A stretch of 64,000 bases of DNA from positions 782,391 to 846,390 of the forward strand of contig NC_016645.1 of the NCBI RefSeq assembly GCF_000234805.1, in the 5' to 3' direction. This DNA is from Pyrobaculum ferrireducens. Its GTDB lineage: Archaea; Thermoproteota; Thermoprotei; Thermoproteales; Thermoproteaceae. Shown here one piece after another: positions 1 to 64,000 of the stretch. Position 1 is the first letter of the stretch. The number at the start of each line of letters is the position of its first letter. The position numbers and the translations under genes are program-made. The notes below the pieces were generated by a model. It saw only the letters and a list, made by a program, of their open reading frames with translations. It had not been told where the DNA came from and did no database searches.

Positions 1-228
1 GAGAAGGTGGAGCCGCTTAAGCAGGGGGAGGTGGTGCTGGTGGCGGTAGGCCCCGCCACCGTGTTCGGCGTGGTCCAGTCAGTTAAGAAAGACGTGGTCT
101 CCGTAGCGCTTAAGAAGGCGGTCTGCGCCGAGCAGGGCGCCAAGACCGTCGTCATTAGGCAGGTGAAGAATAGGTGGATCGTCACAAACTACGGAGTGTT
201 GAAGGGAGGCACCGCGGCGCTGGAGTAA
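1..228 (+). CDS. eif2g: aIF2 gamma subunit, C-terminal fragment (cut by window edge)
   Basis: The open frame enters from the left edge (first codon GAG) and stops at 226-228. It looks like the last beta-barrel domain of archaeal translation initiation factor 2 gamma, the GTPase that carries Met-tRNAi to the small ribosomal subunit. Visible family features are the conserved GPATVFGVV segment, the SVKKDVVSVALKKAVCAE strand pair, and the closing RWIVTNYGVLKGG. The GTPase domain lies outside the window, so the call rests on the C-terminal barrel alone. The GTG at 7 is an internal codon, not a start. Confidence 0.8.
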   Translation, partial: EKVEPLKQGEVVLVAVGPATVFGVVQSVKKDVVSVALKKAVCAEQGAKTVVIRQVKNRWIVTNYGVLKGGTAALE

Positions 229-270
229 GCCGTACCTCATCAGTTGTAAAATCTGTGCCCCTCCACAGGT

Positions 271-1212
271 TTACTTAGGCTTGACGTAGTTCCGGCCGTC
301 TCTCTTCTCCACCTCCACAAGCCCCTCCCTCTCCAGCCTCCTCACGGCCTTGAAGACTGTGGTACGTGGGAGGCCCAGCGCCCTAGCTATCTCCGCCTCG
401 TAAACCCCGCCGGTGCGCCTGACGTACTCCAGCACGGCGCTATCCGTCTCGTTGAGGTCGCCGCCCGACTTCTTGCCTCTATTCCTCAACACGGCGTATC
501 CCACACCCGCGGCGGCCGCCGCCGCTACACCTGCCGCGGCTACGGGAACCCAGTCGAAGCCAGGCGGCGGGCCGCCTCCAGAAGGAGCGGCGCTGGCGGT
601 GGGGCCCGGGCTCTGGGCTGTGGAGCTTGTTGCGGCTGGGGGAGGCTGCGACGTCTGTGTGGTGGATGTTGTGGAGGGGCCGGCTCCGGTCTGCTGGGCT
701 TGTGCAGGCGTCAGCGTTGTCGTCGTGATCGCTGTTGTGGTGGTCATGGCTGTGGTAGTGGTGGCCGGGGTGGGGGCTGGTGATGTGGTTGCTGTGGTGG
801 TGGGGGTTTGGCCTCGGCCTTGTAGTGTGTAGGCGACGGTGCCGGGGCCTTTGGCTATTACTACGAGTGCGTTTTTGTCAAGGGTGTAGTTGATGATTTG
901 GAGTGTAGGGAGGAGGAGCACGCCTCGCTCTGCCCATATGACGTAGTAGCCCTCTGTGACGTTGAAGGCGAGTGTGCCGTCGACGACCCTAGTCCGGGGG
1001 ACGTACTTTACCGTTATCAAGGCGTAGCCGAGGACTGGCACCGTCAAGACGTCGCCGGCGAGCACGGCGGGGACCGGGGTCATGTTGTTGTAAACCACGG
1101 GGGCGGATAGGGGCGGGGCTGGGAGGGTGAGGTTGTAGAGAGTGCCCACTAAGGTCTGGTTGAATAGGAGGAGGGCTGTCCCGTTGGCAAAGATTAGAAC
1201 TGCCCAGAACAC
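271..1212 (-). CDS. Exported or membrane-anchored protein with C-terminal winged-helix domain
   Basis: This 313-residue protein (GTG start) has a hydrophobic N-terminus that could be a signal peptide, then an extracytoplasmic beta-rich part. A long Thr/Ser/Pro/Ala stalk of about 80 residues follows (around 130-215), then one transmembrane helix rich in Ala and Val near 220-243 and a basic RNRGKK stop-transfer. The last 60 residues are a winged helix (YEAEIARALGLPRTTVFKAV, then a wing ending GRNYVKPK). The domain order suggests a surface sensor that carries its DNA-binding domain on the cytoplasmic face. Such one-piece membrane winged-helix proteins are known in archaea; the ligand and targets are not evident. 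It is transcribed in the same direction as the next upstream gene (gap 38 nt), so the two may form one unit. Confidence 0.6.
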   Translation of the reverse strand: MFWAVLIFANGTALLLFNQTLVGTLYNLTLPAPPLSAPVVYNNMTPVPAVLAGDVLTVPVLGYALITVKYVPRTRVVDGTLAFNVTEGYYVIWAERGVLLLPTLQIINYTLDKNALVVIAKGPGTVAYTLQGRGQTPTTTATTSPAPTPATTTTAMTTTTAITTTTLTPAQAQQTGAGPSTTSTTQTSQPPPAATSSTAQSPGPTASAAPSGGGPPPGFDWVPVAAAGVAAAAAAGVGYAVLRNRGKKSGGDLNETDSAVLEYVRRTGGVYEAEIARALGLPRTTVFKAVRRLEREGLVEVEKRDGRNYVKPK

Positions 1213-1250
1213 GGGGGAGCCGGAAAAAACCTATTTCAAAGTTTCGCCCC

Positions 1251-2216
1251 CTACTTACCCTTCTTATCCTTCTTCTCCTTGTCCTTCTTCTTGTCGCCGC
1301 CACCCGACTTCTTCTCTTCGTTCTTCTCGCTCTTATCTGACTTTTCCTCCTTCTTCTCCTCCTTTACGCCCTTGTCCTCCTTCTTCTCATCTTTCGCCTT
1401 TTCGTCTTTTTCATCGTGGCTGTCTTTGTGGACTTTTCCTTTCTTTACCTCTACCTCTACTGCGTAGCCTTGTCCCGTTTTCTTTATTTCTATGTAGGTG
1501 CCGTTGCCTAGGTATAGCTCAGCCTTTTTGAGCGTTGACGTGAGATTTGCCACGTAGGCGGCGGCTTTTGTCAGCTGCGCCGCCGTCTGCGGATCTATGG
1601 GCTCTATCTGCTTAGCCACCTGTCTCAGGAATGTGGCCATCTGGGCGAGGTCTCTTACGTGGGCCTTTACCTCGAGCTCGCTGGAGGTGCCGTTGAGGGC
1701 CTTGGCTCTTCTCTCTATTTCGTATTCTATCTTGGCTTTTAGGGCTGTGGCGTTGGGGGATGTGCCGTTGAGGGCCTTGGCGGCGACCATTACGTTCAGC
1801 TCGGCCTTCTTCGTGGCGTTGTTTGTGGCGACGTACTGCGCAAGTTGCTTCAGTAGTTGCATGGCTTTGGTGGTGTTGCCGGCCTTAAGGGCCTCGTATA
1901 TCTGCTTCACCGAGCTGGAGGCGTTGAACTGACCCACGGCGTGGCCCACAACGTGTATGTAGTAGGCGGTGGTGCCGTTGTAGACAACTGTCTTCAGATT
2001 TACATTAATAGTCTTATTATTGTAGTTTAGGACGAGCATCGTGCCGTTTGTCTTGTAGACGATGTGTATCGTGCCGGAGGGCGTCACCACGTACACCGTG
2101 CCGTTCGACACGGTGGCTGTGGAGTTTGTAGTTGTGGAGTTTGTAGTGGCCGCCGCGGATAGGCCCGCGGCGAGCAACACCGCCACCGCGGCTATTATTA
2201 GGTATTTCCCTTGCAT
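1251..2216 (-). CDS. Secreted protein with Lys/Glu/Asp-rich C-terminal tail, function unknown
   Basis: I place the start at the ATG at 2214-2216. It gives a clean signal peptide (MQGKYLIIAAVAVLLAAGLS) and lies about 26 bp downstream of a TATA-like TTTAAA at 2238-2243. The open frame continues 32 codons upstream but without signal character. The mature part is Asn/Thr-rich with many N-glycosylation sequons (NST, NGT), then helical. It ends in about 70 residues almost entirely of Lys, Glu and Asp with KKDKEKKDKKGK at the terminus. Family not recognised. A secreted, probably glycosylated surface protein is a fair inference. Confidence 0.55.
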   Translation of the reverse strand: MQGKYLIIAAVAVLLAAGLSAAATTNSTTTNSTATVSNGTVYVVTPSGTIHIVYKTNGTMLVLNYNNKTINVNLKTVVYNGTTAYYIHVVGHAVGQFNASSSVKQIYEALKAGNTTKAMQLLKQLAQYVATNNATKKAELNVMVAAKALNGTSPNATALKAKIEYEIERRAKALNGTSSELEVKAHVRDLAQMATFLRQVAKQIEPIDPQTAAQLTKAAAYVANLTSTLKKAELYLGNGTYIEIKKTGQGYAVEVEVKKGKVHKDSHDEKDEKAKDEKKEDKGVKEEKKEEKSDKSEKNEEKKSGGGDKKKDKEKKDKKGK

Positions 2217-2235
2217 GACCCCCCGTATCTGCCGT

Positions 2236-2330
2236 GGTTTAAAGGAATTTGTTTCCCCGACGTGGTGAACGGCCGGCTTGACGTGGTGAACGCCTCCGAG
2301 GGCGGTGTTCACGGCGTGTATTCACGACGT
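2236..2330 (-). promoter_or_regulatory. Promoter with four copies of an 11-bp operator-like motif
   Basis: A TATA-like element at 2236-2245 (read on the minus strand) serves the secreted-protein gene. Upstream of it lie ACGTGGTGAAC at 2260-2270 and again at 2281-2291 (21 bp apart, two helical turns). Two inverted copies follow, GTTCACGGCGT at 2307-2317 and ATTCACGACGT at 2320-2330. All fit ACGYSGTGAAY. The pattern looks like a regulator-binding array upstream of the promoter. Confidence 0.4.
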
Positions 2331-2451
2331 TGGCTCAGTCCGCGGAATAGTTCTCACCGCTCGATAGGGGGCAAGTCGTCCTCATCGCCATTGAAATCTA
2401 CGCCCCCGTATTTTAGCTTTAACGCCACATTCTTATAAACACCCCTTCTTT

Positions 2452-2931
2452 ATGTGGGTGTGTCTTTCAAAGACGTGGCCGTCGGGGGGTCCGGACTGGG
2501 CTGCTGTGGGGGTGTTGCTGGACAGAGGCCGGATTTTGCTAATTAGGCGGGTGAGCAGGGAGGGGGACCCCTGGTCTGGACAGGTGGCCTTCCCGGGGGG
2601 CCGCTGGAGGGAGGGGGAGGATCTGCTCCAGACGGCGGTTAGGGAGGTGGAGGAGGAGGTGGGGGTTAGGCCCACAGGGCTTGTGGGGGTCATGGCGCCG
2701 CAGAGCCCGAAAAACGCGCCTTGGCTCAAGGTGGTCCCCTTCGTCTTCGACAGGTGGGAGGGGGAGGTGAGGCCCAACCCCCGGGAGGTTGCCGAGGCGA
2801 GGTGGGTGGCGAGGGAGGAGCTTGCTGAGGAGGAGTGGATGGGGCGCTACGCATATGTTGCTGGGAGCTGGGTTATCTGGGGCCTCACCTTTAGAATTCT
2901 GAAGGCTCTCGTGGACTGCGGCCTTTTTTAA
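2452..2931 (+). CDS. Nudix hydrolase, CoA-pyrophosphatase-like
   Basis: This 159-residue protein has a full Nudix box: GGRWREGEDLLQTAVREVEE continuing into EVG, so the Gly, Glu and REVEEE catalytic-metal residues are all present. The SGQVAFPGGR lead-in is typical of the CoA/acyl-CoA pyrophosphatase branch (NudL-like), as is the PLVF-type strand LKVVPFVF after the box. It would hydrolyse a nucleoside diphosphate linked to another group in the cytoplasm; the substrate cannot be read from sequence. A TATA-like TTATAAAC at 2433-2440 is close to the ATG at 2452, so the GTG at 2458 is an alternative start. Confidence 0.75.
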   Translation: MWVCLSKTWPSGGPDWAAVGVLLDRGRILLIRRVSREGDPWSGQVAFPGGRWREGEDLLQTAVREVEEEVGVRPTGLVGVMAPQSPKNAPWLKVVPFVFDRWEGEVRPNPREVAEARWVAREELAEEEWMGRYAYVAGSWVIWGLTFRILKALVDCGLF

Positions 2932-2959
2932 CTTTATATAGTGGCAACGGGGGTTTTAC

Positions 2960-4021
2960 GTGTCTTGTGAAGACGTGGCGCTGGGGCGGTACCACGTGCT
3001 GGAGGGGCCTAGGCTTAGGATTAGGGCCTCCGCCGGGAGGGCCCTGGTGGAGCGGCACTACGGCTTCGTTGGCCACGCCGCGGTGGAGCTCTGCAAGTGG
3101 ACCAAGGACGCCGTTGAGGGGGGTAAGTCTTGCTACAAGGTGAAGTTCTACAACGCCCCGGCTGGGGGGTCCCACAGGTGTGTGGAGATGAGCCCGGTGG
3201 GGCTTGTCTGTAGCAACCGCTGTGTCTACTGCTGGAGGCCCACCGAGGAGTTCGACGCCTTTGTCCTCGACGAGAGGTTGTACATGGAGCCTGAGGAGGT
3301 GGTGAGGGGGGTGCTGGAGGAGAGGAGGCGCCTCCTCTCGGGCTACTGGGGCCACCCCGAGGGGCGTAAGAGAGTGAAAGACGCGCTGGCGCCCACCCAC
3401 TGGGCCATCTCCCTCTCGGGGGAGCCCACTATGTATCCAAAACTGCCCCAGTTGATTAAGCTGGTGAAGTCGCTTCCCCACACCAAGTCTGTATTTCTCG
3501 TCACAAACGGACAGCACCCCGACATGCTGAGGAGGCTTATTGAGGAGGACGCCCTGCCCACCCAGCTCTACCTCTCCACAAACGCGCCGAACAGGGAGCT
3601 GTACTACAGGATAAACGTGCCGGTTTACAACGTGGAGGACGCCTGGGAAAGGTGGCTGGAGTCTCTAGACATAATCGCCAAGGCCCCCACGAGGACTGTG
3701 CTCCGCATCACCCTGATCAGGAGCCTCAACTACGACGATAGGTACATACCGGAGTTCGCCCAGATTGTGAAGCGGGGCAACCCCCACTTCGTGGAGGTGA
3801 AGAGCTACATGCACCTCGGCCACTCCACCTTTAGGCTGAGGAAGGAGGACATGCTCAGCCACGAGGAGGTTAAGGAGTGGAGCCGCAAACTGCTGGGGGA
3901 GCTGGAGAGGCTGGGGGCCCGCTTTGTCTACATGGACGACGACGAGCCGAGCCGCATAGTGGTGCTCCAGAACCTAGACCGCTACGTAGACCGCTGGATC
4001 GTGCCGCCAGGCTCCGCCTGA
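2960..4021 (+). CDS. taw1: tRNA 4-demethylwyosine synthase (TYW1/Taw1), radical SAM
   Basis: Taw1 makes the imidazole ring of 4-demethylwyosine at G37 of tRNA-Phe from N1-methylguanosine and pyruvate. The protein has 353 residues, the usual archaeal length without the flavodoxin domain of eukaryotic TYW1. The radical-SAM cluster motif CSNRCVYCWRPTEEF is present, with upstream Cys residues (SHRCVEMSP) consistent with the second Fe-S cluster seen in the family. Other family segments are HWAISLSGEPTMYP, FLVTNGQHP, LSTNAP and EVKSYMHLGHS. The GTG at 2960 is chosen because a TATA box (CTTTATATA, 2932-2940) sits about 24-26 bp upstream. Confidence 0.9.
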   Translation: MSCEDVALGRYHVLEGPRLRIRASAGRALVERHYGFVGHAAVELCKWTKDAVEGGKSCYKVKFYNAPAGGSHRCVEMSPVGLVCSNRCVYCWRPTEEFDAFVLDERLYMEPEEVVRGVLEERRRLLSGYWGHPEGRKRVKDALAPTHWAISLSGEPTMYPKLPQLIKLVKSLPHTKSVFLVTNGQHPDMLRRLIEEDALPTQLYLSTNAPNRELYYRINVPVYNVEDAWERWLESLDIIAKAPTRTVLRITLIRSLNYDDRYIPEFAQIVKRGNPHFVEVKSYMHLGHSTFRLRKEDMLSHEEVKEWSRKLLGELERLGARFVYMDDDEPSRIVVLQNLDRYVDRWIVPPGSA

Positions 4022-4368
4022 CGGCAGATTCCGAGGCGGAGGCCGTCGAACAGCGCGAGGCAGTTTTCCAACATCTTCGCCAATACGCCGTCTACGGCGA
4101 ATTCCCCCAGTGAGTAGAGAAGCAGGTCTAGGGGTACCCCTCTGCACATTCTCCTAATCTCCGCCGCCTCCTCGAAGTAGTCCTCGTACCTCGGCAGTAC
4201 CACTATTATGTCGAAGTCGCTTGCGGCGCCGTGCCTCCCCGCCGCCCTAGAGCCGAATAGTAGAACCGAGACGCGGCCCCCGTACCGCTCCACTATTGAA
4301 GATATGCAGTGGGAAAATCTCTCGGGGTACTCCCTCACCCTTTCTACAAAAACCTCAATCTTAACCAC
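3982..4368 (-). CDS. MNT-type minimal nucleotidyltransferase (antitoxin candidate)
   Basis: This is a small nucleotidyltransferase of the DNA polymerase beta superfamily with LLFGSRAAGRHGAASDFDII, giving the GSxxxG loop and the DFD metal-binding pair. I prefer the GTG at 4368, about 26 bp downstream of a TATA box (CTATATATAC, 4388-4397), over the GTG at 4380. It lies 43 nt downstream of a HEPN gene on the same strand. HEPN/MNT pairs are type VII toxin-antitoxin systems in which MNT can adenylylate HEPN. The 3' end overlaps the taw1 end by 40 nt, tail to tail. Confidence 0.75.
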   Translation of the reverse strand: MVKIEVFVERVREYPERFSHCISSIVERYGGRVSVLLFGSRAAGRHGAASDFDIIVVLPRYEDYFEEAAEIRRMCRGVPLDLLLYSLGEFAVDGVLAKMLENCLALFDGLRLGICRQAEPGGTIQRST

Positions 4369-4423
4369 AGATCCACACACACCACCCGTATATATAGCCC
4401 ACGGCGTGTGAAATACGCCGGCT

Positions 4424-4819
4424 CTAGCCTCCTCTAGGTATCTCCCGCCCGGACCAGCGCTCTACTAGGCTCACTATCAATTCCATTGCCGCTATGCACC
4501 TCTTGGCGGTGCCCTCCGTGTAGGGCTTCACCCCCCTGGCGGGGTAGCGGGCGAGTATGTAGTGGGGCTCCATCCACTCAGCCTCTCTAAAAAGCTCCTC
4601 CGGCACCTCCCTCCCCAGCTTTTTCAACACCTCCAGTAGCTCTGTAATGCTGTGGGTAAAGGGGTGGGAGCCGGTGGCGTCTACGATAAGGCCTTTTAAA
4701 AACATCTCCAGCGCTTGGTGTGCGTTGAAACATGCCAAGTTGTAAACCCCCGAGCGCAGTGCTATGTAAGCCATTTTCATAAATGAAATTCCTCTCTCAA
4801 ACCAGTCCTCCAGGCCCAC
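4424..4819 (-). CDS. HEPN-domain protein (toxin candidate of HEPN/MNT pair)
   Basis: This 131-residue all-helical protein has the HEPN pattern: YNLACFNAHQALEMFLKGLI in the second helix and HYILARYPARGVKPYT before the last helix. It is encoded just upstream of the MNT gene. The GTG start at 4819 is supported by ATTTATTTA at 4840-4848. I see no canonical R-x4-6-H RNase motif in the usual place; the closest is R-x7-H (REAEWMEPH), also found in the second pair at 43.4 kb. It could therefore be a non-RNase HEPN or use different residues. Confidence 0.75.
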   Translation of the reverse strand: MGLEDWFERGISFMKMAYIALRSGVYNLACFNAHQALEMFLKGLIVDATGSHPFTHSITELLEVLKKLGREVPEELFREAEWMEPHYILARYPARGVKPYTEGTAKRCIAAMELIVSLVERWSGREIPRGG

Positions 4820-4885
4820 GGAGGTGACACGTCCCCTAAATAAATCAGTGTAATAACGTTTTTATATTCAGGGGATAAATGTCTT

Positions 4886-5524
4886 ATGTCGTCGGCTGAG
4901 TTGAGGAGGAGGGCTGGTGATGTCTGGGGGAGGATTTTGGCGCATCCCTTTGTCGTGGAGCTGTACGGGGGGTCTCTGCCGCTGGAGAAGTTTAGGTACT
5001 ACCTGCTCCAGGACTACAACTACTTGGTTAACTTCGCCAAGGCGCTTTCCCTCGCCGCGGCCAAGGCGCCCGACGTGTCGCTTATGAAGACGGCGCTTGA
5101 GCTGGCCTACGGCACAGTGACGGGGGAGATGGCTAACTACGAGAGGTTGCTGGCGGAGGTGGGGCTTACGCTGAGAGACGCCGAGGCGGCAGAGCCTAAT
5201 AGGGTAAACAAGGCGTATATGTCGTATCTCAAGTCTGTCTGCGCCTTGGAAGACTTCTACAGCTGCATGGCGGCGGTTCTGACCTGCTTCTGGAGCTACC
5301 TGGAGATAGCCGAGGCCCACCGGGAGAAGCTGGAGGGGAACCCGGTCGCCGTCTACAGGCGCTGGGCCTCCGTCTACCTCTCCCCAGAGTACAGAGCCCT
5401 CGTGGAGAGGCTTAAGGCCGTGCTGGACCGCTCGGGGAGGCACCCCGACGAGCTGTGGCCCTACTTCCGGGAGGCGTCTCTCTACGAGCTGGAGTTTTGG
5501 CAGGCGGCGTATGAGGGTCATTGA
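4886..5524 (+). CDS. tenA: TenA-family protein (thiaminase II / aminopyrimidine aminohydrolase)
   Basis: This 212-residue helical protein has the TenA signature: HPFVVELYGGSLPLEKFRYY, YLLQDYNYLVNFAKAL, ELAYGTVTGEMANYE, and a C-terminal EASLYELEFWQAAY that carries the conserved Glu/Tyr of the pyrimidine pocket. TenA salvages thiamin pyrimidine by hydrolysing aminomethyl- or formylamino-pyrimidine. That fits the thiazole synthase gene thi4 nearby (7.9-8.7 kb). The ATG start at 4886 lies 26 bp below TTTTTATA (4859-4866). The next gene's ATG at 5511 overlaps its end by 14 nt, so the two were co-transcribed. Confidence 0.85.
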   Translation: MSSAELRRRAGDVWGRILAHPFVVELYGGSLPLEKFRYYLLQDYNYLVNFAKALSLAAAKAPDVSLMKTALELAYGTVTGEMANYERLLAEVGLTLRDAEAAEPNRVNKAYMSYLKSVCALEDFYSCMAAVLTCFWSYLEIAEAHREKLEGNPVAVYRRWASVYLSPEYRALVERLKAVLDRSGRHPDELWPYFREASLYELEFWQAAYEGH

Positions 5525-6104
5525 GGCTATTAGGAGGGAGCTGGAGCCGCTTAATAGAGAGATCCTGGCTACCCTCAAGCCCAGTGGGGAGGCCCTTCGC
5601 AGGTTAGTGGCTAATTAGCTCTACATAGTGCCCCACGACTTGAAGGCGCTGTCCGCGGCCATGTCCAAGGCGAGGGAGGGGGACGAATACCGCCTCGTCA
5701 AGTTGCTGGTAGACGGGGACTACAGAGCCTTGGAGCTGTTGCGGGAGCTGGCGGAGGAGGTGGGGGTGACCTTCAGCTGGGACGCCGTCGACCCGTCGGC
5801 GGTCTCCTACACCCACTTCTTGAGCTGGCTCGCTCTGCACGGCACCTTGGGGGACCTCGCCGTTGCCATGACGGTGAACCTCCCCGTCTGGGGCGAGAAC
5901 TGCGCGGCGCTGGCGAGGTGGGCCAGGGGGCAGGTCTACTCCAAGCTGGGCTTTCTAGAGATGTTCGCCGGGCCTTACGACGAGCTGGAGGCGGCGGCGG
6001 AGGCCGTGGCGGAGAGGTATCTCGACTGGGGGCGCTACCGCTTCGTGGCCAGGACGATACAGAGGTACGAACTGGACTTCTGGCGCGCCATATCCAGCAC
6101 TTAA
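5511..6104 (+). pseudogene. TenA-like gene interrupted by an in-frame TAG
   Basis: Reading from the ATG at 5511, the frame runs 35 codons (ending LRRLVAN), meets TAG at 5616-5618, and continues open in the same frame as LYIVPHDLKALSAAM and on to 6104. Families of this type read ...N-Q-x-Y-I-V..DL at this point, so a single CAG-to-TAG change at a Gln codon explains the stop. The second part ends RTIQRYELDFWRAI, closely matching the C-terminal motif of the preceding TenA. A restart at GTG 5628 would lose the first helix. As written it is a pseudogene or a read-through case. The full product would have 197 residues. Confidence 0.7.
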
Positions 6105-6109
6105 ACATT

Positions 6110-6158
6110 TTGGAATTTGAAATTCCAAAGTTCTTAAACATGTTGGAATTGGGGATTC
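6110..6158. promoter_or_regulatory. Two inverted repeats upstream of an ATPase remnant
   Basis: TTGGAATTT and AAATTCCAA form a perfect 9-bp inverted repeat around one G (6110-6128). Fifteen bases later TTGGAAT-tgggg-ATTCC (6143-6158) forms a shorter one. They lie directly before the start of the decayed ATPase gene. They look like operator sites for a dimeric repressor, or possibly an end of the element that carried the gene. Confidence 0.35.
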
Positions 6159-6159
6159 C

Positions 6160-6720
6160 GTGGATTTTTTAAACCCCTGGTGGAGGGGGAGGCTTGAGGA
6201 GGACCCCCACCTGGCTAGGTGGACAGAGTCGCCTGTTAGGCGGGTGCCCAGCTTCGTCTACGAGGTGGAGCTGGAGCCCTACGCCCTCCACTTCCTATTC
6301 GGGCCGAGGCAGGTGGGGAGGATCACCGCGCCGAGTCTCTTGGTGAAGCGGCTTGTGTAGGAGGGTAGGGACCCCGCTCCATTTTTTACTACACCTGCGA
6401 CCTCCTAGCCGACTACCGGGAGCTGGCAGAGGTGTTGAGAGAGGTGGCTAGGCTGAAGGAGAGGTGGGGGTTAGAAGCGCCTTTGTAATACTCGACGAGG
6501 TGACCTACCCTCAAGAGGTGGTACAGGGCAGTGCCGGAGCTGAGGCTGGGAATAGAGGTGAAAATAGGCAGAGCTGGCGCCGGGGGATTGTGGGACAGGT
6601 AAAATATATAGGAATCCCCCCGACGCCGCCGAGTACCTATACCGAATAGAAAACACGCCGTGGGCAAACCGCGGCTTCTACAGCGAGGGGTAGAACGGCC
6701 AATGGGCGCATCTAAACAGC
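6160..6720 (+). pseudogene. Remnant of an archaeal AAA ATPase (DUF4143-type)
   Basis: The start of a mobile archaeal ATPase is recognisable: LNPWWRGRLEEDPHLARW, then LHFLFGPRQVGRITA, a Walker A loop whose GKT has become GRI. The frame stops at 6358-6360. Fragments continue in other frames: YYTCDLLADYRELAEVLREV near 6380-6450 and AFVILDEVTYPQE near 6475-6515, the Walker B (LDE). Several indels separate them and nothing recognisable is left after about 6570. The gene is dead. Confidence 0.7.
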
Positions 6721-6850
6721 GGAAAAAAGGCACCTCATAGACACGTCAGAATCCACGGCGAGAATGCCACTTACTGCCCCCGTGCCTAAACCGCCGAAAA
6801 GGTCGAACCCCTCTTTGAATAAACATTTAAGTTCAACCCACGGCGGTTAT

Positions 6851-7327
6851 GTGGAGTTAAAAAAACCTTGGATAGACCTCGACGGGTATATTAATACCAG
6901 GAGCAAGGAAGCCTTATATGAGGCGGAGTTGGCGCTGGATTTCTTAAGACAAGGGCTAATACGAAATGCAGCGGGAAAGGCGTTCCAGGCATGGAAGGCG
7001 GTCCTGGCACTTCTCGCCGCCAAGGAGGAGGAGAGGATACGCGGGAAATACCCCGGAGAGAAGAGGCTAAAGACCGGGAAAAAGATAGCCGAGGCTTATT
7101 GGATTATTGCGTTCATGCCCACGACGAGGCTTAGAGAGGTGGCGCGTCTACTGGCAGAATCCATCGGCATGGAGGTATACTTCGCGACGGAGATAGCGCT
7201 TTCGCTTCACGAGTATCAATACAACGGCCCCGATAAGGAACTAATATTCAGCAGATACCGCACAGACGAGGAAGCCGCTAGAGATATATCGTTGATAATA
7301 AACCTCGTGAGGAAATACAGCCAGTAA
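6851..7327 (+). CDS. PaREP1 family protein
   Basis: PaREP1 is a paralogous family typical of Pyrobaculum. The signature LALDFLRQGLIRNAAGKAFQ followed by AWKAVLALLAAKEE is here, then a lysine-rich turn (KYPGEKRLKTGKK), FMPTTRLREVARLLAE and LHEYQYNGPD near the end. Its function is unknown; the helical fold and HEPN-like FLRxGLxRNAAGKAFQ helix suggest a distant relation to HEPN proteins, which is inference. I prefer the GTG at 6851 because the upstream part of the frame from 6764 is unlike the family. Broken copies occur at 27.4-27.8 kb and 62.2-62.7 kb. Confidence 0.75.
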   Translation: MELKKPWIDLDGYINTRSKEALYEAELALDFLRQGLIRNAAGKAFQAWKAVLALLAAKEEERIRGKYPGEKRLKTGKKIAEAYWIIAFMPTTRLREVARLLAESIGMEVYFATEIALSLHEYQYNGPDKELIFSRYRTDEEAARDISLIINLVRKYSQ

Positions 7328-7690
7328 ATCGGCGACCAGAAACCAACCACACCTATCGGAGAGCTGGAATTTAACATCCGCAGTGCCTATTAGTGGGGAC
7401 GGCAAGATTAACCGACGGAACAAAGACTGGCCCCCTCCCGCCCCGGCCGGGGGCCCCCGCTGGCGGGCAAAGGGCGGACCCCAGAGACTCGCCAGAGGGC
7501 CAACAACCCCCCCGGCGAGCTCCATGGCAATGAGCTTAGCCTTGAGCCCGCCCTAGTCACATTTCACACGGAGGGACGGATTCAGCCGCCGGGGACATAG
7601 GGTTCATAGACTTGGCGGCGCGCGACCCAGCGCCGTGGCTGGGCTGGCCGTAGGCGGAGGGTTGCGTATAGAATGAAAAAAGCGGCTATG
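7328..7690. other. Gene-free stretch with a GC-rich potential hairpin
   Basis: I find no supportable gene in these 363 bp. Around 7430-7457 a GC-rich palindromic stretch (GGCCCC ... GGGGCC) could fold. The minus strand has an open frame of 94 codons (7241-7525) but its composition is that of a chance frame in GC-rich DNA. Confidence 0.4.
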
Positions 7691-7903
7691 TTAAATGGCG
7701 GCTTTCCTCAGCCTGCCGCCAGCTCCCGCGTCTTGATTACGAGTCCATTTAGCCACAAACTGTTTGTAACACTCCCTAGAGCAGAACACCCAGGGCTTGT
7801 TTACGCAACACGTCTTCACCACAATTGCCCCCTCTCTAATCAGCCTCCCGCAGTTGGTGCACCTAAGCTCCGTGGGCCTTTGGACTTTAAGCTCGAACGG
7901 CAT
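7691..7903 (-). CDS. Small zinc-ribbon (TRASH-like) protein downstream of thi4
   Basis: This 70-residue protein has [11 protein letters not shown], then [19 protein letters not shown]. The spacing CxxC...C...CxxxC with aromatic residues is that of TRASH/YHS-like zinc or metal-binding domains. Its start overlaps the thi4 end by 17 nt, so it is translated from the same message. The stable coupling suggests a role in delivering or sensing metal or sulfide for thiazole synthesis (inference). Thi4 enzymes are iron-dependent. Confidence 0.65.
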
Positions 7904-8672
7904 GAGCCTCCGCCGTCAAGTCCTTGTACACCACCTCCGCCACCTTCTTCCCAGACATCAACATTCCGCCGAATATAGGCCCCATTCTAGGCAACCCGTA
8001 TACGGCGCAGACGGCGATGCCGGCCACGTAGAGGCCGGGGGCCACCCTACCTGTGTGCTCCACCACCAGCTTCTCCGACACCTCAGACCACGCCGACTTC
8101 TCCCCCACCACCTGTATCCCCAGCTCAGGCACCTTCCTAGCCGCCACGGAGACTACTTCCGCGTCGTGGCCAGTGGCGTCTATCACGGCCTTGGTCTGGG
8201 TGTAGAGCGGGTCGACGTGCATCCCAGACATCTGGATAGGCGTCCATATCCACAGCAAGCCGGTGACCCTCGGCGGGTCCCCCCGGAAAATCACGTCGTC
8301 GACGTGGACCCCCAGTATAATTTTAGCGCCGGCGTCCACCGCACCCGCCGCGAGCTTTGCGATGAGCTCGGCCGGGTCGACGGTGTAGAGCCCGTCCTCC
8401 GCCGGCTTGTACCGCACCTTGAAGTCCCTCAGTATGGGCACAGCCTCCTCCTGCACCACGATCTTAGGCAACATGTTGCCCCCAGGCCCTATCCCGCCGC
8501 CGAAGGAAAACCTCCTCTCGTACACCACAACCTTCAGCCCCTTCTCCGCCAGGTACCTAGCCGCGGTGAGCCCCGCAGGCCCCGCCCCCACCACAGCCAC
8601 GTCGACGTCGCTGTACTCCTCCAAGTCCTTAAGCGCGTGTCTAATAATCGCCCTCCCAATCTTCAGCTCCAT
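7887..8672 (-). CDS. thi4: Thiazole synthase Thi4 (archaeal, His-type)
   Basis: Thi4 makes the adenylated thiazole of thiamin from NAD and glycine. The NAD/FAD-binding start [20 protein letters not shown] and the second motif [14 protein letters not shown] are clear, and [19 protein letters not shown] closes the protein. Yeast Thi4 has the sacrificial Cys in the segment WT..; here the aligned segment is [14 protein letters not shown] with His. In methanogen Thi4 this goes with use of free sulfide instead of a suicide Cys, so this enzyme should be catalytic. I take the ATG at 8672, 26 bp below TTTTTATTT (8693-8701, minus strand), over the TTG at 8678. Confidence 0.88.
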
Positions 8673-8689
8673 AAGCAACTACTTGATTC

Positions 8690-8741
8690 CAAATAAAAAC
8701 ATTATCCCCCACGGATACGCTGAGAGAAAAATTTATTATAG
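8690..8741. promoter_or_regulatory. Divergent promoters for thi4 and the MFS gene
   Basis: Between the two divergent genes lie two TATA boxes. AAATAAAAAC at 8693-8702 is read on the minus strand for thi4. AATTTATTATAG at 8730-8741 is read on the plus strand for the transporter. Each is centred about 26 bp from the chosen start codon, which implies leaderless messages. Shared control is plausible because the two promoters are within 45 bp of each other. Confidence 0.5.
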
Positions 8742-8759
8742 AAATCGGATAATGTGGTT

Positions 8760-10013
8760 ATGTCGTGGAGACCAGTTCACTGGAAGCTCTTTGTAATTGT
8801 AAGCGCCAGCTTTTTCCTAGACGGCGTCTTGTTCAGCCTCGTGCCAGCCACCTTCTTTCTCATAGAGGAGCTGGCTAAAAACGCCACGTTGATTTTCGCC
8901 GCCAACTCCCTCGCCTTTATGCTAGGCGCCCTGGCCCTGGGAAAGCTGGGGGACGTCGTGGGCAGGAGACTCGGCCTCATCGCCTCCCTCTTGATCTACG
9001 CCCTTGGGACTCTGTGGTTCGTAGCCGCCTACTGGGCAGACCGGCTGGACCTCGCCACGGCGCTGGCCACCACCTCGGTGATCAACTTCGGCGTGGGGGG
9101 AGAGGTGGGCCCCGCATACTCCGCCCTCGCCGAGTTCACCCCCCCGAGGAGGCGCGGCGCCGCCTTGATGCTCGCCGCCAACTTCTGGAACGCCGGCGCG
9201 GCCGTCATTGCAGTCGCCTCGCTCTACTACACCCAGATCACCGGCGACGTAAAGACGGCGATCCTCTACACCTTCGCCACAGCCCTCGCCCTAGCCGCCC
9301 TCGTCCTCGTGGCGAGGTACCACATCCCCGAGTCCCTCAGGTGGCTAGCCGCCAAAGGCAGGGAAGCCGAGGCCAGGGCCCTGGCCGAGAGGTACGGCGT
9401 CTCCGCACCCCCGCCCCAGGCCCCCAGAGCCTCGCTGAGGGGGTACTGGGGGAGGGTGGCGATCCTAGCCGCCGCCTTCACCGCCCAGCTACTCACCTAC
9501 AACATTGCCGCCTACTACCTCCCCTACGCCCCCGGCTTCGCCTACGGCTACGAATTCGCCCCCATAAACGTCGCCATAGCCAACCTAGGCGCCACCGTGG
9601 GGGCCTTCCTCCTACTGCCGCTAATAGACAGGTCTAGGAAGACGTCGTTCACAGCCGCCTTCGCCGGGGGCACAGCCACAGCCGCCGCCCTAGCCGCGGC
9701 GCACGGAGCCGCCCCGGAGACATACGCCGCGGTCCTCTTCCTAAACCTAGTATTCTCCGAGTGGGCCTGGGCCTCCATAAGCGTCCTCGAAAGCGAGCTC
9801 TTCCCCACAGCCGTGAGGTCCACCGCCGTCGGCCTCGTCACCGCCCTGGCCTGGCTGATAAACACCGGCGCCGTCTTCCTAGAAGGCGTACTAGGCGCCC
9901 ACATATTCCTCGCACTCCTAACCGCCCTATGGGCCCTCGGCCTAGCCGCCGCGGCCTGGTGGAAGACACGAGGCGTAGAAAGCGCAGGAAAAGAACTCGA
10001 AGAACTCACCTAA
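8760..10013 (+). CDS. MFS transporter, sugar-porter-like
   Basis: This protein of about 417 residues has roughly 12 hydrophobic segments. The MFS signature between TM2 and TM3 is present (GKLGDVVGRRLGLIAS), with a second RGAALMLAANFW after TM4 and PESLRWLAAKGREAEAR at the end of the N-half, typical of the sugar/organic-anion branch. The ATG at 8760 is preferred over the GTG at 8754 from the TATA spacing. It is divergent from thi4; a role in uptake of a thiamin precursor is possible but cannot be shown from sequence. Confidence 0.75.
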   Translation: MSWRPVHWKLFVIVSASFFLDGVLFSLVPATFFLIEELAKNATLIFAANSLAFMLGALALGKLGDVVGRRLGLIASLLIYALGTLWFVAAYWADRLDLATALATTSVINFGVGGEVGPAYSALAEFTPPRRRGAALMLAANFWNAGAAVIAVASLYYTQITGDVKTAILYTFATALALAALVLVARYHIPESLRWLAAKGREAEARALAERYGVSAPPPQAPRASLRGYWGRVAILAAAFTAQLLTYNIAAYYLPYAPGFAYGYEFAPINVAIANLGATVGAFLLLPLIDRSRKTSFTAAFAGGTATAAALAAAHGAAPETYAAVLFLNLVFSEWAWASISVLESELFPTAVRSTAVGLVTALAWLINTGAVFLEGVLGAHIFLALLTALWALGLAAAAWWKTRGVESAGKELEELT

Positions 10014-10205
10014 CCCCAAAGCGGCACCCCCAACACTAGAAGACATCGGGCTATGAAACACGCCGCAGCGAAGCGCCGCGCAGATCGGCAGAAAAAGCCA
10101 TATGAACCCCCCACCACAACATGCCGCAACCGCCGCCGTCTCCCCCCGGCCCGGCGCCGCACACGCCTATGTAGAAAGCTTTAAATAGACTGCGGAGAGA
10201 GGTAT

Positions 10206-10820
10206 ATGGCAGGCTGGAGACTGGAGGCGGCCGGGGGGTGCCTAAGGCTGGCCGAGGGCGCCGCCGCGGCCGAGATCTGCAGACAGCCAGGCAACTACGT
10301 TGTTAGGTACGGAGCCGTGTTGGCAGAGGTCTACCCACCCGGCGACTTGTACAGAGAGGTGGAGGACGCAGGCGGCAAGATACTCTCCAGAGAGATAGCG
10401 CTCAAAGACCTCGTGGAGTTCACCGCCTCCGGAGGCGAGGGGAAGGCCACGCTTACAGCGTCGGAGGCCGCCTTGAGACAGGTGTTTGAAGAGGCAAAGG
10501 CCGTGTTCAACGACGTGGCCCAGTCCATAAAAGAAGAGCTCCTCGACGCCCTCAAAGAGGCGAGGCTGAAATACATAAACTCCTACGGCGGCGTCTACAT
10601 AACGGCGCTCGAGGGCAGGCAAGGCGCCGTCGAGATCCTAACCAGCGCCCAGGAGCAGGGCGTCCTCCTAAAAATAACAAAGGCAAAGACATCCCACCTA
10701 AACATAAAGTGGGAAGACCCCGAAGCCAAGGAGACAGCCGCCAAGGTGGCCAAAGGCGAGGCAGAGCCCCCACTCCTCCAGAAATACATAGAAACCAAAT
10801 TCCCCAACAAAGCCCTCTAA
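10206..10820 (+). CDS. Conserved-looking protein of unknown function
   Basis: The frame encodes 204 residues with an ATG start 26 bp below CTTTAAATA (10178-10186). The N-terminal 60 residues look like beta strands with a Cys pair (GGCLRL, EICRQPG). The middle is helical (ALRQVFEEAKAVFNDVAQSI), and the C-terminus is Lys-rich. I do not recognise the family. It is followed after 28 nt by a coiled-coil nuclease-like gene with its own TATA box. Confidence 0.5.
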   Translation: MAGWRLEAAGGCLRLAEGAAAAEICRQPGNYVVRYGAVLAEVYPPGDLYREVEDAGGKILSREIALKDLVEFTASGGEGKATLTASEAALRQVFEEAKAVFNDVAQSIKEELLDALKEARLKYINSYGGVYITALEGRQGAVEILTSAQEQGVLLKITKAKTSHLNIKWEDPEAKETAAKVAKGEAEPPLLQKYIETKFPNKAL

Positions 10821-10848
10821 ACTTTAAACCCACACCCCCCTCCAAAAC

Positions 10849-11583
10849 GTGGGCCTCAGAGAGGACTTCCTCCGCCTACTCGAACAAGACAAAGACTTCC
10901 GAATGGCCGTCGCCGGGCACCTGGGGTACAGCGAGATACTAGAGCGGCTAGACAGAAACGAGCGGCTCATCGCAAGACTACAGCGCCAAGTAGCCAAACT
11001 ACAAAAACAAGTAGACAAAATGCAGAGACAAGTAGACAAGCTACAGGAGCAAGTCGCCAAGATGCAGGAACAGATGCGAAAAATGCAGGAGCAGATGGAC
11101 AAGTTGCTGGGCCTCTACGGACAGCTGGCGGCGGAGGTAGCCGCCGTGAAGACGCGGCTGGACAAGCTGGAGAAGAAGGTGGAGGTCACCATCGGCACCA
11201 TGGGCCGCAGGTGGGGCCGCGACTTGGAGCTCGCCGTCTTGGAGATTTTCAGAGAGGCGCTGGAGGAGAGGGGCATAGAGCCCGGGCGGGTGGAGAAGCT
11301 CAGATTTAAAGACGTCGACGGGAGGTACACAGGCACCCCCGGCCGGGTCTTCGACATAGACGTGGTGGCGAGAGGCGGCGGCCTATACGCCATAGAAGTC
11401 AAGTCCTACGCCGACGTCGAAGACGTCGAGGTCCTCCACGACAAGATACCCATCGTCGAGAGGTACCACGGGAGGAAGGTAGACAAAGCCTACCTCGTCG
11501 CCGTCGCCATCGAAAAAGAAGCCGTAGACAGAGCCAAGGAGCTAGGCATAGAGGTAATATACGGCTCCACCACCCCAGACTAG
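10849..11583 (+). CDS. Coiled-coil protein with C-terminal PD-(D/E)XK nuclease-like domain (DUF3782-like)
   Basis: The protein has 244 residues. The N-terminal 30 residues (LREDFLRLLEQDKDFRMAVA) are typical of a crenarchaeal family. A long coiled coil follows, with Q/K/M-rich heptads (around 35-115, e.g. LQKQVDKMQRQVDKLQEQV). The last 120 residues show the nuclease core: GRDLELAVLEI, then FDIDVVA (metal Asp) and YAIEVKSY (ExK). GTG start 26 bp below CTTTAAACC. A relative at 52.0-53.0 kb has the same ends but a tryptophan-rich middle. Such proteins are common and variable in Thermoproteales; a DNA-cleaving or binding role is inference. Confidence 0.65.
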   Translation: MGLREDFLRLLEQDKDFRMAVAGHLGYSEILERLDRNERLIARLQRQVAKLQKQVDKMQRQVDKLQEQVAKMQEQMRKMQEQMDKLLGLYGQLAAEVAAVKTRLDKLEKKVEVTIGTMGRRWGRDLELAVLEIFREALEERGIEPGRVEKLRFKDVDGRYTGTPGRVFDIDVVARGGGLYAIEVKSYADVEDVEVLHDKIPIVERYHGRKVDKAYLVAVAIEKEAVDRAKELGIEVIYGSTTPD

Positions 11584-11616
11584 CGCCCCCGCGCGGCCCC
11601 CCGCCCCGGCGACCTT

Positions 11617-12381
11617 CTAGCCGCAGTCCCTCGGCTCCACCCTAACCGCGCCCAGGCCCATCCCCCGGCCAGTCCCCACGTTAAAAACCTCAGCCACCCG
11701 AAGAGCCCGCCACACGTCCTCCAGCCTCCTCCTCCCGAAGACGCGGTAGACGGCCCAACCCGTGAATCCCCTAGCCACCCCGCCCCCCAGGAGGCTCACA
11801 GTCCTGACGCACCTACCGAAGCATCCGAAGTCAGCCAGCCCAACGTAGGTGTAGACCCAGCGGAGGAAAGGCGCGCCGAGGTCCAAGACGCCGAGGGCCC
11901 GGCCGTGCCTAACGGCAGACTTAAACACGTTTAGAGGCCTCGGCGTGAAGTCAAACAGCGCCCTCCTCCGCCTATACAGCGGCTTCACCGCGAACCTCAC
12001 CGGCGAGAGAAACTCCAGCCGGAAGCAGGAAGCCCCCGGGAGGGGGTCCACAGACACGTCGCGGAACTCCACCTCCTCCACAGCGACGCGGGAGTTGAAT
12101 ATGCGGAAGCCCCCGGCGACGCCGTCCACGAAGGCCTCGGCCAGCCCCCTCTGGGCAAATCCCACACGGAACTCCACCAGCTCCCCGGCCGGCAACGCCG
12201 CGGCGTCCAGCACCGGCCTCCCCCCGGCGAAGAGGGGAGACACCGCGAAGGGCTTCGGCCTCGCGTCGTGGAGATCACCCCTCCCCAAGACCGAGAGGAC
12301 GATGGCCTGCACCAGCGTCCCCGAGAAGCCGGACACCGCCGCGCCCTCCCCCAGCCTGCCCCGCACCCACACCCGCCACAC
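11617..12381 (-). CDS. cas6: Cas6 CRISPR endoribonuclease, copy 1
   Basis: Cas6 cleaves the repeat of pre-crRNA. The C-terminal half is the second ferredoxin-like fold: FTGWAVYRVFGRRRLEDVW, then VAEVFNVGTGRGMGLGAVRV with the Gly-rich loop that defines the family. FSGTLVQAIVLSVLG near the N-terminus matches the first fold. The frame is open to an ATG at 12411. A TATA-like element (minus-strand CTTTTAATA near 12400-12408) favours the GTG at 12381, giving MWRVWVRGRL, the usual Cas6 beginning. It is divergent from array 1 and sits at that array's leader end. A second Cas6 at 57.1 kb accompanies the other repeat family. Confidence 0.85.
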   Translation of the reverse strand: MWRVWVRGRLGEGAAVSGFSGTLVQAIVLSVLGRGDLHDARPKPFAVSPLFAGGRPVLDAAALPAGELVEFRVGFAQRGLAEAFVDGVAGGFRIFNSRVAVEEVEFRDVSVDPLPGASCFRLEFLSPVRFAVKPLYRRRRALFDFTPRPLNVFKSAVRHGRALGVLDLGAPFLRWVYTYVGLADFGCFGRCVRTVSLLGGGVARGFTGWAVYRVFGRRRLEDVWRALRVAEVFNVGTGRGMGLGAVRVEPRDCG

Positions 12382-12411
12382 ACAGAAGAAAACACCCCCT
12401 ATTAAAAGCAT

Positions 12412-12697
12412 TTAAAAAACGTCGTGCAGAAAGCCCTTTGCATATGTCAATATTTCAACTCCCCTCGGCGGATAGACAAATGTACGTGGGGGATCCAGTT
12501 TATAAAACGTCGTGCAGACCCACAGCGAACGGCGCCGCCGAGCTGTTGCCACACGACATTCAACTACCAGAAGCCGCTAGGCACGCTGACACAATGTAGA
12601 AAGACAACAAAACACAAGCAACAACAACACAGCAATCACTCCAATACTACACAAGAAAAACTTAAAAACCCACAAAAAACCATGACCAGGAACCCCA
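12412..12697 (+). promoter_or_regulatory. Leader of CRISPR array 1
   Basis: This 286-bp stretch between cas6 and the first repeat has the place and composition of a leader; the last 110 bp are A-rich and lack long GC runs. TATA-like TTATAAAA at 12500-12507 and ACTTAAAAACC at 12659-12669 could start pre-crRNA. The 15-mer AAAACGTCGTGCAGA occurs at 12416-12430 and again at 12504-12518, both times next to an A/T box. The array reads left to right because repeats end ATTGAAAG, the usual 3' end in crenarchaea. Confidence 0.6.
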
Positions 12698-15600
12698 GTA
12701 TCTCAAAAAGAGGATTGAAAGCTGCGGCGCGCCGTAAAGCGCTACGTGGGTCGTCTAGTTGCGCGGTATCTCAAAAAGAGGATTGAAAGCTGGGATTAGG
12801 AGCCTGTGCATGTGTATAACGCGCTCGGGGAGAGTATCTCAAAAAGAGGATTGAAAGCTTCTTCGGCGCGGCGCTGTTGCTGAGGGCTTTGTTCTCGAAG
12901 GTATCTCAAAAAGAGGATTGAAAGCATCACCCAGGACCTGTGGATCGGCCACGAGGTCGACTTGAAGTATCTCAAAAAGAGGATTGAAAGCCTCGACTGG
13001 AACGGTCTCCCCCGCGAGCCACCTCTTTGTATCTCAAAAAGAGGATTGAAAGGACGTGTTTATGCCCGTGGATTTATTGCGTATGGGCTTCAGTATCTCA
13101 AAAAGAGGATTGAAAGCTTTGATGTGTTGCGCGCTCATTTCGTCGTCGGCGGGAGCAGGCCGGTATCTCAAAAAGAGGATTGAAAGCGAGTCGCTCCGCG
13201 AGCTGGCGCTCCTGGCTCCTCAGTTGCTGTATCTCAAAAAGAGGATTGAAAGCACCTCGTCGACATCTTTACCGAGCCACTCCTTCTCGTATTGGTATCT
13301 CAAAAAGAGGATTGAAAGATGATGGAGCTAGAGGACTTCCTCGTGTTGTCTTTGGCGGTATCTCAAAAAGAGGATTGAAAGATGATGGAGCTAGAGGACT
13401 TCCTCGTGTTGTCTTTGGCGGTATCTCAAAAAGAGGATTGAAAGCTTCTCCTCCTCGACCTCCTCCTCTTCCGATTCTCTCTCCGTATCTCAAAAAGAGG
13501 ATTGAAAGGGAGGCCGTGGCGAGCTTCTTCGGCTTCGAGGCGCCCAGGGGTATCTCAAAAAGAGGATTGAAAGTCGCTCTGCTGGCATACGGCTTCTACG
13601 TCTACTACCAGACGCTGTATCTCAAAAAGAGGATTGAAAGACTAGACCTCCCGAGGGACCACGTCATCGACGACATTTTACTCGTATCTCAAAAAGAGGA
13701 TTGAAAGATGTATGATACTGCAGATAGACTACACGGCGATTATCGAGCTAGTATCTCAAAAAGAGGATTGAAAGCGTTGAAACTGATCGTGATCACTGGC
13801 TCCCACGTCCTCCGCGAGTATCTCAAAAAGAGGATTGAAAGTCTACGTCCAGGGGCTTGACGGCCCTCCGGCCCGTGCAGTATCTCAAAAAGAGGATTGA
13901 AAGCCCCATGGGCACGAGCGCCGTGTAGAGCTGCGGCCCAATCCGCCGCGGTATCTCAAAAAGAGGATTGAAAGATACCAATACAACACGCTAACCATCG
14001 TCCCAGACACCTCAATCTACGTATCTCAAAAAGAGGATTGAAAGTCACCACGCGGCCGCACTGCCGCGCCCTTAAAAACACGTATCTCAAAAAGAGGATT
14101 GAAAGCGTGCGTATTGTCTTGCTACTTATGTCGAAGTCTCTCGAAACGAGTATCTCAAAAAGAGGATGGAAAGCTATACTCCTCTGGAAAAGTGCCGCCT
14201 TCTGTTGCGAGAAGTATGTATCTCAAAAAGAGGATTGAAAGCGGTTATGGCGACTCTCCACGGGGTCTTGAGGAGCATGATAATGTATCTCAAAAAGAGG
14301 ATTGAAAGGTACTACAGCCTCTGGTCCACCGGGAGGTTGCAACTGGTATCTCAAAAAGAGGATTAAAAGCTCTACTTCTTTCTCCACCCCAGTCTCCATA
14401 GCGTATACCTGTGTATCTCAAAAAGAGGATTGAAAGAATACCGAGCCAAAACGGATTGGGCCGCAGCTCTACACGTATCTCAAAAAGAGGATTGAAAGCT
14501 TGACACCGAGCTTCTGAAGCCACTCCCGCACCCTCTGTATCTCAAAAAGAGGATTGAAAGACATCACTATCAAGACCGGCGCCGTGCTGAACTACGACGA
14601 GTTTGAGTATCTCAAAAAGAGGATTGAAAGTTACTCCTCAGCTCCTTGATGAAGGGAACGGCGTGCCCCGCGGTATCTCAAAAAGAGGATTGAAAGACCG
14701 AGAGGCTGAGGCAGGTGACCCTGCGGGACGTGGAGGATGCGGTATCTCAAAAAGAGGATTGAAAGTAAGTATACTCATTGCTTCTTCATGCCTTGTCTTA
14801 CCTGTGTATCTCAAAAAGAGGATTGAAAGTACTGCTCGGTCTCTGCGACTATTCTGTCGTCGTACTCAACGGTATCTCAAAAAGAGGATTGAAAGTACGT
14901 ACGCCCACGCGCTCACAGTCAACTTCACCTCGCTCAAGCTGTATCTCAAAAAGAGGATTGAAAGAGCCTCTCGAGAGCCTTCTGCCTGTCGACTGTCAGC
15001 ACTGTATCTCAAAAAGAGGATTGAAAGGGTGGTGTATCAAGACGCGTGACGCAGGCCTGTCGCCGTATGATCCGGTATCTCAAAAAGAGGATTGAAAGAC
15101 CACGGCGGACTCCACGAGACCTCGCGCATGCTCTGGAGTATCTCAAAAAGAGGATTGAAAGCTGCGTCCGCGACTTCAGCTTGGCCTCCAGCACGGCGTG
15201 TATCTCAAAAAGAGGATTGAAAGGCGGATAAGGCTCAGAGCCCCCAAGCGCCTCCCGCGGTCTCCGCAGTATCTCAAAAAGAGGATTGAAAGCACTGCCC
15301 GAGTTGCCAGGCACAGCCGGCTTGTCGGTCCTCACATAGTATCTCAAAAAGAGGATTGAAAGGCCACCTCGGCATGCGCCTACACGGGCCGAGGATCGTG
15401 CTTGTCTGTATCTCAAAAAGAGGATTGAAAGGCGGTGCGATCCCACCTCACGGCCACCAGCTCGCTGTCGCCGTATCTCAAAAAGAGGATTGAAAGCGTG
15501 TACGTGTGGCCACACCCGGTCAGGTCAGAGCTGATAGAGGCGTATCTCAAAAAGAGGATTGAAAGGCGCAGTCTGTAGGCCGGCAGAAACGTGTCGGTGT

Positions 15601-16432
15601 TGTAGGTATCTCAAAAAGAGGATTGAAAGTCTCCAGCTCTTCCCTCGACACCTGTTCGTACGCGCTCCTGTAGTATCTCAAAAAGAGGATTGAAAGATTT
15701 CGGCCATAGCCTACCTACCGGGTAGCATACGTGCGTGTATCTCAAAAAGAGGATTGAAAGTGTAGTAGCGTTCGGCGATCATGTGAGTAAGCACAGCTGT
15801 GTATATAAGTGTATCTCAAAAAGAGGATTGAAAGTTCAACAGTCCGGTGGAGTTCATGCTTGTGAGGATGTATGGTATCTCAAAAAGAGGATTGAAAGCC
15901 CTCGCCAGCGGCGGCGCCAGCCGCTGGCGCACAGCAGATTGTATCTCAAAAAGAGGATTGAAAGGTGATAAAGATGGCTAGTAGCACCACCGCGAAAAAT
16001 GGCAAGTATCTCAAAAAGAGGATTGAAAGACGCTTTTGTTTACACGACGTTGATCGGCGGGGTGTGTGAGTATCTCAAAAAGAGGATTGAAAGACCATTG
16101 GGTCAAGGACGGTGTCGCCAGGCTTTGTATACATTGTATCTCAAAAAGAGGATTGAAAGGTCTTCTACGCCTATCAGCCACGCCCCCACGACGTCTTCGC
16201 TGTATCTCAAAAAGAGGATTGAAAGCGATGTGTCTGTCTGCGGTTGTCAGCAGATTCCTAACCGTGTACAGTATCTCAAAAAGAGGATTGAAAGAGGCCA
16301 GGTATCGCGAGAGCGATCTTGAGATCATCAGAGACACGTGTATCTCAAAAAGAGGATTGAAAGGCGACGGATGTCGGCTACTACTTCAGCACAGACGTGT
16401 GGCTGTACGTATCTCAAAAAGAGGATTGAAAG
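12698..16432 (+). CRISPR. CRISPR array 1: 57 repeats of 24 nt, 56 spacers
   Basis: The 24-nt unit (first copy 12698-12721) begins GTATCTCAA and ends GGATTGAAAG. I counted 57 copies, the last at 16409-16432, with spacers mostly 37-47 nt. Two copies carry a substitution (14150-14173, GATGG; 14346-14369, GATTAAAAG). The spacers at 13319-13357 and 13382-13420 are identical, a duplicated repeat-spacer unit. The leader side is the left end. This repeat goes with cas6 copy 1 and the type I-A genes that follow. Long open frames through the array are translations of the repeat and not genes. Confidence 0.98.
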
Positions 16433-16610
16433 CTCTACCCGTAGGATGATATGCGACGCACGCTACTACTCCAGCCTCTCACAACAGAGGCACGGCGGCG
16501 AGCTCTACGAGTTGCTCCTGGAGCATCGTTGACTAGAAGCTGAGATCAAATGGTTCAGAAGGTACGAAATATCAGCAGAAAGATAGATATTAAAAATGGT
16601 TAGTACTAAT
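16433..16610. other. Trailer region of array 1, possible coding remnant
   Basis: After the last repeat an ATG frame at 16446 reads RYYSSLSQQRHGGELYELLL, stops at a TGA, and continues in frame as LEAEIKWFRRYEISAER. It could be debris of a captured gene. A T-run follows at 16612-16618 near the end of the oppositely oriented winged-helix gene. No intact gene is supported. Confidence 0.3.
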
Positions 16611-16901
16611 CTACTTTTTTGCCTTTATCCTCTCTCTGATTTTTGCACGGTCAAACAGCTTCATGACGTCGTCGACGGCCTCGAGGAGCTCTACGCCGCG
16701 CCTAGTCAGCCGCCAGTAGCCGGCGTCAAACTCAACCAGCTTCAGCTCCCACAAATATCTAAGTTCCGCGTCGTACCCCAGCTTAGAGACGTGGTACAGC
16801 AGGTCACCCTCAGCCAGCTCACCGCCATACGCAAACAACACCGCCAGCACCGCGACGTCAGCCACAGTAATGCGGCTAGCCAAATCTTTCACATCTATCA
16901 T
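16611..16901 (-). CDS. Small winged-helix protein, second gene of a regulator pair
   Basis: This 96-residue protein shows a winged-helix pattern: VADVAVLAVLFAYGGELAEG, DLLYHVSKLGYDAELRYLWE, and YWRLTRRGVELLEAV as wing and last helix. The basic tail is RAKIRERIKAKK. Its ATG overlaps the end of the upstream gene by 4 nt (ATGA), so the two are translationally coupled. The place, between array 1 and the adaptation genes, suggests control of this CRISPR locus; that is inference. Confidence 0.6.
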   Translation of the reverse strand: MIDVKDLASRITVADVAVLAVLFAYGGELAEGDLLYHVSKLGYDAELRYLWELKLVEFDAGYWRLTRRGVELLEAVDDVMKLFDRAKIRERIKAKK

Positions 16902-17173
16902 ATCACCTCCTCGACGAATCGAAGCACCTCCTCTCCCCGCGCCGTTATCTTATACACGCCGTTGACCTGGTCAACAAGGTCCCTGCTTATCAGAGTCTTC
17001 AGCCTAGACGCGAGGCCGTGGCTAATCTTAAAACCGTACACGTCGTGAAGTACCTCGATAATCTCGGAATACCTACGCGGCTTCTCCTTCAATATCTTCA
17101 ATATTACTATATTCAACACGTCAAGCTTCACGACGAGGCTGTGCACGTCATAACTTTCAGTGACCTCTCTCAT
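16898..17173 (-). CDS. Winged-helix transcription regulator, first gene of the pair
   Basis: This 91-residue protein is almost only a winged helix: NIVILKILKEKPRRYSEIIE, GFKISHGLASRLKTLISRDL, and a wing VNGVYKITARGEEVLRFVEE. This resembles PadR/MarR-type archaeal regulators. The start codon lies inside an inverted repeat (17171-17192), which suggests autoregulation. It is co-transcribed with the second winged-helix gene. Confidence 0.65.
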   Translation of the reverse strand: MREVTESYDVHSLVVKLDVLNIVILKILKEKPRRYSEIIEVLHDVYGFKISHGLASRLKTLISRDLVDQVNGVYKITARGEEVLRFVEEVI

Positions 17174-17192
17174 GAATCCAGATTCATGAATC
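17171..17192. promoter_or_regulatory. Operator-like palindromes at the start of the winged-helix pair
   Basis: CATGAATC-CA-GATTCATG (17171-17188) is a perfect inverted repeat that begins with the complement of the ATG of the first gene. It overlaps GATTCATGAATC (17181-17192), itself a perfect 12-bp palindrome. A third half-site, ATCATGAATC, lies upstream at 17264-17273. Binding here would cover the start of a leaderless message. Confidence 0.5.
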
Positions 17193-17324
17193 AGTTATAA
17201 GCATATCTGTCAAACAATACCACTCACCAGAGGTAAACTTAATAAATGTGTCATAGCTCACTAATCATGAATCAAAACTAAAACAAAACGCTACAAATAC
17301 CTACTTCTCTCAACCAACACAATA

Positions 17325-17348
17325 GTATCTCAAAAAGAGGGTCGAAAG
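17325..17348 (+). repeat. Solitary, slightly degenerate array-1 repeat next to cas4
   Basis: One 24-nt copy of the array-1 repeat lies 5 nt beyond the cas4 stop and about 900 bp from the array end. It differs at two positions (GGGTCG in place of GGATTG). It has the same orientation as the array. Thus it lies antisense within the 3' untranslated part of the minus-strand cas4-cas2-cas1-csa1 message. Confidence 0.85.
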
Positions 17349-17353
17349 CTTGT

Positions 17354-17929
17354 TTAGATTTTTTCTATTTGTGTGGATGTGTATCCGCAGTATTTTCTGT
17401 ACCAGCAGCTGGGGCATTTGTTTGGGTGGTGTCTTGGCTGGGGGGTCCAGCCGCTGTATATGCGGCGTATCTGGGCGGCTACGTGGTTTACTAGCTGTAT
17501 GAGGTTTTGGGTGAGTGGGATTGTGGCTGTGTGGCCGGTTTCTGTGTAGTAGATGTAGGCTGTGGTGGCGGCTCTGCGGTACTGGGCCTGGGCGGCGATG
17601 GCGTAGGCGGCGGCCTGTGCTTTGTGGGGGGTTGGGACTGTGCGTGGGGGTTTGGCTAGCTTTACTTCGAGGGGGGCTGGGCGGCCGCCTATCCACAGCA
17701 CGGCGTCGACGACGCCGCATATGCCGGCGCCTTCTAGGCGTGGGCTGTGTTCGACGCGGTCGGCGCCGAGGGCCTTGGCGACTGCCTCGACGGCCTCGCG
17801 CTGGGTTTCCTTTCCCTTCTTCATCCTCTCGGTGGGGGGCTCGGCCGCTCCTGTTATGATGTAGTAGGCGGCGGCTGGGCAGTAGAGGTACTGCCTGATG
17901 AGGGCTGGGTTAATGCAGAGCTGGGCCAC
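17354..17929 (-). CDS. cas4: Cas4 nuclease
   Basis: Cas4 is a RecB-type nuclease with an Fe-S cluster that trims and orients prespacers before integration. This one has 191 residues. The N-terminal Cys of the cluster is in QYLYCPAAAYY, and the C-terminal trio is in CPSCWYRKYC. The PD-(D/E)XK core is GVVDAVLW (Asp) and APLEVKLAKPP (ExK), followed by a Q motif at KAQAAAYA. Its start overlaps the cas2 end by 20 nt, so it is the last gene of the adaptation operon. Confidence 0.92.
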   Translation of the reverse strand: MAQLCINPALIRQYLYCPAAAYYIITGAAEPPTERMKKGKETQREAVEAVAKALGADRVEHSPRLEGAGICGVVDAVLWIGGRPAPLEVKLAKPPRTVPTPHKAQAAAYAIAAQAQYRRAATTAYIYYTETGHTATIPLTQNLIQLVNHVAAQIRRIYSGWTPQPRHHPNKCPSCWYRKYCGYTSTQIEKI

Positions 17930-18185
17930 GGCCGCTGGGTGGGGGTGGGCCTATTCTTATCATTGTTTCCAGCGTCCTTCTGTCTATTTTGAGGATTATT
18001 ATGTCTGCGTTGGCGCCTCTGACGGCTCTGGCGAGCCTCTCGGCGAGCTCCTTGACGTAGGCAGGGGGGAGGCGGCCTATGTAGGCTGACTTCTGGACGC
18101 GGGCTAGGCCGTATGACCTCAGCACCTCCGCCACCTTGTTTCTCACGTGGTCTTCGGTTATGTCGTATACCACTAGGATGTGCAT
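17910..18185 (-). CDS. cas2: Cas2, CRISPR adaptation protein
   Basis: This 91-residue ferredoxin-like protein begins HILVVYDITEDHVRNKVAEV, with the conserved Asp at the end of strand 1. It continues SYGLARVQKSAYIGRL, the second typical strand. Cas2 bridges two Cas1 dimers in the integration complex. It overlaps cas1 by 13 nt upstream and cas4 by 20 nt downstream. Confidence 0.95.
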   Translation of the reverse strand: MHILVVYDITEDHVRNKVAEVLRSYGLARVQKSAYIGRLPPAYVKELAERLARAVRGANADIIILKIDRRTLETMIRIGPPPPSGRGPALH

Positions 18186-19060
18186 AGGGACTTCGCCAGG
18201 TGCCTTGCTTCTCTGTGTATCTCTGCTGATACTGGGCTTCTCCCGGCGCCGAGTTCCTCAAGCACCGCGGCGGCTACGGCGAGGCGGGATTTGTGGGTGA
18301 GGAGGCCGTCTTCTACCTCAAGCTCTTCGGCGGATTTGGCCACCGCGGCGTCGACGCGGGGCCTCCACTGCTCCATGAAGTCTAGGACTAGGGAGGGCCT
18401 TCCTGACTTGTCCGCGTGTAGGAAGCCTACGTAGGGGTCTAGGCCGGAGAGGAGTAGGGATTTGAAGCAGAGGGTTTTTAATATGCCGTAGCCGTAGTTG
18501 AGGCCGGCGTTTACGGGGTCTCGGCCGTCCTGGTCGCGGCCTGGGAAGCCGGTTACCTCTCTGTAGGCGGCCCAGTAGGCCTCCGCGGCCGCGGCCTCGG
18601 CCTCCATCAGAGCCCTGGCGTCGGGGGCGCGGGCCGCCGCGTCGGCGGCCTTGCTGATCTGCTCGGCGTATTGGCTGTACCGGGCCAGCCTCCTCCGCCA
18701 CGTGCGTACGTTCTCCAGCTGGCCTCTTATCTTCCTCCAGATCCACCTCCTGGCGAACTCAAGCCCTCTGCCGTCTGCGGTTGCTTTGTACTGGCAGAGC
18801 CTCTTGGCCCCGGTGGCGTCGCCTACGGGCTTCATAAATATGCCGATGGGCTCCCCCCTCTGGTCGAACACGGCGACGGTGGCGCCGGCCCTCAGCAACG
18901 CCCTTAGGGCCTTCGTGGAGATGGATATCCCGCCGGTGAGCAACAGCACCTCGTCTACTTCGTGGAGGGGGTATTCCCTCCTGGCGCCGGGGCTCTCGAC
19001 GACGAGCAGGCCCCGCCTGGCTCTTATCCGGGTTCCGTAGCTAGCGACTGCGATCTGCAT
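18173..19060 (-). CDS. cas1: Cas1, spacer integrase
   Basis: Cas1 integrates new spacers at the leader end of the array. This one has 295 residues. The N-terminal beta domain (RGLLVVESPG, then VLLLTGGISISTKALRALL) is followed by the helical domain. Expected metal ligands are visible: Glu in AEAYWAAYREVTG, His in YVGFLHADKSGRPSLVLDF and Asp in the same stretch. It overlaps cas2 by 13 nt and csa1 by 20 nt, a tight operon csa1-cas1-cas2-cas4. Confidence 0.95.
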   Translation of the reverse strand: MQIAVASYGTRIRARRGLLVVESPGARREYPLHEVDEVLLLTGGISISTKALRALLRAGATVAVFDQRGEPIGIFMKPVGDATGAKRLCQYKATADGRGLEFARRWIWRKIRGQLENVRTWRRRLARYSQYAEQISKAADAAARAPDARALMEAEAAAAEAYWAAYREVTGFPGRDQDGRDPVNAGLNYGYGILKTLCFKSLLLSGLDPYVGFLHADKSGRPSLVLDFMEQWRPRVDAAVAKSAEELEVEDGLLTHKSRLAVAAAVLEELGAGRSPVSAEIHREARHLAKSLCTS

Positions 19061-19889
19061 GGCATATGTGGAAGTATGGGCACGTCCGGGGGCACTCCGG
19101 CGCGGCGCCGGGGTCGCGTCCGGAGGCTACTATGTCTATGGCCTCGTCTCTCGCCTCGAGGAACTTGGCCCGGGCGGCGTCGCCGAGGGGGTGCGCCACG
19201 GCTCGGTACTCCACTGCGGCGTTGACGGATATCTGGACGTGTATGCCGTAGTCTATGGGCACGCCCCACTCCGCCTCTATGGCCATGGCGTATCCCGCCA
19301 GTGCGGCCTCTACATTTTGCGAGGGGCCGAACTTGAACTCCACCACGGCTCCGAGGGCGACGCCGTCTGCCACCACGTATCCGAGGCCGAGGGGTGCCCC
19401 GTCGACGACGACCTGGGTGGCTATTGGGGCGGCGTAGAAGGCGGCGGCGTCGCGGCCGCGGGCTAGCCTGGCGGCGTGGGCGTAGCTGTGCTCGCCGAGT
19501 AGTCTAGAGGCGACGTATTTGTACAGCGCCTCTGCCTTCGGCCTCACGTCTTCGGGTACGCCCTCTAGGGAGGGGGACATGGGCGCCCCGGCGTAGGCGT
19601 ATTTCTTGAAGTCCTCCACGGCCTTGAACAGCGCGGCGTGCAACGCCTGGCCCTCGGCGAGGGTTTTGTTTGCGGCGGGCCTCTCGCCCGCGACGTATTT
19701 GAGGTAGAGGTTGCGACCTGTGGGGCAGTAGCCGTAGGCGAAGTCTGAGAGGGCTAGCCCGAGGTAGGCGGGGGGCTTGACGGGCGGCCTGTCGTAGGCC
19801 CAGCCCCGTAGGTCGGGGGATACCTCGACGGGTCCCGTGGTTATCCTGGCTCTTTTTAGGAGTCTGGCGATTTCGAGTAGGGTTAACAC
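19041..19889 (-). CDS. csa1: Csa1, Cas4-like protein of type I-A adaptation
   Basis: This 282-residue protein belongs to the Csa1 branch of RecB-like nucleases. Features are LSDFAYGYCPTGRNLYLKYV near residue 50 with one cluster Cys, the core segments VVADGVALGAVVEFKFGPSQ, and a C-terminal cluster CPRTCPYFHICHAD. It is the first gene of the operon, divergent from csa3 across 78 bp. In type I-A systems Csa1 acts with Cas1, Cas2 and Cas4 in spacer acquisition. Confidence 0.9.
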   Translation of the reverse strand: MLTLLEIARLLKRARITTGPVEVSPDLRGWAYDRPPVKPPAYLGLALSDFAYGYCPTGRNLYLKYVAGERPAANKTLAEGQALHAALFKAVEDFKKYAYAGAPMSPSLEGVPEDVRPKAEALYKYVASRLLGEHSYAHAARLARGRDAAAFYAAPIATQVVVDGAPLGLGYVVADGVALGAVVEFKFGPSQNVEAALAGYAMAIEAEWGVPIDYGIHVQISVNAAVEYRAVAHPLGDAARAKFLEARDEAIDIVASGRDPGAAPECPRTCPYFHICHADRSR

Positions 19890-19925
19890 AAAGTTTTGGT
19901 CTAGTTGTTTCTAATGTTTTACATT

Positions 19926-19967
19926 CTGCAAGGGGGAAGATTTTAATTTGCAGGTATCTGCAATTTA
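19926..19967 (+). promoter_or_regulatory. csa3 promoter with TTGCAG/CTGCAA operator
   Basis: TTTTAAT at 19941-19947 is the TATA box for a leaderless csa3 message (ATG at 19968). Immediately downstream TTGCAG-gtat-CTGCAA (19948-19963) is a perfect inverted repeat with 6-bp arms. A further CTGCAA half-site lies upstream at 19926-19931. The site is placed to block csa3 transcription and could also affect csa1 on the other strand. Csa3 is the obvious candidate ligand (inference). Confidence 0.6.
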
Positions 19968-20609
19968 ATGCGGCTGGCTGTCACTGTGGGGTTCGAGTCG
20001 AGGCTTGTCATGCGGGCTCTTGCACGTCTAGGACCCGTAGATGATTATTTCCTTCTGCGTGGCATAACTGGTAAAGAAGGCGATAGGGAATCCGCCGAGA
20101 CTGTTTCTGATTTAATAAGGACGTTGGGCAAGGGCCAGGAAATTCAGGTGGATCTTATCGATCTTTCTAGAGGCTTGAATAGAATTGTCGAGCTAGAGTT
20201 CGACATCATGGCTCTTGCAGGTGGACCTCGTGCGTTGATACTTCTCGCATTTGTTGCCGCTATTCTAAGGAAGTCTGATATCTACCTAGTTCCTGAGTTC
20301 TCAATCGAGCCTGTGAGAATTAGTGGATTTAGAGTGCTGAAAGAGTTGGGAGGCCTTACGGAAGCGAGACTTAGGGCCTTTGTAAATGTAGGTATCGGCT
20401 CTACAGCCGAGGATGTCGCTAAGCGTATAGGAGTCGACAAAACCACAGCATATCGTCACCTCGAGTGGCTAGCGGATAGGGGGCTTGTTAGGGTGGAGGG
20501 GGGACGTATGAGGAGGTATAGCGCTGATCCGCTGTCCGTAGCTGTGGCGTCGGGGTATTTGCGGTTGATGGAAAAAGAAGTTGCTAAAAGTGCAGGAGAT
20601 AAAGTATAA
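19968..20609 (+). CDS. csa3: Csa3, CARF-winged-helix regulator of type I-A CRISPR
   Basis: This 213-residue protein has an N-terminal Rossmann-like CARF domain (GFESRLVMRALARLGPVDDY, and the ligand-side loop MALAGGPRALILLAF). A C-terminal winged helix follows (TAEDVAKRIGVDKTTAYRHL, EWLADRGLVRVEGG). Csa3 proteins control adaptation and interference genes in Sulfolobales and may respond to cyclic tetra-adenylate. It is divergent from the adaptation operon and precedes the interference genes by 24 bp, though csa5 has its own A/T box. Confidence 0.93.
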   Translation: MRLAVTVGFESRLVMRALARLGPVDDYFLLRGITGKEGDRESAETVSDLIRTLGKGQEIQVDLIDLSRGLNRIVELEFDIMALAGGPRALILLAFVAAILRKSDIYLVPEFSIEPVRISGFRVLKELGGLTEARLRAFVNVGIGSTAEDVAKRIGVDKTTAYRHLEWLADRGLVRVEGGRMRRYSADPLSVAVASGYLRLMEKEVAKSAGDKV

Positions 20610-20633
20610 TAAACATTTGTTTCGTAAATCACC

Positions 20634-20981
20634 ATGTCTGAACAGAAAGAATTTAATATTGATCCAATAATCGACGTCCTAGCATATCTCGCTCGAGAAA
20701 GGGTTTATGGTCCACTTGATATGTTAAGTCGCGTAGAGGACAGCGACGAGTTCTATATGAAGATGGCGAGAGAGGCATTGTACTCGGCGTTGCGGTATGT
20801 CTCAACTGAGCGCGTAGCCTATCAGCAGCTTGAGGACTCCGTGAGGCTTGCGCTGGCTGTGATAGAAAAAAGGCCTCACTTCGCCAAGGAGCTGGCGCTG
20901 AGAGCCCTTGCAAGATCTATGTCGGCTGGTTCGGACAAGCCGCAGAAGGGGGGAAGGGACACAGCAGAGGGTAGTCAGTGA
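20634..20981 (+). CDS. csa5: Csa5 (Cas11a), small subunit of type I-A Cascade
   Basis: This 115-residue, mostly helical protein lies directly before cas7. Residues such as DPIIDVLAYLARERVYGPLD and MAREALYSALRYVSTERV match the Csa5 pattern. It forms part of the belly of the type I-A effector. An AATAAAC element near 20608-20614 may give a separate promoter. Its stop overlaps the cas7 start (TGA within GTGACCATG). Confidence 0.88.
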   Translation: MSEQKEFNIDPIIDVLAYLARERVYGPLDMLSRVEDSDEFYMKMAREALYSALRYVSTERVAYQQLEDSVRLALAVIEKRPHFAKELALRALARSMSAGSDKPQKGGRDTAEGSQ

Positions 20982-21946
20982 CCATGTACGTCTCGTTCGG
21001 ATTCAGATTCAGAGCTGAGGTTGAGGCTTTGAACATGGCGGAGGCTGTAGGCAACTATACGCGCCATAGGACGGCGCCAGTGATGGTGATAGAGCGGGAT
21101 CAAGACGGCAGAGTAATCGCGTATAAGGTTACTATGGCGCCTGCGGTCTCTGGCCAGTCGATAGCCTTTGGCTTTATGTCGGCATTGGTTAAACTAGCTA
21201 ATCAGCGGAATCTACCTGTTTGTGATGAATGTCAGAATTATAGCAAATTGGGCGGATTCTTCAAAAGAGCCGATAGGCCGGAGATCGGGAGGGACGAACG
21301 TATAAGGACGTGTGTGGTAGAGGACGTGACCGGCTTTATGGCGACCAAAGAGCGGGGGGGCGGCGAAAAGGGTGGAATGATAAGGAGGACCTCGCCTGTT
21401 ATGTTTAGCTATATGGTGCCCGACTCTTATAGTGCTAGGGGCGTCGTAATGCCGCAACTACATGTTAGGTATAACTTACAGAATCCTCAGCAACAGGTGC
21501 CATACCAGGTAGAAGCCGGTACTGCAATATATATACACGGGGTGGCAATAGATGTTGAGAGAATAGGTAGGTTCGAGGATTCCGACGGCTATGTAGGTGA
21601 CAGGAAGGCAAGGATTGAGGCAGTTTTCGATGCGTTGAAGGCACTCTACGGCGGGCTGTTGTTTGGCGCGAAAAAGGCGCGATATACGCCTATCTTTGAA
21701 GCACTAGGCGGCATCGCCGCGATCTCACACCCAATACCATTTACTGTGAGCCCGCCGCGTATGAGAGATTATGTCGAGGAAAATGCAAAGAGGGCGGCGG
21801 CATATATCGGCGAGGTTTCTCTATTCTGCTTTGACAAGGAGGGCATAACTAGTTGTGGAAAAACTGGAGACAAAGTAAAGGCCGTTTCTAACCTGGAAGA
21901 GCTAATTAACTCAGTCAAAGATTTAGTGCTGAATAAAATTAAATGA
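20978..21946 (+). CDS. cas7: Cas7 (Csa2), backbone subunit of type I-A Cascade
   Basis: This 322-residue RAMP-type protein polymerises along crRNA. Typical segments are VSFGFRFRAEVEALNMAEAV at the start, GGMIRRTSPVMFSYMVPDSY in the middle (DevR-like region), and KKARYTPIFEALGGIAAISH near the C-terminus. The start may be GTG 20978 or ATG 20984, six bases apart. The 3' end overlaps cas5 by 4 nt (ATGA). Confidence 0.93.
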   Translation: MTMYVSFGFRFRAEVEALNMAEAVGNYTRHRTAPVMVIERDQDGRVIAYKVTMAPAVSGQSIAFGFMSALVKLANQRNLPVCDECQNYSKLGGFFKRADRPEIGRDERIRTCVVEDVTGFMATKERGGGEKGGMIRRTSPVMFSYMVPDSYSARGVVMPQLHVRYNLQNPQQQVPYQVEAGTAIYIHGVAIDVERIGRFEDSDGYVGDRKARIEAVFDALKALYGGLLFGAKKARYTPIFEALGGIAAISHPIPFTVSPPRMRDYVEENAKRAAAYIGEVSLFCFDKEGITSCGKTGDKVKAVSNLEELINSVKDLVLNKIK

Positions 21947-22818
21947 GGTACATATTGCTTAAGACTGAGTTTTACTCGCCATACACCTCTGTCCAGTTCT
22001 TCGCAGAACATGGTAGCGGATCTATAGTTCCACCGCCATCGACATTGATAGGCGCGCTCGCTGCAGTTTACTACTACCCAGTCGAGAGAGAGATTGAAGA
22101 CGAATTTGTTTCTAGAGTAAAATATGTTACTTTCCATGTTCCGCCATATACCGTTGTTGAAAATATCTCACGACATTTTACTTTGTTTAGCCAGAGGAAA
22201 GAGAGGCTTAAGGCATTAAGGGCAGCCATAGATGTAGTGGCTGGTGCAAGGGAGCTAGATGCCGCGGTATTAAAGATCTTCACAAATTATGGCGGTCTTA
22301 GGTTGAAAAAGAACGAGAGCGTAGAGGAGGCGCTTCAGAGGATGCGCAGTTCTGGAATGACAGATATTGATATCGCTTTGACCGCTGTACAGGTGTTGTT
22401 GGCTCCAGCTACGCGAACTGAGACGTATTTCTGGGAACCGGCCTATATTCTATATGTTGTTGACGACGATCTTAAGATAGAACCTACTGGAATAATGAGG
22501 ATAGGTCCTAAGGAATCGATTGTCTCTGTGACGGAGCTTAAGATCAAGAATTTACAGAGGATTAATGAGAGGATAAGAACCAGATTTTACGTGCCGGTTA
22601 GGGCACTAGAGGGAATGTGCGGAACGTGCAACGTGGTCTATATGGCTCAGAGACCCGGTGGTGACCCTGAGAAGGTTGGTGTTGAGCCTTACTACGTTCC
22701 TCGTAGCGCGCCCGATATGAGTATTGAGGGATCCCCAGCCCATGGGTGGGCCGCTGTGGAGATCGAGGCTGAGGATGTAACTCTGAGAGCTATTGTGCCC
22801 GAATATGTCGCGCCGTAA
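21943..22818 (+). CDS. cas5a: Cas5a, crRNA-handle binding subunit of Cascade
   Basis: This 291-residue RAMP protein has the Cas5 N-terminal fold: ILLKTEFYSPYTSVQFFAEH, then SIVPPPSTLIGALAAVYY, the conserved Pro-rich turn before the helix. A Cys pair CGTC lies near residue 226. The ATG overlaps cas7 by 4 nt, and the next frame begins 26 nt inside its 3' end. Confidence 0.9.
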   Translation: MRYILLKTEFYSPYTSVQFFAEHGSGSIVPPPSTLIGALAAVYYYPVEREIEDEFVSRVKYVTFHVPPYTVVENISRHFTLFSQRKERLKALRAAIDVVAGARELDAAVLKIFTNYGGLRLKKNESVEEALQRMRSSGMTDIDIALTAVQVLLAPATRTETYFWEPAYILYVVDDDLKIEPTGIMRIGPKESIVSVTELKIKNLQRINERIRTRFYVPVRALEGMCGTCNVVYMAQRPGGDPEKVGVEPYYVPRSAPDMSIEGSPAHGWAAVEIEAEDVTLRAIVPEYVAP

Positions 22819-23707
22819 GAAAGATACAAGTCGTAAAGAAAAAACTAATAGTATAAATAATATTTGTATTGATATAAATAACATCAATAAATACATTAAC
22901 TTTATTTATTTTTATAAGGTTAACGCATTTTCTATTTTAGCCACATCGATGCCGGTAAGCGAGATAAAAAGTAATATAAATAACTTTATTGAATCAATAA
23001 ATAATTATATTGAACATATCCAGAAGAAAAGTAGAAAAATTAGTAAAGATAAAAGTGGTTTATTATTGTCCGAATCGGATTTTGCCAGTTGTTCCAAGGC
23101 TTTATCATCAGAAGAGCTTATAGAAATGAAGGAGTTCTTAAAGAGTAGTATATATTTATATACCTTAAAAACTTCAGGCACTTTTAAAACCTTATCTGCT
23201 TTCGATAAACTAAATCAAATGGCTGATTATGTGTTTCGAGTCTGCTTTCATGATGATTGTCATCTTGCCATTGTCGAAGTCGCTGGTTATGACCTTGCAT
23301 CTAGGGATATGAGCTCGATTAACAGGGAGTTTCTCAGATTTATGAATAAGTTAAGGCTTACCTATACGCCTGCCTATGTGCTAGCTATGTCGTTAGCAGT
23401 TCGCCATTTAGCTAGATGCCAAGAGGCTGAGGTGCGTCTCGTTAGAATAAAAGGGTCTTATTACACCTCAATTCCGCTTCAACACAGATTACTGTGCACT
23501 CTCAAGCCTCTTGCTAACTTTTACATCGACTTGGTTGAAGCTGGCTCCGGCTACGTTGAGAGTGTTGCTTCGAAGATCCTGGAGATGGTTCAAACAGACG
23601 ATAGATACAAGATATATGAGGTGTTGAGGAACATGTCCCAGACTAGGAAGCTCGATATCAGAGAGCGAGAGGCTCTGGATAAACTGGTTGCCTTCTTGGT
23701 AAAATGA
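22793..23707 (+). CDS. Unrecognised protein in the Cas8a position of the type I-A operon
   Basis: This 304-residue protein lies between cas5 and cas3', where the Cas8a large subunit is expected. I see no clear Cas8a signature. The first 70 residues are Asn/Ile/Lys-rich (NNICIDINNINKYINF) and encoded by DNA that is visibly AT-richer than its neighbours. The C-terminal two thirds look like an ordinary helical protein, with CFHDDCHLAIVEVAGYDLAS, LTYTPAYVLAMSLAVRHLAR and LQHRLLCTLKPLANFYIDL. A start at Met5 is also possible. The 3' end overlaps cas3' by 4 nt. A divergent Cas8a is the best guess from position; structure comparison would decide. Confidence 0.6.
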   Translation: MCPNMSRRKKDTSRKEKTNSINNICIDINNINKYINFIYFYKVNAFSILATSMPVSEIKSNINNFIESINNYIEHIQKKSRKISKDKSGLLLSESDFASCSKALSSEELIEMKEFLKSSIYLYTLKTSGTFKTLSAFDKLNQMADYVFRVCFHDDCHLAIVEVAGYDLASRDMSSINREFLRFMNKLRLTYTPAYVLAMSLAVRHLARCQEAEVRLVRIKGSYYTSIPLQHRLLCTLKPLANFYIDLVEAGSGYVESVASKILEMVQTDDRYKIYEVLRNMSQTRKLDIREREALDKLVAFLVK

Positions 23708-25176
23708 GGGCCGCAGTAGCTAGGGCTCTGGAACTAGCTAGGGGAGGAACTGATCGGTTTGTGCTGGAGTTGCCTACTGGTTACGGCAAGACGAGCACAG
23801 GTCCGCTTCTCTTTAGAGCGTTTAGGGAGGCTGGTCTCTGCTGGAAGGCTATTCATGTTTTTCCTCTGCGGGCTGTGTTGCACAAGACTTTGAAAGAATA
23901 TGTTACTAAATATTCAGATATTTCTTTTACATATCAAGATGGCGATGTCACTCTTACAGAGCAGGGTTATGTGAAAAGCGCCGACTTCTCGATTGGTGAC
24001 TATATATTAACTACTGTTGATTCCTTTATACATAATCTTTTTAAGGCGCCAGTGTCTGAACTGCACCGTATAGCAGGTAGGTCGAGGGCGATACATTATC
24101 ATGTGCCTTTTGCTAACATATACCCCTCTTGTGTATTTTTTGACGAGGCGCATATCTCGGCGCTAGAGGAGAGTGGGAAAGCTTCTGCCGCGCTGGAGGC
24201 GGCGGTTAGCGTCTTGGCTGAGGCCCATGTGCCGGTAGTGGTGATGTCAGCGACAATGGGAGCGTGGAAAAAGAAGCTCTTCAGAGGGTTTAAATTCGTC
24301 CAGCTAGGTTCCAGAGATAGGGAGGATAGCGATACCATATATGTCCACGACGCTGAGTTTGAGAGGTGTGTTTCCAAGATCAGATATACTGTAAGGAAAA
24401 TCAATTTGGAGAATGTTGCTGAAATAGCTAAGCGAAAGGTCAAGGAAGGCAAAAGAGTTTTAATCGTCTACAACAACTTAGGCGAGGCGGCAAATCTTGC
24501 GAAGAAGCTAGGTGGTGTCTTGATTCACTCTAGACTAACTAGAACTGATAGGCAAAAAGCTGAAAACGAACTCGCCAAGGCGGATATCGTGGTGGGAACC
24601 TCAGCTATTGAGGCTGGCGTTGATGTGAGTTTTGATGTTTTGATATCATCGGCCGATGCGCCCGAGTCGGTGATTCAGCGTGTAGGGAGAGTCTGCCGTA
24701 AGGTGGACTGCAATGAGTGCCAAGGCGAAATTTACATATTTGGGGAGCAAGCCGACATGTTCCTCCCGATAAAGCAGTGGAGGTTGCCATATATGGAGGG
24801 AAGTTACATCTCTCTGTTAAGAAGTGAGATTAATAGAGATGCGGGGATTGCGTGGCTCCTGGGAGAACTCTCTAAGTTTATCTATATACCTCCAGATGTC
24901 TTAAAAAAGGTCTTTATAAAAGCTGGGATGTCGTATGTGAGGTCCGCACTAGTAGAGGCTTGTGCTGATGAGTCATGTAAGCCTGAGAGTGCTTTCCCAG
25001 TATCTCTTGATAAAGCTAATGAATTGCCTATTGATAAGATCTATATCAATGGAACTTTCGAAAAGCCACCTAAGGAGTATAACATAAGTTGGCTGGTCTC
25101 GGCTGTAGAGAAATATGGGGACTTTCCAAAGCTAGTGCTCAAGTGTTATGTCGAAGGACTTGGTCCTTTCTGTTGA
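23704..25176 (+). CDS. cas3': Cas3' helicase subunit
   Basis: This 490-residue SF2 helicase is the stand-alone helicase half of Cas3. Visible motifs are Walker A LELPTGYGKTSTG, motif II CVFFDEAHISAL, motif III VVMSATMGAWKK, motif V VVGTSAIEAGVDVSFD and motif VI SVIQRVGRVCRK. It drives DNA unwinding after Cascade binds its target. The start overlaps the upstream gene by 4 nt and the end overlaps cas3'' by 29 nt. Confidence 0.95.
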   Translation: MRAAVARALELARGGTDRFVLELPTGYGKTSTGPLLFRAFREAGLCWKAIHVFPLRAVLHKTLKEYVTKYSDISFTYQDGDVTLTEQGYVKSADFSIGDYILTTVDSFIHNLFKAPVSELHRIAGRSRAIHYHVPFANIYPSCVFFDEAHISALEESGKASAALEAAVSVLAEAHVPVVVMSATMGAWKKKLFRGFKFVQLGSRDREDSDTIYVHDAEFERCVSKIRYTVRKINLENVAEIAKRKVKEGKRVLIVYNNLGEAANLAKKLGGVLIHSRLTRTDRQKAENELAKADIVVGTSAIEAGVDVSFDVLISSADAPESVIQRVGRVCRKVDCNECQGEIYIFGEQADMFLPIKQWRLPYMEGSYISLLRSEINRDAGIAWLLGELSKFIYIPPDVLKKVFIKAGMSYVRSALVEACADESCKPESAFPVSLDKANELPIDKIYINGTFEKPPKEYNISWLVSAVEKYGDFPKLVLKCYVEGLGPFC

Positions 25177-25807
25177 TTGCTTGTCTGTTGATTGCCTGGC
25201 TGGACCGTGCGAGCCTCTGGAGAAGCATTCAGTAGAGGTAGCTACATGTGTTGAGAAGAGAGGCCAATTAGTGGCAAAGAAGATAGCCAGGGTATTTGGA
25301 GCTAGTGAGGACGAGGTCCTCGATCTGATGGTGTTCGGAGCTCTGGCTCATGACGTTGGCAAATCAGATGTAACATTCAAGGGAAGCAATGGGTTTTATC
25401 CCATGCATGAAGCTAGGTCTACTGCATTTGTGTTATATGTCTTTGATAAAGCAGGTTTGCGTCCCAGCTGTTCTCTTGAGGGAAGATCTCTGGCAGACTT
25501 AGTGCTCGCCATGGTTGCTTTACATCATTATTCCCACAAGGATTATCGGATTAGTAAACCCGTGGGACTGACGCCTAGATGTCCGCTTAATTGGTTTTTG
25601 GAGTGGGCACCTAAAACCCAGCTGGGGAGAAGAATACGCGAAATAGCGTTAAGCGTGCGTGATGTTTCAGAAACACAATGCCATGCCGACATCATAAGTA
25701 CTATCGGCAAGCCGCTTAATACAAAATTAAGTATGGCTGTCTCCGCACTTCTTGGTGTATTAGGTAAATGCGACGTGGAAGTAGCTAAGCGAAATAGATG
25801 TGACTAA
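25148..25807 (+). CDS. cas3'': Cas3'' HD nuclease subunit
   Basis: This 219-residue HD-superfamily nuclease is the separate nuclease half of Cas3. Metal-binding motifs are the early His in EPLEKHSVEVATC, FGALAHDVGKSD (HD), PMHEARS and VALHHYSHKDYR. It would cut single-stranded DNA made by Cas3'. It is the last gene of the csa5-cas7-cas5-X-cas3'-cas3'' operon. The start is not certain because several codons at the beginning overlap cas3'. Confidence 0.93.
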   Translation: MSKDLVLSVDCLSVDCLAGPCEPLEKHSVEVATCVEKRGQLVAKKIARVFGASEDEVLDLMVFGALAHDVGKSDVTFKGSNGFYPMHEARSTAFVLYVFDKAGLRPSCSLEGRSLADLVLAMVALHHYSHKDYRISKPVGLTPRCPLNWFLEWAPKTQLGRRIREIALSVRDVSETQCHADIISTIGKPLNTKLSMAVSALLGVLGKCDVEVAKRNRCD

Positions 25808-25833
25808 AACCGTTGTCGTGTTGCCACATAGAC

Positions 25834-26015
25834 TTAATCGTTAATATTTAGCCAGGGGCAATATGTTTTTGGCCTAGATTTCCCCTCGGTATCGAAGAGT
25901 AGGACTCCCCTCAACATGCCGTACTTTAGAAGATTCACCGCCATGCTCAGATATGGATCCTGTTTCTCGTTTAGCCAAAGGCTACTAGAGGCTGTGGCTC
26001 TGTTAGAGCCTTATT
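25834..26015 (-). pseudogene. Short protein-like remnant after cas3''
   Basis: On the minus strand a frame without a clear start reads GSNRATASSSLWLNEK, then DPYLSMAVNLLKYGMLRGV, then LLFDTEGKSRPKTYC and PWLNIND, ending at a TAA (25834-25836). The residue pattern looks like the C-terminal end of a real protein. I do not recognise the family. It is probably the tail of a deleted gene. The rest of 25808-26147 holds nothing I can support. Confidence 0.3.
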
Positions 26016-26147
26016 TTCGGTGGTGACATGTGTTGCTCATTTGCCCGGGGGTGGTGCTGGGGTTGGCGAGGGGAGTCCATGTTACTTGGTTCGCTAGGTG
26101 GTGCGAGATTTGTGTAGGGAGGTTGATAGGATGTGGAGTTGGGTTGA

Positions 26148-27044
26148 ATGTTGTTGGTAGAGTTGCTTATGTTTTTAATCTTGGTGGATGTGTGGTGTGT
26201 GGAGTTTAGGGTTGAGTTTAGGCCTAGTGGGGGTGACGTGTGGTTTAGGGGGAGGGGGTGGCTTGGGGATAAGACTGTGTTGATGGGTCCGCCGAGGTCA
26301 GGAAAGACGGCGTTTCTCTGCCTGTTGTTTTCGCTTCTTACGCCGGACGGCGAGGAGTCTGTAGATGTCGCCCATAGCGTAGCTGACAGCTTGCTGGAGC
26401 CTGGCGGATTTTTTGAGCTTGGGGTCGGCGGGTTCCATATGGCGTGTCATAAGACGGAGGGTGGAGAGGCTAGTGTTATTTGTAGCCGCGACGGGAGGCC
26501 GCGGACTGGGGATGTCTTAATATTTTACGAGGGGGTTGAGCTGACTCTGAAGCAACCACGTGCTGTCAATCCCATGTTTATGAAGATGTTGCAGAGGATG
26601 GAGAGGTACGTAGACAGGGCCAGGGGGCGTTTTAGATATGCTTTAGTGAGGCGGGAGGACGGAAAGTGGTATGAGATAGTTGGTATCAAGCCGCTTATGC
26701 TGGAGCACGCGTCCAGAGCTGTCGCTGTGGTTGGATTTCTGGAGCGGCTTGCCGAGGTTTTCGATGGGTGGATTCTGCTAGATGGCACGCTGGACGGCTT
26801 GCATCCGGAGGAGTCTCTGTACGCGGCGGCGCGGCTCCTCGCCTCGAGGGCTAGGGTTGTGGTGTCTACCCACAGCCCGTGGGTTAAAGACTTGTTTCTG
26901 TGTGCCACCGCCACACTTAGGCTCGCCGGATTGGAGCCTAGGAGAGTGGGCGTGGCTGTGTACGAGATAGTTGGCGGCGAGTTTAAGAGGGTAGATTTTT
27001 CTGACTACGGCACTGTCTACAGCAAGCTGTATGAGGCATGTTGA
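26148..27044 (+). CDS. RecF/OLD-like ATPase with altered Walker B
   Basis: This 298-residue protein has Walker A LMGPPRSGKTAFLCLLF, a Walker B region GWILLDGTLDGLHPEESLY, and RVVVSTHSPWVKDLF, the switch/His region of ABC-type AAA ATPases (AAA_15/AAA_21 group). The usual D-E-P-E after the hydrophobic strand is D-G-T-L here, so the catalytic Glu appears to be missing unless a nearby Glu substitutes. Such single ATPases are typical of defence or mobile-element cargo. It stands alone between the CRISPR locus and PaREP1 debris. Confidence 0.6.
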   Translation: MLLVELLMFLILVDVWCVEFRVEFRPSGGDVWFRGRGWLGDKTVLMGPPRSGKTAFLCLLFSLLTPDGEESVDVAHSVADSLLEPGGFFELGVGGFHMACHKTEGGEASVICSRDGRPRTGDVLIFYEGVELTLKQPRAVNPMFMKMLQRMERYVDRARGRFRYALVRREDGKWYEIVGIKPLMLEHASRAVAVVGFLERLAEVFDGWILLDGTLDGLHPEESLYAAARLLASRARVVVSTHSPWVKDLFLCATATLRLAGLEPRRVGVAVYEIVGGEFKRVDFSDYGTVYSKLYEAC

Positions 27045-27365
27045 GCGGTGTCCATGCGCGGCTTCTCCTCAGTGGCAAGCCGTTCTGCACGAAGCTTGTG
27101 AGTATTAAGATTTGGTTGATCGTAGCGAGAGATGTGGTGGTGGCTGATGATGAGGTTCTGGGCTGTGTCGTGGCCCGGGCCGACGGGTGGTGGACTGCGT
27201 GGTTGACTGCGGCGGCGCGGTTGGGGTTTACTTCAAGTCGCGGGTCAGGGCGGTGGGGCCACAGCTGGGTGAGCACGGCAAGGCCGGCGAGGCCCATGGC
27301 CACTAGCCTCAGCTCCGCGCCGTACACCACCAGCATTGAGCCACCTGTGTTCCTACTTATAAACC
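27045..27365. other. Gene-free or ambiguous stretch
   Basis: Both strands are open over most of these 321 bp. The minus-strand frame starts MLVVYGAELRLVAMGLAGLA and looks like a short membrane segment at first but turns to low-complexity Thr/Ser further on. The plus-strand frame gives no recognisable pattern. It lies directly downstream of the broken PaREP1 gene. I cannot support a gene. Confidence 0.3.
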
Positions 27366-27845
27366 TTATGGTGTCGGCCGCGCCGCGGCTCTTCTGACGT
27401 ATTCCACTACGTCTTCTACATCTCTCTCAACCTGATCCAGCGATCCGTAGCGCGACAGACCCCCCTCGGGGTCGAGGCCGCTGTGCTGGAACTGGTGCAG
27501 GTCCAGGGCCTTTTCCACGGCCCGCTCCAGCTCCTCGTCGCCTAGGTGCTGGGCCACCTCTTTCATCCTGGTGGTGGGCATCATGGCGATTACCAGATCT
27601 ACCTTAGCCACCCGGCGGCCCCGCCCCGCCCTCCCCTCGCCGGGGTAGAGGCCGGCGAGCCTTTCCCTTTGCTGAGCCGCCGCGGCCAGGAGGGCCTTCA
27701 CTGCTTGAAACGCCTCGCCGGCCGCGTTTCTGTACAGGCCGTTTTTCAAGAAAGCGGAGGGCTAGCTCAGCCTCGTAGACGGCCCCCTCAGCCTGTCTTC
27801 ACGATACTTGTCGAGGCTGATCCACGGCTTCGCCGTTGACTCCAC
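27366..27845 (-). pseudogene. PaREP1 family gene with two frameshifts
   Basis: Three frames together give a PaREP1 protein. From GTG 27845, VESTAKPWISLDKYRED is followed by a shift to AVYEAELALRFLE, then a second shift to KNGLYRNAAGEAFQAVKALL that runs to the stop at 27366. The last part keeps VIAMMPTTRMKEVAQHL and LHQFQHSGLDPE. It is a decayed copy of the family represented intact at 6.9-7.3 kb. Confidence 0.75.
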
Positions 27846-28088
27846 GTCTAATCCCTACATTGATGTAGTTAACCGCGTTGGGCGTATAGCTGGCCGCGGC
27901 GGTGGTGTTGTGGAGTGCGTTTTACATAGATGCGGCGGGCGCCGGCGAGGTGTTGATTTTGGTTGCGCCCTTCGCTGTGTCTGTGTTCTGGAGGCGCGGG
28001 GGGCGTCTTGCGGGGAGGGCCGCGCGGCTCTTCGCCTCCGGCCGCCCGGCGCCGTCTATTTATATGTCTTATTACGTGTGTAATTATT
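27846..28088 (+). other. Interrupted small membrane-protein-like frame and promoter of the next gene
   Basis: After an in-frame TAG (27887-27889) the plus strand reads LAAAVVLWSAFYIDAAGAGE and VLILVAPFAVSVFWRRGG, two hydrophobic segments. The upstream LTALGV in the same frame suggests a broken small membrane protein. TATTTATATG at 28057-28066 is the TATA box of the ATPase gene at 28089. Confidence 0.35.
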
Positions 28089-29564
28089 ATGGCTGTAATA
28101 AAGCTCTACGGGAGGGAGAGGGAGCTCGCCCTGCTGGGGCGTCTTAAGCCTCCTTTTCTCGCTGTGGTGTATGGCCGGAGGAGGATTGGCAAGACTGCGT
28201 TGGTGCTGTCTTTCCTCTCGGCGAGGCCCCACCTGTATTTCTTCGTCAACCCGAAGAAGCCCCGGGGGGTGTTGCTGGAGGAGTTTGGGGAGGCGCTGAG
28301 GAGGGCTGCGGGGCTCCCGAGCTACGTCCGGTTTGCGGATTGGGAGGAGTTTTTCGACGTGTTGTTCCAGCTTAGGGGGTACGTGGTGGCTTTTGACGAG
28401 TTTCAGTGGTTTTTGGAGACGGCGCCTGAGGTGCCCTACATACTGCAGAAGATGTGGGATACGCGTGTGGAGAAGCCCTCGGTTATCCTCACAGGCTCTG
28501 TGGTGGGGATGGTGAAGAGGCTTGTGGCGGACGCGGGGTCTCCCCTCTTCGGCAGGGCCGACCTCGTGCTGGAGCTGGGGGAGCTGGAGCCCCCCGCAGT
28601 GTTCCGGTGGCTGGGGGATATGGGTGTGGTGGGGGAGGAGGCCTTTAAGCTCTTTCTCCTATTCGGCGGGGTGCCCTACTATTACCGCCTTGCTCAGCAG
28701 TGGGGGGTGAGGACTGCGGAGGAGGCGGTGAGGCTTCTCGTGGCTGGCGAGGGCGGCCCCTTGAGGCACGAGGTGGAGTTCGTCCTCGCCGAGTCTCTCG
28801 GCCGGGAGTACCGCACCCACCTGGCGATTCTAGACGCCGTCGCCGGGGGCGCCACCAAGCTGGAGCAGATAGCCAGCCGCGCCGGTGTGAAGGCCACGTC
28901 TCTCCCGCCCTACCTCAACGACCTGGTTAATCTCCTAGGCGTGTTGGAGCGGCGCAAGAGCAAGAGGGTCTATTACGAGATTAGGGATAGGTTCTACGCA
29001 TACTGGCTGAGGTCTGTGTATAGACACGGCGACGTGGCGGCGGGGGAGGCCCTGGAGGAGGCCGCCGTTAGGGAGCTGGAGCGTTTCTACCCGTGGGCTT
29101 TTGAAGCCGCTGTTAGGCAGATACTGCCCAGGTTCTACCCCGTCAAGAAGGTGTCCAGGGAGGTGGTGCACATCAGAGAGGGCGGTAGGCGCGTCCAGCT
29201 GGACGTAGACGCCCTGGGGGTAGACGAGGATAGGAGGTTCGCGGTGCTGGCCGAGGCTAAGTGGGGCGCCGCGGACCCCCGCGAAATAGTGCCGAAGCTC
29301 AGGGAGGCAGCGGAGATGCTCATCCCCCCAGGCTGGACGACGCGGCTGGCCATCTTCGCCAAGTCTTTCACCGCGGAGACGGAAGAGGCGGACCTCATAG
29401 ACCTCGGGACCATTCTCCAAAACCTCGCCCAGCCCACCCCAAGCGTGTACACTCCTCAAACGTCAAAGCCCCGCGGCGGCTCCGCAGAGCTCGACGCCGC
29501 AGGTGGCTCTGAACACGGCGGCGACACGCGACGCGGGGCGAGGCGGCCGGGCTCCGGGGCATAG
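28089..29564 (+). CDS. Archaeal ATPase with C-terminal DUF234 nuclease-like domain
   Basis: This protein of about 491 residues starts at the ATG at 28089 from TATA spacing (the open frame is longer upstream). It has IKLYGRERELALLGRL, Walker A VVYGRRRIGKTALVLSF, Walker B YVVAFDEFQWFL and sensor VILTGSVVGMVKRL. A winged helix follows (TKLEQIASRAGVKATSLPPY), then the DUF234 domain with RDRFYAYWLRSVYRH and a PD-(D/E)XK-like VQLDVDALG ... VLAEAKW. The last 45 residues are unlike the family and may reflect a shifted end. These ATPases are abundant, mobile and of unknown role in thermophilic archaea. Confidence 0.85.
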   Translation: MAVIKLYGRERELALLGRLKPPFLAVVYGRRRIGKTALVLSFLSARPHLYFFVNPKKPRGVLLEEFGEALRRAAGLPSYVRFADWEEFFDVLFQLRGYVVAFDEFQWFLETAPEVPYILQKMWDTRVEKPSVILTGSVVGMVKRLVADAGSPLFGRADLVLELGELEPPAVFRWLGDMGVVGEEAFKLFLLFGGVPYYYRLAQQWGVRTAEEAVRLLVAGEGGPLRHEVEFVLAESLGREYRTHLAILDAVAGGATKLEQIASRAGVKATSLPPYLNDLVNLLGVLERRKSKRVYYEIRDRFYAYWLRSVYRHGDVAAGEALEEAAVRELERFYPWAFEAAVRQILPRFYPVKKVSREVVHIREGGRRVQLDVDALGVDEDRRFAVLAEAKWGAADPREIVPKLREAAEMLIPPGWTTRLAIFAKSFTAETEEADLIDLGTILQNLAQPTPSVYTPQTSKPRGGSAELDAAGGSEHGGDTRRGARRPGSGA

Positions 29565-29662
29565 GAGGTCGGCGCCGGCGTAGGCCCTAGATGCGCCTCG
29601 TCTACCCAGGGCGTTTCCAGAGCGCCGCTGAGGCGTGGCGGGCATACTTGTGGGGGCTGTGG

Positions 29663-29712
29663 TGTGTTCCAGTGTGTTCCGCAAAAGTTTTATTTTTTGT
29701 GGATTGTGTTCC
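29663..29712 (+). promoter_or_regulatory. Promoter flanked by three TGTGTTCC repeats
   Basis: TGTGTTCC occurs at 29663-29670, 29673-29680 (10 bp apart) and 29705-29712. The TATA box GTTTTATTTTTT (about 29687-29698) lies between the second and third copies, and the ATG at 29715 follows the third. The arrangement looks like a repressor array covering the promoter of the ATPase gene. Confidence 0.5.
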
Positions 29713-29714
29713 AC

Positions 29715-30938
29715 ATGATTGAGGTTTTGAGTAGGGAGTATATTGAGTCTCTTCGCTATGTGAGGGAGATCCCCAGGTTTTTCAGCTTGCCCGCGGCGGG
29801 GCGCGACGTCGTAGCCGTCGTGGGGCCGAGGCGCGTGGGGAAGACGCACGTCTTGTTGAAAACCGCGGCCTCGCTTCTGGAGCGGGGGGAACAGGCGCTG
29901 TACGTCTCTTTTGAACACCTCTGGACGGCGTCTCTCGACGAAAGGAAGCTGGCGGAGGAGGTGAGGCGGGTGTACCCGTCGGGGGAGGTGCACCTATTTC
30001 TCGACGAGGTGCAGTCGTGGCCCCACTGGGATTTTAGACTTAGGTGGCTACACGACGTGAGGGACTTCAAGATCTACGTCTCGGGCTCCACCTCTGAGCT
30101 CTCCGCCGAGAGGGTGCCCTCGAGGCTTAGGGGTAGGTACATCTCCCGCCTCCTCCTCCCTCTGTCGTTCTGCGAGGTGGCCTCCGCGGCGAGGCCTGAG
30201 ACGTTTAGAGAGGTGGGGGCGGCGAGGAGGCTTTTTGAGGAGTACGTCAAGTGGGGCGGCTTCCCGGAGGTGTGGCTCTCTAAGTCGCTGGATAAGGTGA
30301 GGGCTCTCGTCGACACGGTCTTCTACCGCGACGTGGTGGAGAGGCGGAGGGTGAGAGACGTGGAGGGGCTCGAGGCGCTGTTCAAGACGGTTTTGGAGAA
30401 CTACGCAAACCCCGTCACGTGGCGCTCCCTCTCGCGATCGCTGGGGCTTGACGTGAAAACCACCGCGGCATACATCAGATACCTCTCAGAGTGCTACTTT
30501 GTCCACGTAGTGGAGCGGTATGGGCCCGCCCGGCGGAGGGCGAGGGCACCCCGGAAGCTGTACCTTGTGGACACCTCCTTCACTTACCTATCCAAGGCGG
30601 GGCTGGACATGGGCCGGAGGCTGGAGAATGTGGTTTATATCGAGCTTCTTAGGAAAGCCGCCGCCAGAGGCGGCAGAATCTACTACGTAGACGTCAACGG
30701 CGTGGAGGTGGACTTCGCCTACGTAGAGGGGGACGCGGTAGAGCTCTACGAGGTGGCGTACGAGCCAGACGAGAGGCATGCCGAGAAGCTGAGGAAGGCG
30801 GCGAAGAGGCTGGGGGCTAGCCGCAGTGTGTTAATAAGCTGGGATTCGGAGGACTACGGCGCGGTCCCCGCCTGGAGGTGGCTACTGGCGAACTGCCCCG
30901 CCGCCGGCCCGCCCCAGGGAGGCTTTCGTAATTTCTAA
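29715..30938 (+). CDS. AAA ATPase with DUF4143 domain
   Basis: This protein of about 407 residues starts at ATG 29715 by TATA spacing. It has Walker A VVGPRRVGKTHVLLKTA, Walker B VHLFLDEVQSWPHWDF and sensor KIYVSGSTSELSAERV. A winged helix follows (WRSLSRSLGLDVKTTAAYI), then the DUF4143 nuclease-like part LENVVYIELLRKAAARGGRI continuing to EVDFAYVEGDAVELYEVAYE. Same superfamily as the dead gene at 6.16 kb. The 3' end overlaps purC by 57 nt, tail to tail. Confidence 0.82.
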   Translation: MIEVLSREYIESLRYVREIPRFFSLPAAGRDVVAVVGPRRVGKTHVLLKTAASLLERGEQALYVSFEHLWTASLDERKLAEEVRRVYPSGEVHLFLDEVQSWPHWDFRLRWLHDVRDFKIYVSGSTSELSAERVPSRLRGRYISRLLLPLSFCEVASAARPETFREVGAARRLFEEYVKWGGFPEVWLSKSLDKVRALVDTVFYRDVVERRRVRDVEGLEALFKTVLENYANPVTWRSLSRSLGLDVKTTAAYIRYLSECYFVHVVERYGPARRRARAPRKLYLVDTSFTYLSKAGLDMGRRLENVVYIELLRKAAARGGRIYYVDVNGVEVDFAYVEGDAVELYEVAYEPDERHAEKLRKAAKRLGASRSVLISWDSEDYGAVPAWRWLLANCPAAGPPQGGFRNF

Positions 30939-31610
30939 CAGCTCTCTGTAGCGCCTCAAGAGGCCCTCCACGTCTCTCGTCTTGCGGAAGTACTCCTTGT
31001 CTAGGTGCTCCCCTCTGCAGAGGACTCTGAAGGTGTCGCCGGAGATCTCGTCGACTAGGACGAGGCCCCGGGGGGTTCTGCCGAATTCAAACTTGACGTC
31101 TAGGAGGTCGCACCCCGCGGCGTCGTACAGCTCCCTAAGCGCCTCCGCGGCCCTCAGAGACGCCGCCTCCACATATGCCAGCTCCTCCCAAGTCAAGAGG
31201 CCCGCCTCCACAGCGTCTTGGGGGTATATAAGCGGGTCGTGAAGCGCGTCGTCTTTTAGATGAAACTCCACAAGCGGCTTCGACAGGGGCTGGAGGGGCT
31301 TGAGCCTAGGCATCCTCTTGAGCTGGCTTCCATACGCCTTGAAGCGCACCACCACCTCCACCGGCGCCACCTCGGCGGGCACCGCCACGAGGACGTTAGG
31401 CGGCTTGTACTCCACGAAGTGGGTTGCGACGCCGCGGGCGGCGAGGTGCGCGAAGAGGACCGCCGACAGCTCAGCCGCCAGCGCCCCCTTCCCCGGGGCC
31501 GCCGCCTTCACCGCCCCGTCGCCAGCCGTAACCTCGTCCTTAAACTCCAAGTGGTAGAGGCCGCCCACCCTCCAAACCCGCTTGCTCTTCCCTTCGTACA
31601 CCAGCTCCAC
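30882..31610 (-). CDS. purC: PurC, SAICAR synthetase
   Basis: PurC joins aspartate to CAIR with ATP. The 242-residue protein has the family start MELVYEGKSKRVWRV, then LEFKDEVTAGDGAVK, and the signature LLDVKFEFGRTPRGLVLVDE followed by ISGDTFR. It is convergent with the ATPase gene and divergent from purD across 112 bp. It opens the purine cluster. Confidence 0.95.
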   Translation of the reverse strand: MELVYEGKSKRVWRVGGLYHLEFKDEVTAGDGAVKAAAPGKGALAAELSAVLFAHLAARGVATHFVEYKPPNVLVAVPAEVAPVEVVVRFKAYGSQLKRMPRLKPLQPLSKPLVEFHLKDDALHDPLIYPQDAVEAGLLTWEELAYVEAASLRAAEALRELYDAAGCDLLDVKFEFGRTPRGLVLVDEISGDTFRVLCRGEHLDKEYFRKTRDVEGLLRRYRELLEITKASLGRAGGGAVRQ

Positions 31611-31722
31611 ACCCCCCTAAATTTCAAACTTTTTAACTTTTTACTTAAAGAAGAGCCGCGATTCCCGAGGGCGTTGCGTCTAGTTTTGCAACATGTATTT
31701 AAACTACCAGTTGCGGGGGTCT

Positions 31723-33165
31723 ATGGATAGGGTGTTGGTTGTTGGCGACGGGGCGAGGGAGCACGCCATCGCCTGGGCTCTTTCCCGAAGCGGCGTGAGG
31801 ATCTATGCGGCTATGGGGCACGTCAACCCCGGGATCGCCCTGCTGGCGAAGAGGAGCGGCGGCTTCTACAGACTGGGGGGCGTCACAGATCCTAAATTCG
31901 TCGTGGGGGTGGCGGAGGAGGCCTCGCCCGATCTGGTGGTGGTGGGGCCCGAGGAGCCTCTCTTCGCCGGGGTGGCCGACGCGTTGCGGGAGAGGGGTTT
32001 CCTAACCCTCGGCGCCCCTGCCAGGGCGGCTGTAGTGGAGCAGAGAAAAGACGTGGCGAGGCACCTCCAGTGGAAGTACAAAATACCGGGGAGGCTTGTT
32101 TACCACGTCACCCCCGATCCTAGGGAGGCCTACCTCTTCGCGAAGGCCCTGGGCTCCGCGGCCATTAAGCCTGTGAGACAGGCGGGGGGTAAGGGGGTCA
32201 GGGTGGTGTACGGAGAGGTTAAGTATCTAGAGGACGCGCTGGGGGAGATAGCGGCGCGGGGCGCCGAGGAGGCTAAGAGCCAGCTCTCCGCCTATAGAGA
32301 CGCGCCTCAGCTGGTGCTCGTGGAGGAGGGGGTCTGGGGGGTGGAGTACACGGTGCAGGTGCTGACGGATGGAGAGTCTGTCTTCCCCTTCCCCCCGGTG
32401 CAGGACAACCCCCACGCCTACGAGCTAGGCCTCGGCCCCGAGTGCGGCGGCATGGGCACAGTATCCCCCCTCCCCTTTATAGAGGAGGCGGAGGTGGAGG
32501 AGGCCGTCGCCGCCGTGGAGGCCACCGTCAAGGCCGTGGAGAGGGAATTCGGCGTGAGGTACACCGGGGTGCTGAGCGGCCAGATGATGCTCACAGCCAT
32601 GGGCCCCGTGGTGATTGAGTACTACAGCAGGTTTGGAGACCCCGAGGCGCTGAACGCCCTCTACCTATACGACGGCGACGTGTACGAACTCTTTAGGAGA
32701 GCCGCCGAGGGGAGGCTGCACGGCGCAGAGCGGCGCTTCAAAAACGAGTACACGGTGGTGAAGGCGGTGGCCCCCGTGGGGTACCCACTGGACAGAGAGG
32801 CGGCTAGGGGGAGGCGGTTCGACATCGACTGGGCCCTGGTGGATAGGGTTGGGTGCCACGTGTTCTTCGGCTCCGCGGCCCCCAGCGAGGCGGGGGGCTA
32901 CGTCACCCTCGGCTCGAGGGCTGTGGAGATACTCGCCGCGGGAGCCACTGTGGAGGAGGCCTACGCCAAGGCAGAGAAGTGCGCCGCCGCGGTGAGGGGC
33001 GAGGGGCTTTTCTACAGGAGGGACATCGCATCGCCCGATTACATGGCCGCCATGGCTAGGAAGGCGGAGGTCGTCAGATCTGTCTATAAGTGGAGGCGGA
33101 GGCTGGGAGCCCCCGGGGAAAGGCTGGTCTGGGAGCCGGGTAGGGGGCTGGTGAGGCTGGGGTGA
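31723..33165 (+). CDS. purD: PurD, phosphoribosylamine-glycine ligase
   Basis: This is an ATP-grasp enzyme of 480 residues from ATG 31723; TATTTAAAC at 31696-31704 is about 24 bp upstream, so I reject the longer frame from 31693. Features are MDRVLVVGDGAREHAIAWAL at the start, PDLVVVGPEEPLFAGVADAL, AIKPVRQAGGKGVRVVYGEV, and PVVIEYYSRFGDPEALNALY (normally VLEYNxRFGDPE). It catalyses step 2 of purine synthesis. The next gene starts 1 nt after the stop. Confidence 0.93.
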   Translation: MDRVLVVGDGAREHAIAWALSRSGVRIYAAMGHVNPGIALLAKRSGGFYRLGGVTDPKFVVGVAEEASPDLVVVGPEEPLFAGVADALRERGFLTLGAPARAAVVEQRKDVARHLQWKYKIPGRLVYHVTPDPREAYLFAKALGSAAIKPVRQAGGKGVRVVYGEVKYLEDALGEIAARGAEEAKSQLSAYRDAPQLVLVEEGVWGVEYTVQVLTDGESVFPFPPVQDNPHAYELGLGPECGGMGTVSPLPFIEEAEVEEAVAAVEATVKAVEREFGVRYTGVLSGQMMLTAMGPVVIEYYSRFGDPEALNALYLYDGDVYELFRRAAEGRLHGAERRFKNEYTVVKAVAPVGYPLDREAARGRRFDIDWALVDRVGCHVFFGSAAPSEAGGYVTLGSRAVEILAAGATVEEAYAKAEKCAAAVRGEGLFYRRDIASPDYMAAMARKAEVVRSVYKWRRRLGAPGERLVWEPGRGLVRLG

Positions 33166-33166
33166 T

Positions 33167-34303
33167 ATGTCGGCGGGGCTTCTAGCGCTGTACAGCTTCA
33201 GCGGCGAGGTAAACCTCTACCCCCTCATCTACTACGGGCTGAAGGCCATGTCGAACAGAGGGGACTACGCCGTGGCCTACATATACGGCGGAGGCGGCTT
33301 GAGGAGGGTCGAGGTGGACCTCTCGCGGGAGGAGGCGGTGGAGGCCAGGGGCGTCGCTGCTGTGGGTTGCGTATACACCGAGGACTGCTGCCGCGAGGCG
33401 GGCGACGGCGCGGCCTGCGTCTTCGGCAGGGGGTTCAAGGCCCTGGGCGAGGCGGCGGGCGACGCCGCCTACGTGGGCGTGGACAGAAACGGCGCCCTAT
33501 ACGCCTACAGGCCGCCCCGCCTTTGGCACCTCGCGGTGGGGGCCCACGGCTTCGACTTCGCCATAGTGGCTACGGAAACCGCGGCGATTGAGGTGCTGGG
33601 GGGCGAGGTGAGGAGGAGCCTCAGGGGTGGCGAGTTGCTTAAAATCACTAGGCTGGGGGTAGAGGCGCGGGGGGGCGGCCCCCCGAGAGAGCTCTGCGCC
33701 ATGGAGTTTATATACGCCTCGAGGCTGGACAGCGAGATAGACGGCGTGGAGGTGGCCGCGGCCAGGATGAAGCTTGCGGAGCTACTCGCCAAGCGGGTCA
33801 AGGCGCCGGTGGACGTCGTGGTGGGGGTGCCCGACACCGGGCTCTACTACGCGGCGTGGGTGGCTAAGGCGATTGGGGCGTGGCACGTGCCGGGCTTCGT
33901 CGCCACCACTAGGAAGAGGAGCGCCCTCCTCGACGAGGTGAAGGAAAGGATCTCCGCCATACAGCTGAAGGCCAACGTGGTTAGGCACTCAGTTAGGGGG
34001 AAGGGGGTGCTTGTGATAGACGACAGCCTTATCAGCGGCCTCACCCTGAGGCAGATAGCCCAGCTCCTCAGGCTGAGGGCCGGCGCCAGGGAGGTACACG
34101 CCGCCACCGCCGCCCCGCCTCTGAGGAGGCAGTGCCCCCACGGCGTGAAGATGCCCCCGGAGGAGCACATGATTTTCAACCACCTAGATCACAAGACGGT
34201 GGAGGCGGCTCTCGAGCTGGACGGCCTGGCCTACCTAGAGGAGGAGGAGGTGAGGAAGGCCATCGGAACGTCGCTGTGCACCCACTGCCTACTGCGGCGT
34301 TGA
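33167..34303 (+). CDS. PurF-like amidophosphoribosyltransferase paralogue lacking the N-terminal Cys
   Basis: This 378-residue protein has the PurF two-domain layout, but it starts MSAGLLALYSFSG instead of MCGIxG, so the nucleophilic Cys of the glutaminase domain is absent. The phosphoribosyltransferase half is intact: VVVGVPDTGLYYAAWVAKAI and the PRPP loop VLVIDDSLISGLTLRQI. Four Cys near the end (QCPHGVK, LCTHCLL) resemble the Fe-S ligands of some PurF proteins. It may make phosphoribosylamine from free ammonia, or assist the complete PurF at 40.2 kb. It is co-transcribed with purD. Confidence 0.85.
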   Translation: MSAGLLALYSFSGEVNLYPLIYYGLKAMSNRGDYAVAYIYGGGGLRRVEVDLSREEAVEARGVAAVGCVYTEDCCREAGDGAACVFGRGFKALGEAAGDAAYVGVDRNGALYAYRPPRLWHLAVGAHGFDFAIVATETAAIEVLGGEVRRSLRGGELLKITRLGVEARGGGPPRELCAMEFIYASRLDSEIDGVEVAAARMKLAELLAKRVKAPVDVVVGVPDTGLYYAAWVAKAIGAWHVPGFVATTRKRSALLDEVKERISAIQLKANVVRHSVRGKGVLVIDDSLISGLTLRQIAQLLRLRAGAREVHAATAAPPLRRQCPHGVKMPPEEHMIFNHLDHKTVEAALELDGLAYLEEEEVRKAIGTSLCTHCLLRR

Positions 34304-34385
34304 CGCTTTAAACACATACTTAAAAAACACGGCGCCGTAAAGCCCAGGTCCGTTAACTTTATTATACACCTGTTTAAATCTAGGT

Positions 34386-35210
34386 GTGAGGCTGGGTGTT
34401 CTGGCGTCGTGGAGGGGGACTAACTTCAAGGCAATCCTCGACCACGTACAGCTCGGCGTGTTGCGGGGGGTGGAGCCTGTGGTGCTGATCTACAGCGACG
34501 AGAACGCCCCCGTTAGAGAAATAGCGAGGAAATACGGGGTCGAGGCCCACTTCGTCAAGCACAAGGGGGTTCCCCGGCCGGAGAGGGAGGCGGCTATGGC
34601 GGAGTTGCTGAGGCGCCACGGCGTAGACGTGGTGGCGCTGGCGGGGTACGACTACATACTCAGCTACGGCTTCATCTCCCAGTTCAAGCTTGTGCTCAAC
34701 ATCCACCCGTCCCTCCTCCCCTTCGCCGGCGGCAAGGGGATGTACGGCATGCGCGTCCACATGGAGGTGTACAGAGCTGGGGTGAGGGTGACCGGCCCCA
34801 CTGTGCACGTCGTGGACGAGTCTGTGGACGGCGGCCCCGTTGTGGACCAGTGGCCTGTTTACATAGGCGACGTGTACAGCCTACCCCTCAGCCGCGACGA
34901 GAAGATCCAAATCATCGCGGATCGCGTGTTGATTTTTGAACACAGGCTCTACTCCAGAGTTCTCCAGGCGGTGGCGGACGGCCTCCTGGAGCTCTACGAA
35001 GAAACTGTCAAGGTCCCCGTGGTTGTGGAAGAGGGCGGGAGGCTTAGGGTGGAGGAGGCGGAGCATAGGGTAAAGAGGGCGGTGCTCAGGGTGTGGGACG
35101 GCTGGCTTAGGGAGTGGCACGAGAGACAGAGGATCTACGTGGAGTACCAGCTCAAGGAGTGGGAGGGCAAGGCCCTAGACCTCGTCCTGCCGCCATGGTT
35201 ACGTGGATGA
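34386..35210 (+). CDS. purN: PurN, GAR formyltransferase
   Basis: The N-terminal 190 residues carry the PurN fold: RLGVLASWRGTNFKAILDHV, then LAGYDYILSYGFISQF and the catalytic LNIHPSLLPFAGGKGMYG (Asn, His), followed by VTGPTVHVVDESVDGGPVVD with the catalytic Asp. The GTG at 34386 fits the family start. A C-terminal extension of about 80 residues, rich in Glu and Arg, is longer than in bacterial PurN. It overlaps the folD region by 16 nt, so formyl-donor supply and use are coupled. Confidence 0.92.
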   Translation: MRLGVLASWRGTNFKAILDHVQLGVLRGVEPVVLIYSDENAPVREIARKYGVEAHFVKHKGVPRPEREAAMAELLRRHGVDVVALAGYDYILSYGFISQFKLVLNIHPSLLPFAGGKGMYGMRVHMEVYRAGVRVTGPTVHVVDESVDGGPVVDQWPVYIGDVYSLPLSRDEKIQIIADRVLIFEHRLYSRVLQAVADGLLELYEETVKVPVVVEEGGRLRVEEAEHRVKRAVLRVWDGWLREWHERQRIYVEYQLKEWEGKALDLVLPPWLRG

Positions 35211-36133
35211 GGGGGGAGGAGCTACACCGCCGCGCCAGGGAGTGGGCTAGGGAGCACGTGAAGAGGCTGGAGGAGGTGGGCGTCACCCCCAAGCTCGCCG
35301 TCCTCCTCCTCCACGACGATCCCGTGGAGCTGGCCACCCAGAGGCGCTTCGTGTCGCTGAAGGCTAGAGACGTCAGGGAGGTGGGGGGCGAGGTGGAGGT
35401 GTATGAACTACACGAGGTGCCGCCTGAGCGCCGCACCAAGGAGGCCCTGCGGTTGCTGGACAGCCTAAACAAGAGGGACGACGTGACGGGGATACTCATA
35501 CAGAAGCCCCTCCCGCCCTACGTCGACGAGGAGGCTCTCTTCCAGAAGCTGGCCCCGGAGAAGGACGTGGACGCCCTGACGCCGGAGAGCAAGAAGAAGT
35601 TGCTAACCCGCTTTGACCTCGACAGAGACGTCCTGCCCTGCACCCCTGCGGGCATCCTGGAGCTGTTTAGGATGTACGGCGTGGAGGTGAGGGGGATGGA
35701 CGTGGTGGTTGTGGGGAAGGGGGAGCTGGTGGGGAAGCCCCTCGCCGTGATGCTCATGCAGCTAGACGCCACTGTGACGGTGCTCCACGCCCTCTCCAAG
35801 GAGAGGGAGCCCTACGTGAGGCGGGCGGATATCGTGATCTCCGCAGTGGGGAGGCCTCCGGAGCTCTACCGCGACAACCCCTGGCGCCTCACAGGAGACA
35901 TGGTGAAGGAGGGAGCCGTGGTGGTTGGCGTAGGCGGGAAGGTAGACCCGGCGACGGGGAGGTGGTACTTCGACGTAGACGAGAGGTCTGTGGCTGAGAA
36001 GGCCTCTCTCCTAACCCCCAACATAGGGGGCGTGGGCCTCGCCACTAGGGCCAGGGTGTTGAAAAACCTCATAAGAACCACCTACCAAGTGGCTAGGGCC
36101 GCGGTGTCCTCTAGAATCGTCGGGGGGCCGTGA
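35195..36133 (+). CDS. folD: FolD, methylene-tetrahydrofolate dehydrogenase/cyclohydrolase
   Basis: I start at ATG 35195 (MVTWMRGEELH); ATG 35207 is also possible. Features are LAVLLLHDDPVELATQRRFV (usually VGxxPAS), VTGILIQKPLPPYVDEEALF, PEKDVDALTPES, and the NADP motif VVVVGKGELVGKPLAVML (normally GRSxxVGxP). PNIGGVGLATRARVL closes the protein. It supplies formyl-THF-type one-carbon units for PurN. The 3' end overlaps purM by 4 nt. Confidence 0.93.
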   Translation: MVTWMRGEELHRRAREWAREHVKRLEEVGVTPKLAVLLLHDDPVELATQRRFVSLKARDVREVGGEVEVYELHEVPPERRTKEALRLLDSLNKRDDVTGILIQKPLPPYVDEEALFQKLAPEKDVDALTPESKKKLLTRFDLDRDVLPCTPAGILELFRMYGVEVRGMDVVVVGKGELVGKPLAVMLMQLDATVTVLHALSKEREPYVRRADIVISAVGRPPELYRDNPWRLTGDMVKEGAVVVGVGGKVDPATGRWYFDVDERSVAEKASLLTPNIGGVGLATRARVLKNLIRTTYQVARAAVSSRIVGGP

Positions 36134-37056
36134 GGTACAGAGACGCCGGCGTCGACCTAGACAAGCAGAGGAGGCTCCACCAGCTGGCCGCCGGCCTCCT
36201 CGGCGGCGGCGTGGGGTCTTACGTACGGTGGCTGGGGCTGGGCGGCGTGGAGGTGGCCCTACACGTAGACGGCGTGGGGACAAAGACGATTTGGCTGGCG
36301 GAGGCGGGGAGGCTGGAGGTGGCCGGGTGGGACTGCCTAGCGGTAAATATAAACGACGTTGTATGCGACGGCTTTAGGGCGGTGGCCGCCGTGGACTACG
36401 TCGCGGTGGCCCCCGGCATGGAGGAGGCGGCCTCCGCGGTGCTGAGAGGCCTCGGAGAGGCGGCGGGGCGTGCCGGCATGGTTATCCTCGGCGGGGAGAC
36501 CGCCATACTGCCCGACCTTGTAAAGGGCGTCGACGTGGTGTGCACAGTCATGGCGGTGAGGGAGGCGGCGCCGAGGCGCCCCGAGCCGGGGGACTACGTA
36601 GTGGGGCTGGAGTCCACGGGGCCCCACGCCAACGGGTACAGCCTACTGCGGAGGCTGTTTAAGCTGGATGAGCACATCTGCGGAGGCCGCGCCGCCGACG
36701 TCCTGCTACGGCCTGTGGCTCTCTACGACGGCGTCTTGACGCTGATGAAGGAGGGGCTTGTCAAGTCCGCGGCTCATATAACGGGGGGCGGCTTCGCCAA
36801 GCTGAAGAGGGCCCTCCACGGCCTGGGCGCCGAGGTGGAGCTGGGGCGCGTCCCCTGCTGGGCTGAGGAGGTGCTGAGACGCGGCGTGCCCCGGGAGGAG
36901 GCCTACAGGGTATTCAACATGGGGGTGGGGATGGCACTCGTAACGGACGCACCCCGCGACTTGGTGCGCCGCGCGGAGGATCTGGGCTATGCGGCGCGGG
37001 TCATAGGCAGAGTCAAGGAGGGCGGCCCCGTGGCGGTGGACGGGGTTGTGTTTTAA
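36130..37056 (+). CDS. purM: PurM, AIR synthetase
   Basis: This 308-residue protein closes the imidazole ring of AIR. Family segments are MRYRDAGVDLDKQRRLH, LHVDGVGTKTIWLAEAG, VNINDVVCDGFRAVAAVDYV, GMVILGGETAILPDLVKGVD and GLESTGPHANGYSLLRRLF, with HITGGGFAKLKRAL in the C-half. GTG start overlapping folD. Its end overlaps purQ (minus strand) by 4 nt tail to tail. Confidence 0.94.
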   Translation: MRYRDAGVDLDKQRRLHQLAAGLLGGGVGSYVRWLGLGGVEVALHVDGVGTKTIWLAEAGRLEVAGWDCLAVNINDVVCDGFRAVAAVDYVAVAPGMEEAASAVLRGLGEAAGRAGMVILGGETAILPDLVKGVDVVCTVMAVREAAPRRPEPGDYVVGLESTGPHANGYSLLRRLFKLDEHICGGRAADVLLRPVALYDGVLTLMKEGLVKSAAHITGGGFAKLKRALHGLGAEVELGRVPCWAEEVLRRGVPREEAYRVFNMGVGMALVTDAPRDLVRRAEDLGYAARVIGRVKEGGPVAVDGVVF

Positions 37057-37691
37057 CCCCTCAGCCACTTCTTGAGGCTCAGCCACAGCTTGAGGCCCCC
37101 CGTCCCCCTCCGGGAGATGTGGGGGTCCACCGCCCTCTCTGGGTGGGGCATGAGGCCCAGCACAGGCCCCCGCGCCACGCCGGCCACGTTGTCGAAGGAG
37201 CCGTTGACGTTCTCCACGTATTTAAACACTGCGCGGTATGGGCCGGACGGCACGTACCTCCCCTCGGCGTGGGCCACCGGCATGTACACCACCTCCCCCT
37301 CCTCGTACATAAAGGTGAAGGGGGTGTCCCGGTCCACTACCTTCACAGGTATCCATTTTGAGACGAAGCCCGGCGGGTCGTTGGGAGCCAGGACGCCCGG
37401 GAGGATGCCGGCCTCTGTGAGTATCTGGAAGCCGTTGCATATCCCGAGGACCGGCACCCCGTTGTCGACGTCCTCCCGGAGGCGCTGGACGGCCTCGCTG
37501 GCGGCGGCCACGGCGCCGGCCCTCAGCCTATCCCCGTAGCTAAACCCCCCGGCCAGCACCACCGCGTCGTAGACCCCCGGCCTGTAGTCTCTGTACCAAA
37601 CCACCTCCCCCGGGATCCCCGCCAGCTCCAGCGCCCTCACCACGTCGTAGTCCCCGTTGGTGCCGGGGAACTTCAACACGGCGATCCTCAT
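37053..37691 (-). CDS. purQ: PurQ, glutaminase subunit of FGAM synthetase
   Basis: This 212-residue class I amidotransferase supplies ammonia to PurL. MRIAVLKFPGTNGDYDVVRA is followed by VLAGGFSYGDRLRAGAVAA and the nucleophile Cys in PVLGICNGFQILTEAG. VLGLMPHPERAVDP provides the His and Glu of the triad. Its ATG overlaps the purS end by 4 nt. Confidence 0.95.
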   Translation of the reverse strand: MRIAVLKFPGTNGDYDVVRALELAGIPGEVVWYRDYRPGVYDAVVLAGGFSYGDRLRAGAVAAASEAVQRLREDVDNGVPVLGICNGFQILTEAGILPGVLAPNDPPGFVSKWIPVKVVDRDTPFTFMYEEGEVVYMPVAHAEGRYVPSGPYRAVFKYVENVNGSFDNVAGVARGPVLGLMPHPERAVDPHISRRGTGGLKLWLSLKKWLRG

Positions 37692-37942
37692 CCCTCCTCC
37701 ACCCTCACCACCTCAATAACGTGGACGTTGGGGTTCCCCAGCCTCGCCTCTCTTGCGATCTTCAAAGCCGCTTCGCGGGCCGCCTCCGGCGACTCCGCCT
37801 CTATGTACAAGACGAGGCACTTCCCAGACCTCACCTCCACCCCGAAGCCCAGCCTGGCCAGGAGGTCGCGGGAAATCGTCTCGCCCTCTGGATCTCTCAG
37901 AGAGGGCTTATACGCCACGTTTATATACACGGCATATCGCAT
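37688..37942 (-). CDS. purS: PurS, third subunit of FGAM synthetase
   Basis: This small protein of about 84 residues matches PurS: RYAVYINVAYKPSLRDPEGE, then ISRDLLARLGFGVEVRSGKC and a C-terminal NPNVHVIEVVRVEEG. The ATG at 37942 is supported by TATATAAAAC at 37960-37969 (minus strand), so the GTG at 37948 is less likely. It bridges PurQ and PurL in the archaeal/Gram-positive type complex; purL lies divergently 176 bp away. Confidence 0.93.
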   Translation of the reverse strand: MRYAVYINVAYKPSLRDPEGETISRDLLARLGFGVEVRSGKCLVLYIEAESPEAAREAALKIAREARLGNPNVHVIEVVRVEEG

Positions 37943-38118
37943 ACCCACTTAAACACAGGTATATAAAACAGTAAGCCCCCACACCCCCCACAATTAATTC
38001 CATGCTTAATACAGATTTTAACTATCTGCTTAAATATAGAGGGGAATCCTCCGCCGCTTCTCCGGATATTTTTAATAGCTTATTGAAAATGTTTAAATCT
38101 ACCTAATACCCAGTGGAC

Positions 38119-40212
38119 ATGGCCCTGTCTCCCCACGAGCTGGAGGCTATCAGGAGGGGTCTTGGCAGGGAGCCTACGGAGGCCGAGCTGGCACTATTCC
38201 GCTCCCACTGGTCCGAGCACTGTTCCTACAAATCGACACGGATGTGGCTCAAGAGGCTACCCTCGAAGGCGCCGTGGGTGGTGAGGGGGCCTGGCACAGA
38301 CGCGCCGCTTGTGGAGGTCGCCGAGGGGCTCTACGTCGCGTTTAAGATAGAGTCCCACAACCACCCAAGCGCCGTCGACCCCTACAACGGCGCCGCCACG
38401 GGCGTAGGCGGCATAATAAGGGACATCTTGACTGTGGGGGCTAAGCCAATCGGGCTGTTGGTTAACCTCCACTTCGGCCCCCTCGACCACCCCCACGCCA
38501 GGTGGATAGCCGCTAATGTAGTCAAGGGGATTTCGGACTATGGCAACAGGGTGGGAGTCCCCGTGGTCGGGGGGGAGACGTGGTTCGACCCCGACTTCAC
38601 CTACACCCCCATTGTCCTTGCCACGTGTGTAGGCGTGGTGGAAAGGGGAGGGGTCCCCCCGGGCGGTGTGGCCGCGGGGGACTTAATCGTAGTGGCGGGG
38701 CTTGGGGCCGACAAAAGCGGCCTTGGAGGCTCGGCCTTCGCCAGCAAGACGCTCAGCGGCGAGTCTGAGGAGGACCTCGGCGCGGTGCAGGTTGCCGACC
38801 CGCTGATGGGGAAGAAGCTGATCGACCTTGTCCAGGAGGCGCGGCGGTGCGTTAAGTACATTAAGGACCTCGGCGGGGGAGGCCTAGCCACGGCACTCGC
38901 CGAGCTGGCGGAGTGGTTTGGCTTGGGGGTGGAGGCGGACCTCGACAAAATACATATGTGGGACCGGGAGGTGGGGCCAGTGGAGGTGCTCACAGGCGAG
39001 ACCCAGGAGAGGCTTGTCTTCGTCATGTCACCCGGGCAGTACAAATGCTTCAAGGAGCTGGCCGAGAGGTACGAGGTGCCCCACTCAGTCATAGGCCGCT
39101 TCGCCGAGGGCGGAGAGCTACTGCTGAGGTGGAGGGGGGAGCCCGTGGCAAAGATCCCCACGTGGCTGGCGGCCAAGGCTCCTGAGACCGCCTGGCCGCA
39201 GAGGAGCTACGACCCGCCCTCCCTGCCCCAAATCCCGGAGCCCCCCTTGGCCAAGGCCGTCGACGCCGTGCTGTCGTCGCCCAACATAGCCTCTAAGGAG
39301 GCTATATACACCAGGTTCGACTTCGACGTAGGGGTGAGGACCGCCGTGAAGCCGGGAGAGGGGGACGCCGCAGTTTTGAAGATATACGAGAGGGGGTCGC
39401 TTGGGCTTGTGGTAAAGGGCGACGCCAACCCCCGCTACGCCTACCTCTCCCCCCGCCTTGGCGCCGCCAATTCCTTCGTAAAGGCGTATAGAAACGTAGC
39501 AGTGGTGGGCGGCGTGGCCAAGGCGGCTGTGGACTCCATAAACGTGGGGAGCCCCCAGAGGCCCGAGGTCTACTGGCAGTTTGTAGAGGCTGTGGAGGGG
39601 CTGAGGGAGGCGGCGGAGGGCCTCGGCGTTCCGATAGTGGGGGGCAAGGTAAGCCTCTACAACGAGTACGAGGGGAGGCCCATAAAGCCTGTGGTGGCAG
39701 TCGTCGTGCTGGGGGTGCTGGAGGACGTGGGGCTGGCCAACAAGGCCGAGTGGCGGGACGGCGACGGGATCTACATTTGGGGAGTCACAAAGGGCGAGGT
39801 GGGGGGTAGCGAATATTTGTACAGAGTCCACGGCCTCGTGGCGGGGACGCCCCCGTCTATTGACTACACCACTGAGAAGGAACTGGCTGAGGTAGTCAGG
39901 AAGTGGCTCGGCCGCCTCTCGGGAGCCAAGGACGTCGGCGTGGGGGGCCTGGCGGCGGCCTTGGCTAAGATGGCTGTGAACAGCGGCGTGGGGGCCGATG
40001 TAGACGTCTGCAAAGCCCCGGCAGAGACGTCCCGACTAGACTTCCTCCTATTCAGCGAGTCCAATGGGCGGTTCGTCGCCGCGGGGGAGGAGGGCCCCGG
40101 CGTGAGGATCGGCGCCGCCGGCGGCGACAGGCTCGTGCTTAGATGCGGCTCCTCGAAGATATACGAGAGGGGGGTGGAGGAGCTTGCCCGCATCATGAAG
40201 CTGGAACTGTGA
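38119..40212 (+). CDS. purL: PurL, synthetase subunit of FGAM synthetase (small type)
   Basis: The protein has about 697 residues, the size of small PurL that works with PurQ and PurS. It has [40 protein letters not shown] followed by [27 protein letters not shown] and a second synthetase half ([20 protein letters not shown]). The ATG at 38119 is placed about 24 bp after TTTAAA (38092-38097). A GTG at 38113 is the alternative. The purF gene starts 1 nt after the stop. Confidence 0.95.
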
Positions 40213-40213
40213 T

Positions 40214-41476
40214 ATGTGCGGGATAGGCGGGGCCTGGGGGGAGGGGGCGGGGGGCGTGGTGCGGAGGATGGCGCCGTGGCTGATGCACAGGGGCCACGAG
40301 GGGGTTGGCTACGCGTATCAAAGGGGCGGGGGCGTGGCGATTGGGGAGCCCCCCGACGACACCGAGGCCGCCCTGGTCCACACAAGGTACAGCACCTCGG
40401 GGCCCTACGGCGCCCAGCTCCAGCCAGTTGTGGCAAAGTACAGAGACTTAGAGCTGGCCCTCGTCTTCAACGGCACGGTGGTTAACTACAAGAGGCTGGG
40501 GGTGGAGGCCCCCGCCTTCGACGGCGAGGCGCTGGCAAAGGCTCTGGCTAGAGAGATGTGGGAGAGGGGCGTGGAGGAGGGGGTTGTCAGTCTGTACTCC
40601 CGGATTGTGGGCGCCGTGTCGCTCATCGCCCTTACGCCCTGGGGCATCCTCGCGGTGCGCGACCCCCGGGGGATTAGGCCCCTCGCCTACAGACACTACC
40701 ACGGCGGGGTGGCCTTCGCGTCCGAGGACGTGGCCATGGGCGGCGGGGAGGAGGTTCCGCCTGGGCTAGCCATCCTCTACGGAAAGAGGCTTGTCATGTG
40801 GAAAATACCGCCGGGAGAGGGCAGGCTGTGCGCTCTTGAGTACGTCTACTTCGCCCACCACGCCTCGACGCTGGGCGGGATGCTTGTCCAGGACGTGAGG
40901 CGGGCCCTCGGCGAGGCCCTGGCGGAGGGGGAGGACGCGGCTATAGACGTGGTGACCTATGTGCCCGAGACCGCGAGGACCGCCGCCTCGGCATACGCCG
41001 CGAAGCTGGGGCTTCCGCTGGTGGAGGCCGTAGTTAAGAGTAGATACGCCGGCCGCATCTTCATCACTCCGCCGCACGCCAGAAATCCGCCAGACGCCTT
41101 TAGAGTTGTGGAGGAGCTGGTGGCGGGTAGGTCGGTGGCGGTTGTAGACGACTCCCTCATCCGGGGCACCAACATAAAGACAATAGTGAGGCTACTCCGG
41201 GACGCCGGCGCCAGGGCTGTGCACGTCAGGATCGCCTCGCCGCCGGTTAGATGGCCGTGTTTCTTCGGCATGGATTTCCAGACGAGGAGAGAACTCGCAG
41301 CCTACGGAAGAGACGTAGAGGGTGTGAGGGCCTACATAGGCGCCGACACCCTCCGCTACCTGCCCATAGAGGCGTTCAGGAGGGTGCTGGGCCCCGCCTG
41401 CTACGCCTGCTTCACAGGGGAGTACCCAGTGGAGATTGACGTTCAAGCCGCCGAGGCGGAGGCGGCGAGGGGGTAA
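40214..41476 (+). CDS. purF: PurF, amidophosphoribosyltransferase
   Basis: This 420-residue enzyme makes phosphoribosylamine from PRPP and glutamine, the first step of purine synthesis. The glutaminase Cys is at residue 2 (MCGIGGAWGEGAG), with LMHRGHEGVGYAY, LVHTRYSTSG and LVFNGTVVNYKRL. The PRT half has VVDDSLIRGTNIKTIVRLLR. Unlike the paralogue at 33.2 kb it keeps all glutaminase residues I can check. It directly follows purL. Confidence 0.95.
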   Translation: MCGIGGAWGEGAGGVVRRMAPWLMHRGHEGVGYAYQRGGGVAIGEPPDDTEAALVHTRYSTSGPYGAQLQPVVAKYRDLELALVFNGTVVNYKRLGVEAPAFDGEALAKALAREMWERGVEEGVVSLYSRIVGAVSLIALTPWGILAVRDPRGIRPLAYRHYHGGVAFASEDVAMGGGEEVPPGLAILYGKRLVMWKIPPGEGRLCALEYVYFAHHASTLGGMLVQDVRRALGEALAEGEDAAIDVVTYVPETARTAASAYAAKLGLPLVEAVVKSRYAGRIFITPPHARNPPDAFRVVEELVAGRSVAVVDDSLIRGTNIKTIVRLLRDAGARAVHVRIASPPVRWPCFFGMDFQTRRELAAYGRDVEGVRAYIGADTLRYLPIEAFRRVLGPACYACFTGEYPVEIDVQAAEAEAARG

Positions 41477-41518
41477 ACCGCTACGGAGCATTTTTTAAAC
41501 TGGAGACACGGCGAGGCC

Positions 41519-41671
41519 ATGCCGACGGTGGTGGAGGTAATGGGCCCCCACGCCTACACCCTGGTCAAGTATAGAGTATCGCCACACGACTACGTGGAGG
41601 CCGCCGTGGAAAAGCTGAGGCCAGAGGCCCCTCACCTAGCGGCGTTGTTAGAGGAGATCAGCCGCCTCTAG
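41519..41671 (+). CDS. Small protein of 50 residues, unknown function
   Basis: An ATG frame reads MPTVVEVMGPHAYTLVKYRV, then SPHDYVEAAVEKLRPEAP and HLAALLEEISRL. A TATA box (TTTTTTAAAC, 41491-41500) lies about 24-26 bp upstream, as for leaderless genes here. The protein has a short beta hairpin and two helices. It overlaps the purK end by 14 nt tail to tail. Family not recognised. Confidence 0.5.
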   Translation: MPTVVEVMGPHAYTLVKYRVSPHDYVEAAVEKLRPEAPHLAALLEEISRL

Positions 41672-42743
41672 GCCTCATAACAAGCTTCGGAAATTCCCTT
41701 CCGTAAATCAGCGAGAGAACCCGCCGCGCCTTCGCCGCCGCCTCCTCCACGCTCCCAGCCACTATGTTTACGTGGCCCATCTTCCGCCTAGGCCTCGCCT
41801 CGGCCTTGAAGTACCAGTACACCCTCCCAAGCGCCTCGAGCTCCCCCAGCGGAAGCCTCTCAAAAGACAGACCCAAGATGTTCACCATAGCCACCGCGGG
41901 CGGGAGGCGCGGCCTTCTGATGCGCATCCCAAACACGGCGCGTAGGTGGTTTTCAAACTGGCTCGCGTCTGTCTCCAGCGTCCAGTGGCCTGTGTTGTGC
42001 ACCCTAGGCGCTATCTCGTTTACGAGTATTCTACCATCCCTCGCCTCGAAAAACTCCACCGCCACAGTCCCCACGTAGCGCCACCTCTCCACCAACCTGT
42101 GGACGTATTCGTAGGCCTCCTCCGGCGCCTTGGTGGGGGCGTAGTTCCACACCAGTATCCCATCCACATAGAAATTCTCGGCGGGGGGGTAGAAGTAGAC
42201 GTCGCCGTCCTCCCCCCTAACCGCCACCAGGGAGAACTCCCTCCTAATATCCACGTACTCCTCGACAAGCAGGTCCCCCCCGTAGCCCCTAAACCCAGCC
42301 GCCTCCCTCGGGTAGATAAACTGCCCCTTCCCGTCGTACCCTCCCGCAGGGATCTTCACCACAGCCCTCCCCATGCCTTCCGCGATTCTCACCGCCTCCT
42401 CCCACCCCCGGGCCCTCCGCCAAGGCACCGTGGGGATTTTAAGAGAGTCGAAGAAAGCCCTCTCCTCGAGGCGGCTCTTCTTCACCAAGAGGTACCCCAG
42501 CGGCGGCTTCAGCTTGCCGAGCCTCTCGGCGTACCGCGCCACCTCCACATCCACATTCTCAAACTCGAAAGTGACCACGTCCGCCTCCTCAACCGCGGCA
42601 AAGGGGTCGACGGCCCTCCTCCCACATCTAAAAGCGGGAGCGGAGGAATCCGGGTCGTAGACCACGAAGTCTATAGGCAATCTAGACGCCTCCCAACACA
42701 TCATCAACGCCAACTGCCCACCCCCCAGCACCAGCAACCGCAT
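41658..42743 (-). CDS. purK: PurK, N5-CAIR synthetase (ATP-grasp)
   Basis: From ATG 42743 the protein has about 361 residues and starts MRLLVLGGGQLALMMCWEAS. Features are VVTFEFENVDVEVARYAERL, VVKIPAGGYDGKGQFIYPRE, LLVEEYVDIRREFSLVAVRG and VNEIAPRVHNTGHWTLETDA followed by SQFENHLRAVFG, all diagnostic of PurK. TATTTAAAA (42764-42772, minus strand) supports the start. It works with PurE, encoded just upstream on the same strand. Confidence 0.94.
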   Translation of the reverse strand: MRLLVLGGGQLALMMCWEASRLPIDFVVYDPDSSAPAFRCGRRAVDPFAAVEEADVVTFEFENVDVEVARYAERLGKLKPPLGYLLVKKSRLEERAFFDSLKIPTVPWRRARGWEEAVRIAEGMGRAVVKIPAGGYDGKGQFIYPREAAGFRGYGGDLLVEEYVDIRREFSLVAVRGEDGDVYFYPPAENFYVDGILVWNYAPTKAPEEAYEYVHRLVERWRYVGTVAVEFFEARDGRILVNEIAPRVHNTGHWTLETDASQFENHLRAVFGMRIRRPRLPPAVAMVNILGLSFERLPLGELEALGRVYWYFKAEARPRRKMGHVNIVAGSVEEAAAKARRVLSLIYGREFPKLVMRPRGG

Positions 42744-42827
42744 GGCAACACACAACCACCGCATTTTAAATACTTACTGGAAAAATAATGAGGCCCACTT
42801 GCGTTTCCCCGCGCGGTTTTTAAGTAG

Positions 42828-43306
42828 CTACGGAAAAGACTTTATGAAGGATTTGGAGAGGACCTCCTCCCTCATCTTAGCCATGTGTTGCCTCACCCTC
42901 TCCCGGACCTCTGGGTACTTTACTCCGAGTATCCTCGCCGCGAGGTACGCGGCGTTGGCCGCGTTGCCGATGGCCACGGTGGCCACGGGCGTCCCCCGGG
43001 GCATCTGCACAATGGAGAGCAGAGAGTCGAGACCCCCCAGGTGCCGGGTTGGGATGGGGACCCCCACCACGGGGAGCGGCGTGAGGGAGGCGGTCATGCC
43101 CGGGAGGTGCGCCGCCCCCCGGCGCCGGCGATAACCACGTCGAACTTCTCCTCGGCCTCCCTGGCGAATTGGTACATAAAGTCGGGGGTCCGGTGGGCGC
43201 TCACCACCCTAGCCTCGTAGGGAATCCCCAGCGCCTCCAAAACCTCCAGCGCCTCCTTCATAACCTCCAAGTCGTTTATCGAGCCCATTATAACCGCCAC
43301 CTGCAT
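42828..43306 (-). CDS. purE: PurE, N5-CAIR mutase, with an apparent frameshift
   Basis: The N-terminal part from ATG 43306 reads [20 protein letters not shown] and [20 protein letters not shown], then VVIAGAGG, after which the frame runs into RRTSRA and stops. The other frame resumes with [20 protein letters not shown] and runs to 42828 ([20 protein letters not shown]). The shift falls at a run of six G on the minus strand (43115-43120); seven would restore a 159-residue PurE. All catalytic motifs are there. Sequence error, mutation or recoding are possible. The pathway needs this enzyme if purK is in use. Confidence 0.85.
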
Positions 43307-43373
43307 ATAGACAACGACGCCGGTCAATTTATGAGTTACTCTAGAGATAAAATATGACAGAAGTGGTAAGTAC

Positions 43374-43742
43374 GTGGAGCGCTGGCTTGTGAAGGCGGGG
43401 CGCTACAGGCGGTACGCCCAGAGGAGCCTCGCCGCCGGAGAATACGACCTTGCGTGCTTCCTAGCGCAACAAGCCGGCGAATTCCTCCTAATGGCCCTCC
43501 TCATTAGGGAGGCGGGGGCGGGGCCCCTCACCCACAGCCTGTACGAAATGGCGAAGAGGCTCGCCCAGATGAAGTCGGCCCATGTGCCGGAGGACGTGGC
43601 GCGGTGCGCCAAGTCGCTGGAGGAGCACTACATACAAGCCAGGTACCCAGACGCGAGGCTCGGCCCATATGAGGAGTGGGAGGCCGAGGAGTGCCTCAGG
43701 TGCCTCGACTTGTTGTGGAAATGGACAGATGGATTAAGGTAG
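43374..43742 (+). CDS. HEPN-domain protein, second HEPN/MNT pair
   Basis: This 122-residue helical protein has [20 protein letters not shown] and [20 protein letters not shown], close in pattern to the HEPN protein at 4.4 kb, including R-x7-H (RCAKSLEEH). GTG start below AGATAAAATATG (43345-43356). The following nucleotidyltransferase gene starts inside its end (overlap 22 nt). Toxin role is inferred from the family. Confidence 0.78.
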
Positions 43743-44140
43743 CGAAGCAGAGGCAGGGGGAGTTGCTGGAGAGGCTCCGCAAATTCCTCGGAGACGTATG
43801 TGGCGAAGGCGACGTGGTGCTCTTCGGCTCCCGCGCCCGGGGCACCCACCACGCCCTCAGCGACCGGGACGTCGCCGTGTTGACGCAGAGCGGCCGCTAC
43901 CACATCGCCATGGAGGAGTTCGGCCAAGTCGTCTACATCCCCCTCGCCTCCATAGACGAGATACTCGCCGAGAGCATGATCGCCCTAGACATAGCCAGCG
44001 ACGGCCAGCTACTCTGCGGCCGCGGCGATCACTGGCAAATCTATTTGAAAAAAGCCGCTCAGTACATACGGGAAAAGAGGCTGGTCAAGACGCCAAGCGG
44101 GTGGTACCCACCGCCACCACACTCCGATCAGACGCGGTAA
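43721..44140 (+). CDS. MNT-type nucleotidyltransferase, second HEPN/MNT pair
   Basis: From ATG 43721 ([19 protein letters not shown]) the protein has the nucleotidyltransferase core VVLFGSRARGTHHALSDRDV with the DRD metal pair. A helical C-terminus follows (SMIALDIASDGQLL). It overlaps the HEPN gene by 22 nt. The likely role is the antitoxin that modifies or binds HEPN. Confidence 0.75.
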   Translation: MDRWIKVAKQRQGELLERLRKFLGDVCGEGDVVLFGSRARGTHHALSDRDVAVLTQSGRYHIAMEEFGQVVYIPLASIDEILAESMIALDIASDGQLLCGRGDHWQIYLKKAAQYIREKRLVKTPSGWYPPPPHSDQTR

Positions 44141-44211
44141 GAGGCAGAGGCGTCAAGAGGTGCGCCCTGAGAGGACGATATGTTATTAATACCAAGTATC
44201 TATTAATTAAT

Positions 44212-44802
44212 GTGAGTGTGATTAAAGAGCTACAGCGCGCTGTGGCTGTTGACTTGATTAGGCTGGTGATTGCATATTACGAAAAAAGGTTTAGAGAGGG
44301 TGTGAGTGCGAGGAAGTTAGCCAAGTTGCTTTTTCTAGCGATCTATACCACAGATGAGGGGACTAGGCTCCTAGATTTGCCAAGGGTGAGGCTACCAGAG
44401 GATTTTGTAATATATCGAAAGGGCCCCTCGATTAGGATAGGTTTTTTACTTGGTGGGGCCTCTGAGATTGGGAAACACGGAGTCGTGAAGACTGGCAGGA
44501 AGTACTACATCAAGGGCGTTGATCAGGTCCTGAAGGAGACCTCGGCTTCGTTAAAGGGCAGAGGCCTCGGCGAATTAGCCGACTACGTGTTGAAGATCGT
44601 TGACAAGTTTGGCCAGCTGAGCGAGAGAGAGTTGGAGAGCTACACGCTTGATTTGCTCGGCCTCAGAGACGAAGTTGCTAAGGCGCTTGTCTTCAACATG
44701 TCGCTTGAGGCGTATCTAGAGGGACTGAAGAGGCTGAGAAAGGTACAGGAAAGCGGGGAATATGTAGACGAGGAGGAGCTGTATCCCGACCTTTTTAAAT
44801 AG
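44212..44802 (+). CDS. Panacea/SocA-like protein, possible antitoxin
   Basis: Start at GTG 44212 below TATTAATAC (44182-44190); the longer frame from 43798 is not coding. The 196-residue product has DLIRLVIAYYEKRFREGVSA, RKLAKLLFLAIYTTDEG and VIYRKGPSIRIGFLLGG, reminiscent of the KLxKLLYL...KGP pattern of Panacea (DUF4065) antitoxins. The similarity is weak. It is followed after 6 nt by a PIN-domain gene, which supports a toxin-antitoxin pair. Composition is more AT-rich than the purine genes. Confidence 0.45.
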   Translation: MSVIKELQRAVAVDLIRLVIAYYEKRFREGVSARKLAKLLFLAIYTTDEGTRLLDLPRVRLPEDFVIYRKGPSIRIGFLLGGASEIGKHGVVKTGRKYYIKGVDQVLKETSASLKGRGLGELADYVLKIVDKFGQLSERELESYTLDLLGLRDEVAKALVFNMSLEAYLEGLKRLRKVQESGEYVDEEELYPDLFK

Positions 44803-44808
44803 GATTTA

Positions 44809-45453
44809 ATGAGCTTTGACTCTTTTCACGCATTTATAGACACCAACGCCCTCGTCAAAGTTGTCTACGCAGTGACGCTACACCGCAGACTGGCTAGGCC
44901 TAAGCCGAGGATTTTAGGATATCTAGAAACCCGGAAGCTAGTCTTCTACACAGACGAGGCGGTACTGCGTGAACTGAGCCATGTCGCTCTCCCCAAGTTG
45001 CTTAGTAGCGTCGATCGTGAAAAGCACGGGTGGTCGAACGTCGACATCAACTTGATGAGGGAGTATTGCATTTCCGAGCTAAGCTATATGATAAACAGTA
45101 GATATGTAAGAGTTGTTGAAGATGAGGAAAGCCTTAAGAGGCGCGGTATGCGAGAGGTTGCCGTTTGTTTCAGAGGGGATGTCATGGACAGAGTAGTAGG
45201 GGGCATCTCTGAGGAGGATATCGACATAGTCAACTCACTCCTGTACGCCTACGACATAATTGCCACGGCGCTGAGAGGCAGGGCTGGGATGATAAAGGGC
45301 ACATTGCTATTCATCACAGACGATAAAGATTTGCGAAACGCTGTCGAGAACAGTCTTGCATGCGAGGCATGCGCCTGTGGCGGAAAGATAGTCGCCGTGA
45401 GCTACGTCGAGTTTAAACAGAAGCTAAGACAATTAATAACAAGCGGCCAGTGA
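44809..45453 (+). CDS. PIN-domain RNase-like protein, probable toxin
   Basis: This 214-residue protein begins MSFDSFHAFIDTNALVKVVY, the first PIN Asp motif. VLRELSHVALPKLLS carries the Glu. NSLLYAYDIIATALRG and LLFITDDKDLRNAVENSL carry the later Asp residues. An insert of about 60 residues separates the motifs, more than in VapC. It follows the Panacea-like gene with a 6-nt gap. Confidence 0.65.
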   Translation: MSFDSFHAFIDTNALVKVVYAVTLHRRLARPKPRILGYLETRKLVFYTDEAVLRELSHVALPKLLSSVDREKHGWSNVDINLMREYCISELSYMINSRYVRVVEDEESLKRRGMREVAVCFRGDVMDRVVGGISEEDIDIVNSLLYAYDIIATALRGRAGMIKGTLLFITDDKDLRNAVENSLACEACACGGKIVAVSYVEFKQKLRQLITSGQ

Positions 45454-45520
45454 CATGATTGGTTGGCCCCTAAGCCCAGTAGCAGGTGAGGAGATAAAAG
45501 CTAGGGCGTGTATATAGTCG

Positions 45521-45670
45521 GTGAGCTGGTGGAGAGATGTGGTTAAGGGCTGTGAGAAGGCTAGGAGGGAGTACGAGGAGTACTCCAAGAGGCCGGACGC
45601 GGATCCCCATGTGCTGGAGACGCTGAGGAGGAGGGTGGAGTGGTGTCGGAGGTATGTGGGGGTGGCGTGA
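45521..45670 (+). CDS. Small charged protein of 49 residues
   Basis: A GTG frame reads VSWWRDVVKGCEKARREYEE, then YSKRPDADPHVLETLRRRVE and WCRRYVGVA. GATAAAAGC at 45492-45500 sits about 26 bp upstream, consistent with a leaderless gene. It is helical and rich in Arg and Glu. Family not recognised. It ends 5 nt before the end of the converging aspartate dehydrogenase-like gene. Confidence 0.45.
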   Translation: MSWWRDVVKGCEKARREYEEYSKRPDADPHVLETLRRRVEWCRRYVGVA

Positions 45671-45675
45671 GGGGG

Positions 45676-46551
45676 CTACAGCACGGCGAATGTCCCCACT
45701 ACGACGCGGCCGCCCTTGACGAGCCTCGCCGCGTTTTTCAGCGTGTTGTACAGCGAGAGGGCGGCGGCGTAGCTCGTCGTGCCCTCCGCCTTGTTCTCCG
45801 CGCGTATCTGGACGCGGCCCCACTGGTGCTCCACCTCGTGTATGATGTAGCCGGGGGGCGCGTCTCTCCTCAGCTCTACCCAAACCTCGCCGGCGCCGGC
45901 TAGCTTATACGTCATGGAGGTGTTGAGGCTCTGGGGGTACCTCCAATACAGCTCCTCAGCGGGGCCGCTGTCCTCGCCAGCCGCCGCGGCTTTACGCACC
46001 ACGTGCCTCACCCTCCCCCCGGTGGACGCCGCGACGTCCACGCCCCCCGCGCCGCCGGACATGGCAAATACATAGCCGGTGCCGCACCTCGGGAGTTTAG
46101 AAAGGGCGCCGGTGGAGGCCACCACCAGGTGCCTCCCCGCCTCCAGCACCCTGCACGCATATTCAAGCACCGCCTGGGCGCTCGCGGCCTCCACCACAAT
46201 CTCCACAGCCCTAACCAGCTCGTCCACATCCCCGACGCACCTAACGCCGTGCGTCCTCTCAGCCTCTCTACACCTCTCCCTATCCACGTCGTAAACCGCC
46301 ACCTCCACCACCTCGCACTCAACGCCGCCGAGGTTCGACAGCTCCCTCAGCTCAAACGCCGCCAGCCTCGCGTCGACGCCCGGAGGCGAGACCCCCACCA
46401 CGACCCGGTCCACCTCCCGCAGAGCCCTCAACACATCCCTATCCCTGCCGTACACCGCGTACACCTCGGCGTCGCCCCTAACCCGAATCCCAAACCTCTC
46501 CAGCCACTCCCTCAAGACGGGGCTCTCGGTGTAGGCCTCCGAGAAGCACAT
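45676..46551 (-). CDS. L-aspartate dehydrogenase-like protein (NadX type)
   Basis: The C-terminal 200 residues match aspartate dehydrogenase: VEVAVYDVDRERCREAERTH, VEAASAQAVLEYACRVLEAG, HLVVASTGAL, and the DUF108-type domain ending NKAEGTTSYAAALSLYNTLK. The enzyme makes iminoaspartate for NAD synthesis. The N-terminus is odd: about 50 extra residues precede the Rossmann fold, and the nucleotide loop reads VVVGVSPPG instead of GxGxxG. The start could be further in. No nadA or nadC is in view. Confidence 0.65.
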   Translation of the reverse strand: MCFSEAYTESPVLREWLERFGIRVRGDAEVYAVYGRDRDVLRALREVDRVVVGVSPPGVDARLAAFELRELSNLGGVECEVVEVAVYDVDRERCREAERTHGVRCVGDVDELVRAVEIVVEAASAQAVLEYACRVLEAGRHLVVASTGALSKLPRCGTGYVFAMSGGAGGVDVAASTGGRVRHVVRKAAAAGEDSGPAEELYWRYPQSLNTSMTYKLAGAGEVWVELRRDAPPGYIIHEVEHQWGRVQIRAENKAEGTTSYAAALSLYNTLKNAARLVKGGRVVVGTFAVL

Positions 46552-47195
46552 ACCCCAACAACCCCGCCCCCTATATGTGCCACAGACAGCGGCAAAACCA
46601 CAATTTTAACAATTACCCCCGCTCCATTTGCATCTAGATGTGGACTGCGGTCGTAAACACGACGTTGACAAAAACGCCGTGCCAAGGCACCCGCCGCGCC
46701 ACGAGTTTGAAAGGGAGGCCGCGATTCAAGACGAGCCAGATGCCAAACAGACGGCGAGCTGAAGCCGGCAGAATCGGGGTAATGAGCTACGGCGTAGAGA
46801 CCTCCCAGCCGCGCCCAGTCGCAAGGTCCACGCCATAGACTACGGGAGTCAGAAGCTTTTGACGTAGGTAAGACAAACCGTCAGAGTTTTACAGCTCGGC
46901 GAAGCGTCTTTCACCCCCTCACCGACAAATGCGCGGCATCTGGGACGGAGGCACTTGCGCCGGAAGTCGCCTACGTCAACTCCACCAGCGGCAACCGGGG
47001 AGACCAGGAGGGGGCCCGCCGAGTTGTTTACAAAGACGCGGATTCCTACATCCAGAGGGGCATCCTCGAGATGAACAAGACACAGACGCTATGCACAACG
47101 AGTATCGGGAGGCCGACTGGAGACGCCCCGGCGGCTGTTGCCAAACGCCGAGGTAGCTCATCGTTAAGTCATGTGCCGGGGGCGAAGGGCGCCGT
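46552..47195. other. No intact gene; possible coding remnants
   Basis: Some frames look protein-like in pieces, for example RIGVMSYGVETSQPRP near 46770-46820. A long start-less plus-strand frame (about 46920-47199) contains EVAYVNSTSGNRGDQEGARR and YKDADSYIQRGILEMNKTQ. No family is recognisable and no promoter fits. I read this as debris of a lost gene. Confidence 0.35.
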
Positions 47196-48749
47196 CTAGA
47201 CGCCGGCGCGCGCCACGCCGTCTCTCACCTCCACAACCTTGTTGGCAAACTCGCCGGGGGTCGGCCTGTGGGAAATCACCACCACAGCCTCCGCCACTCG
47301 CCTCGCCGCCCCCAGCACAGCCCTCTCCCTCTCCACGTCAAGGCCGGAGGTGACCTCGTCCAGCACGAGGACGCGTGGCCGCCTCAGAAACGCCCTAGCT
47401 AGCAGTACCCTCTGTCTCTGGCCTTCGGAGAGCTCGGAGCCTCCCTCGCCGCATTTTTTGTCCAGCGGGAAGTCTATCTGGGCGAGCTCGGCGGCTCTCC
47501 TCACCTCCTCCTCCGGGAAGTCCTCCCAAAGCGTGATGTTATCCCACACAGAGGCGTCGAAGATATAGTCGTCGTTGCCGACGTAGATACAGCCCTCCGC
47601 GGCCTTCGCGTACCCCGCCGTGGGCTTTACGAGGCCGCATATCGCCTTCCCAAGGGTTGATTTGCCCGCCCCCGAGGGCCCCCTTATCCACACAAAGTCG
47701 CCGGGCCCCACCTCCAGCTCCTCCACACGGAGCGCCCACCTGTCGCCGTAGGACAGCACGGCCCCCTTAAATACGGCGCGCGGCGCCTTCTCCACTTCCT
47801 CCACACGCCTCTCCAGCAACGGCGCAACGCGTTGGTAGGAAGCCAGCAACATATAGTACGAGCCGACGGTGCTGGTCAAGTGGGCAACCGGCTCAAACAA
47901 GTTAAGCAACAAGCCGCGGATAGCCACGGCGTCGCCAATGGTGCCGACGCCCTGCGCCGCCGACAAGACAGCGAGAACAAAGACGAGATTCGGGCCTAAG
48001 ACGCCGGGTAGCTCCGCCAGAAACATCAAGCCGCGGCTGTAGTATGTGAAGCGCTTAAACACGCCGAAGTAGCCAGCCGCCGCAGATTTATAAACCCTCG
48101 GCACATCCAGCAACCCGATCCTGAACAAAGAGGGGCCGGCCTCAATCACCTCCTTCAGCCTCTTAAACCAATTCACATACTCCCCCCTCTCCGCAGACCT
48201 AGCTTGGGCGAGCCTCGGCCCGATTTTATACACCACAACGCCGTAGATTATCACAAAGGGCAGAATCAGAAGCACTACACCTGGCATTAAGAAGTATGCC
48301 GCTAGGAAGGTGGCGGCGATGCGCCCCACGACGAAGATAAGCCACATGGGCGCGACGATAGCGCCTACGGCATTTTCCACATCTGCGCTTATTCGCGAAA
48401 TCACCTCACCACGATTCTGACCGGCGTTGCTAATGTTACTCCTTGCGATTCTTTCAACAATATCCAACTCGATACTTTTCTTATATAAATCTGATAGATA
48501 TTCTGATAAAAAATTCAGAGTATTAACCGAAAAAATTAAGCCAACAAATAAAATTGAGTAAAAAACTACAGTCACAAAATCTAAAGCCGTAGCGCTGTTT
48601 ATTAAAAGGCCAAGGATGTAATTCACAAAAATCATATTAAGCACCCATAAAATATATACTATGTAGAATGAATATCCATATGATGGGAACCGTTTTAGAT
48701 AATATATATTAAGATTTAATAGTTTAAAAAGTATATGCCTCATACTCAT
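47196..48749 (-). CDS. ABC exporter, fused membrane and ATPase domains
   Basis: This 517-residue half-transporter has about five to six membrane helices in the first 300 residues (SYGYSFYIVYILWVLNMIFV, VVFYSILFVGLIFSVNTLN). The ATPase follows: Walker A IRGPSGAGKSTLGKAIC, signature GGSELSEGQRQRVLLARAFL, Walker B PRVLVLDEVTSGLDVERERA and switch VVVISHRPTP. The 5' 300 bp are clearly AT-richer than the rest. Its start overlaps a 73-codon frame by 4 nt. Substrate unknown; peptide or lipid exporters have this layout. Confidence 0.88.
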   Translation of the reverse strand: MSMRHILFKLLNLNIYYLKRFPSYGYSFYIVYILWVLNMIFVNYILGLLINSATALDFVTVVFYSILFVGLIFSVNTLNFLSEYLSDLYKKSIELDIVERIARSNISNAGQNRGEVISRISADVENAVGAIVAPMWLIFVVGRIAATFLAAYFLMPGVVLLILPFVIIYGVVVYKIGPRLAQARSAERGEYVNWFKRLKEVIEAGPSLFRIGLLDVPRVYKSAAAGYFGVFKRFTYYSRGLMFLAELPGVLGPNLVFVLAVLSAAQGVGTIGDAVAIRGLLLNLFEPVAHLTSTVGSYYMLLASYQRVAPLLERRVEEVEKAPRAVFKGAVLSYGDRWALRVEELEVGPGDFVWIRGPSGAGKSTLGKAICGLVKPTAGYAKAAEGCIYVGNDDYIFDASVWDNITLWEDFPEEEVRRAAELAQIDFPLDKKCGEGGSELSEGQRQRVLLARAFLRRPRVLVLDEVTSGLDVERERAVLGAARRVAEAVVVISHRPTPGEFANKVVEVRDGVARAGV

Positions 48750-48967
48750 AATTGTATATTTTTCTTAAATTTTCTTGGTTTATCCCAATATAAAATTTCA
48801 CATCGTCTCAAAATTATGTAAAATCTCAAATTGGCCAAAGGATCTCCTGGGATTTCAGTAAATGATAGGGGACGTGGGTGAAACACCACCCAATCTCTAG
48901 AATACGGCCAAGCACCAGGCATGCGGCAAATCATTTCTATTTCATTCACATGCACATACATCCGCAA
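48746..48967 (-). CDS. Small protein upstream of and overlapping the ABC exporter gene
   Basis: The 73-codon frame ends inside the exporter start (ATGA). The product reads EIEMICRMPGAWPYSRDWVV, FHPRPLSFTEIPGD and a basic tail DKPRKFKKNIQL. It may start at TTG 48967 or at an internal ATG. The coupling to the exporter suggests a real gene, possibly part of export or its substrate. Family not recognised. AT-rich like the neighbouring DNA. Confidence 0.4.
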   Translation of the reverse strand: MRMYVHVNEIEMICRMPGAWPYSRDWVVFHPRPLSFTEIPGDPLANLRFYIILRRCEILYWDKPRKFKKNIQL

Positions 48968-49176
48968 TTTTTTAATAGAGATAGCCTATCTAATATAGTA
49001 GGTACTATCGTACGTATACCTATAGCTAGTGCAATGCCCGCCTTCATTTTTACAAGCTTTAAAGAAGCACGACACGCTGGTAGGCTAATGGTGGCGACTA
49101 GTCCAATACACGCGGAGGGCGTTAGGAGGTTCCGGTGAGGGTCAAAGTGTTTTCCTTATAAAAACTTAGTAAAGTA
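48968..49176 (-). other. Intergenic stretch with a short hydrophobic open frame
   Basis: A minus-strand frame from about 49140 to 48951 reads PHRNLLTPSACIGLVATISL, then MKAGIALAIGIRTIVPTIL and ends CGCMCM. It has no convincing start or promoter. It could be a remnant or a small peptide gene for the exporter; neither is supported beyond position. Confidence 0.25.
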
Positions 49177-49470
49177 TTATAGCAGTCTATTTTCAACTTC
49201 TTCGATATATCTACAGTGTTCTTCTTCCGCCTGATATAACTTCTGTCTGCCCCATGTGATTTCTTTAACGAGCCCGAGCGCCACTAGGGACTCCTCCCGT
49301 CGGTACCCCCGCCCGCCGCGCAACGCCCCGAGTACGTTGTCGTAGCTCGTTCCCAGCCACCTAGCTATCATCATGGGGTACATCGGCTCCCTCGCCTGGC
49401 ACAGGAGCTTGAAGATTTCAAATCTTACTCTACTCCTCCTAAAAGCCTTGGCTATTCTGTACAGGGCCAT
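49177..49470 (-). CDS. Small winged-helix protein
   Basis: This 97-residue protein has FEIFKLLCQAREPMYPMMIA, ARWLGTSYDNVLGALRGG and a wing LGLVKEITWGRQKLYQAEEE. This is the layout of archaeal winged-helix regulators, with a basic N-terminus. It overlaps the preceding gene by 19 nt and so belongs to its operon. Confidence 0.6.
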   Translation of the reverse strand: MALYRIAKAFRRSRVRFEIFKLLCQAREPMYPMMIARWLGTSYDNVLGALRGGRGYRREESLVALGLVKEITWGRQKLYQAEEEHCRYIEEVENRLL

Positions 49471-50177
49471 CTCGACATCTCGGCGAGGACTTTGTCTACG
49501 AATTCCTCCGTGGGGCTCGGCCCGGCGCGGGTCTCCTTTACGTACTCCGCGATGAGCCTCAGGGCGGCGCAGTAGGCGCTCTTCCAGTCGGCGCCTGTCA
49601 GCCTCCTAACTACATATATCAAAAAGGCGAGGAAGCCGTAGGCTGGCGGAGCCCACCTCCCCGGCTCAAGCCCCTCCCGCCTCGCCCACTCCACATACCT
49701 TTCGTAAGCCGGCTGCAAGGACGTGCGGTAGAACAGCAGGGTGAAGCGGGGCCACTCGCCTATATACACAAGCGCGTCCTCCATGGCCGCCCTCGACTTC
49801 TCCTCAAGCTCCAGCAACCTGTCCAGCGCCTCGTGTCTCCTAATCTTGAAGGGGAGGGTGATGTAGGCCTCGTCGCTTAGGTAGAAGCCGTCTTTATACG
49901 CCGTGAGGGGGGCCACGAAGCCGGCGCCGTACGTGAGGTAGGCCTTGTCCAGATAGCCGAGTTCGTAGGCCCTCTCCATGTCTCTCATCTTCACCACGTA
50001 CTCGTTGCGGAGCCTCAGCACCCTCACCACCCCCTCCTCCTCCAGCCTGTACACAGCGCGGCGGACGGTGGCGTAGGGGGCCCCCAGCCTGGAGGTGAGC
50101 CACCGAATAGTTGACCTATACGTGTGGTGCTCCTCGACAGCCAGCCTCACAATCTCCCTTATCAGCTGATCCGCCAC
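49452..50177 (-). CDS. Winged-helix regulator with C-terminal effector-like domain
   Basis: This 241-residue protein has an N-terminal winged helix (HHTYRSTIRWLTSRLGAPYA, TVRRAVYRLEEEGVVRVL). About 160 residues of unknown fold follow, with conserved-looking aromatic segments (AGFVAPLTAYKDGFYLSDEA, PAYGFLAFLIYVVRRL). GTG start 26 bp below AAATTTATA (50199-50207, minus strand). Two palindromes at its promoter suggest autoregulation. The downstream small winged-helix gene is co-transcribed. Confidence 0.6.
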   Translation of the reverse strand: MADQLIREIVRLAVEEHHTYRSTIRWLTSRLGAPYATVRRAVYRLEEEGVVRVLRLRNEYVVKMRDMERAYELGYLDKAYLTYGAGFVAPLTAYKDGFYLSDEAYITLPFKIRRHEALDRLLELEEKSRAAMEDALVYIGEWPRFTLLFYRTSLQPAYERYVEWARREGLEPGRWAPPAYGFLAFLIYVVRRLTGADWKSAYCAALRLIAEYVKETRAGPSPTEEFVDKVLAEMSRWPCTE

Positions 50178-50207
50178 ATAAGAGAATCAGCTGATCTATA
50201 TAAATTT
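50161..50207. promoter_or_regulatory. Two identical ATCAGCTGAT palindromes around the promoter
   Basis: ATCAGCTGAT, a perfect 10-bp palindrome, is at 50161-50170 (inside the first codons of the winged-helix gene) and at 50186-50195 (next to the TATA box TATATAAATTT at 50197-50207). The centres are 25 bp apart. Binding to both would cover TATA box and start codon. Confidence 0.6.
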
Positions 50208-50220
50208 TTCCCTCGCCGGG

Positions 50221-50527
50221 CTAGCCACAGCGGGCCGCGGCGCATATCTCCCGGGGGTTCAGCAACACCTCGGCGCCCAGCTCAGACCTGTAGTACTGCA
50301 ACACATAGCGGCATCCCCATCCGCTTGAAGCAGGAAGCCGCCTTCTTCCCGGGGCAGTCCATGCGCCTTAGACACGCCTTCAGCTGGGCGGCGATGTCTC
50401 CGTCTATGCCGAGCGCCGTCTTGCACTTGACAGCCACGCAGTCGCACACGGCGTCGCATATAGGCCCATCTTCGCCGCCCCTAACCCCGTCTATCTCGTG
50501 GTTTTTGTCAAGCGGTGCGCAGTGCAT
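50221..50527 (-). pseudogene. Cysteine-rich, saposin-like small protein with an apparent frameshift
   Basis: The frame from 50527 reads GPICDAVCDCVAVKCKTALG, then IDGDIAAQLKACLRRMDCPG and KKAASCFKRMG before stopping at 50282. One base out of frame (around 50311-50320) the sequence continues CRYVLQYYRSELGAEVLLNP and REICAAARCG to a TAG at 50221-50223. The join gives paired Cys and the ending NP..IC....C, a pattern like saposin B domains. The start overlaps the ATPase gene end by 20 nt. Either the gene is frameshifted, or the short form is real and the rest a coincidence. Confidence 0.45.
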
Positions 50528-51497
50528 TTTTAACCCGCGCGAGGGCCCTGCTCAGCTCCTCCATCACCCTTAGCTGGAGCTCGTCCATATCCACCTCGCC
50601 CCCCGACAAGTCAACCTCCTCCACGTAGGCGTCGCCGATCGCCCTGAGCCTGAAGCGGTAGATTCTCACCTCAGGCCTCCCGCCGGCCAGCTCCACCCCC
50701 AGCTCGCCGGGATCCGGGTGGGCCGCCAGAGCCGCCACCCACGCCGCAAGCAAGTCGCTGTGGGTCGTAACAAGAAAGCCGCGGCCCCCCGACGCCTGTC
50801 CGTAGATAAACTTAGCCAGTTCAAACACGGCGTCGTCGTGGAGATGCGCCTCGGGCTCCTCCAGCACCAAATTCCGGCAACCCCCCCGCCTCCCCAAATC
50901 TACAAGAGACTCCACCATGGAGGATAGGTGCCTGAAGGCGTTGCCCCCCTCGTAAACCGCGTCGCCCGCCAAGACAATATCGAAAGTCTTGGCTATCCAC
51001 CGCAACGCCTCTGGATAAATCCTATCGCACCTCCCCAGCGTCTTCCACGGGTGCAGATAGGGTTCGTAGCTGAAGTCTCCGCGGACGGAAACCAGCAGAG
51101 TCTCCGCAACAGCTTTTTCAGCCTTTTCAAAAATGTCCCCCTTCGCGGAGAAGTCGGCGGCTCTGTCGACTGAGACTGTGAGTAACGCGCCGCCGTATTT
51201 GATAGAAACCACAGCCTCCCTCTCCCCCCTCTTAACCGGTATGTTAAAAACCTCCTCCTGAAATTTTTCGCTAAAAAGCTGGGCCAAGCGCCTGAGCTCT
51301 ACGCGCTTGCCCAGCCTCTTATCCGCATGCCGCTTGGCGTATTCCCACTGGGCTTGTGCAAATGCCGTGGTCACCGCCGAGATTGCGTTGGCGAGGATGC
51401 TCTTCCCCGACCTGTTTACGCCGATGAACAGAGTCACGGGGCTGAGCTTGACGGCAGCCTCTTTAAGCGGGCCTAGGTTGCGGACGTGCACCTCCAC
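50508..51497 (-). CDS. RecF/OLD-type ATPase
   Basis: This 329-residue protein has MEVHVRNLGPLKEAAVKL at the start, Walker A VTLFIGVNRSGKSILANAI, a long helical middle, signature region AFRHLSSMVESLVDLGR, Walker B LVLEEPEAHLHDDAVFELAK and switch His GFLVTTHSDLLAAW. The fold is that of AAA_15/RecF-like ATPases with an intact catalytic Glu pair (EEPE). Followed by the overlapping cysteine-rich gene. It is divergent from the Ap4A hydrolase gene. Function not known; many such ATPases serve DNA repair or defence. Confidence 0.75.
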   Translation of the reverse strand: MEVHVRNLGPLKEAAVKLSPVTLFIGVNRSGKSILANAISAVTTAFAQAQWEYAKRHADKRLGKRVELRRLAQLFSEKFQEEVFNIPVKRGEREAVVSIKYGGALLTVSVDRAADFSAKGDIFEKAEKAVAETLLVSVRGDFSYEPYLHPWKTLGRCDRIYPEALRWIAKTFDIVLAGDAVYEGGNAFRHLSSMVESLVDLGRRGGCRNLVLEEPEAHLHDDAVFELAKFIYGQASGGRGFLVTTHSDLLAAWVAALAAHPDPGELGVELAGGRPEVRIYRFRLRAIGDAYVEEVDLSGGEVDMDELQLRVMEELSRALARVKNALRTA

Positions 51498-51538
51498 ACG
51501 CCGGAAAGAGTTTTTATTTCAGGTTGTTGCGCTGGGCC

Positions 51539-51961
51539 GTGAGCTACGACGAGGTGTCCGCCGGGGCCGTGGTGTTTTACGAGGGGGACGGGGTGGAGTA
51601 CCTCCTCTTGCTCTACCCAGCGGGCCACTGGGACTTCCCAAAGGGCAACGTCGAGCCCGGCGAGTCGCCGGAGGAGGCGGCCCTCCGGGAGATAAAAGAG
51701 GAGACGGGGATAGAGGCGGAGCTCATCCCAGGCTTCAGAGAGGAGGTGGAGTACTGGTACGTCAAGGCCGGGCGGCGGGTGAGGAAAAAGGTGATTTACT
51801 TCCTCGCCAGGGCCCCCACCAAGGAGGTTAAGCTCAGCTGGGAGCACAAAGGCTACGCCTGGCTCCCCTACGGCCAAGCCCTCGCCAGAGCCACCTACCA
51901 AACCACCAAACAGGTACTCGCCAAGGCCCACAAAAAACTAGCCGAGCTCCAACGCAGATAG
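51539..51961 (+). CDS. Nudix hydrolase, Ap4A (diadenosine polyphosphate) type
   Basis: Start at GTG 51539, 26 bp below TTTTTATTT (51511-51519). The 140-residue product has SAGAVVFYEGDGVEYLLLLY, HWDFPKGNVEPGESPEEAAL and REIKEETGIEAELIPGF, a complete Nudix box in the context typical of asymmetric Ap4A hydrolases (W-x-F/L-PKG). It would remove signalling or toxic dinucleotides. Confidence 0.83.
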   Translation: MSYDEVSAGAVVFYEGDGVEYLLLLYPAGHWDFPKGNVEPGESPEEAALREIKEETGIEAELIPGFREEVEYWYVKAGRRVRKKVIYFLARAPTKEVKLSWEHKGYAWLPYGQALARATYQTTKQVLAKAHKKLAELQRR

Positions 51962-51998
51962 CCGCCACATGTTTATAAACAATTACAGAATATAAAAC

Positions 51999-52964
51999 GT
52001 GGGCCTTACTCCCGAGGAGAGGCGGAGGTTTTTGAGGGCTCTTGAGGAGGATGAGGAGTTTAGGCTGGCTGTGGCTGGGGCTGTCGGGCTTGGGGAGGTG
52101 CTGAGAGAGCTTAGAGACCTCCGCAGAGACTCCGAGAGAAGGTGGAGGCGCTGGTACAAAACCTGGAAAAAATTCCAAGAGGAAAACGAAAAGAGGTGGC
52201 AGAGATGGTACGAAACATGGCGCAAGTTCCAGGAGGAAAACGAGAAGAGGTGGCTAGAGAACGAGAGGCGGTGGCGAGACTGGTATGAGACGTGGCGGAA
52301 GTTCCAAGAAGAGAATGAAAAAAGGTGGCAAGAAAACGAGAAGAAGTGGAGGGAGTGGTACGAGACTTGGAGAAAATTCCTAGAGGAGAACGAAGAGAGG
52401 TGGCGTGAGAACGAGAGGAGGTGGAAGGAGAATGAGGAGAGGTGGGAGGAGAATAGGAAGTTGTGGCGGGAGTGGTTTGAGACGTGGCGGAGGTTCTTAG
52501 AGGATTACGAGAGGAGGTGGCGGGTTAATGAGGAGAGGTGGGAGAGGGCGTTTAGGGAGTTTAAGTGGATTAGGTCGGCCATTGAGCAACTGCAGGAGGC
52601 GCTGGGGGTGTCGCTGGAGTTCTACACCGCCCAGTGGATTAGGGAGTGGCTCTCCGCCAGGGGGTACCACTGCAGGCCCACGGTGCACGCCTCCCTCCTC
52701 ATCGACGGGGTTAAGGAGGTGGACGTCTTCTGCCCGGACCCGCCCGTCGTGGCGGAGGTCAAGGCCGCGGTGCCCACCGTGAAGGCCGCCGAGGAGGCCC
52801 TGGCCCAGCTGAAGGCGGCGGTGGAGGCCGCCGAGAGGTTCCTAGGGAGGAGGATATACGCCGCGTTCCTCGCCGTCGAGTCCGCGCCGGGGGATGTGGC
52901 GGAGTACCTGCGCCGCCGCGCCGAGGAGGCTGGCTACATCCTCATCTTGGGACGGAGCCATTGA
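51999..52964 (+). CDS. Tryptophan-rich coiled-coil protein with C-terminal nuclease-like domain (DUF3782-like)
   Basis: This 321-residue protein starts at GTG 51999 below TTTATAAAC. The first 45 residues (EERRRFLRALEEDEEFRLAV) match the start of the gene at 10.8 kb. Residues 50-190 are a highly charged helical repeat in which units like RWYETWRKFQEENEKRW recur with Trp at fixed spacing. The C-terminal 110 residues carry DVFCPDPPVVAEVKAAV, a PD-(D/E)XK-like D...ExK pair. The extended Trp repeat is unusual. Function unknown. Confidence 0.65.
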   Translation: MGLTPEERRRFLRALEEDEEFRLAVAGAVGLGEVLRELRDLRRDSERRWRRWYKTWKKFQEENEKRWQRWYETWRKFQEENEKRWLENERRWRDWYETWRKFQEENEKRWQENEKKWREWYETWRKFLEENEERWRENERRWKENEERWEENRKLWREWFETWRRFLEDYERRWRVNEERWERAFREFKWIRSAIEQLQEALGVSLEFYTAQWIREWLSARGYHCRPTVHASLLIDGVKEVDVFCPDPPVVAEVKAAVPTVKAAEEALAQLKAAVEAAERFLGRRIYAAFLAVESAPGDVAEYLRRRAEEAGYILILGRSH

Positions 52965-53363
52965 CAACCACGGCGAAGGGGTACCGCACTCCCTCAGACG
53001 TCACCAGCTCGCCCGGCAGAAGAGTGCCGGGGTTAGCCTCCACGTGGCCGCACACAGCCTCGACAACCCTTTCCCCGCCCGGCTGGATGTATACCGGCTG
53101 GAAGACACAGCTGACGTTGGCAACCCTCACGTCCGCCGCCAGGGCGGCCTCCCGGCCTGGGTTAACTACCTTCACCTCAAGCCGCTGGGTCCTGCTGTCG
53201 AGAGCCGCCGTGAGTATCAAAAGCCTGGGGAGCTCGCTGGCCGGGGTCTGATGCGGCTCGGGGAGAGGGGAGGCGCGGCTACGTGGTAGTGGAGATAGAG
53301 GGCAACGGCCACCAGCGCTACAGTTCCCACGAGAGCCGCCGCCCAGAGCCGGCCGCCGGACAC
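52942..53363 (-). pseudogene. Small membrane-anchored protein with an apparent frameshift
   Basis: From GTG 53363 (TATTTAACA box at 53383-53391 on the minus strand) the frame encodes one transmembrane helix (LWAAALVGTVALVAVALYLH) and stops near 53237. One base out of frame, PEPHQTPASELPRLLILTAA leads into the extracytoplasmic part that runs to 52942 (KVVNPGREAALAADVRVANV). Removal of one base at 53258-53274 would fuse them to a protein of about 140 residues. Family not recognised. Confidence 0.5.
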
Positions 53364-53462
53364 GTCAGGTGGAAACGGCTGATGTTAAATACGTTACGTC
53401 TCTCACGTGTCAATGTCTAGTTGAAACGTAATATATAAATTTAGAGTTATCTCATCTAGACA

Positions 53463-53825
53463 ATGGAGAGGCTCCATCTTTACATTCAGCACTGCGTAGA
53501 CGAGAGATGTGTCAGAGACGAACTGGCCGCCCTCGTGAGGGGCCGCCGGGAGGTGGAGGTGCTGGCACACGGCATTACGGTGAGGGCAGACGTGGCGGCG
53601 GGCTCAGAGGCCTACGAGGTGAAGCTAGACGCGGAGCCTCACGACGGAGTGGGCCAGGCCCTGGTGCTGAAGGCCGCCGGCCTCCGGCCGCACCTCGTCC
53701 ACGTGCTGAGGGAGAGGGCAGACCTCTTTGAGAAATACGTCCAGCTCCTCAAGGCGCTGAGGCTAGATATCTGCATCCACGTAGTGGCGGTAGACGGGAG
53801 ATACGCGTCGCTATGCCCACCGTAG
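53463..53825 (+). CDS. Small PD-(D/E)XK nuclease-like protein
   Basis: This 120-residue protein has ITVRADVAAGSEAYEVKLDA, an Asp followed by ExK, then HDGVGQALVLKAAGLRPHLV, which fits the Gln motif of RecB-like nucleases. It ends IHVVAVDGRYASLCPP. ATG start below ATATATAAAT (53430-53439). It overlaps the following ParA-like gene by 13 nt. The fold call is from motif spacing only. Confidence 0.5.
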   Translation: MERLHLYIQHCVDERCVRDELAALVRGRREVEVLAHGITVRADVAAGSEAYEVKLDAEPHDGVGQALVLKAAGLRPHLVHVLRERADLFEKYVQLLKALRLDICIHVVAVDGRYASLCPP

Positions 53826-54772
53826 CCGTCATATCGGCGTCGGGAGGCGCCGGGAAGACCACAGTCGCCCTAGCCCTCGCCTACTATGCAGCCCACACCC
53901 TCGCCGATCCGAGGAGTGTGCTGATTGTCGACCTGGACCCCACCGCCGGGCTGACCCTAAGGGCGCTGGGCGACAGCGGCTACGGAGACCTATGCCAGCA
54001 GGGAAAGACCCTCTACCACATGGACCTCGACTTCGACCGGGGGAGGAGAGTTGACGTCGAGAAATACGCAACCCGCCCCGGGCCGGCCGCCAAGGCCATC
54101 TCCAACGTAGCTCTGCTACCCCCCGGCGAAGACGACGAGGGAGACCTCGCGGCGAGGGTAGAGAAGTGGTTCCTCTTTGGAGGTAGGGACAGGCTGGCGA
54201 AGCTCCTAAAGGAGTCCCAGGCCTTGGAGAGGTACAGCCACGTGGTTATAGACACCGCCCCCTTCTTCGACGTGAGGTACACGGTAGCCGCCGTCGCCGC
54301 CGCCGACGTCGCAGTCGTCACGCTGAGGCCCACAGTTACAGAGATCACGAGGACGATAAGAATGTTGAGAAGGCTGAGAAGCGCCGGCATCGAGATAAAG
54401 CCCCTCGCCCTCTTCAACTACGACCCAGGCAGACTCGTCAGAGAGACCTCAACCCTGAGAGAGCTAGGCTTCAAAATCCCGGGCAGGTCAAGCGCACATC
54501 CAGACCAGAAACTCCGCCAGCTTGTGGAGAGGCTGACAGCCGAGGCCACGCCCATAAAAACAGTACTCCAGTACAAAAGAGAGCTAACAGACCTAGAATT
54601 CCCCAGAACCTCCTCCGACAAGCTAGACCTCATAATCTGCCCCCGCGGCCGCCGAGATCTACAGACACCTAAACCAACACCCACCCGAATGCCCCGCCAC
54701 CTACGAAGAAGAGTAACCACCCACCCCCCACACCCCACCAACAAAACACAGAAGACCCACCTACCCCCTTAA
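53813..54772 (+). CDS. ParA/MinD-like ATPase, C-terminus probably frameshifted
   Basis: The protein has a deviant Walker A VISASGGAGKTTVALALAYY, LIVDLDPTAGLTLRALGDSG with the Asp of Walker A', and HVVIDTAPFFDVRY as Walker B. After residue 276 the frame turns into low-complexity Arg/Thr/Pro. The other frame reads CPAAAEIYRHLNQHPPECPA and TYEEE and stops at 54716. A run of five C at 54640-54644 marks the likely indel. With its small nuclease-like partner it resembles partition-type genes of archaeal mobile elements. Confidence 0.75.
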   Translation: MPTVAVISASGGAGKTTVALALAYYAAHTLADPRSVLIVDLDPTAGLTLRALGDSGYGDLCQQGKTLYHMDLDFDRGRRVDVEKYATRPGPAAKAISNVALLPPGEDDEGDLAARVEKWFLFGGRDRLAKLLKESQALERYSHVVIDTAPFFDVRYTVAAVAAADVAVVTLRPTVTEITRTIRMLRRLRSAGIEIKPLALFNYDPGRLVRETSTLRELGFKIPGRSSAHPDQKLRQLVERLTAEATPIKTVLQYKRELTDLEFPRTSSDKLDLIICPRGRRDLQTPKPTPTRMPRHLRRRVTTHPPHPTNKTQKTHLPP

Positions 54773-55143
54773 CAGAGCCACCACGTCCCAGACATGAGAA
54801 CCGCATAAGGACAAGTGGAGCCCCGCCTCTCCGCCCGCCACGGCTAGAAGGCCGCTAACAGACGCAACAAGCCTCGCCTACGCAAACCCCGACGCGGCGG
54901 CGCCACAACACACCAAGATTTACTACAAAATCGGCTACGACGTGGGCAAAATAACCCTCGCCACAGACCGCAGACACAGCGACAGACACATAGCACACGC
55001 CGCCAACCCCCTCCGCCAGGCAAAGCTCCCGCAGTCAACCACCAGCCCCCTCAACATTAAAGAGGCCGTTCATCCAAATTTCAATTCCTTCAAAGCATCA
55101 TCGCCGACGTTGTCCCAGCGACATCCTCAAACACAGTAGTTAC
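54773..55143 (+). other. No intact gene; coding remnant
   Basis: A start-less plus-strand frame from about 54840 reads PLTDATSLAYANPDAA, then TKIYYKIGYDVGKITLATDR and HIAHAANPLRQAKLP, ending before the array at 55139. The pattern is protein-like but the frame has no start and its end is improbable. I read it as a decayed gene next to the trailer end of array 2. Confidence 0.35.
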
Positions 55144-56763
55144 GTTTCAATATCTTTTATAATCTTTTATAAGTTCTTCAAGAGGGGCGGCGGCTTACCC
55201 ACAACGTCCTCTGTCATAAGCGTATTTCAATTCTTTTGTAGGTTCTTCAGCGAAATTAAGCGGCTATGGAATATCGAGATTTTGCGGGAGTTTCAATTCT
55301 TTTGTAGGTTCTTCCATGTTTTGGAGGGAGGAGGCGGAGGACGTCACTGTGATTTTGTTTCAATTCTTTTGTAGGTTCTTCCGAGGCCATCTACCACCTC
55401 GACAGGGAGTACAGCGGCTGGGTGTTTCAATTCTTTTGTAGGTTCTTCGCTACTAACGATTTGAAAGTCAGTGTGAAAAACGCTATTAGGTTTCAATTCT
55501 TTTGTAGGTTCTTCTGGATCAGGTTGTGGGCTGACGGAGGCTGGGAAGTTGTCGAGTTTCAATTCTTTTGTAGGTTCTTCGGGACCTGCCTGCGGCCTTT
55601 CACAACGGCCTCTATCAGTTTCAATTCTTTTGTAGGTTCTTCGACCAGGCGACGTGGCCTTGGTGGTCAGGTTGAGGACAAGGCCCAGGTTTCAATTCTT
55701 TTGTAGGTTCTTCGCGCTCGCAATCATGGAGGAGGCAGCGTCAGTAGAGGTTAGGTTTCAATTCTTTTGTAGGTTCTTCTTCGGAGACCTTCGCCCAGGC
55801 CCTCGCCTACTGGATCCAGTTTCAATTCTTTTGTAGGTTCTTCTTCGGAGACCTTCGCCCAGGCCCTCGCCTACTGGATCCAGTTTCAATTCTTTTGTAG
55901 GTTCTTCGAGGCTCAATATCCGCGGCTCTGATATGAGCTATGTTATGAATGTGGTTTCAATTCTTTTGTAGGTTCTTCTGAACCGTATGGGCATCTATAC
56001 GCTGTGCGTAAGTCGTAGTTTCAATTCTTTTGTAGGTTCTTCAAGAAGATTATCTACTGCGCAGAGCATGAACGTGAAAAAGAGTTTCAATTCTTTTGTA
56101 GGTTCTTCTGTTATGGACATGGCAATAAGGGTTAAAGAAGTCGGCGAGTTTCAATTCTTTTGTAGGTTCTTCACAGGCTGACAAGCGTACACAGAGGCAG
56201 GAGAAAAGAGCCGAGTTTCAATTCTTTTGTAGGTTCTTCCAGACAAGTCGACAGCATCAAGACCGTCGTCGAGATAGTAGGTTTCAATTCTTTTGTAGGT
56301 TCTTCGTTGGGTGATATTCCTGGGTGGCACGTGGTGCGTATCACTCAGTTTCAATTCTTTTGTAGGTTCTTCAGGCTATGGGGAGGGCGCTAGCCCTGCT
56401 GATAGCCACACTCGCGGTTTCAATTCTTTTGTAGGTTCTTCCTAGCGTTATTCTCTCACCTTTTAGATACGATCCGAAATGTTTCAATTCTTTTGTAGGT
56501 TCTTCTATGTAAAGTTTCTTCTGGATACTTTTCATAACGTAAAACCAAGTTTCAATTCTTTTGTAGGTTCTTCGGCGGGCAGTGCCGGCGGCCAGGCCGT
56601 TATAATAAGGTTTCAATTCTTTTGTAGGTTCTTCATATTCGCCGCGGCGTGGTCCTCCGTGTCGAGGATAAACTTTGTTTCAATTCTTTTGTAGGTTCTT
56701 CCGTGCCGAGGTTCAACGCACCGTCGGCGCTGGGCAACGTTTCAATTCTTTTGTAGGTTCTTC
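55144..56763 (-). CRISPR. CRISPR array 2: 24 repeats of 25 nt plus one degenerate distal repeat
   Basis: On the plus strand the unit begins GTTTCAATTC and ends GTAGGTTCTTC, so crRNA reads from the minus strand, where repeats end GAATTGAAAC. Copies run from 55224-55248 (first base changed) to 56739-56763. A degenerate, expanded copy lies at 55144-55179. The leader side is the right end. Spacers are about 37-43 nt. The spacers at 55780-55818 and 55844-55882 are identical. This repeat differs from array 1 and recurs at the right window edge. Confidence 0.97.
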
Positions 56764-57100
56764 TGTGGGTTTTTATTTGGGATTTTGGTTTTTGCTCTTT
56801 TATAAATGTTTCGTGTGCCGTCGAGACTTTTACACGGCGCGGTTTAGGCCAAGGCGGGCACCACGGCGCGCCACCCAAAACACTGGGTAGAGAGATAAAC
56901 ATTAACTATGTTTGTATAGTTAAAGAGCAAGTGCATGGGAGGGGGCTGGAGCGCTTCTTATTCGATTATATGTTTCTAAAGCGTGTTGTCGTTGTTTTCT
57001 GTTGTATTTTTTCTCTAGTTGGTAAATTTATCCAGTGGTTTGAAATCAGGGTGTTGCATTTCCCCGGTTTCTTTTTTGCGTTTTTCTCCGCTTGTCGTTT
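56764..57100 (-). promoter_or_regulatory. Leader of CRISPR array 2
   Basis: This 337-bp stretch between cas6 copy 2 and the leader-proximal repeat is T-rich on the plus strand (A-rich in the direction of transcription) near the array. CTTTTATAAATG at 56797-56808 holds a TATA box in minus orientation (CATTTATAAAAG) about 40 bp before the first repeat. A second AT-rich block lies at 56895-57070. No gene is supported; plus-strand frames are chance. Confidence 0.6.
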
Positions 57101-57883
57101 TTATTGGGTTGTGATTTCTACCCAGCCGAAGCCCATGGCTGTGGAGTGGCCTACTCCGATGTATCTGGCTAAGCCGAGGAGCTGGGCTATCCACCTGGCC
57201 CTCTTGGCGGGGGCGTCTAGGCGGTATGTGATTACGCCGGTGAAGCCCACGGCGTGGTGGGGGCCTACGTAGACCGCGGCGGGCCTCACGGCGTGGGTGG
57301 ACTCCACGAGGTCGAAGGGGGCGTATACGTAGAGGGAGAGGGGGGCCTCCACGCCGTAGGCCCTCGCCCGCTGGATGAGGTTGAGGATGAGCAGGCGGGG
57401 CTGGGGGTAGAGGGTGTGGGTGGTTGGGGCCTTGACGCGGGGGGGCTTGGGGTACTGGAGGAGGGTGGGGGTTTTGAAGCGCACGGTGACGTACCGCCCG
57501 GGGTGTAGGGGGGCGGCGGCCTCGATGGAGGCCTCCGCCAGCTCTAGGCGGGCCGGCGCGCCGTATATCTTGACCTCCCGGGGGGGCTGGAGTAGCCTCA
57601 GCGCCAGGTCCTCGCCGAGCCTGTCGACGTCTGCCACTACCTGGAAGTGGTAGACCTCGCCTCCGCGGACCGCCACGGGGGTCTCGCCGTCTCCCCAGAG
57701 GGGCCTGCCCTGGTGGTGGAGGTAGGAGAACTTTAGGGGCTTCTCGGGCTGGGGGGTGCCGGCGCCGGGGTAGGTGAACCACTGGAGCACCGCCTGCTTG
57801 GCGACTCTCGAGGTGAGGGCCTGCACCACCAGGTCTCTGCCGGGGGTGAGGGCGTAGGTGGCTCTCAGAAATCTGCGCTCCAC
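57101..57883 (-). CDS. cas6: Cas6 CRISPR endoribonuclease, copy 2
   Basis: This 260-residue protein has the Cas6 C-terminal fold: VGFTGVITYRLDAPAKRARW, then LLGLARYIGVGHSTAMGFGW, with the conserved Gly-rich end. N-terminal segments are VVQALTSRVAKQAVLQWF and LKFSYLHHQG. It is the last gene before the leader of array 2 and starts 1 nt after the herA stop. It differs strongly from copy 1, consistent with a different repeat substrate. Confidence 0.85.
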   Translation of the reverse strand: MERRFLRATYALTPGRDLVVQALTSRVAKQAVLQWFTYPGAGTPQPEKPLKFSYLHHQGRPLWGDGETPVAVRGGEVYHFQVVADVDRLGEDLALRLLQPPREVKIYGAPARLELAEASIEAAAPLHPGRYVTVRFKTPTLLQYPKPPRVKAPTTHTLYPQPRLLILNLIQRARAYGVEAPLSLYVYAPFDLVESTHAVRPAAVYVGPHHAVGFTGVITYRLDAPAKRARWIAQLLGLARYIGVGHSTAMGFGWVEITTQ

Positions 57884-57884
57884 G

Positions 57885-61983
<4,099 letters not shown>

Positions 61984-62246
61984 ACACAACACCACAAACA
62001 CCAATAAAAAGATTAGACCACACCACCCCCCCAGCCCCCCGAGATCCGCCGCCCGGTACACCCACAGCCACCACGGCTCCGCACCGCCCCGCTTCCAAGG
62101 CCCCGCCGCAGGCGGCCACCAGGAGGAGCCAAAACCTTCAATACAACTACAGACCACACTCAGAACACCCGCCGCGTGCAGAGCGAAGCCCAGTCAAGGC
62201 GCTAGATGCGTCGCCAAAGGATATATAGCTGAGCCAGGTTTAACCC

Positions 62247-62713
62247 ATGTCTATGGAGGTTCTGGAGAGGCCCCTCCCCAAGCCCTCCTCGGAGGACTGC
62301 GCCTCGGCCCGGCTCTTGGAAGCCTTAGCCAAGGGGCGTCTGGCGGCGGAGTTCCTAAAGAGGGGCCTCGTTAGAAACACCGCCGGCAAGGCCTTCCAGG
62401 CGTGGACAGCGCTTCTAGCAGCTTTGTTGAGCCCCGCCTCCCCACAGGTAGAATAAAGGCGCTGTCCCAAATGCTAGAAGAAGCCGGCCACGTGGGAATT
62501 ACACACAGCACAAACACAGCACTAAACCTCCACGACTACCAACACCACGGCCCAGACCCAGACACGGCGCTAAGCAAATATCGAAATAGAGAAGAAGCGG
62601 CTAGAGACACCGCGCTACTTCTAAAAGAACTCAGAGAAAGAGCCGAGGCCCTAAAACAGAGAACAAAATGGAATAAAGAAATGGAAGAAACCCTCAACGC
62701 ATTAAAACACTAA
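62247..62713 (+). pseudogene. PaREP1 family gene with internal deletion and frameshift
   Basis: From ATG 62247 (TATA GGATATATAG at 62218-62227) the frame gives LAAEFLKRGLVRNTAGKAFQ then AWTALLAALL and stops at 62454. A second frame continues PTGRIKALSQMLEEAGHVGI, LNLHDYQHHGPDPDTALSKY to 62713. The middle of the family (Lys-rich turn) is missing. The promoter still looks intact. Confidence 0.7.
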
Positions 62714-63389
62714 CCCAACAAAGCCGGAAGCCACCCCCCAACCACCACCGCCAGCAACCCACCCGCAGATAGACACCGCCGAGGCTACAGCCAAAACCCA
62801 AACAGCAACCACACACGAAAAACACAGCCCCCGACCATCAACAACACGGCGGCCGCCAGGCCGTCCCCATCTCTCTAGACACTCCACATTATCGACAGCA
62901 GATAACAAGAGGAAGACAGCCCCAAACCGGCGCCCACCGCCGCCAAGACACATGGCCCCCCCCCACCCAGAAGCCAGAAAAACCCACAGCCACAACCACG
63001 GCCAAATCCCAAAGAGGGGAGCAAAACCCCGCCTGGGCCACGCCACATCCACCCCTACCACACTCTATCCAAAGCCGTCAACCACAATCCCAGACACGGC
63101 GCCCAGAAGGCCCCCACCCCCAGCACCCCACCACACCAAAAACCCACACCTAAGACCCCAGCCAACCCCGCGGCCTCAACCACAGCCACGACAAACCCAA
63201 CGCGCACAACCCCACACAAAAACAGAAAAACAACTAAAACCACCTAACACTCCACTCTAAGAACCTTGAGCCCCCACCCCCCAGACTTCAAACACGTCCC
63301 AAACCACACCCCTCCACAGACACCCCAACCACCCCAAAGGGAGCCCAGCATCAAGACTATATGATGCACCTCAACACGACGTATATCGC
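62714..63389. other. Gene-free region with strong C/A strand bias
   Basis: These 676 bp are mostly C and A on the plus strand, with few T and modest G, and hold short direct repeats such as ACCCCACACAAAAAC-like runs. Long open frames on both strands follow from the bias and show low-complexity Pro/His/Thr or Val/Gly/Trp. I support no gene. It ends at the degenerate trailer repeat of array 3. Confidence 0.4.
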
Positions 63390-64000
63390 GCTTCAATTCT
63401 TTTGTAGATTCTTCCAGGATTATATTAGAGAAGATCAACTTAGATCCCCCGAATGGGTTTCAATTCTTTTGTAGGTTCTTCAGGCTTAAAGAGCTGTACG
63501 AGAGCATACGCAGAATAGCAAGTTTCAATTCTTTTGTAGGTTCTTCATCAGAGACGTACCGCTCCTAGTTGCGTACAAGTGCAACGGGTTTCAATTCTTT
63601 TGTAGGTTCTTCTCGACCTGCCAATAGTGCCAGTCCTCCACGGCAGGACCCCGGAGTTTCAATTCTTTTGTAGGTTCTTCCTTATGATTTCAGCGAGTGG
63701 CTGTGTGCTTATGATTATGAGAGTTTCAATTCTTTTGTAGATTCTTCCTCTACGCCTCCGTTGCGTCTGAGCACCTTGACTACCTTCCTGTTTCAATTCT
63801 TTTGTAGGTTCTTCCAGAGGTATTGATGTCGCGTCGTGTTTAAGCCACAACTCAGGTTTCAATTCTTTTGTAGGTTCTTCATCGAGGACTTGTTCACAAT
63901 CACCACAGCAACAATGCCTACTGGTTTCAATTCTTTTGTAGGTTCTTCCTCACGGCGGTCTGAGTGTACACGAAGTTAATTTATGTTTCAATTCTTTTGT
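63390..64000 (-). CRISPR. CRISPR array 3, same repeat family as array 2, continues past the right edge
   Basis: Ten copies of the 25-nt unit start at 63390, 63457, 63522, 63588, 63656, 63723, 63790, 63856, 63924 and 63985, the last cut after 16 nt by the window end. The copies at 63390 and 63723 have GTAGATT in place of GTAGGTT, and the first also has GC for GT at its start. The direction is that of array 2, so the left end is the trailer and the leader lies outside. It probably uses cas6 copy 2. Confidence 0.96.

Follow-up and report, generated by a model that had tools for sequence, protein, structure and literature searches.

The single CRISPR repeat beside cas4 at positions 17325-17348 of the window (the whole 64,000-nt stretch of Pyrobaculum ferrireducens DNA analysed in this work) is very probably the terminal, leader-distal repeat of a type I-A array that has been stranded by virus-like DNA, is drifting, and performs no dedicated role. 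The earlier note on this DNA was right in its observation of the repeat, and its modest reading of an old array end is supported. The new part is the reason why the repeat stands alone.

In the proposed history, the adaptation operon and a type I-A array would have faced each other tail to tail, with the terminal repeat of the array beside cas4. A piece of a virus-like element would then have lodged between the last regular repeat and the terminal repeat in the common ancestor with the relative G003. The terminal repeat, now 892 nt off and adjoining cas4, would have been drifting since. The literature search combining 'Pyrobaculum ferrireducens' and CRISPR returned no report.

The lone repeat and array 1

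The sequence of 17325-17348 (+ strand) is GTATCTCAAAAAGAGGGTCGAAAG. It is identical to the array-1 consensus at 22 of 24 positions (changes A17G and T19C). Both the CTC/GAG palindrome and its A5 core persist, which counts against a drifting relic. No chance match with three or fewer mismatches to the array-1 repeat was obtained in 100 shuffles of the window. At the same threshold, the genome contains 58 copies on one strand only, which are the 57 copies of array 1 and 17325-17348. The cas4 stop codon (17354-17356, minus strand) is located 5 nt from the repeat, and the repeat is antisense to cas4. The match of 22 bases, the distance of 5 nt, and the antisense placement that had been noted earlier are confirmed by the alignment and the shuffles.

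Array 1 (12698..16432, + strand), identified by repeat search, consists of 57 regular repeats that belong to a type I-A repeat family. The last regular repeat (16409..16432, + strand) forms the left border of the 892-nt gap. The promoter-like element AAAAACTTAAAAA at 12656..12668 (+ strand) exactly matches the CRISPR promoter published for the whole genus, which is reported to precede 37 Pyrobaculum arrays (Bernick et al., 2012; PMC3396285). Since this element marks the leader of array 1 at the opposite end, the lone repeat is leader-distal. The gene of Cas6 (11617-12411, Pfam) is located on the leader side of array 1. The genes cas4 (17354..17929, PF01930), cas2 (17910..18185), cas1 (18173..19060), and csa1, or cas4' (19041..19889), are located on the minus strand beyond the lone repeat, and Pfam bears out the families Cas4, Cas2, Cas1, and Csa1 that had been assigned to them from the sequence.

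The lone repeat shares the family and orientation of array 1. Because it has the same orientation and lies 892 nt behind the last regular repeat, it marks where an oversized gap in that array ends and is not an independent element. The description of the repeat as lone thus holds for its being the only copy outside array 1 in the genome, but it is alone only nominally. A terminal repeat usually, though not by strict definition, follows the repeat before it at a distance of one spacer. The distance here is 892 nt compared to 35-57 nt because an element-derived block intervenes, hence the word 'stranded'.

The array end beside cas4 in relatives

The cas4 end was searched against 61 genomes and matches were identified in 11 of them, own genome included. 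Nine relatives were compared; G011, with a match of 35 nt, was left out. All nine relatives have cas4. In eight of the nine, including G003, the end of cas4 is faced by an array with this orientation (G012 is the exception), and published Pyrobaculum type I arrays are likewise described as running tail to tail with cas4 (PMC3396285). The array of Pyrobaculum sp. WP30 (G008) is unbroken up to a repeat beside cas4, which is the place of the lone repeat in the window. The tail-to-tail arrangement of array and adaptation operon, together with the intact array end of WP30, therefore identifies 17325-17348 as the terminal repeat of the array.

The last repeat of WP30 is located 46 nt from the cas4 stop and 10 nt from the ancestral stop (determined by hand), because its cas4 has an in-frame stop. 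That stop falls directly before the last conserved cysteine (L050 15654). The distance between the last recognised repeat and the cas4 stop is 5 nt in G003, which has a stranded repeat of its own, 60 nt in P. oguniense TE7 (G002), 63 nt in P. aerophilum (G006), 83 nt in the Bin S10 MAG (G005), 117 nt in P. calidifontis (G010), 139 nt in P. neutrophilum (G009), and 211 nt in G016. The names given to G006, G010, and G009 follow from agreement of their arrays with published coordinates (PMC3396285).

Terminal repeats, degenerate or regular, were assessed in 12 zones with 1000 shuffles each. Clear terminal repeats were identified in the window, G003, and WP30 (0/1000 shuffles as good in each). Degenerate repeats in the interval from the array to cas4 were also identified in P. 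calidifontis (2/1000), P. neutrophilum (1/1000), and G016 (10/1000). The degenerate repeat of P. calidifontis falls exactly at the published crispr4 end, 1185256 (PMC3396285; coordinates converted by hand). No clear extra degenerate repeat was identified in these zones of P. oguniense (75/1000), P. aerophilum (803/1000), the Bin S10 MAG (562/1000), and G012 (624/1000). A degenerate repeat near cas4 is therefore not universal, given the results for P. aerophilum, P. oguniense, and the Bin S10 MAG. The reading of the repeat as a simple remnant of the array end agrees with WP30, G003, and the degenerate repeats near cas4 in relatives, and degenerate terminal repeats are reported to be ordinary in CRISPR arrays (PMC4466440).

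A candidate second degenerate repeat directly behind array 1 (16477-16490) was rejected with 96/1000 shuffles as good. No clear degenerate repeat was identified directly behind the regular array of G003 either (80/1000). The first copy in the row of the second array of the window (55142-55179) is strongly degenerate and is likely the terminal repeat of that array.

The block between array 1 and the lone repeat

The block that separates array 1 from the lone repeat spans 16433-17324 (892 nt). A total of 498 ordinary repeat-to-repeat gaps of 35-57 nt were identified in the window and ten stretches from relatives. Only three longer gaps below 3 kb were identified, which measure 892 nt in the window, 791 nt at the corresponding position in G003, and 2339 nt between two separate arrays of P. 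calidifontis. The block aligns with that of G003 from directly after the last regular repeat, with approximately 100 nt missing in G003. Array 1 and the G003 array have no spacer in common. A DNA search with the initial 188 bases of the block matched only the window genome and G003 among the 61 genomes, and the block as DNA has no match in phages or plasmids. When target-site duplications were sought at the block ends, no convincing pair emerged other than the two bordering CRISPR repeats.

A broken piece of a gene similar to Pogu_ECE001 (16433..16576, right end approximate, + strand) opens the block at the repeat edge; it was identified by protein and DNA matches and is interrupted by an in-frame TGA. 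It is followed by two overlapping minus-strand ORFs (16611-17173), H2 and H1. H2 (16611..16901) encodes 96 aa with no Pfam match. H1 (16898..17173) encodes 91 aa and is winged-helix-like (HTH_45, E 5.4e-5, below the cut-off of Pfam). The A/T-rich stretch upstream of H1 (17174..17324, no strand) contains TCATGAATC-type repeats, and the approximately 100 nt absent from G003 belong to it. Three TCATGAATC-type sites are located around the H1 promoter region (17170-17274), one of them within the stretch that G003 lacks; they are possible operators.

H1 is 96% identical in G003 and has five weak matches elsewhere (seven of the 61 genomes in all, own included). H2 is 93% identical in G003 and has one weak match elsewhere (three of the 61 genomes). 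Homologues of H1 and H2 were not identified in phage records, IMG/VR, or PDB sequences, and PHROGs yielded weak regulator-like matches for H1 only. Both ORFs are intact in the window and G003 and exhibit purifying selection, with pN/pS of 0.19 for H1 (Fisher p 0.011) and 0.11 for H2 (1.7e-8). The block as a whole is therefore not dead, since mere decay would not exhibit such selection. H1 and H2 are probably winged-helix regulators of mobile-element origin, and possibly regulators that have been retained between the array and cas4. The intact pair was either kept by the host, or exchanged between the two loci or reacquired by them. H2 has a high synonymous divergence relative to cas4, a hint that parts of the locus have had different histories.

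Origin of the block

The block resembles the second replicon of P. oguniense TE7, a 16,887-bp extrachromosomal element (CP003317.1) that carries an integrase gene and a gene for a putative major capsid protein. Published work places it among the double jelly-roll viruses, in the STIV group (PMC5894146). Over 28 codons at the start of the block, the identity to a stretch of one protein of this replicon is 82%. The whole Pogu_ECE001 protein as query matches 48 residues at 65% identity (E 5.3e-14), with the in-frame TGA in the window, and the same match in G003 contains two stops. The first 128 bases of the block have 80 bases identical to the element DNA at element position 972, compared to a maximum of 62 in 300 shuffles. 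We conclude with high confidence from these matches that the left part of the block is of element origin.

Behind ECE001, the element has two small + strand genes that are absent in the window, then two tandem minus-strand ORFs as in the window. H2 is the counterpart of Pogu_ECE004 by gene order, with a weak match to the element ORF (E 0.054). H1 is the counterpart of Pogu_ECE005, with a modest match (28%, E 6.4e-5). From the gene order and the weak similarity, we infer a shared source for both parts of the block, with the ORF pair on the right arriving on the element that supplied the left part. Mobile-element DNA is thus located between two repeats of one array, as expected of virus integration, with the left part alone strongly matched. 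Only the ECE001 fragment was identified when other parts of the element were searched in the window genome, and nothing was identified for the capsid gene. Neither ECE001-like nor capsid-like genes were identified in IMG/VR, and ECE001-like genes were not identified in phages; among plasmids, they were identified only in the P. oguniense element itself.

Array 1 also contains two ordinary spacers that match this element. The third spacer (12858..12900, + strand) matches the Pogu_ECE029 region at 31 of 40 positions with CCT upstream. Another spacer (13641..13683, + strand) matches the putative major capsid gene at 30 of 40 positions with TCA upstream. The best score among 40 shuffled sets of 120 spacers is 27, and none of the 40 sets reaches the score of 31/40.

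Route of entry

Three routes fit the block, and we do not decide between them: integration of the element into the array, recombination of a spacer with its target, and capture of an oversized spacer. At its left border, the block starts no more than a few bases from the edge of the repeat. In the P. oguniense element, CCC directly precedes the aligned stretch, although the flank of the element that entered may differ. CCN is the PAM of type I-A systems. The block could be a giant spacer, or else a virus-like element that recombined with a spacer derived from it and so became trapped in this archaeal array of type I-A. The left end of the block follows CCC in the P. oguniense element, a CCN like the CCT at another protospacer. 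We regard that reading, in which the host would also have retained a viral regulator pair, as rather unlikely.

Prophages reportedly integrate into the CRISPR loci of S. pyogenes (Varble, 2021), and a spacer is said to recombine with its target in staphylococci (Varble, 2019). To our knowledge, recombination between virus and array has so far been known from streptococci and staphylococci. Our literature search found no case of a virus inside an archaeal CRISPR array, which is not proof of absence.

Role of the lone repeat

The lone repeat and the G003 copy differ at 6 of 24 positions, and no change is common to both copies. Across the same pair, cas4 differs at 10 of 576 positions, and pS is 0.10 for H1, 0.30 for H2, and 0.036 for cas4. 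The difference of 6/24 is within the range of the surrounding synonymous change and therefore no constraint is visible, though this is a weak test of two genomes and 24 bases. The suggestion that the repeat diverges faster than its neighbours was dropped: 6/24 exceeds the value of cas4, but the pS of H2 is 0.30. We infer that the lone repeat probably has no dedicated role.

The alternative with the most to be said for it is that the repeat acts as a terminator, where the antisense T5 ends csa1-cas1-cas2-cas4 transcription and shields the regulator genes and the array. It is compatible with a relic, and we consider it possible but doubtful. The A5 core (17332..17336) is T5 on the cas4 strand (minus) and begins 18 nt beyond the cas4 stop, as it does in G003; in P. 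oguniense, a T5 begins 7 nt beyond the stop. A5 is spared by all six differences between the window and G003 copies. Small RNAs of four Pyrobaculum species are reported to include less than 1% reverse-strand reads among 15,417 CRISPR reads (PMC3396285). Because these antisense reads end at poly-T in the repeats, the authors proposed the repeat poly-A as a reverse-strand terminator (PMC3396285), the same role as here. With T5 18 nt after the cas4 stop, most cas messages would therefore be expected to end inside the repeat, and T5 may terminate the message there. Comparative support is thin, however, because a T-run of at least 4 within 250 nt after cas4 is absent in five of ten genomes (161 nt available in G005). 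The terminal repeat of WP30 also lacks A5, A5 occurs in that place in 386 of 2000 composition shuffles, and the chance of six changes sparing A5 is about 0.2 by arithmetic. Help in ending the cas message would be a plausible side effect of the stranded terminal repeat, and most cas mRNA would then carry a partial anti-repeat at most.

The other regulatory readings are far less probable. A virus-borne solitary repeat of the Racr type, which would have arrived with the virus-like DNA, is very unlikely. The repeat does border element-derived DNA, but the P. oguniense element (one related element only) has no site resembling any of five repeat types with seven or fewer mismatches, and in WP30, which lacks the insert, the corresponding position is occupied by an array-end repeat. 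Slightly less likely still is a CreR-like mini-crRNA, in which the repeat and its downstream sequence on the + strand would guide an effector to a cas promoter. The repeat has the crRNA orientation and adjoins cas genes, and the best PAM-less match of the post-repeat sequence, in the csa1/csa3 intergenic region, is equalled by only 8 of 200 shuffles. Twelve tests were made, however, so one result at 8/200 is not surprising. No target flanked by the CCN PAM beats the shuffles in any of the six cas-side regions of the window (at least 105/200 as good in each), the downstream sequence is the coding end of cas4, and the 5' handle is changed from ATTGAAAG to GTCGAAAG. The least likely reading is an antisense sponge, where read-through cas mRNA would pair with pre-crRNA or Cas6 and feed back on adaptation. 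The complementarity follows from the sequence, but the changes in the window and G003 copies are not shared, and reverse-strand reads of the arrays are as rare as stated above in the four relatives (PMC3396285). The pairing with pre-crRNA, Cas6 decoy, and effector feedback offered in the earlier note are thus left without support by the divergence of 6/24, the lack of a PAM-flanked target in the six regions, and the scarcity of reverse reads.

Comparison with known systems

The stranded terminal repeat is similar to the degenerate terminal repeat of Streptococcus agalactiae CRISPR1 (PMC4466440), which is likewise last in its array, diverged from the consensus, and marks the array end; here, 892 nt and not one spacer precede it. 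The repeat family, promoter element, and gene order are those of the published Pyrobaculum type I arrays, whereas splitting by mobile-element DNA is not described in the available text of that report (PMC3396285). The single repeat is also similar to Racr and other solitary repeat units (PMC10651486) in being outside regular spacing, but such a repeat is absent from the one related element, and here it is in the orientation of the host array and at its end. CreR, an autoregulatory crRNA-like RNA (PMC12737573), likewise involves a single repeat near cas genes, whereas the six window regions offer no PAM-flanked target in a cas promoter. The prophages of S. pyogenes are reportedly also mobile-element DNA bordered by CRISPR repeats (Varble, 2021), but here the insert is a fragment, the array is archaeal and of type I-A, and no attachment site is shown.

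A candidate regulatory element is thereby removed and replaced by the history of an array. A Pyrobaculum array with ordinary spacers against a virus-like element also has, wedged between two repeats, a fragment of an element of this kind. How virus-like DNA came between two CRISPR repeats is a better question than regulation by the repeat. If the piece entered by spacer acquisition or spacer recombination, it would be an archaeal case of recombination between virus and array. In that case, the conserved H1/H2 pair would be a candidate virus-derived regulator retained at a CRISPR locus.

Other features of the window

A T6 on the array strand at 17359-17364 is derived from the last cas4 codons, GAA AAA ATC, and is found at the same place in six of ten genomes. 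It could be the end of pre-crRNA transcription. It is not claimed as a conserved signal because 4 of 31 cas4 codon triples are conserved equally. Each of the two array families has one exact duplicate of a repeat-spacer unit (13295-13420 and 55755-55882). Four diverged direct copies with a spacing of mostly 75 nt are located at 52159-52541.
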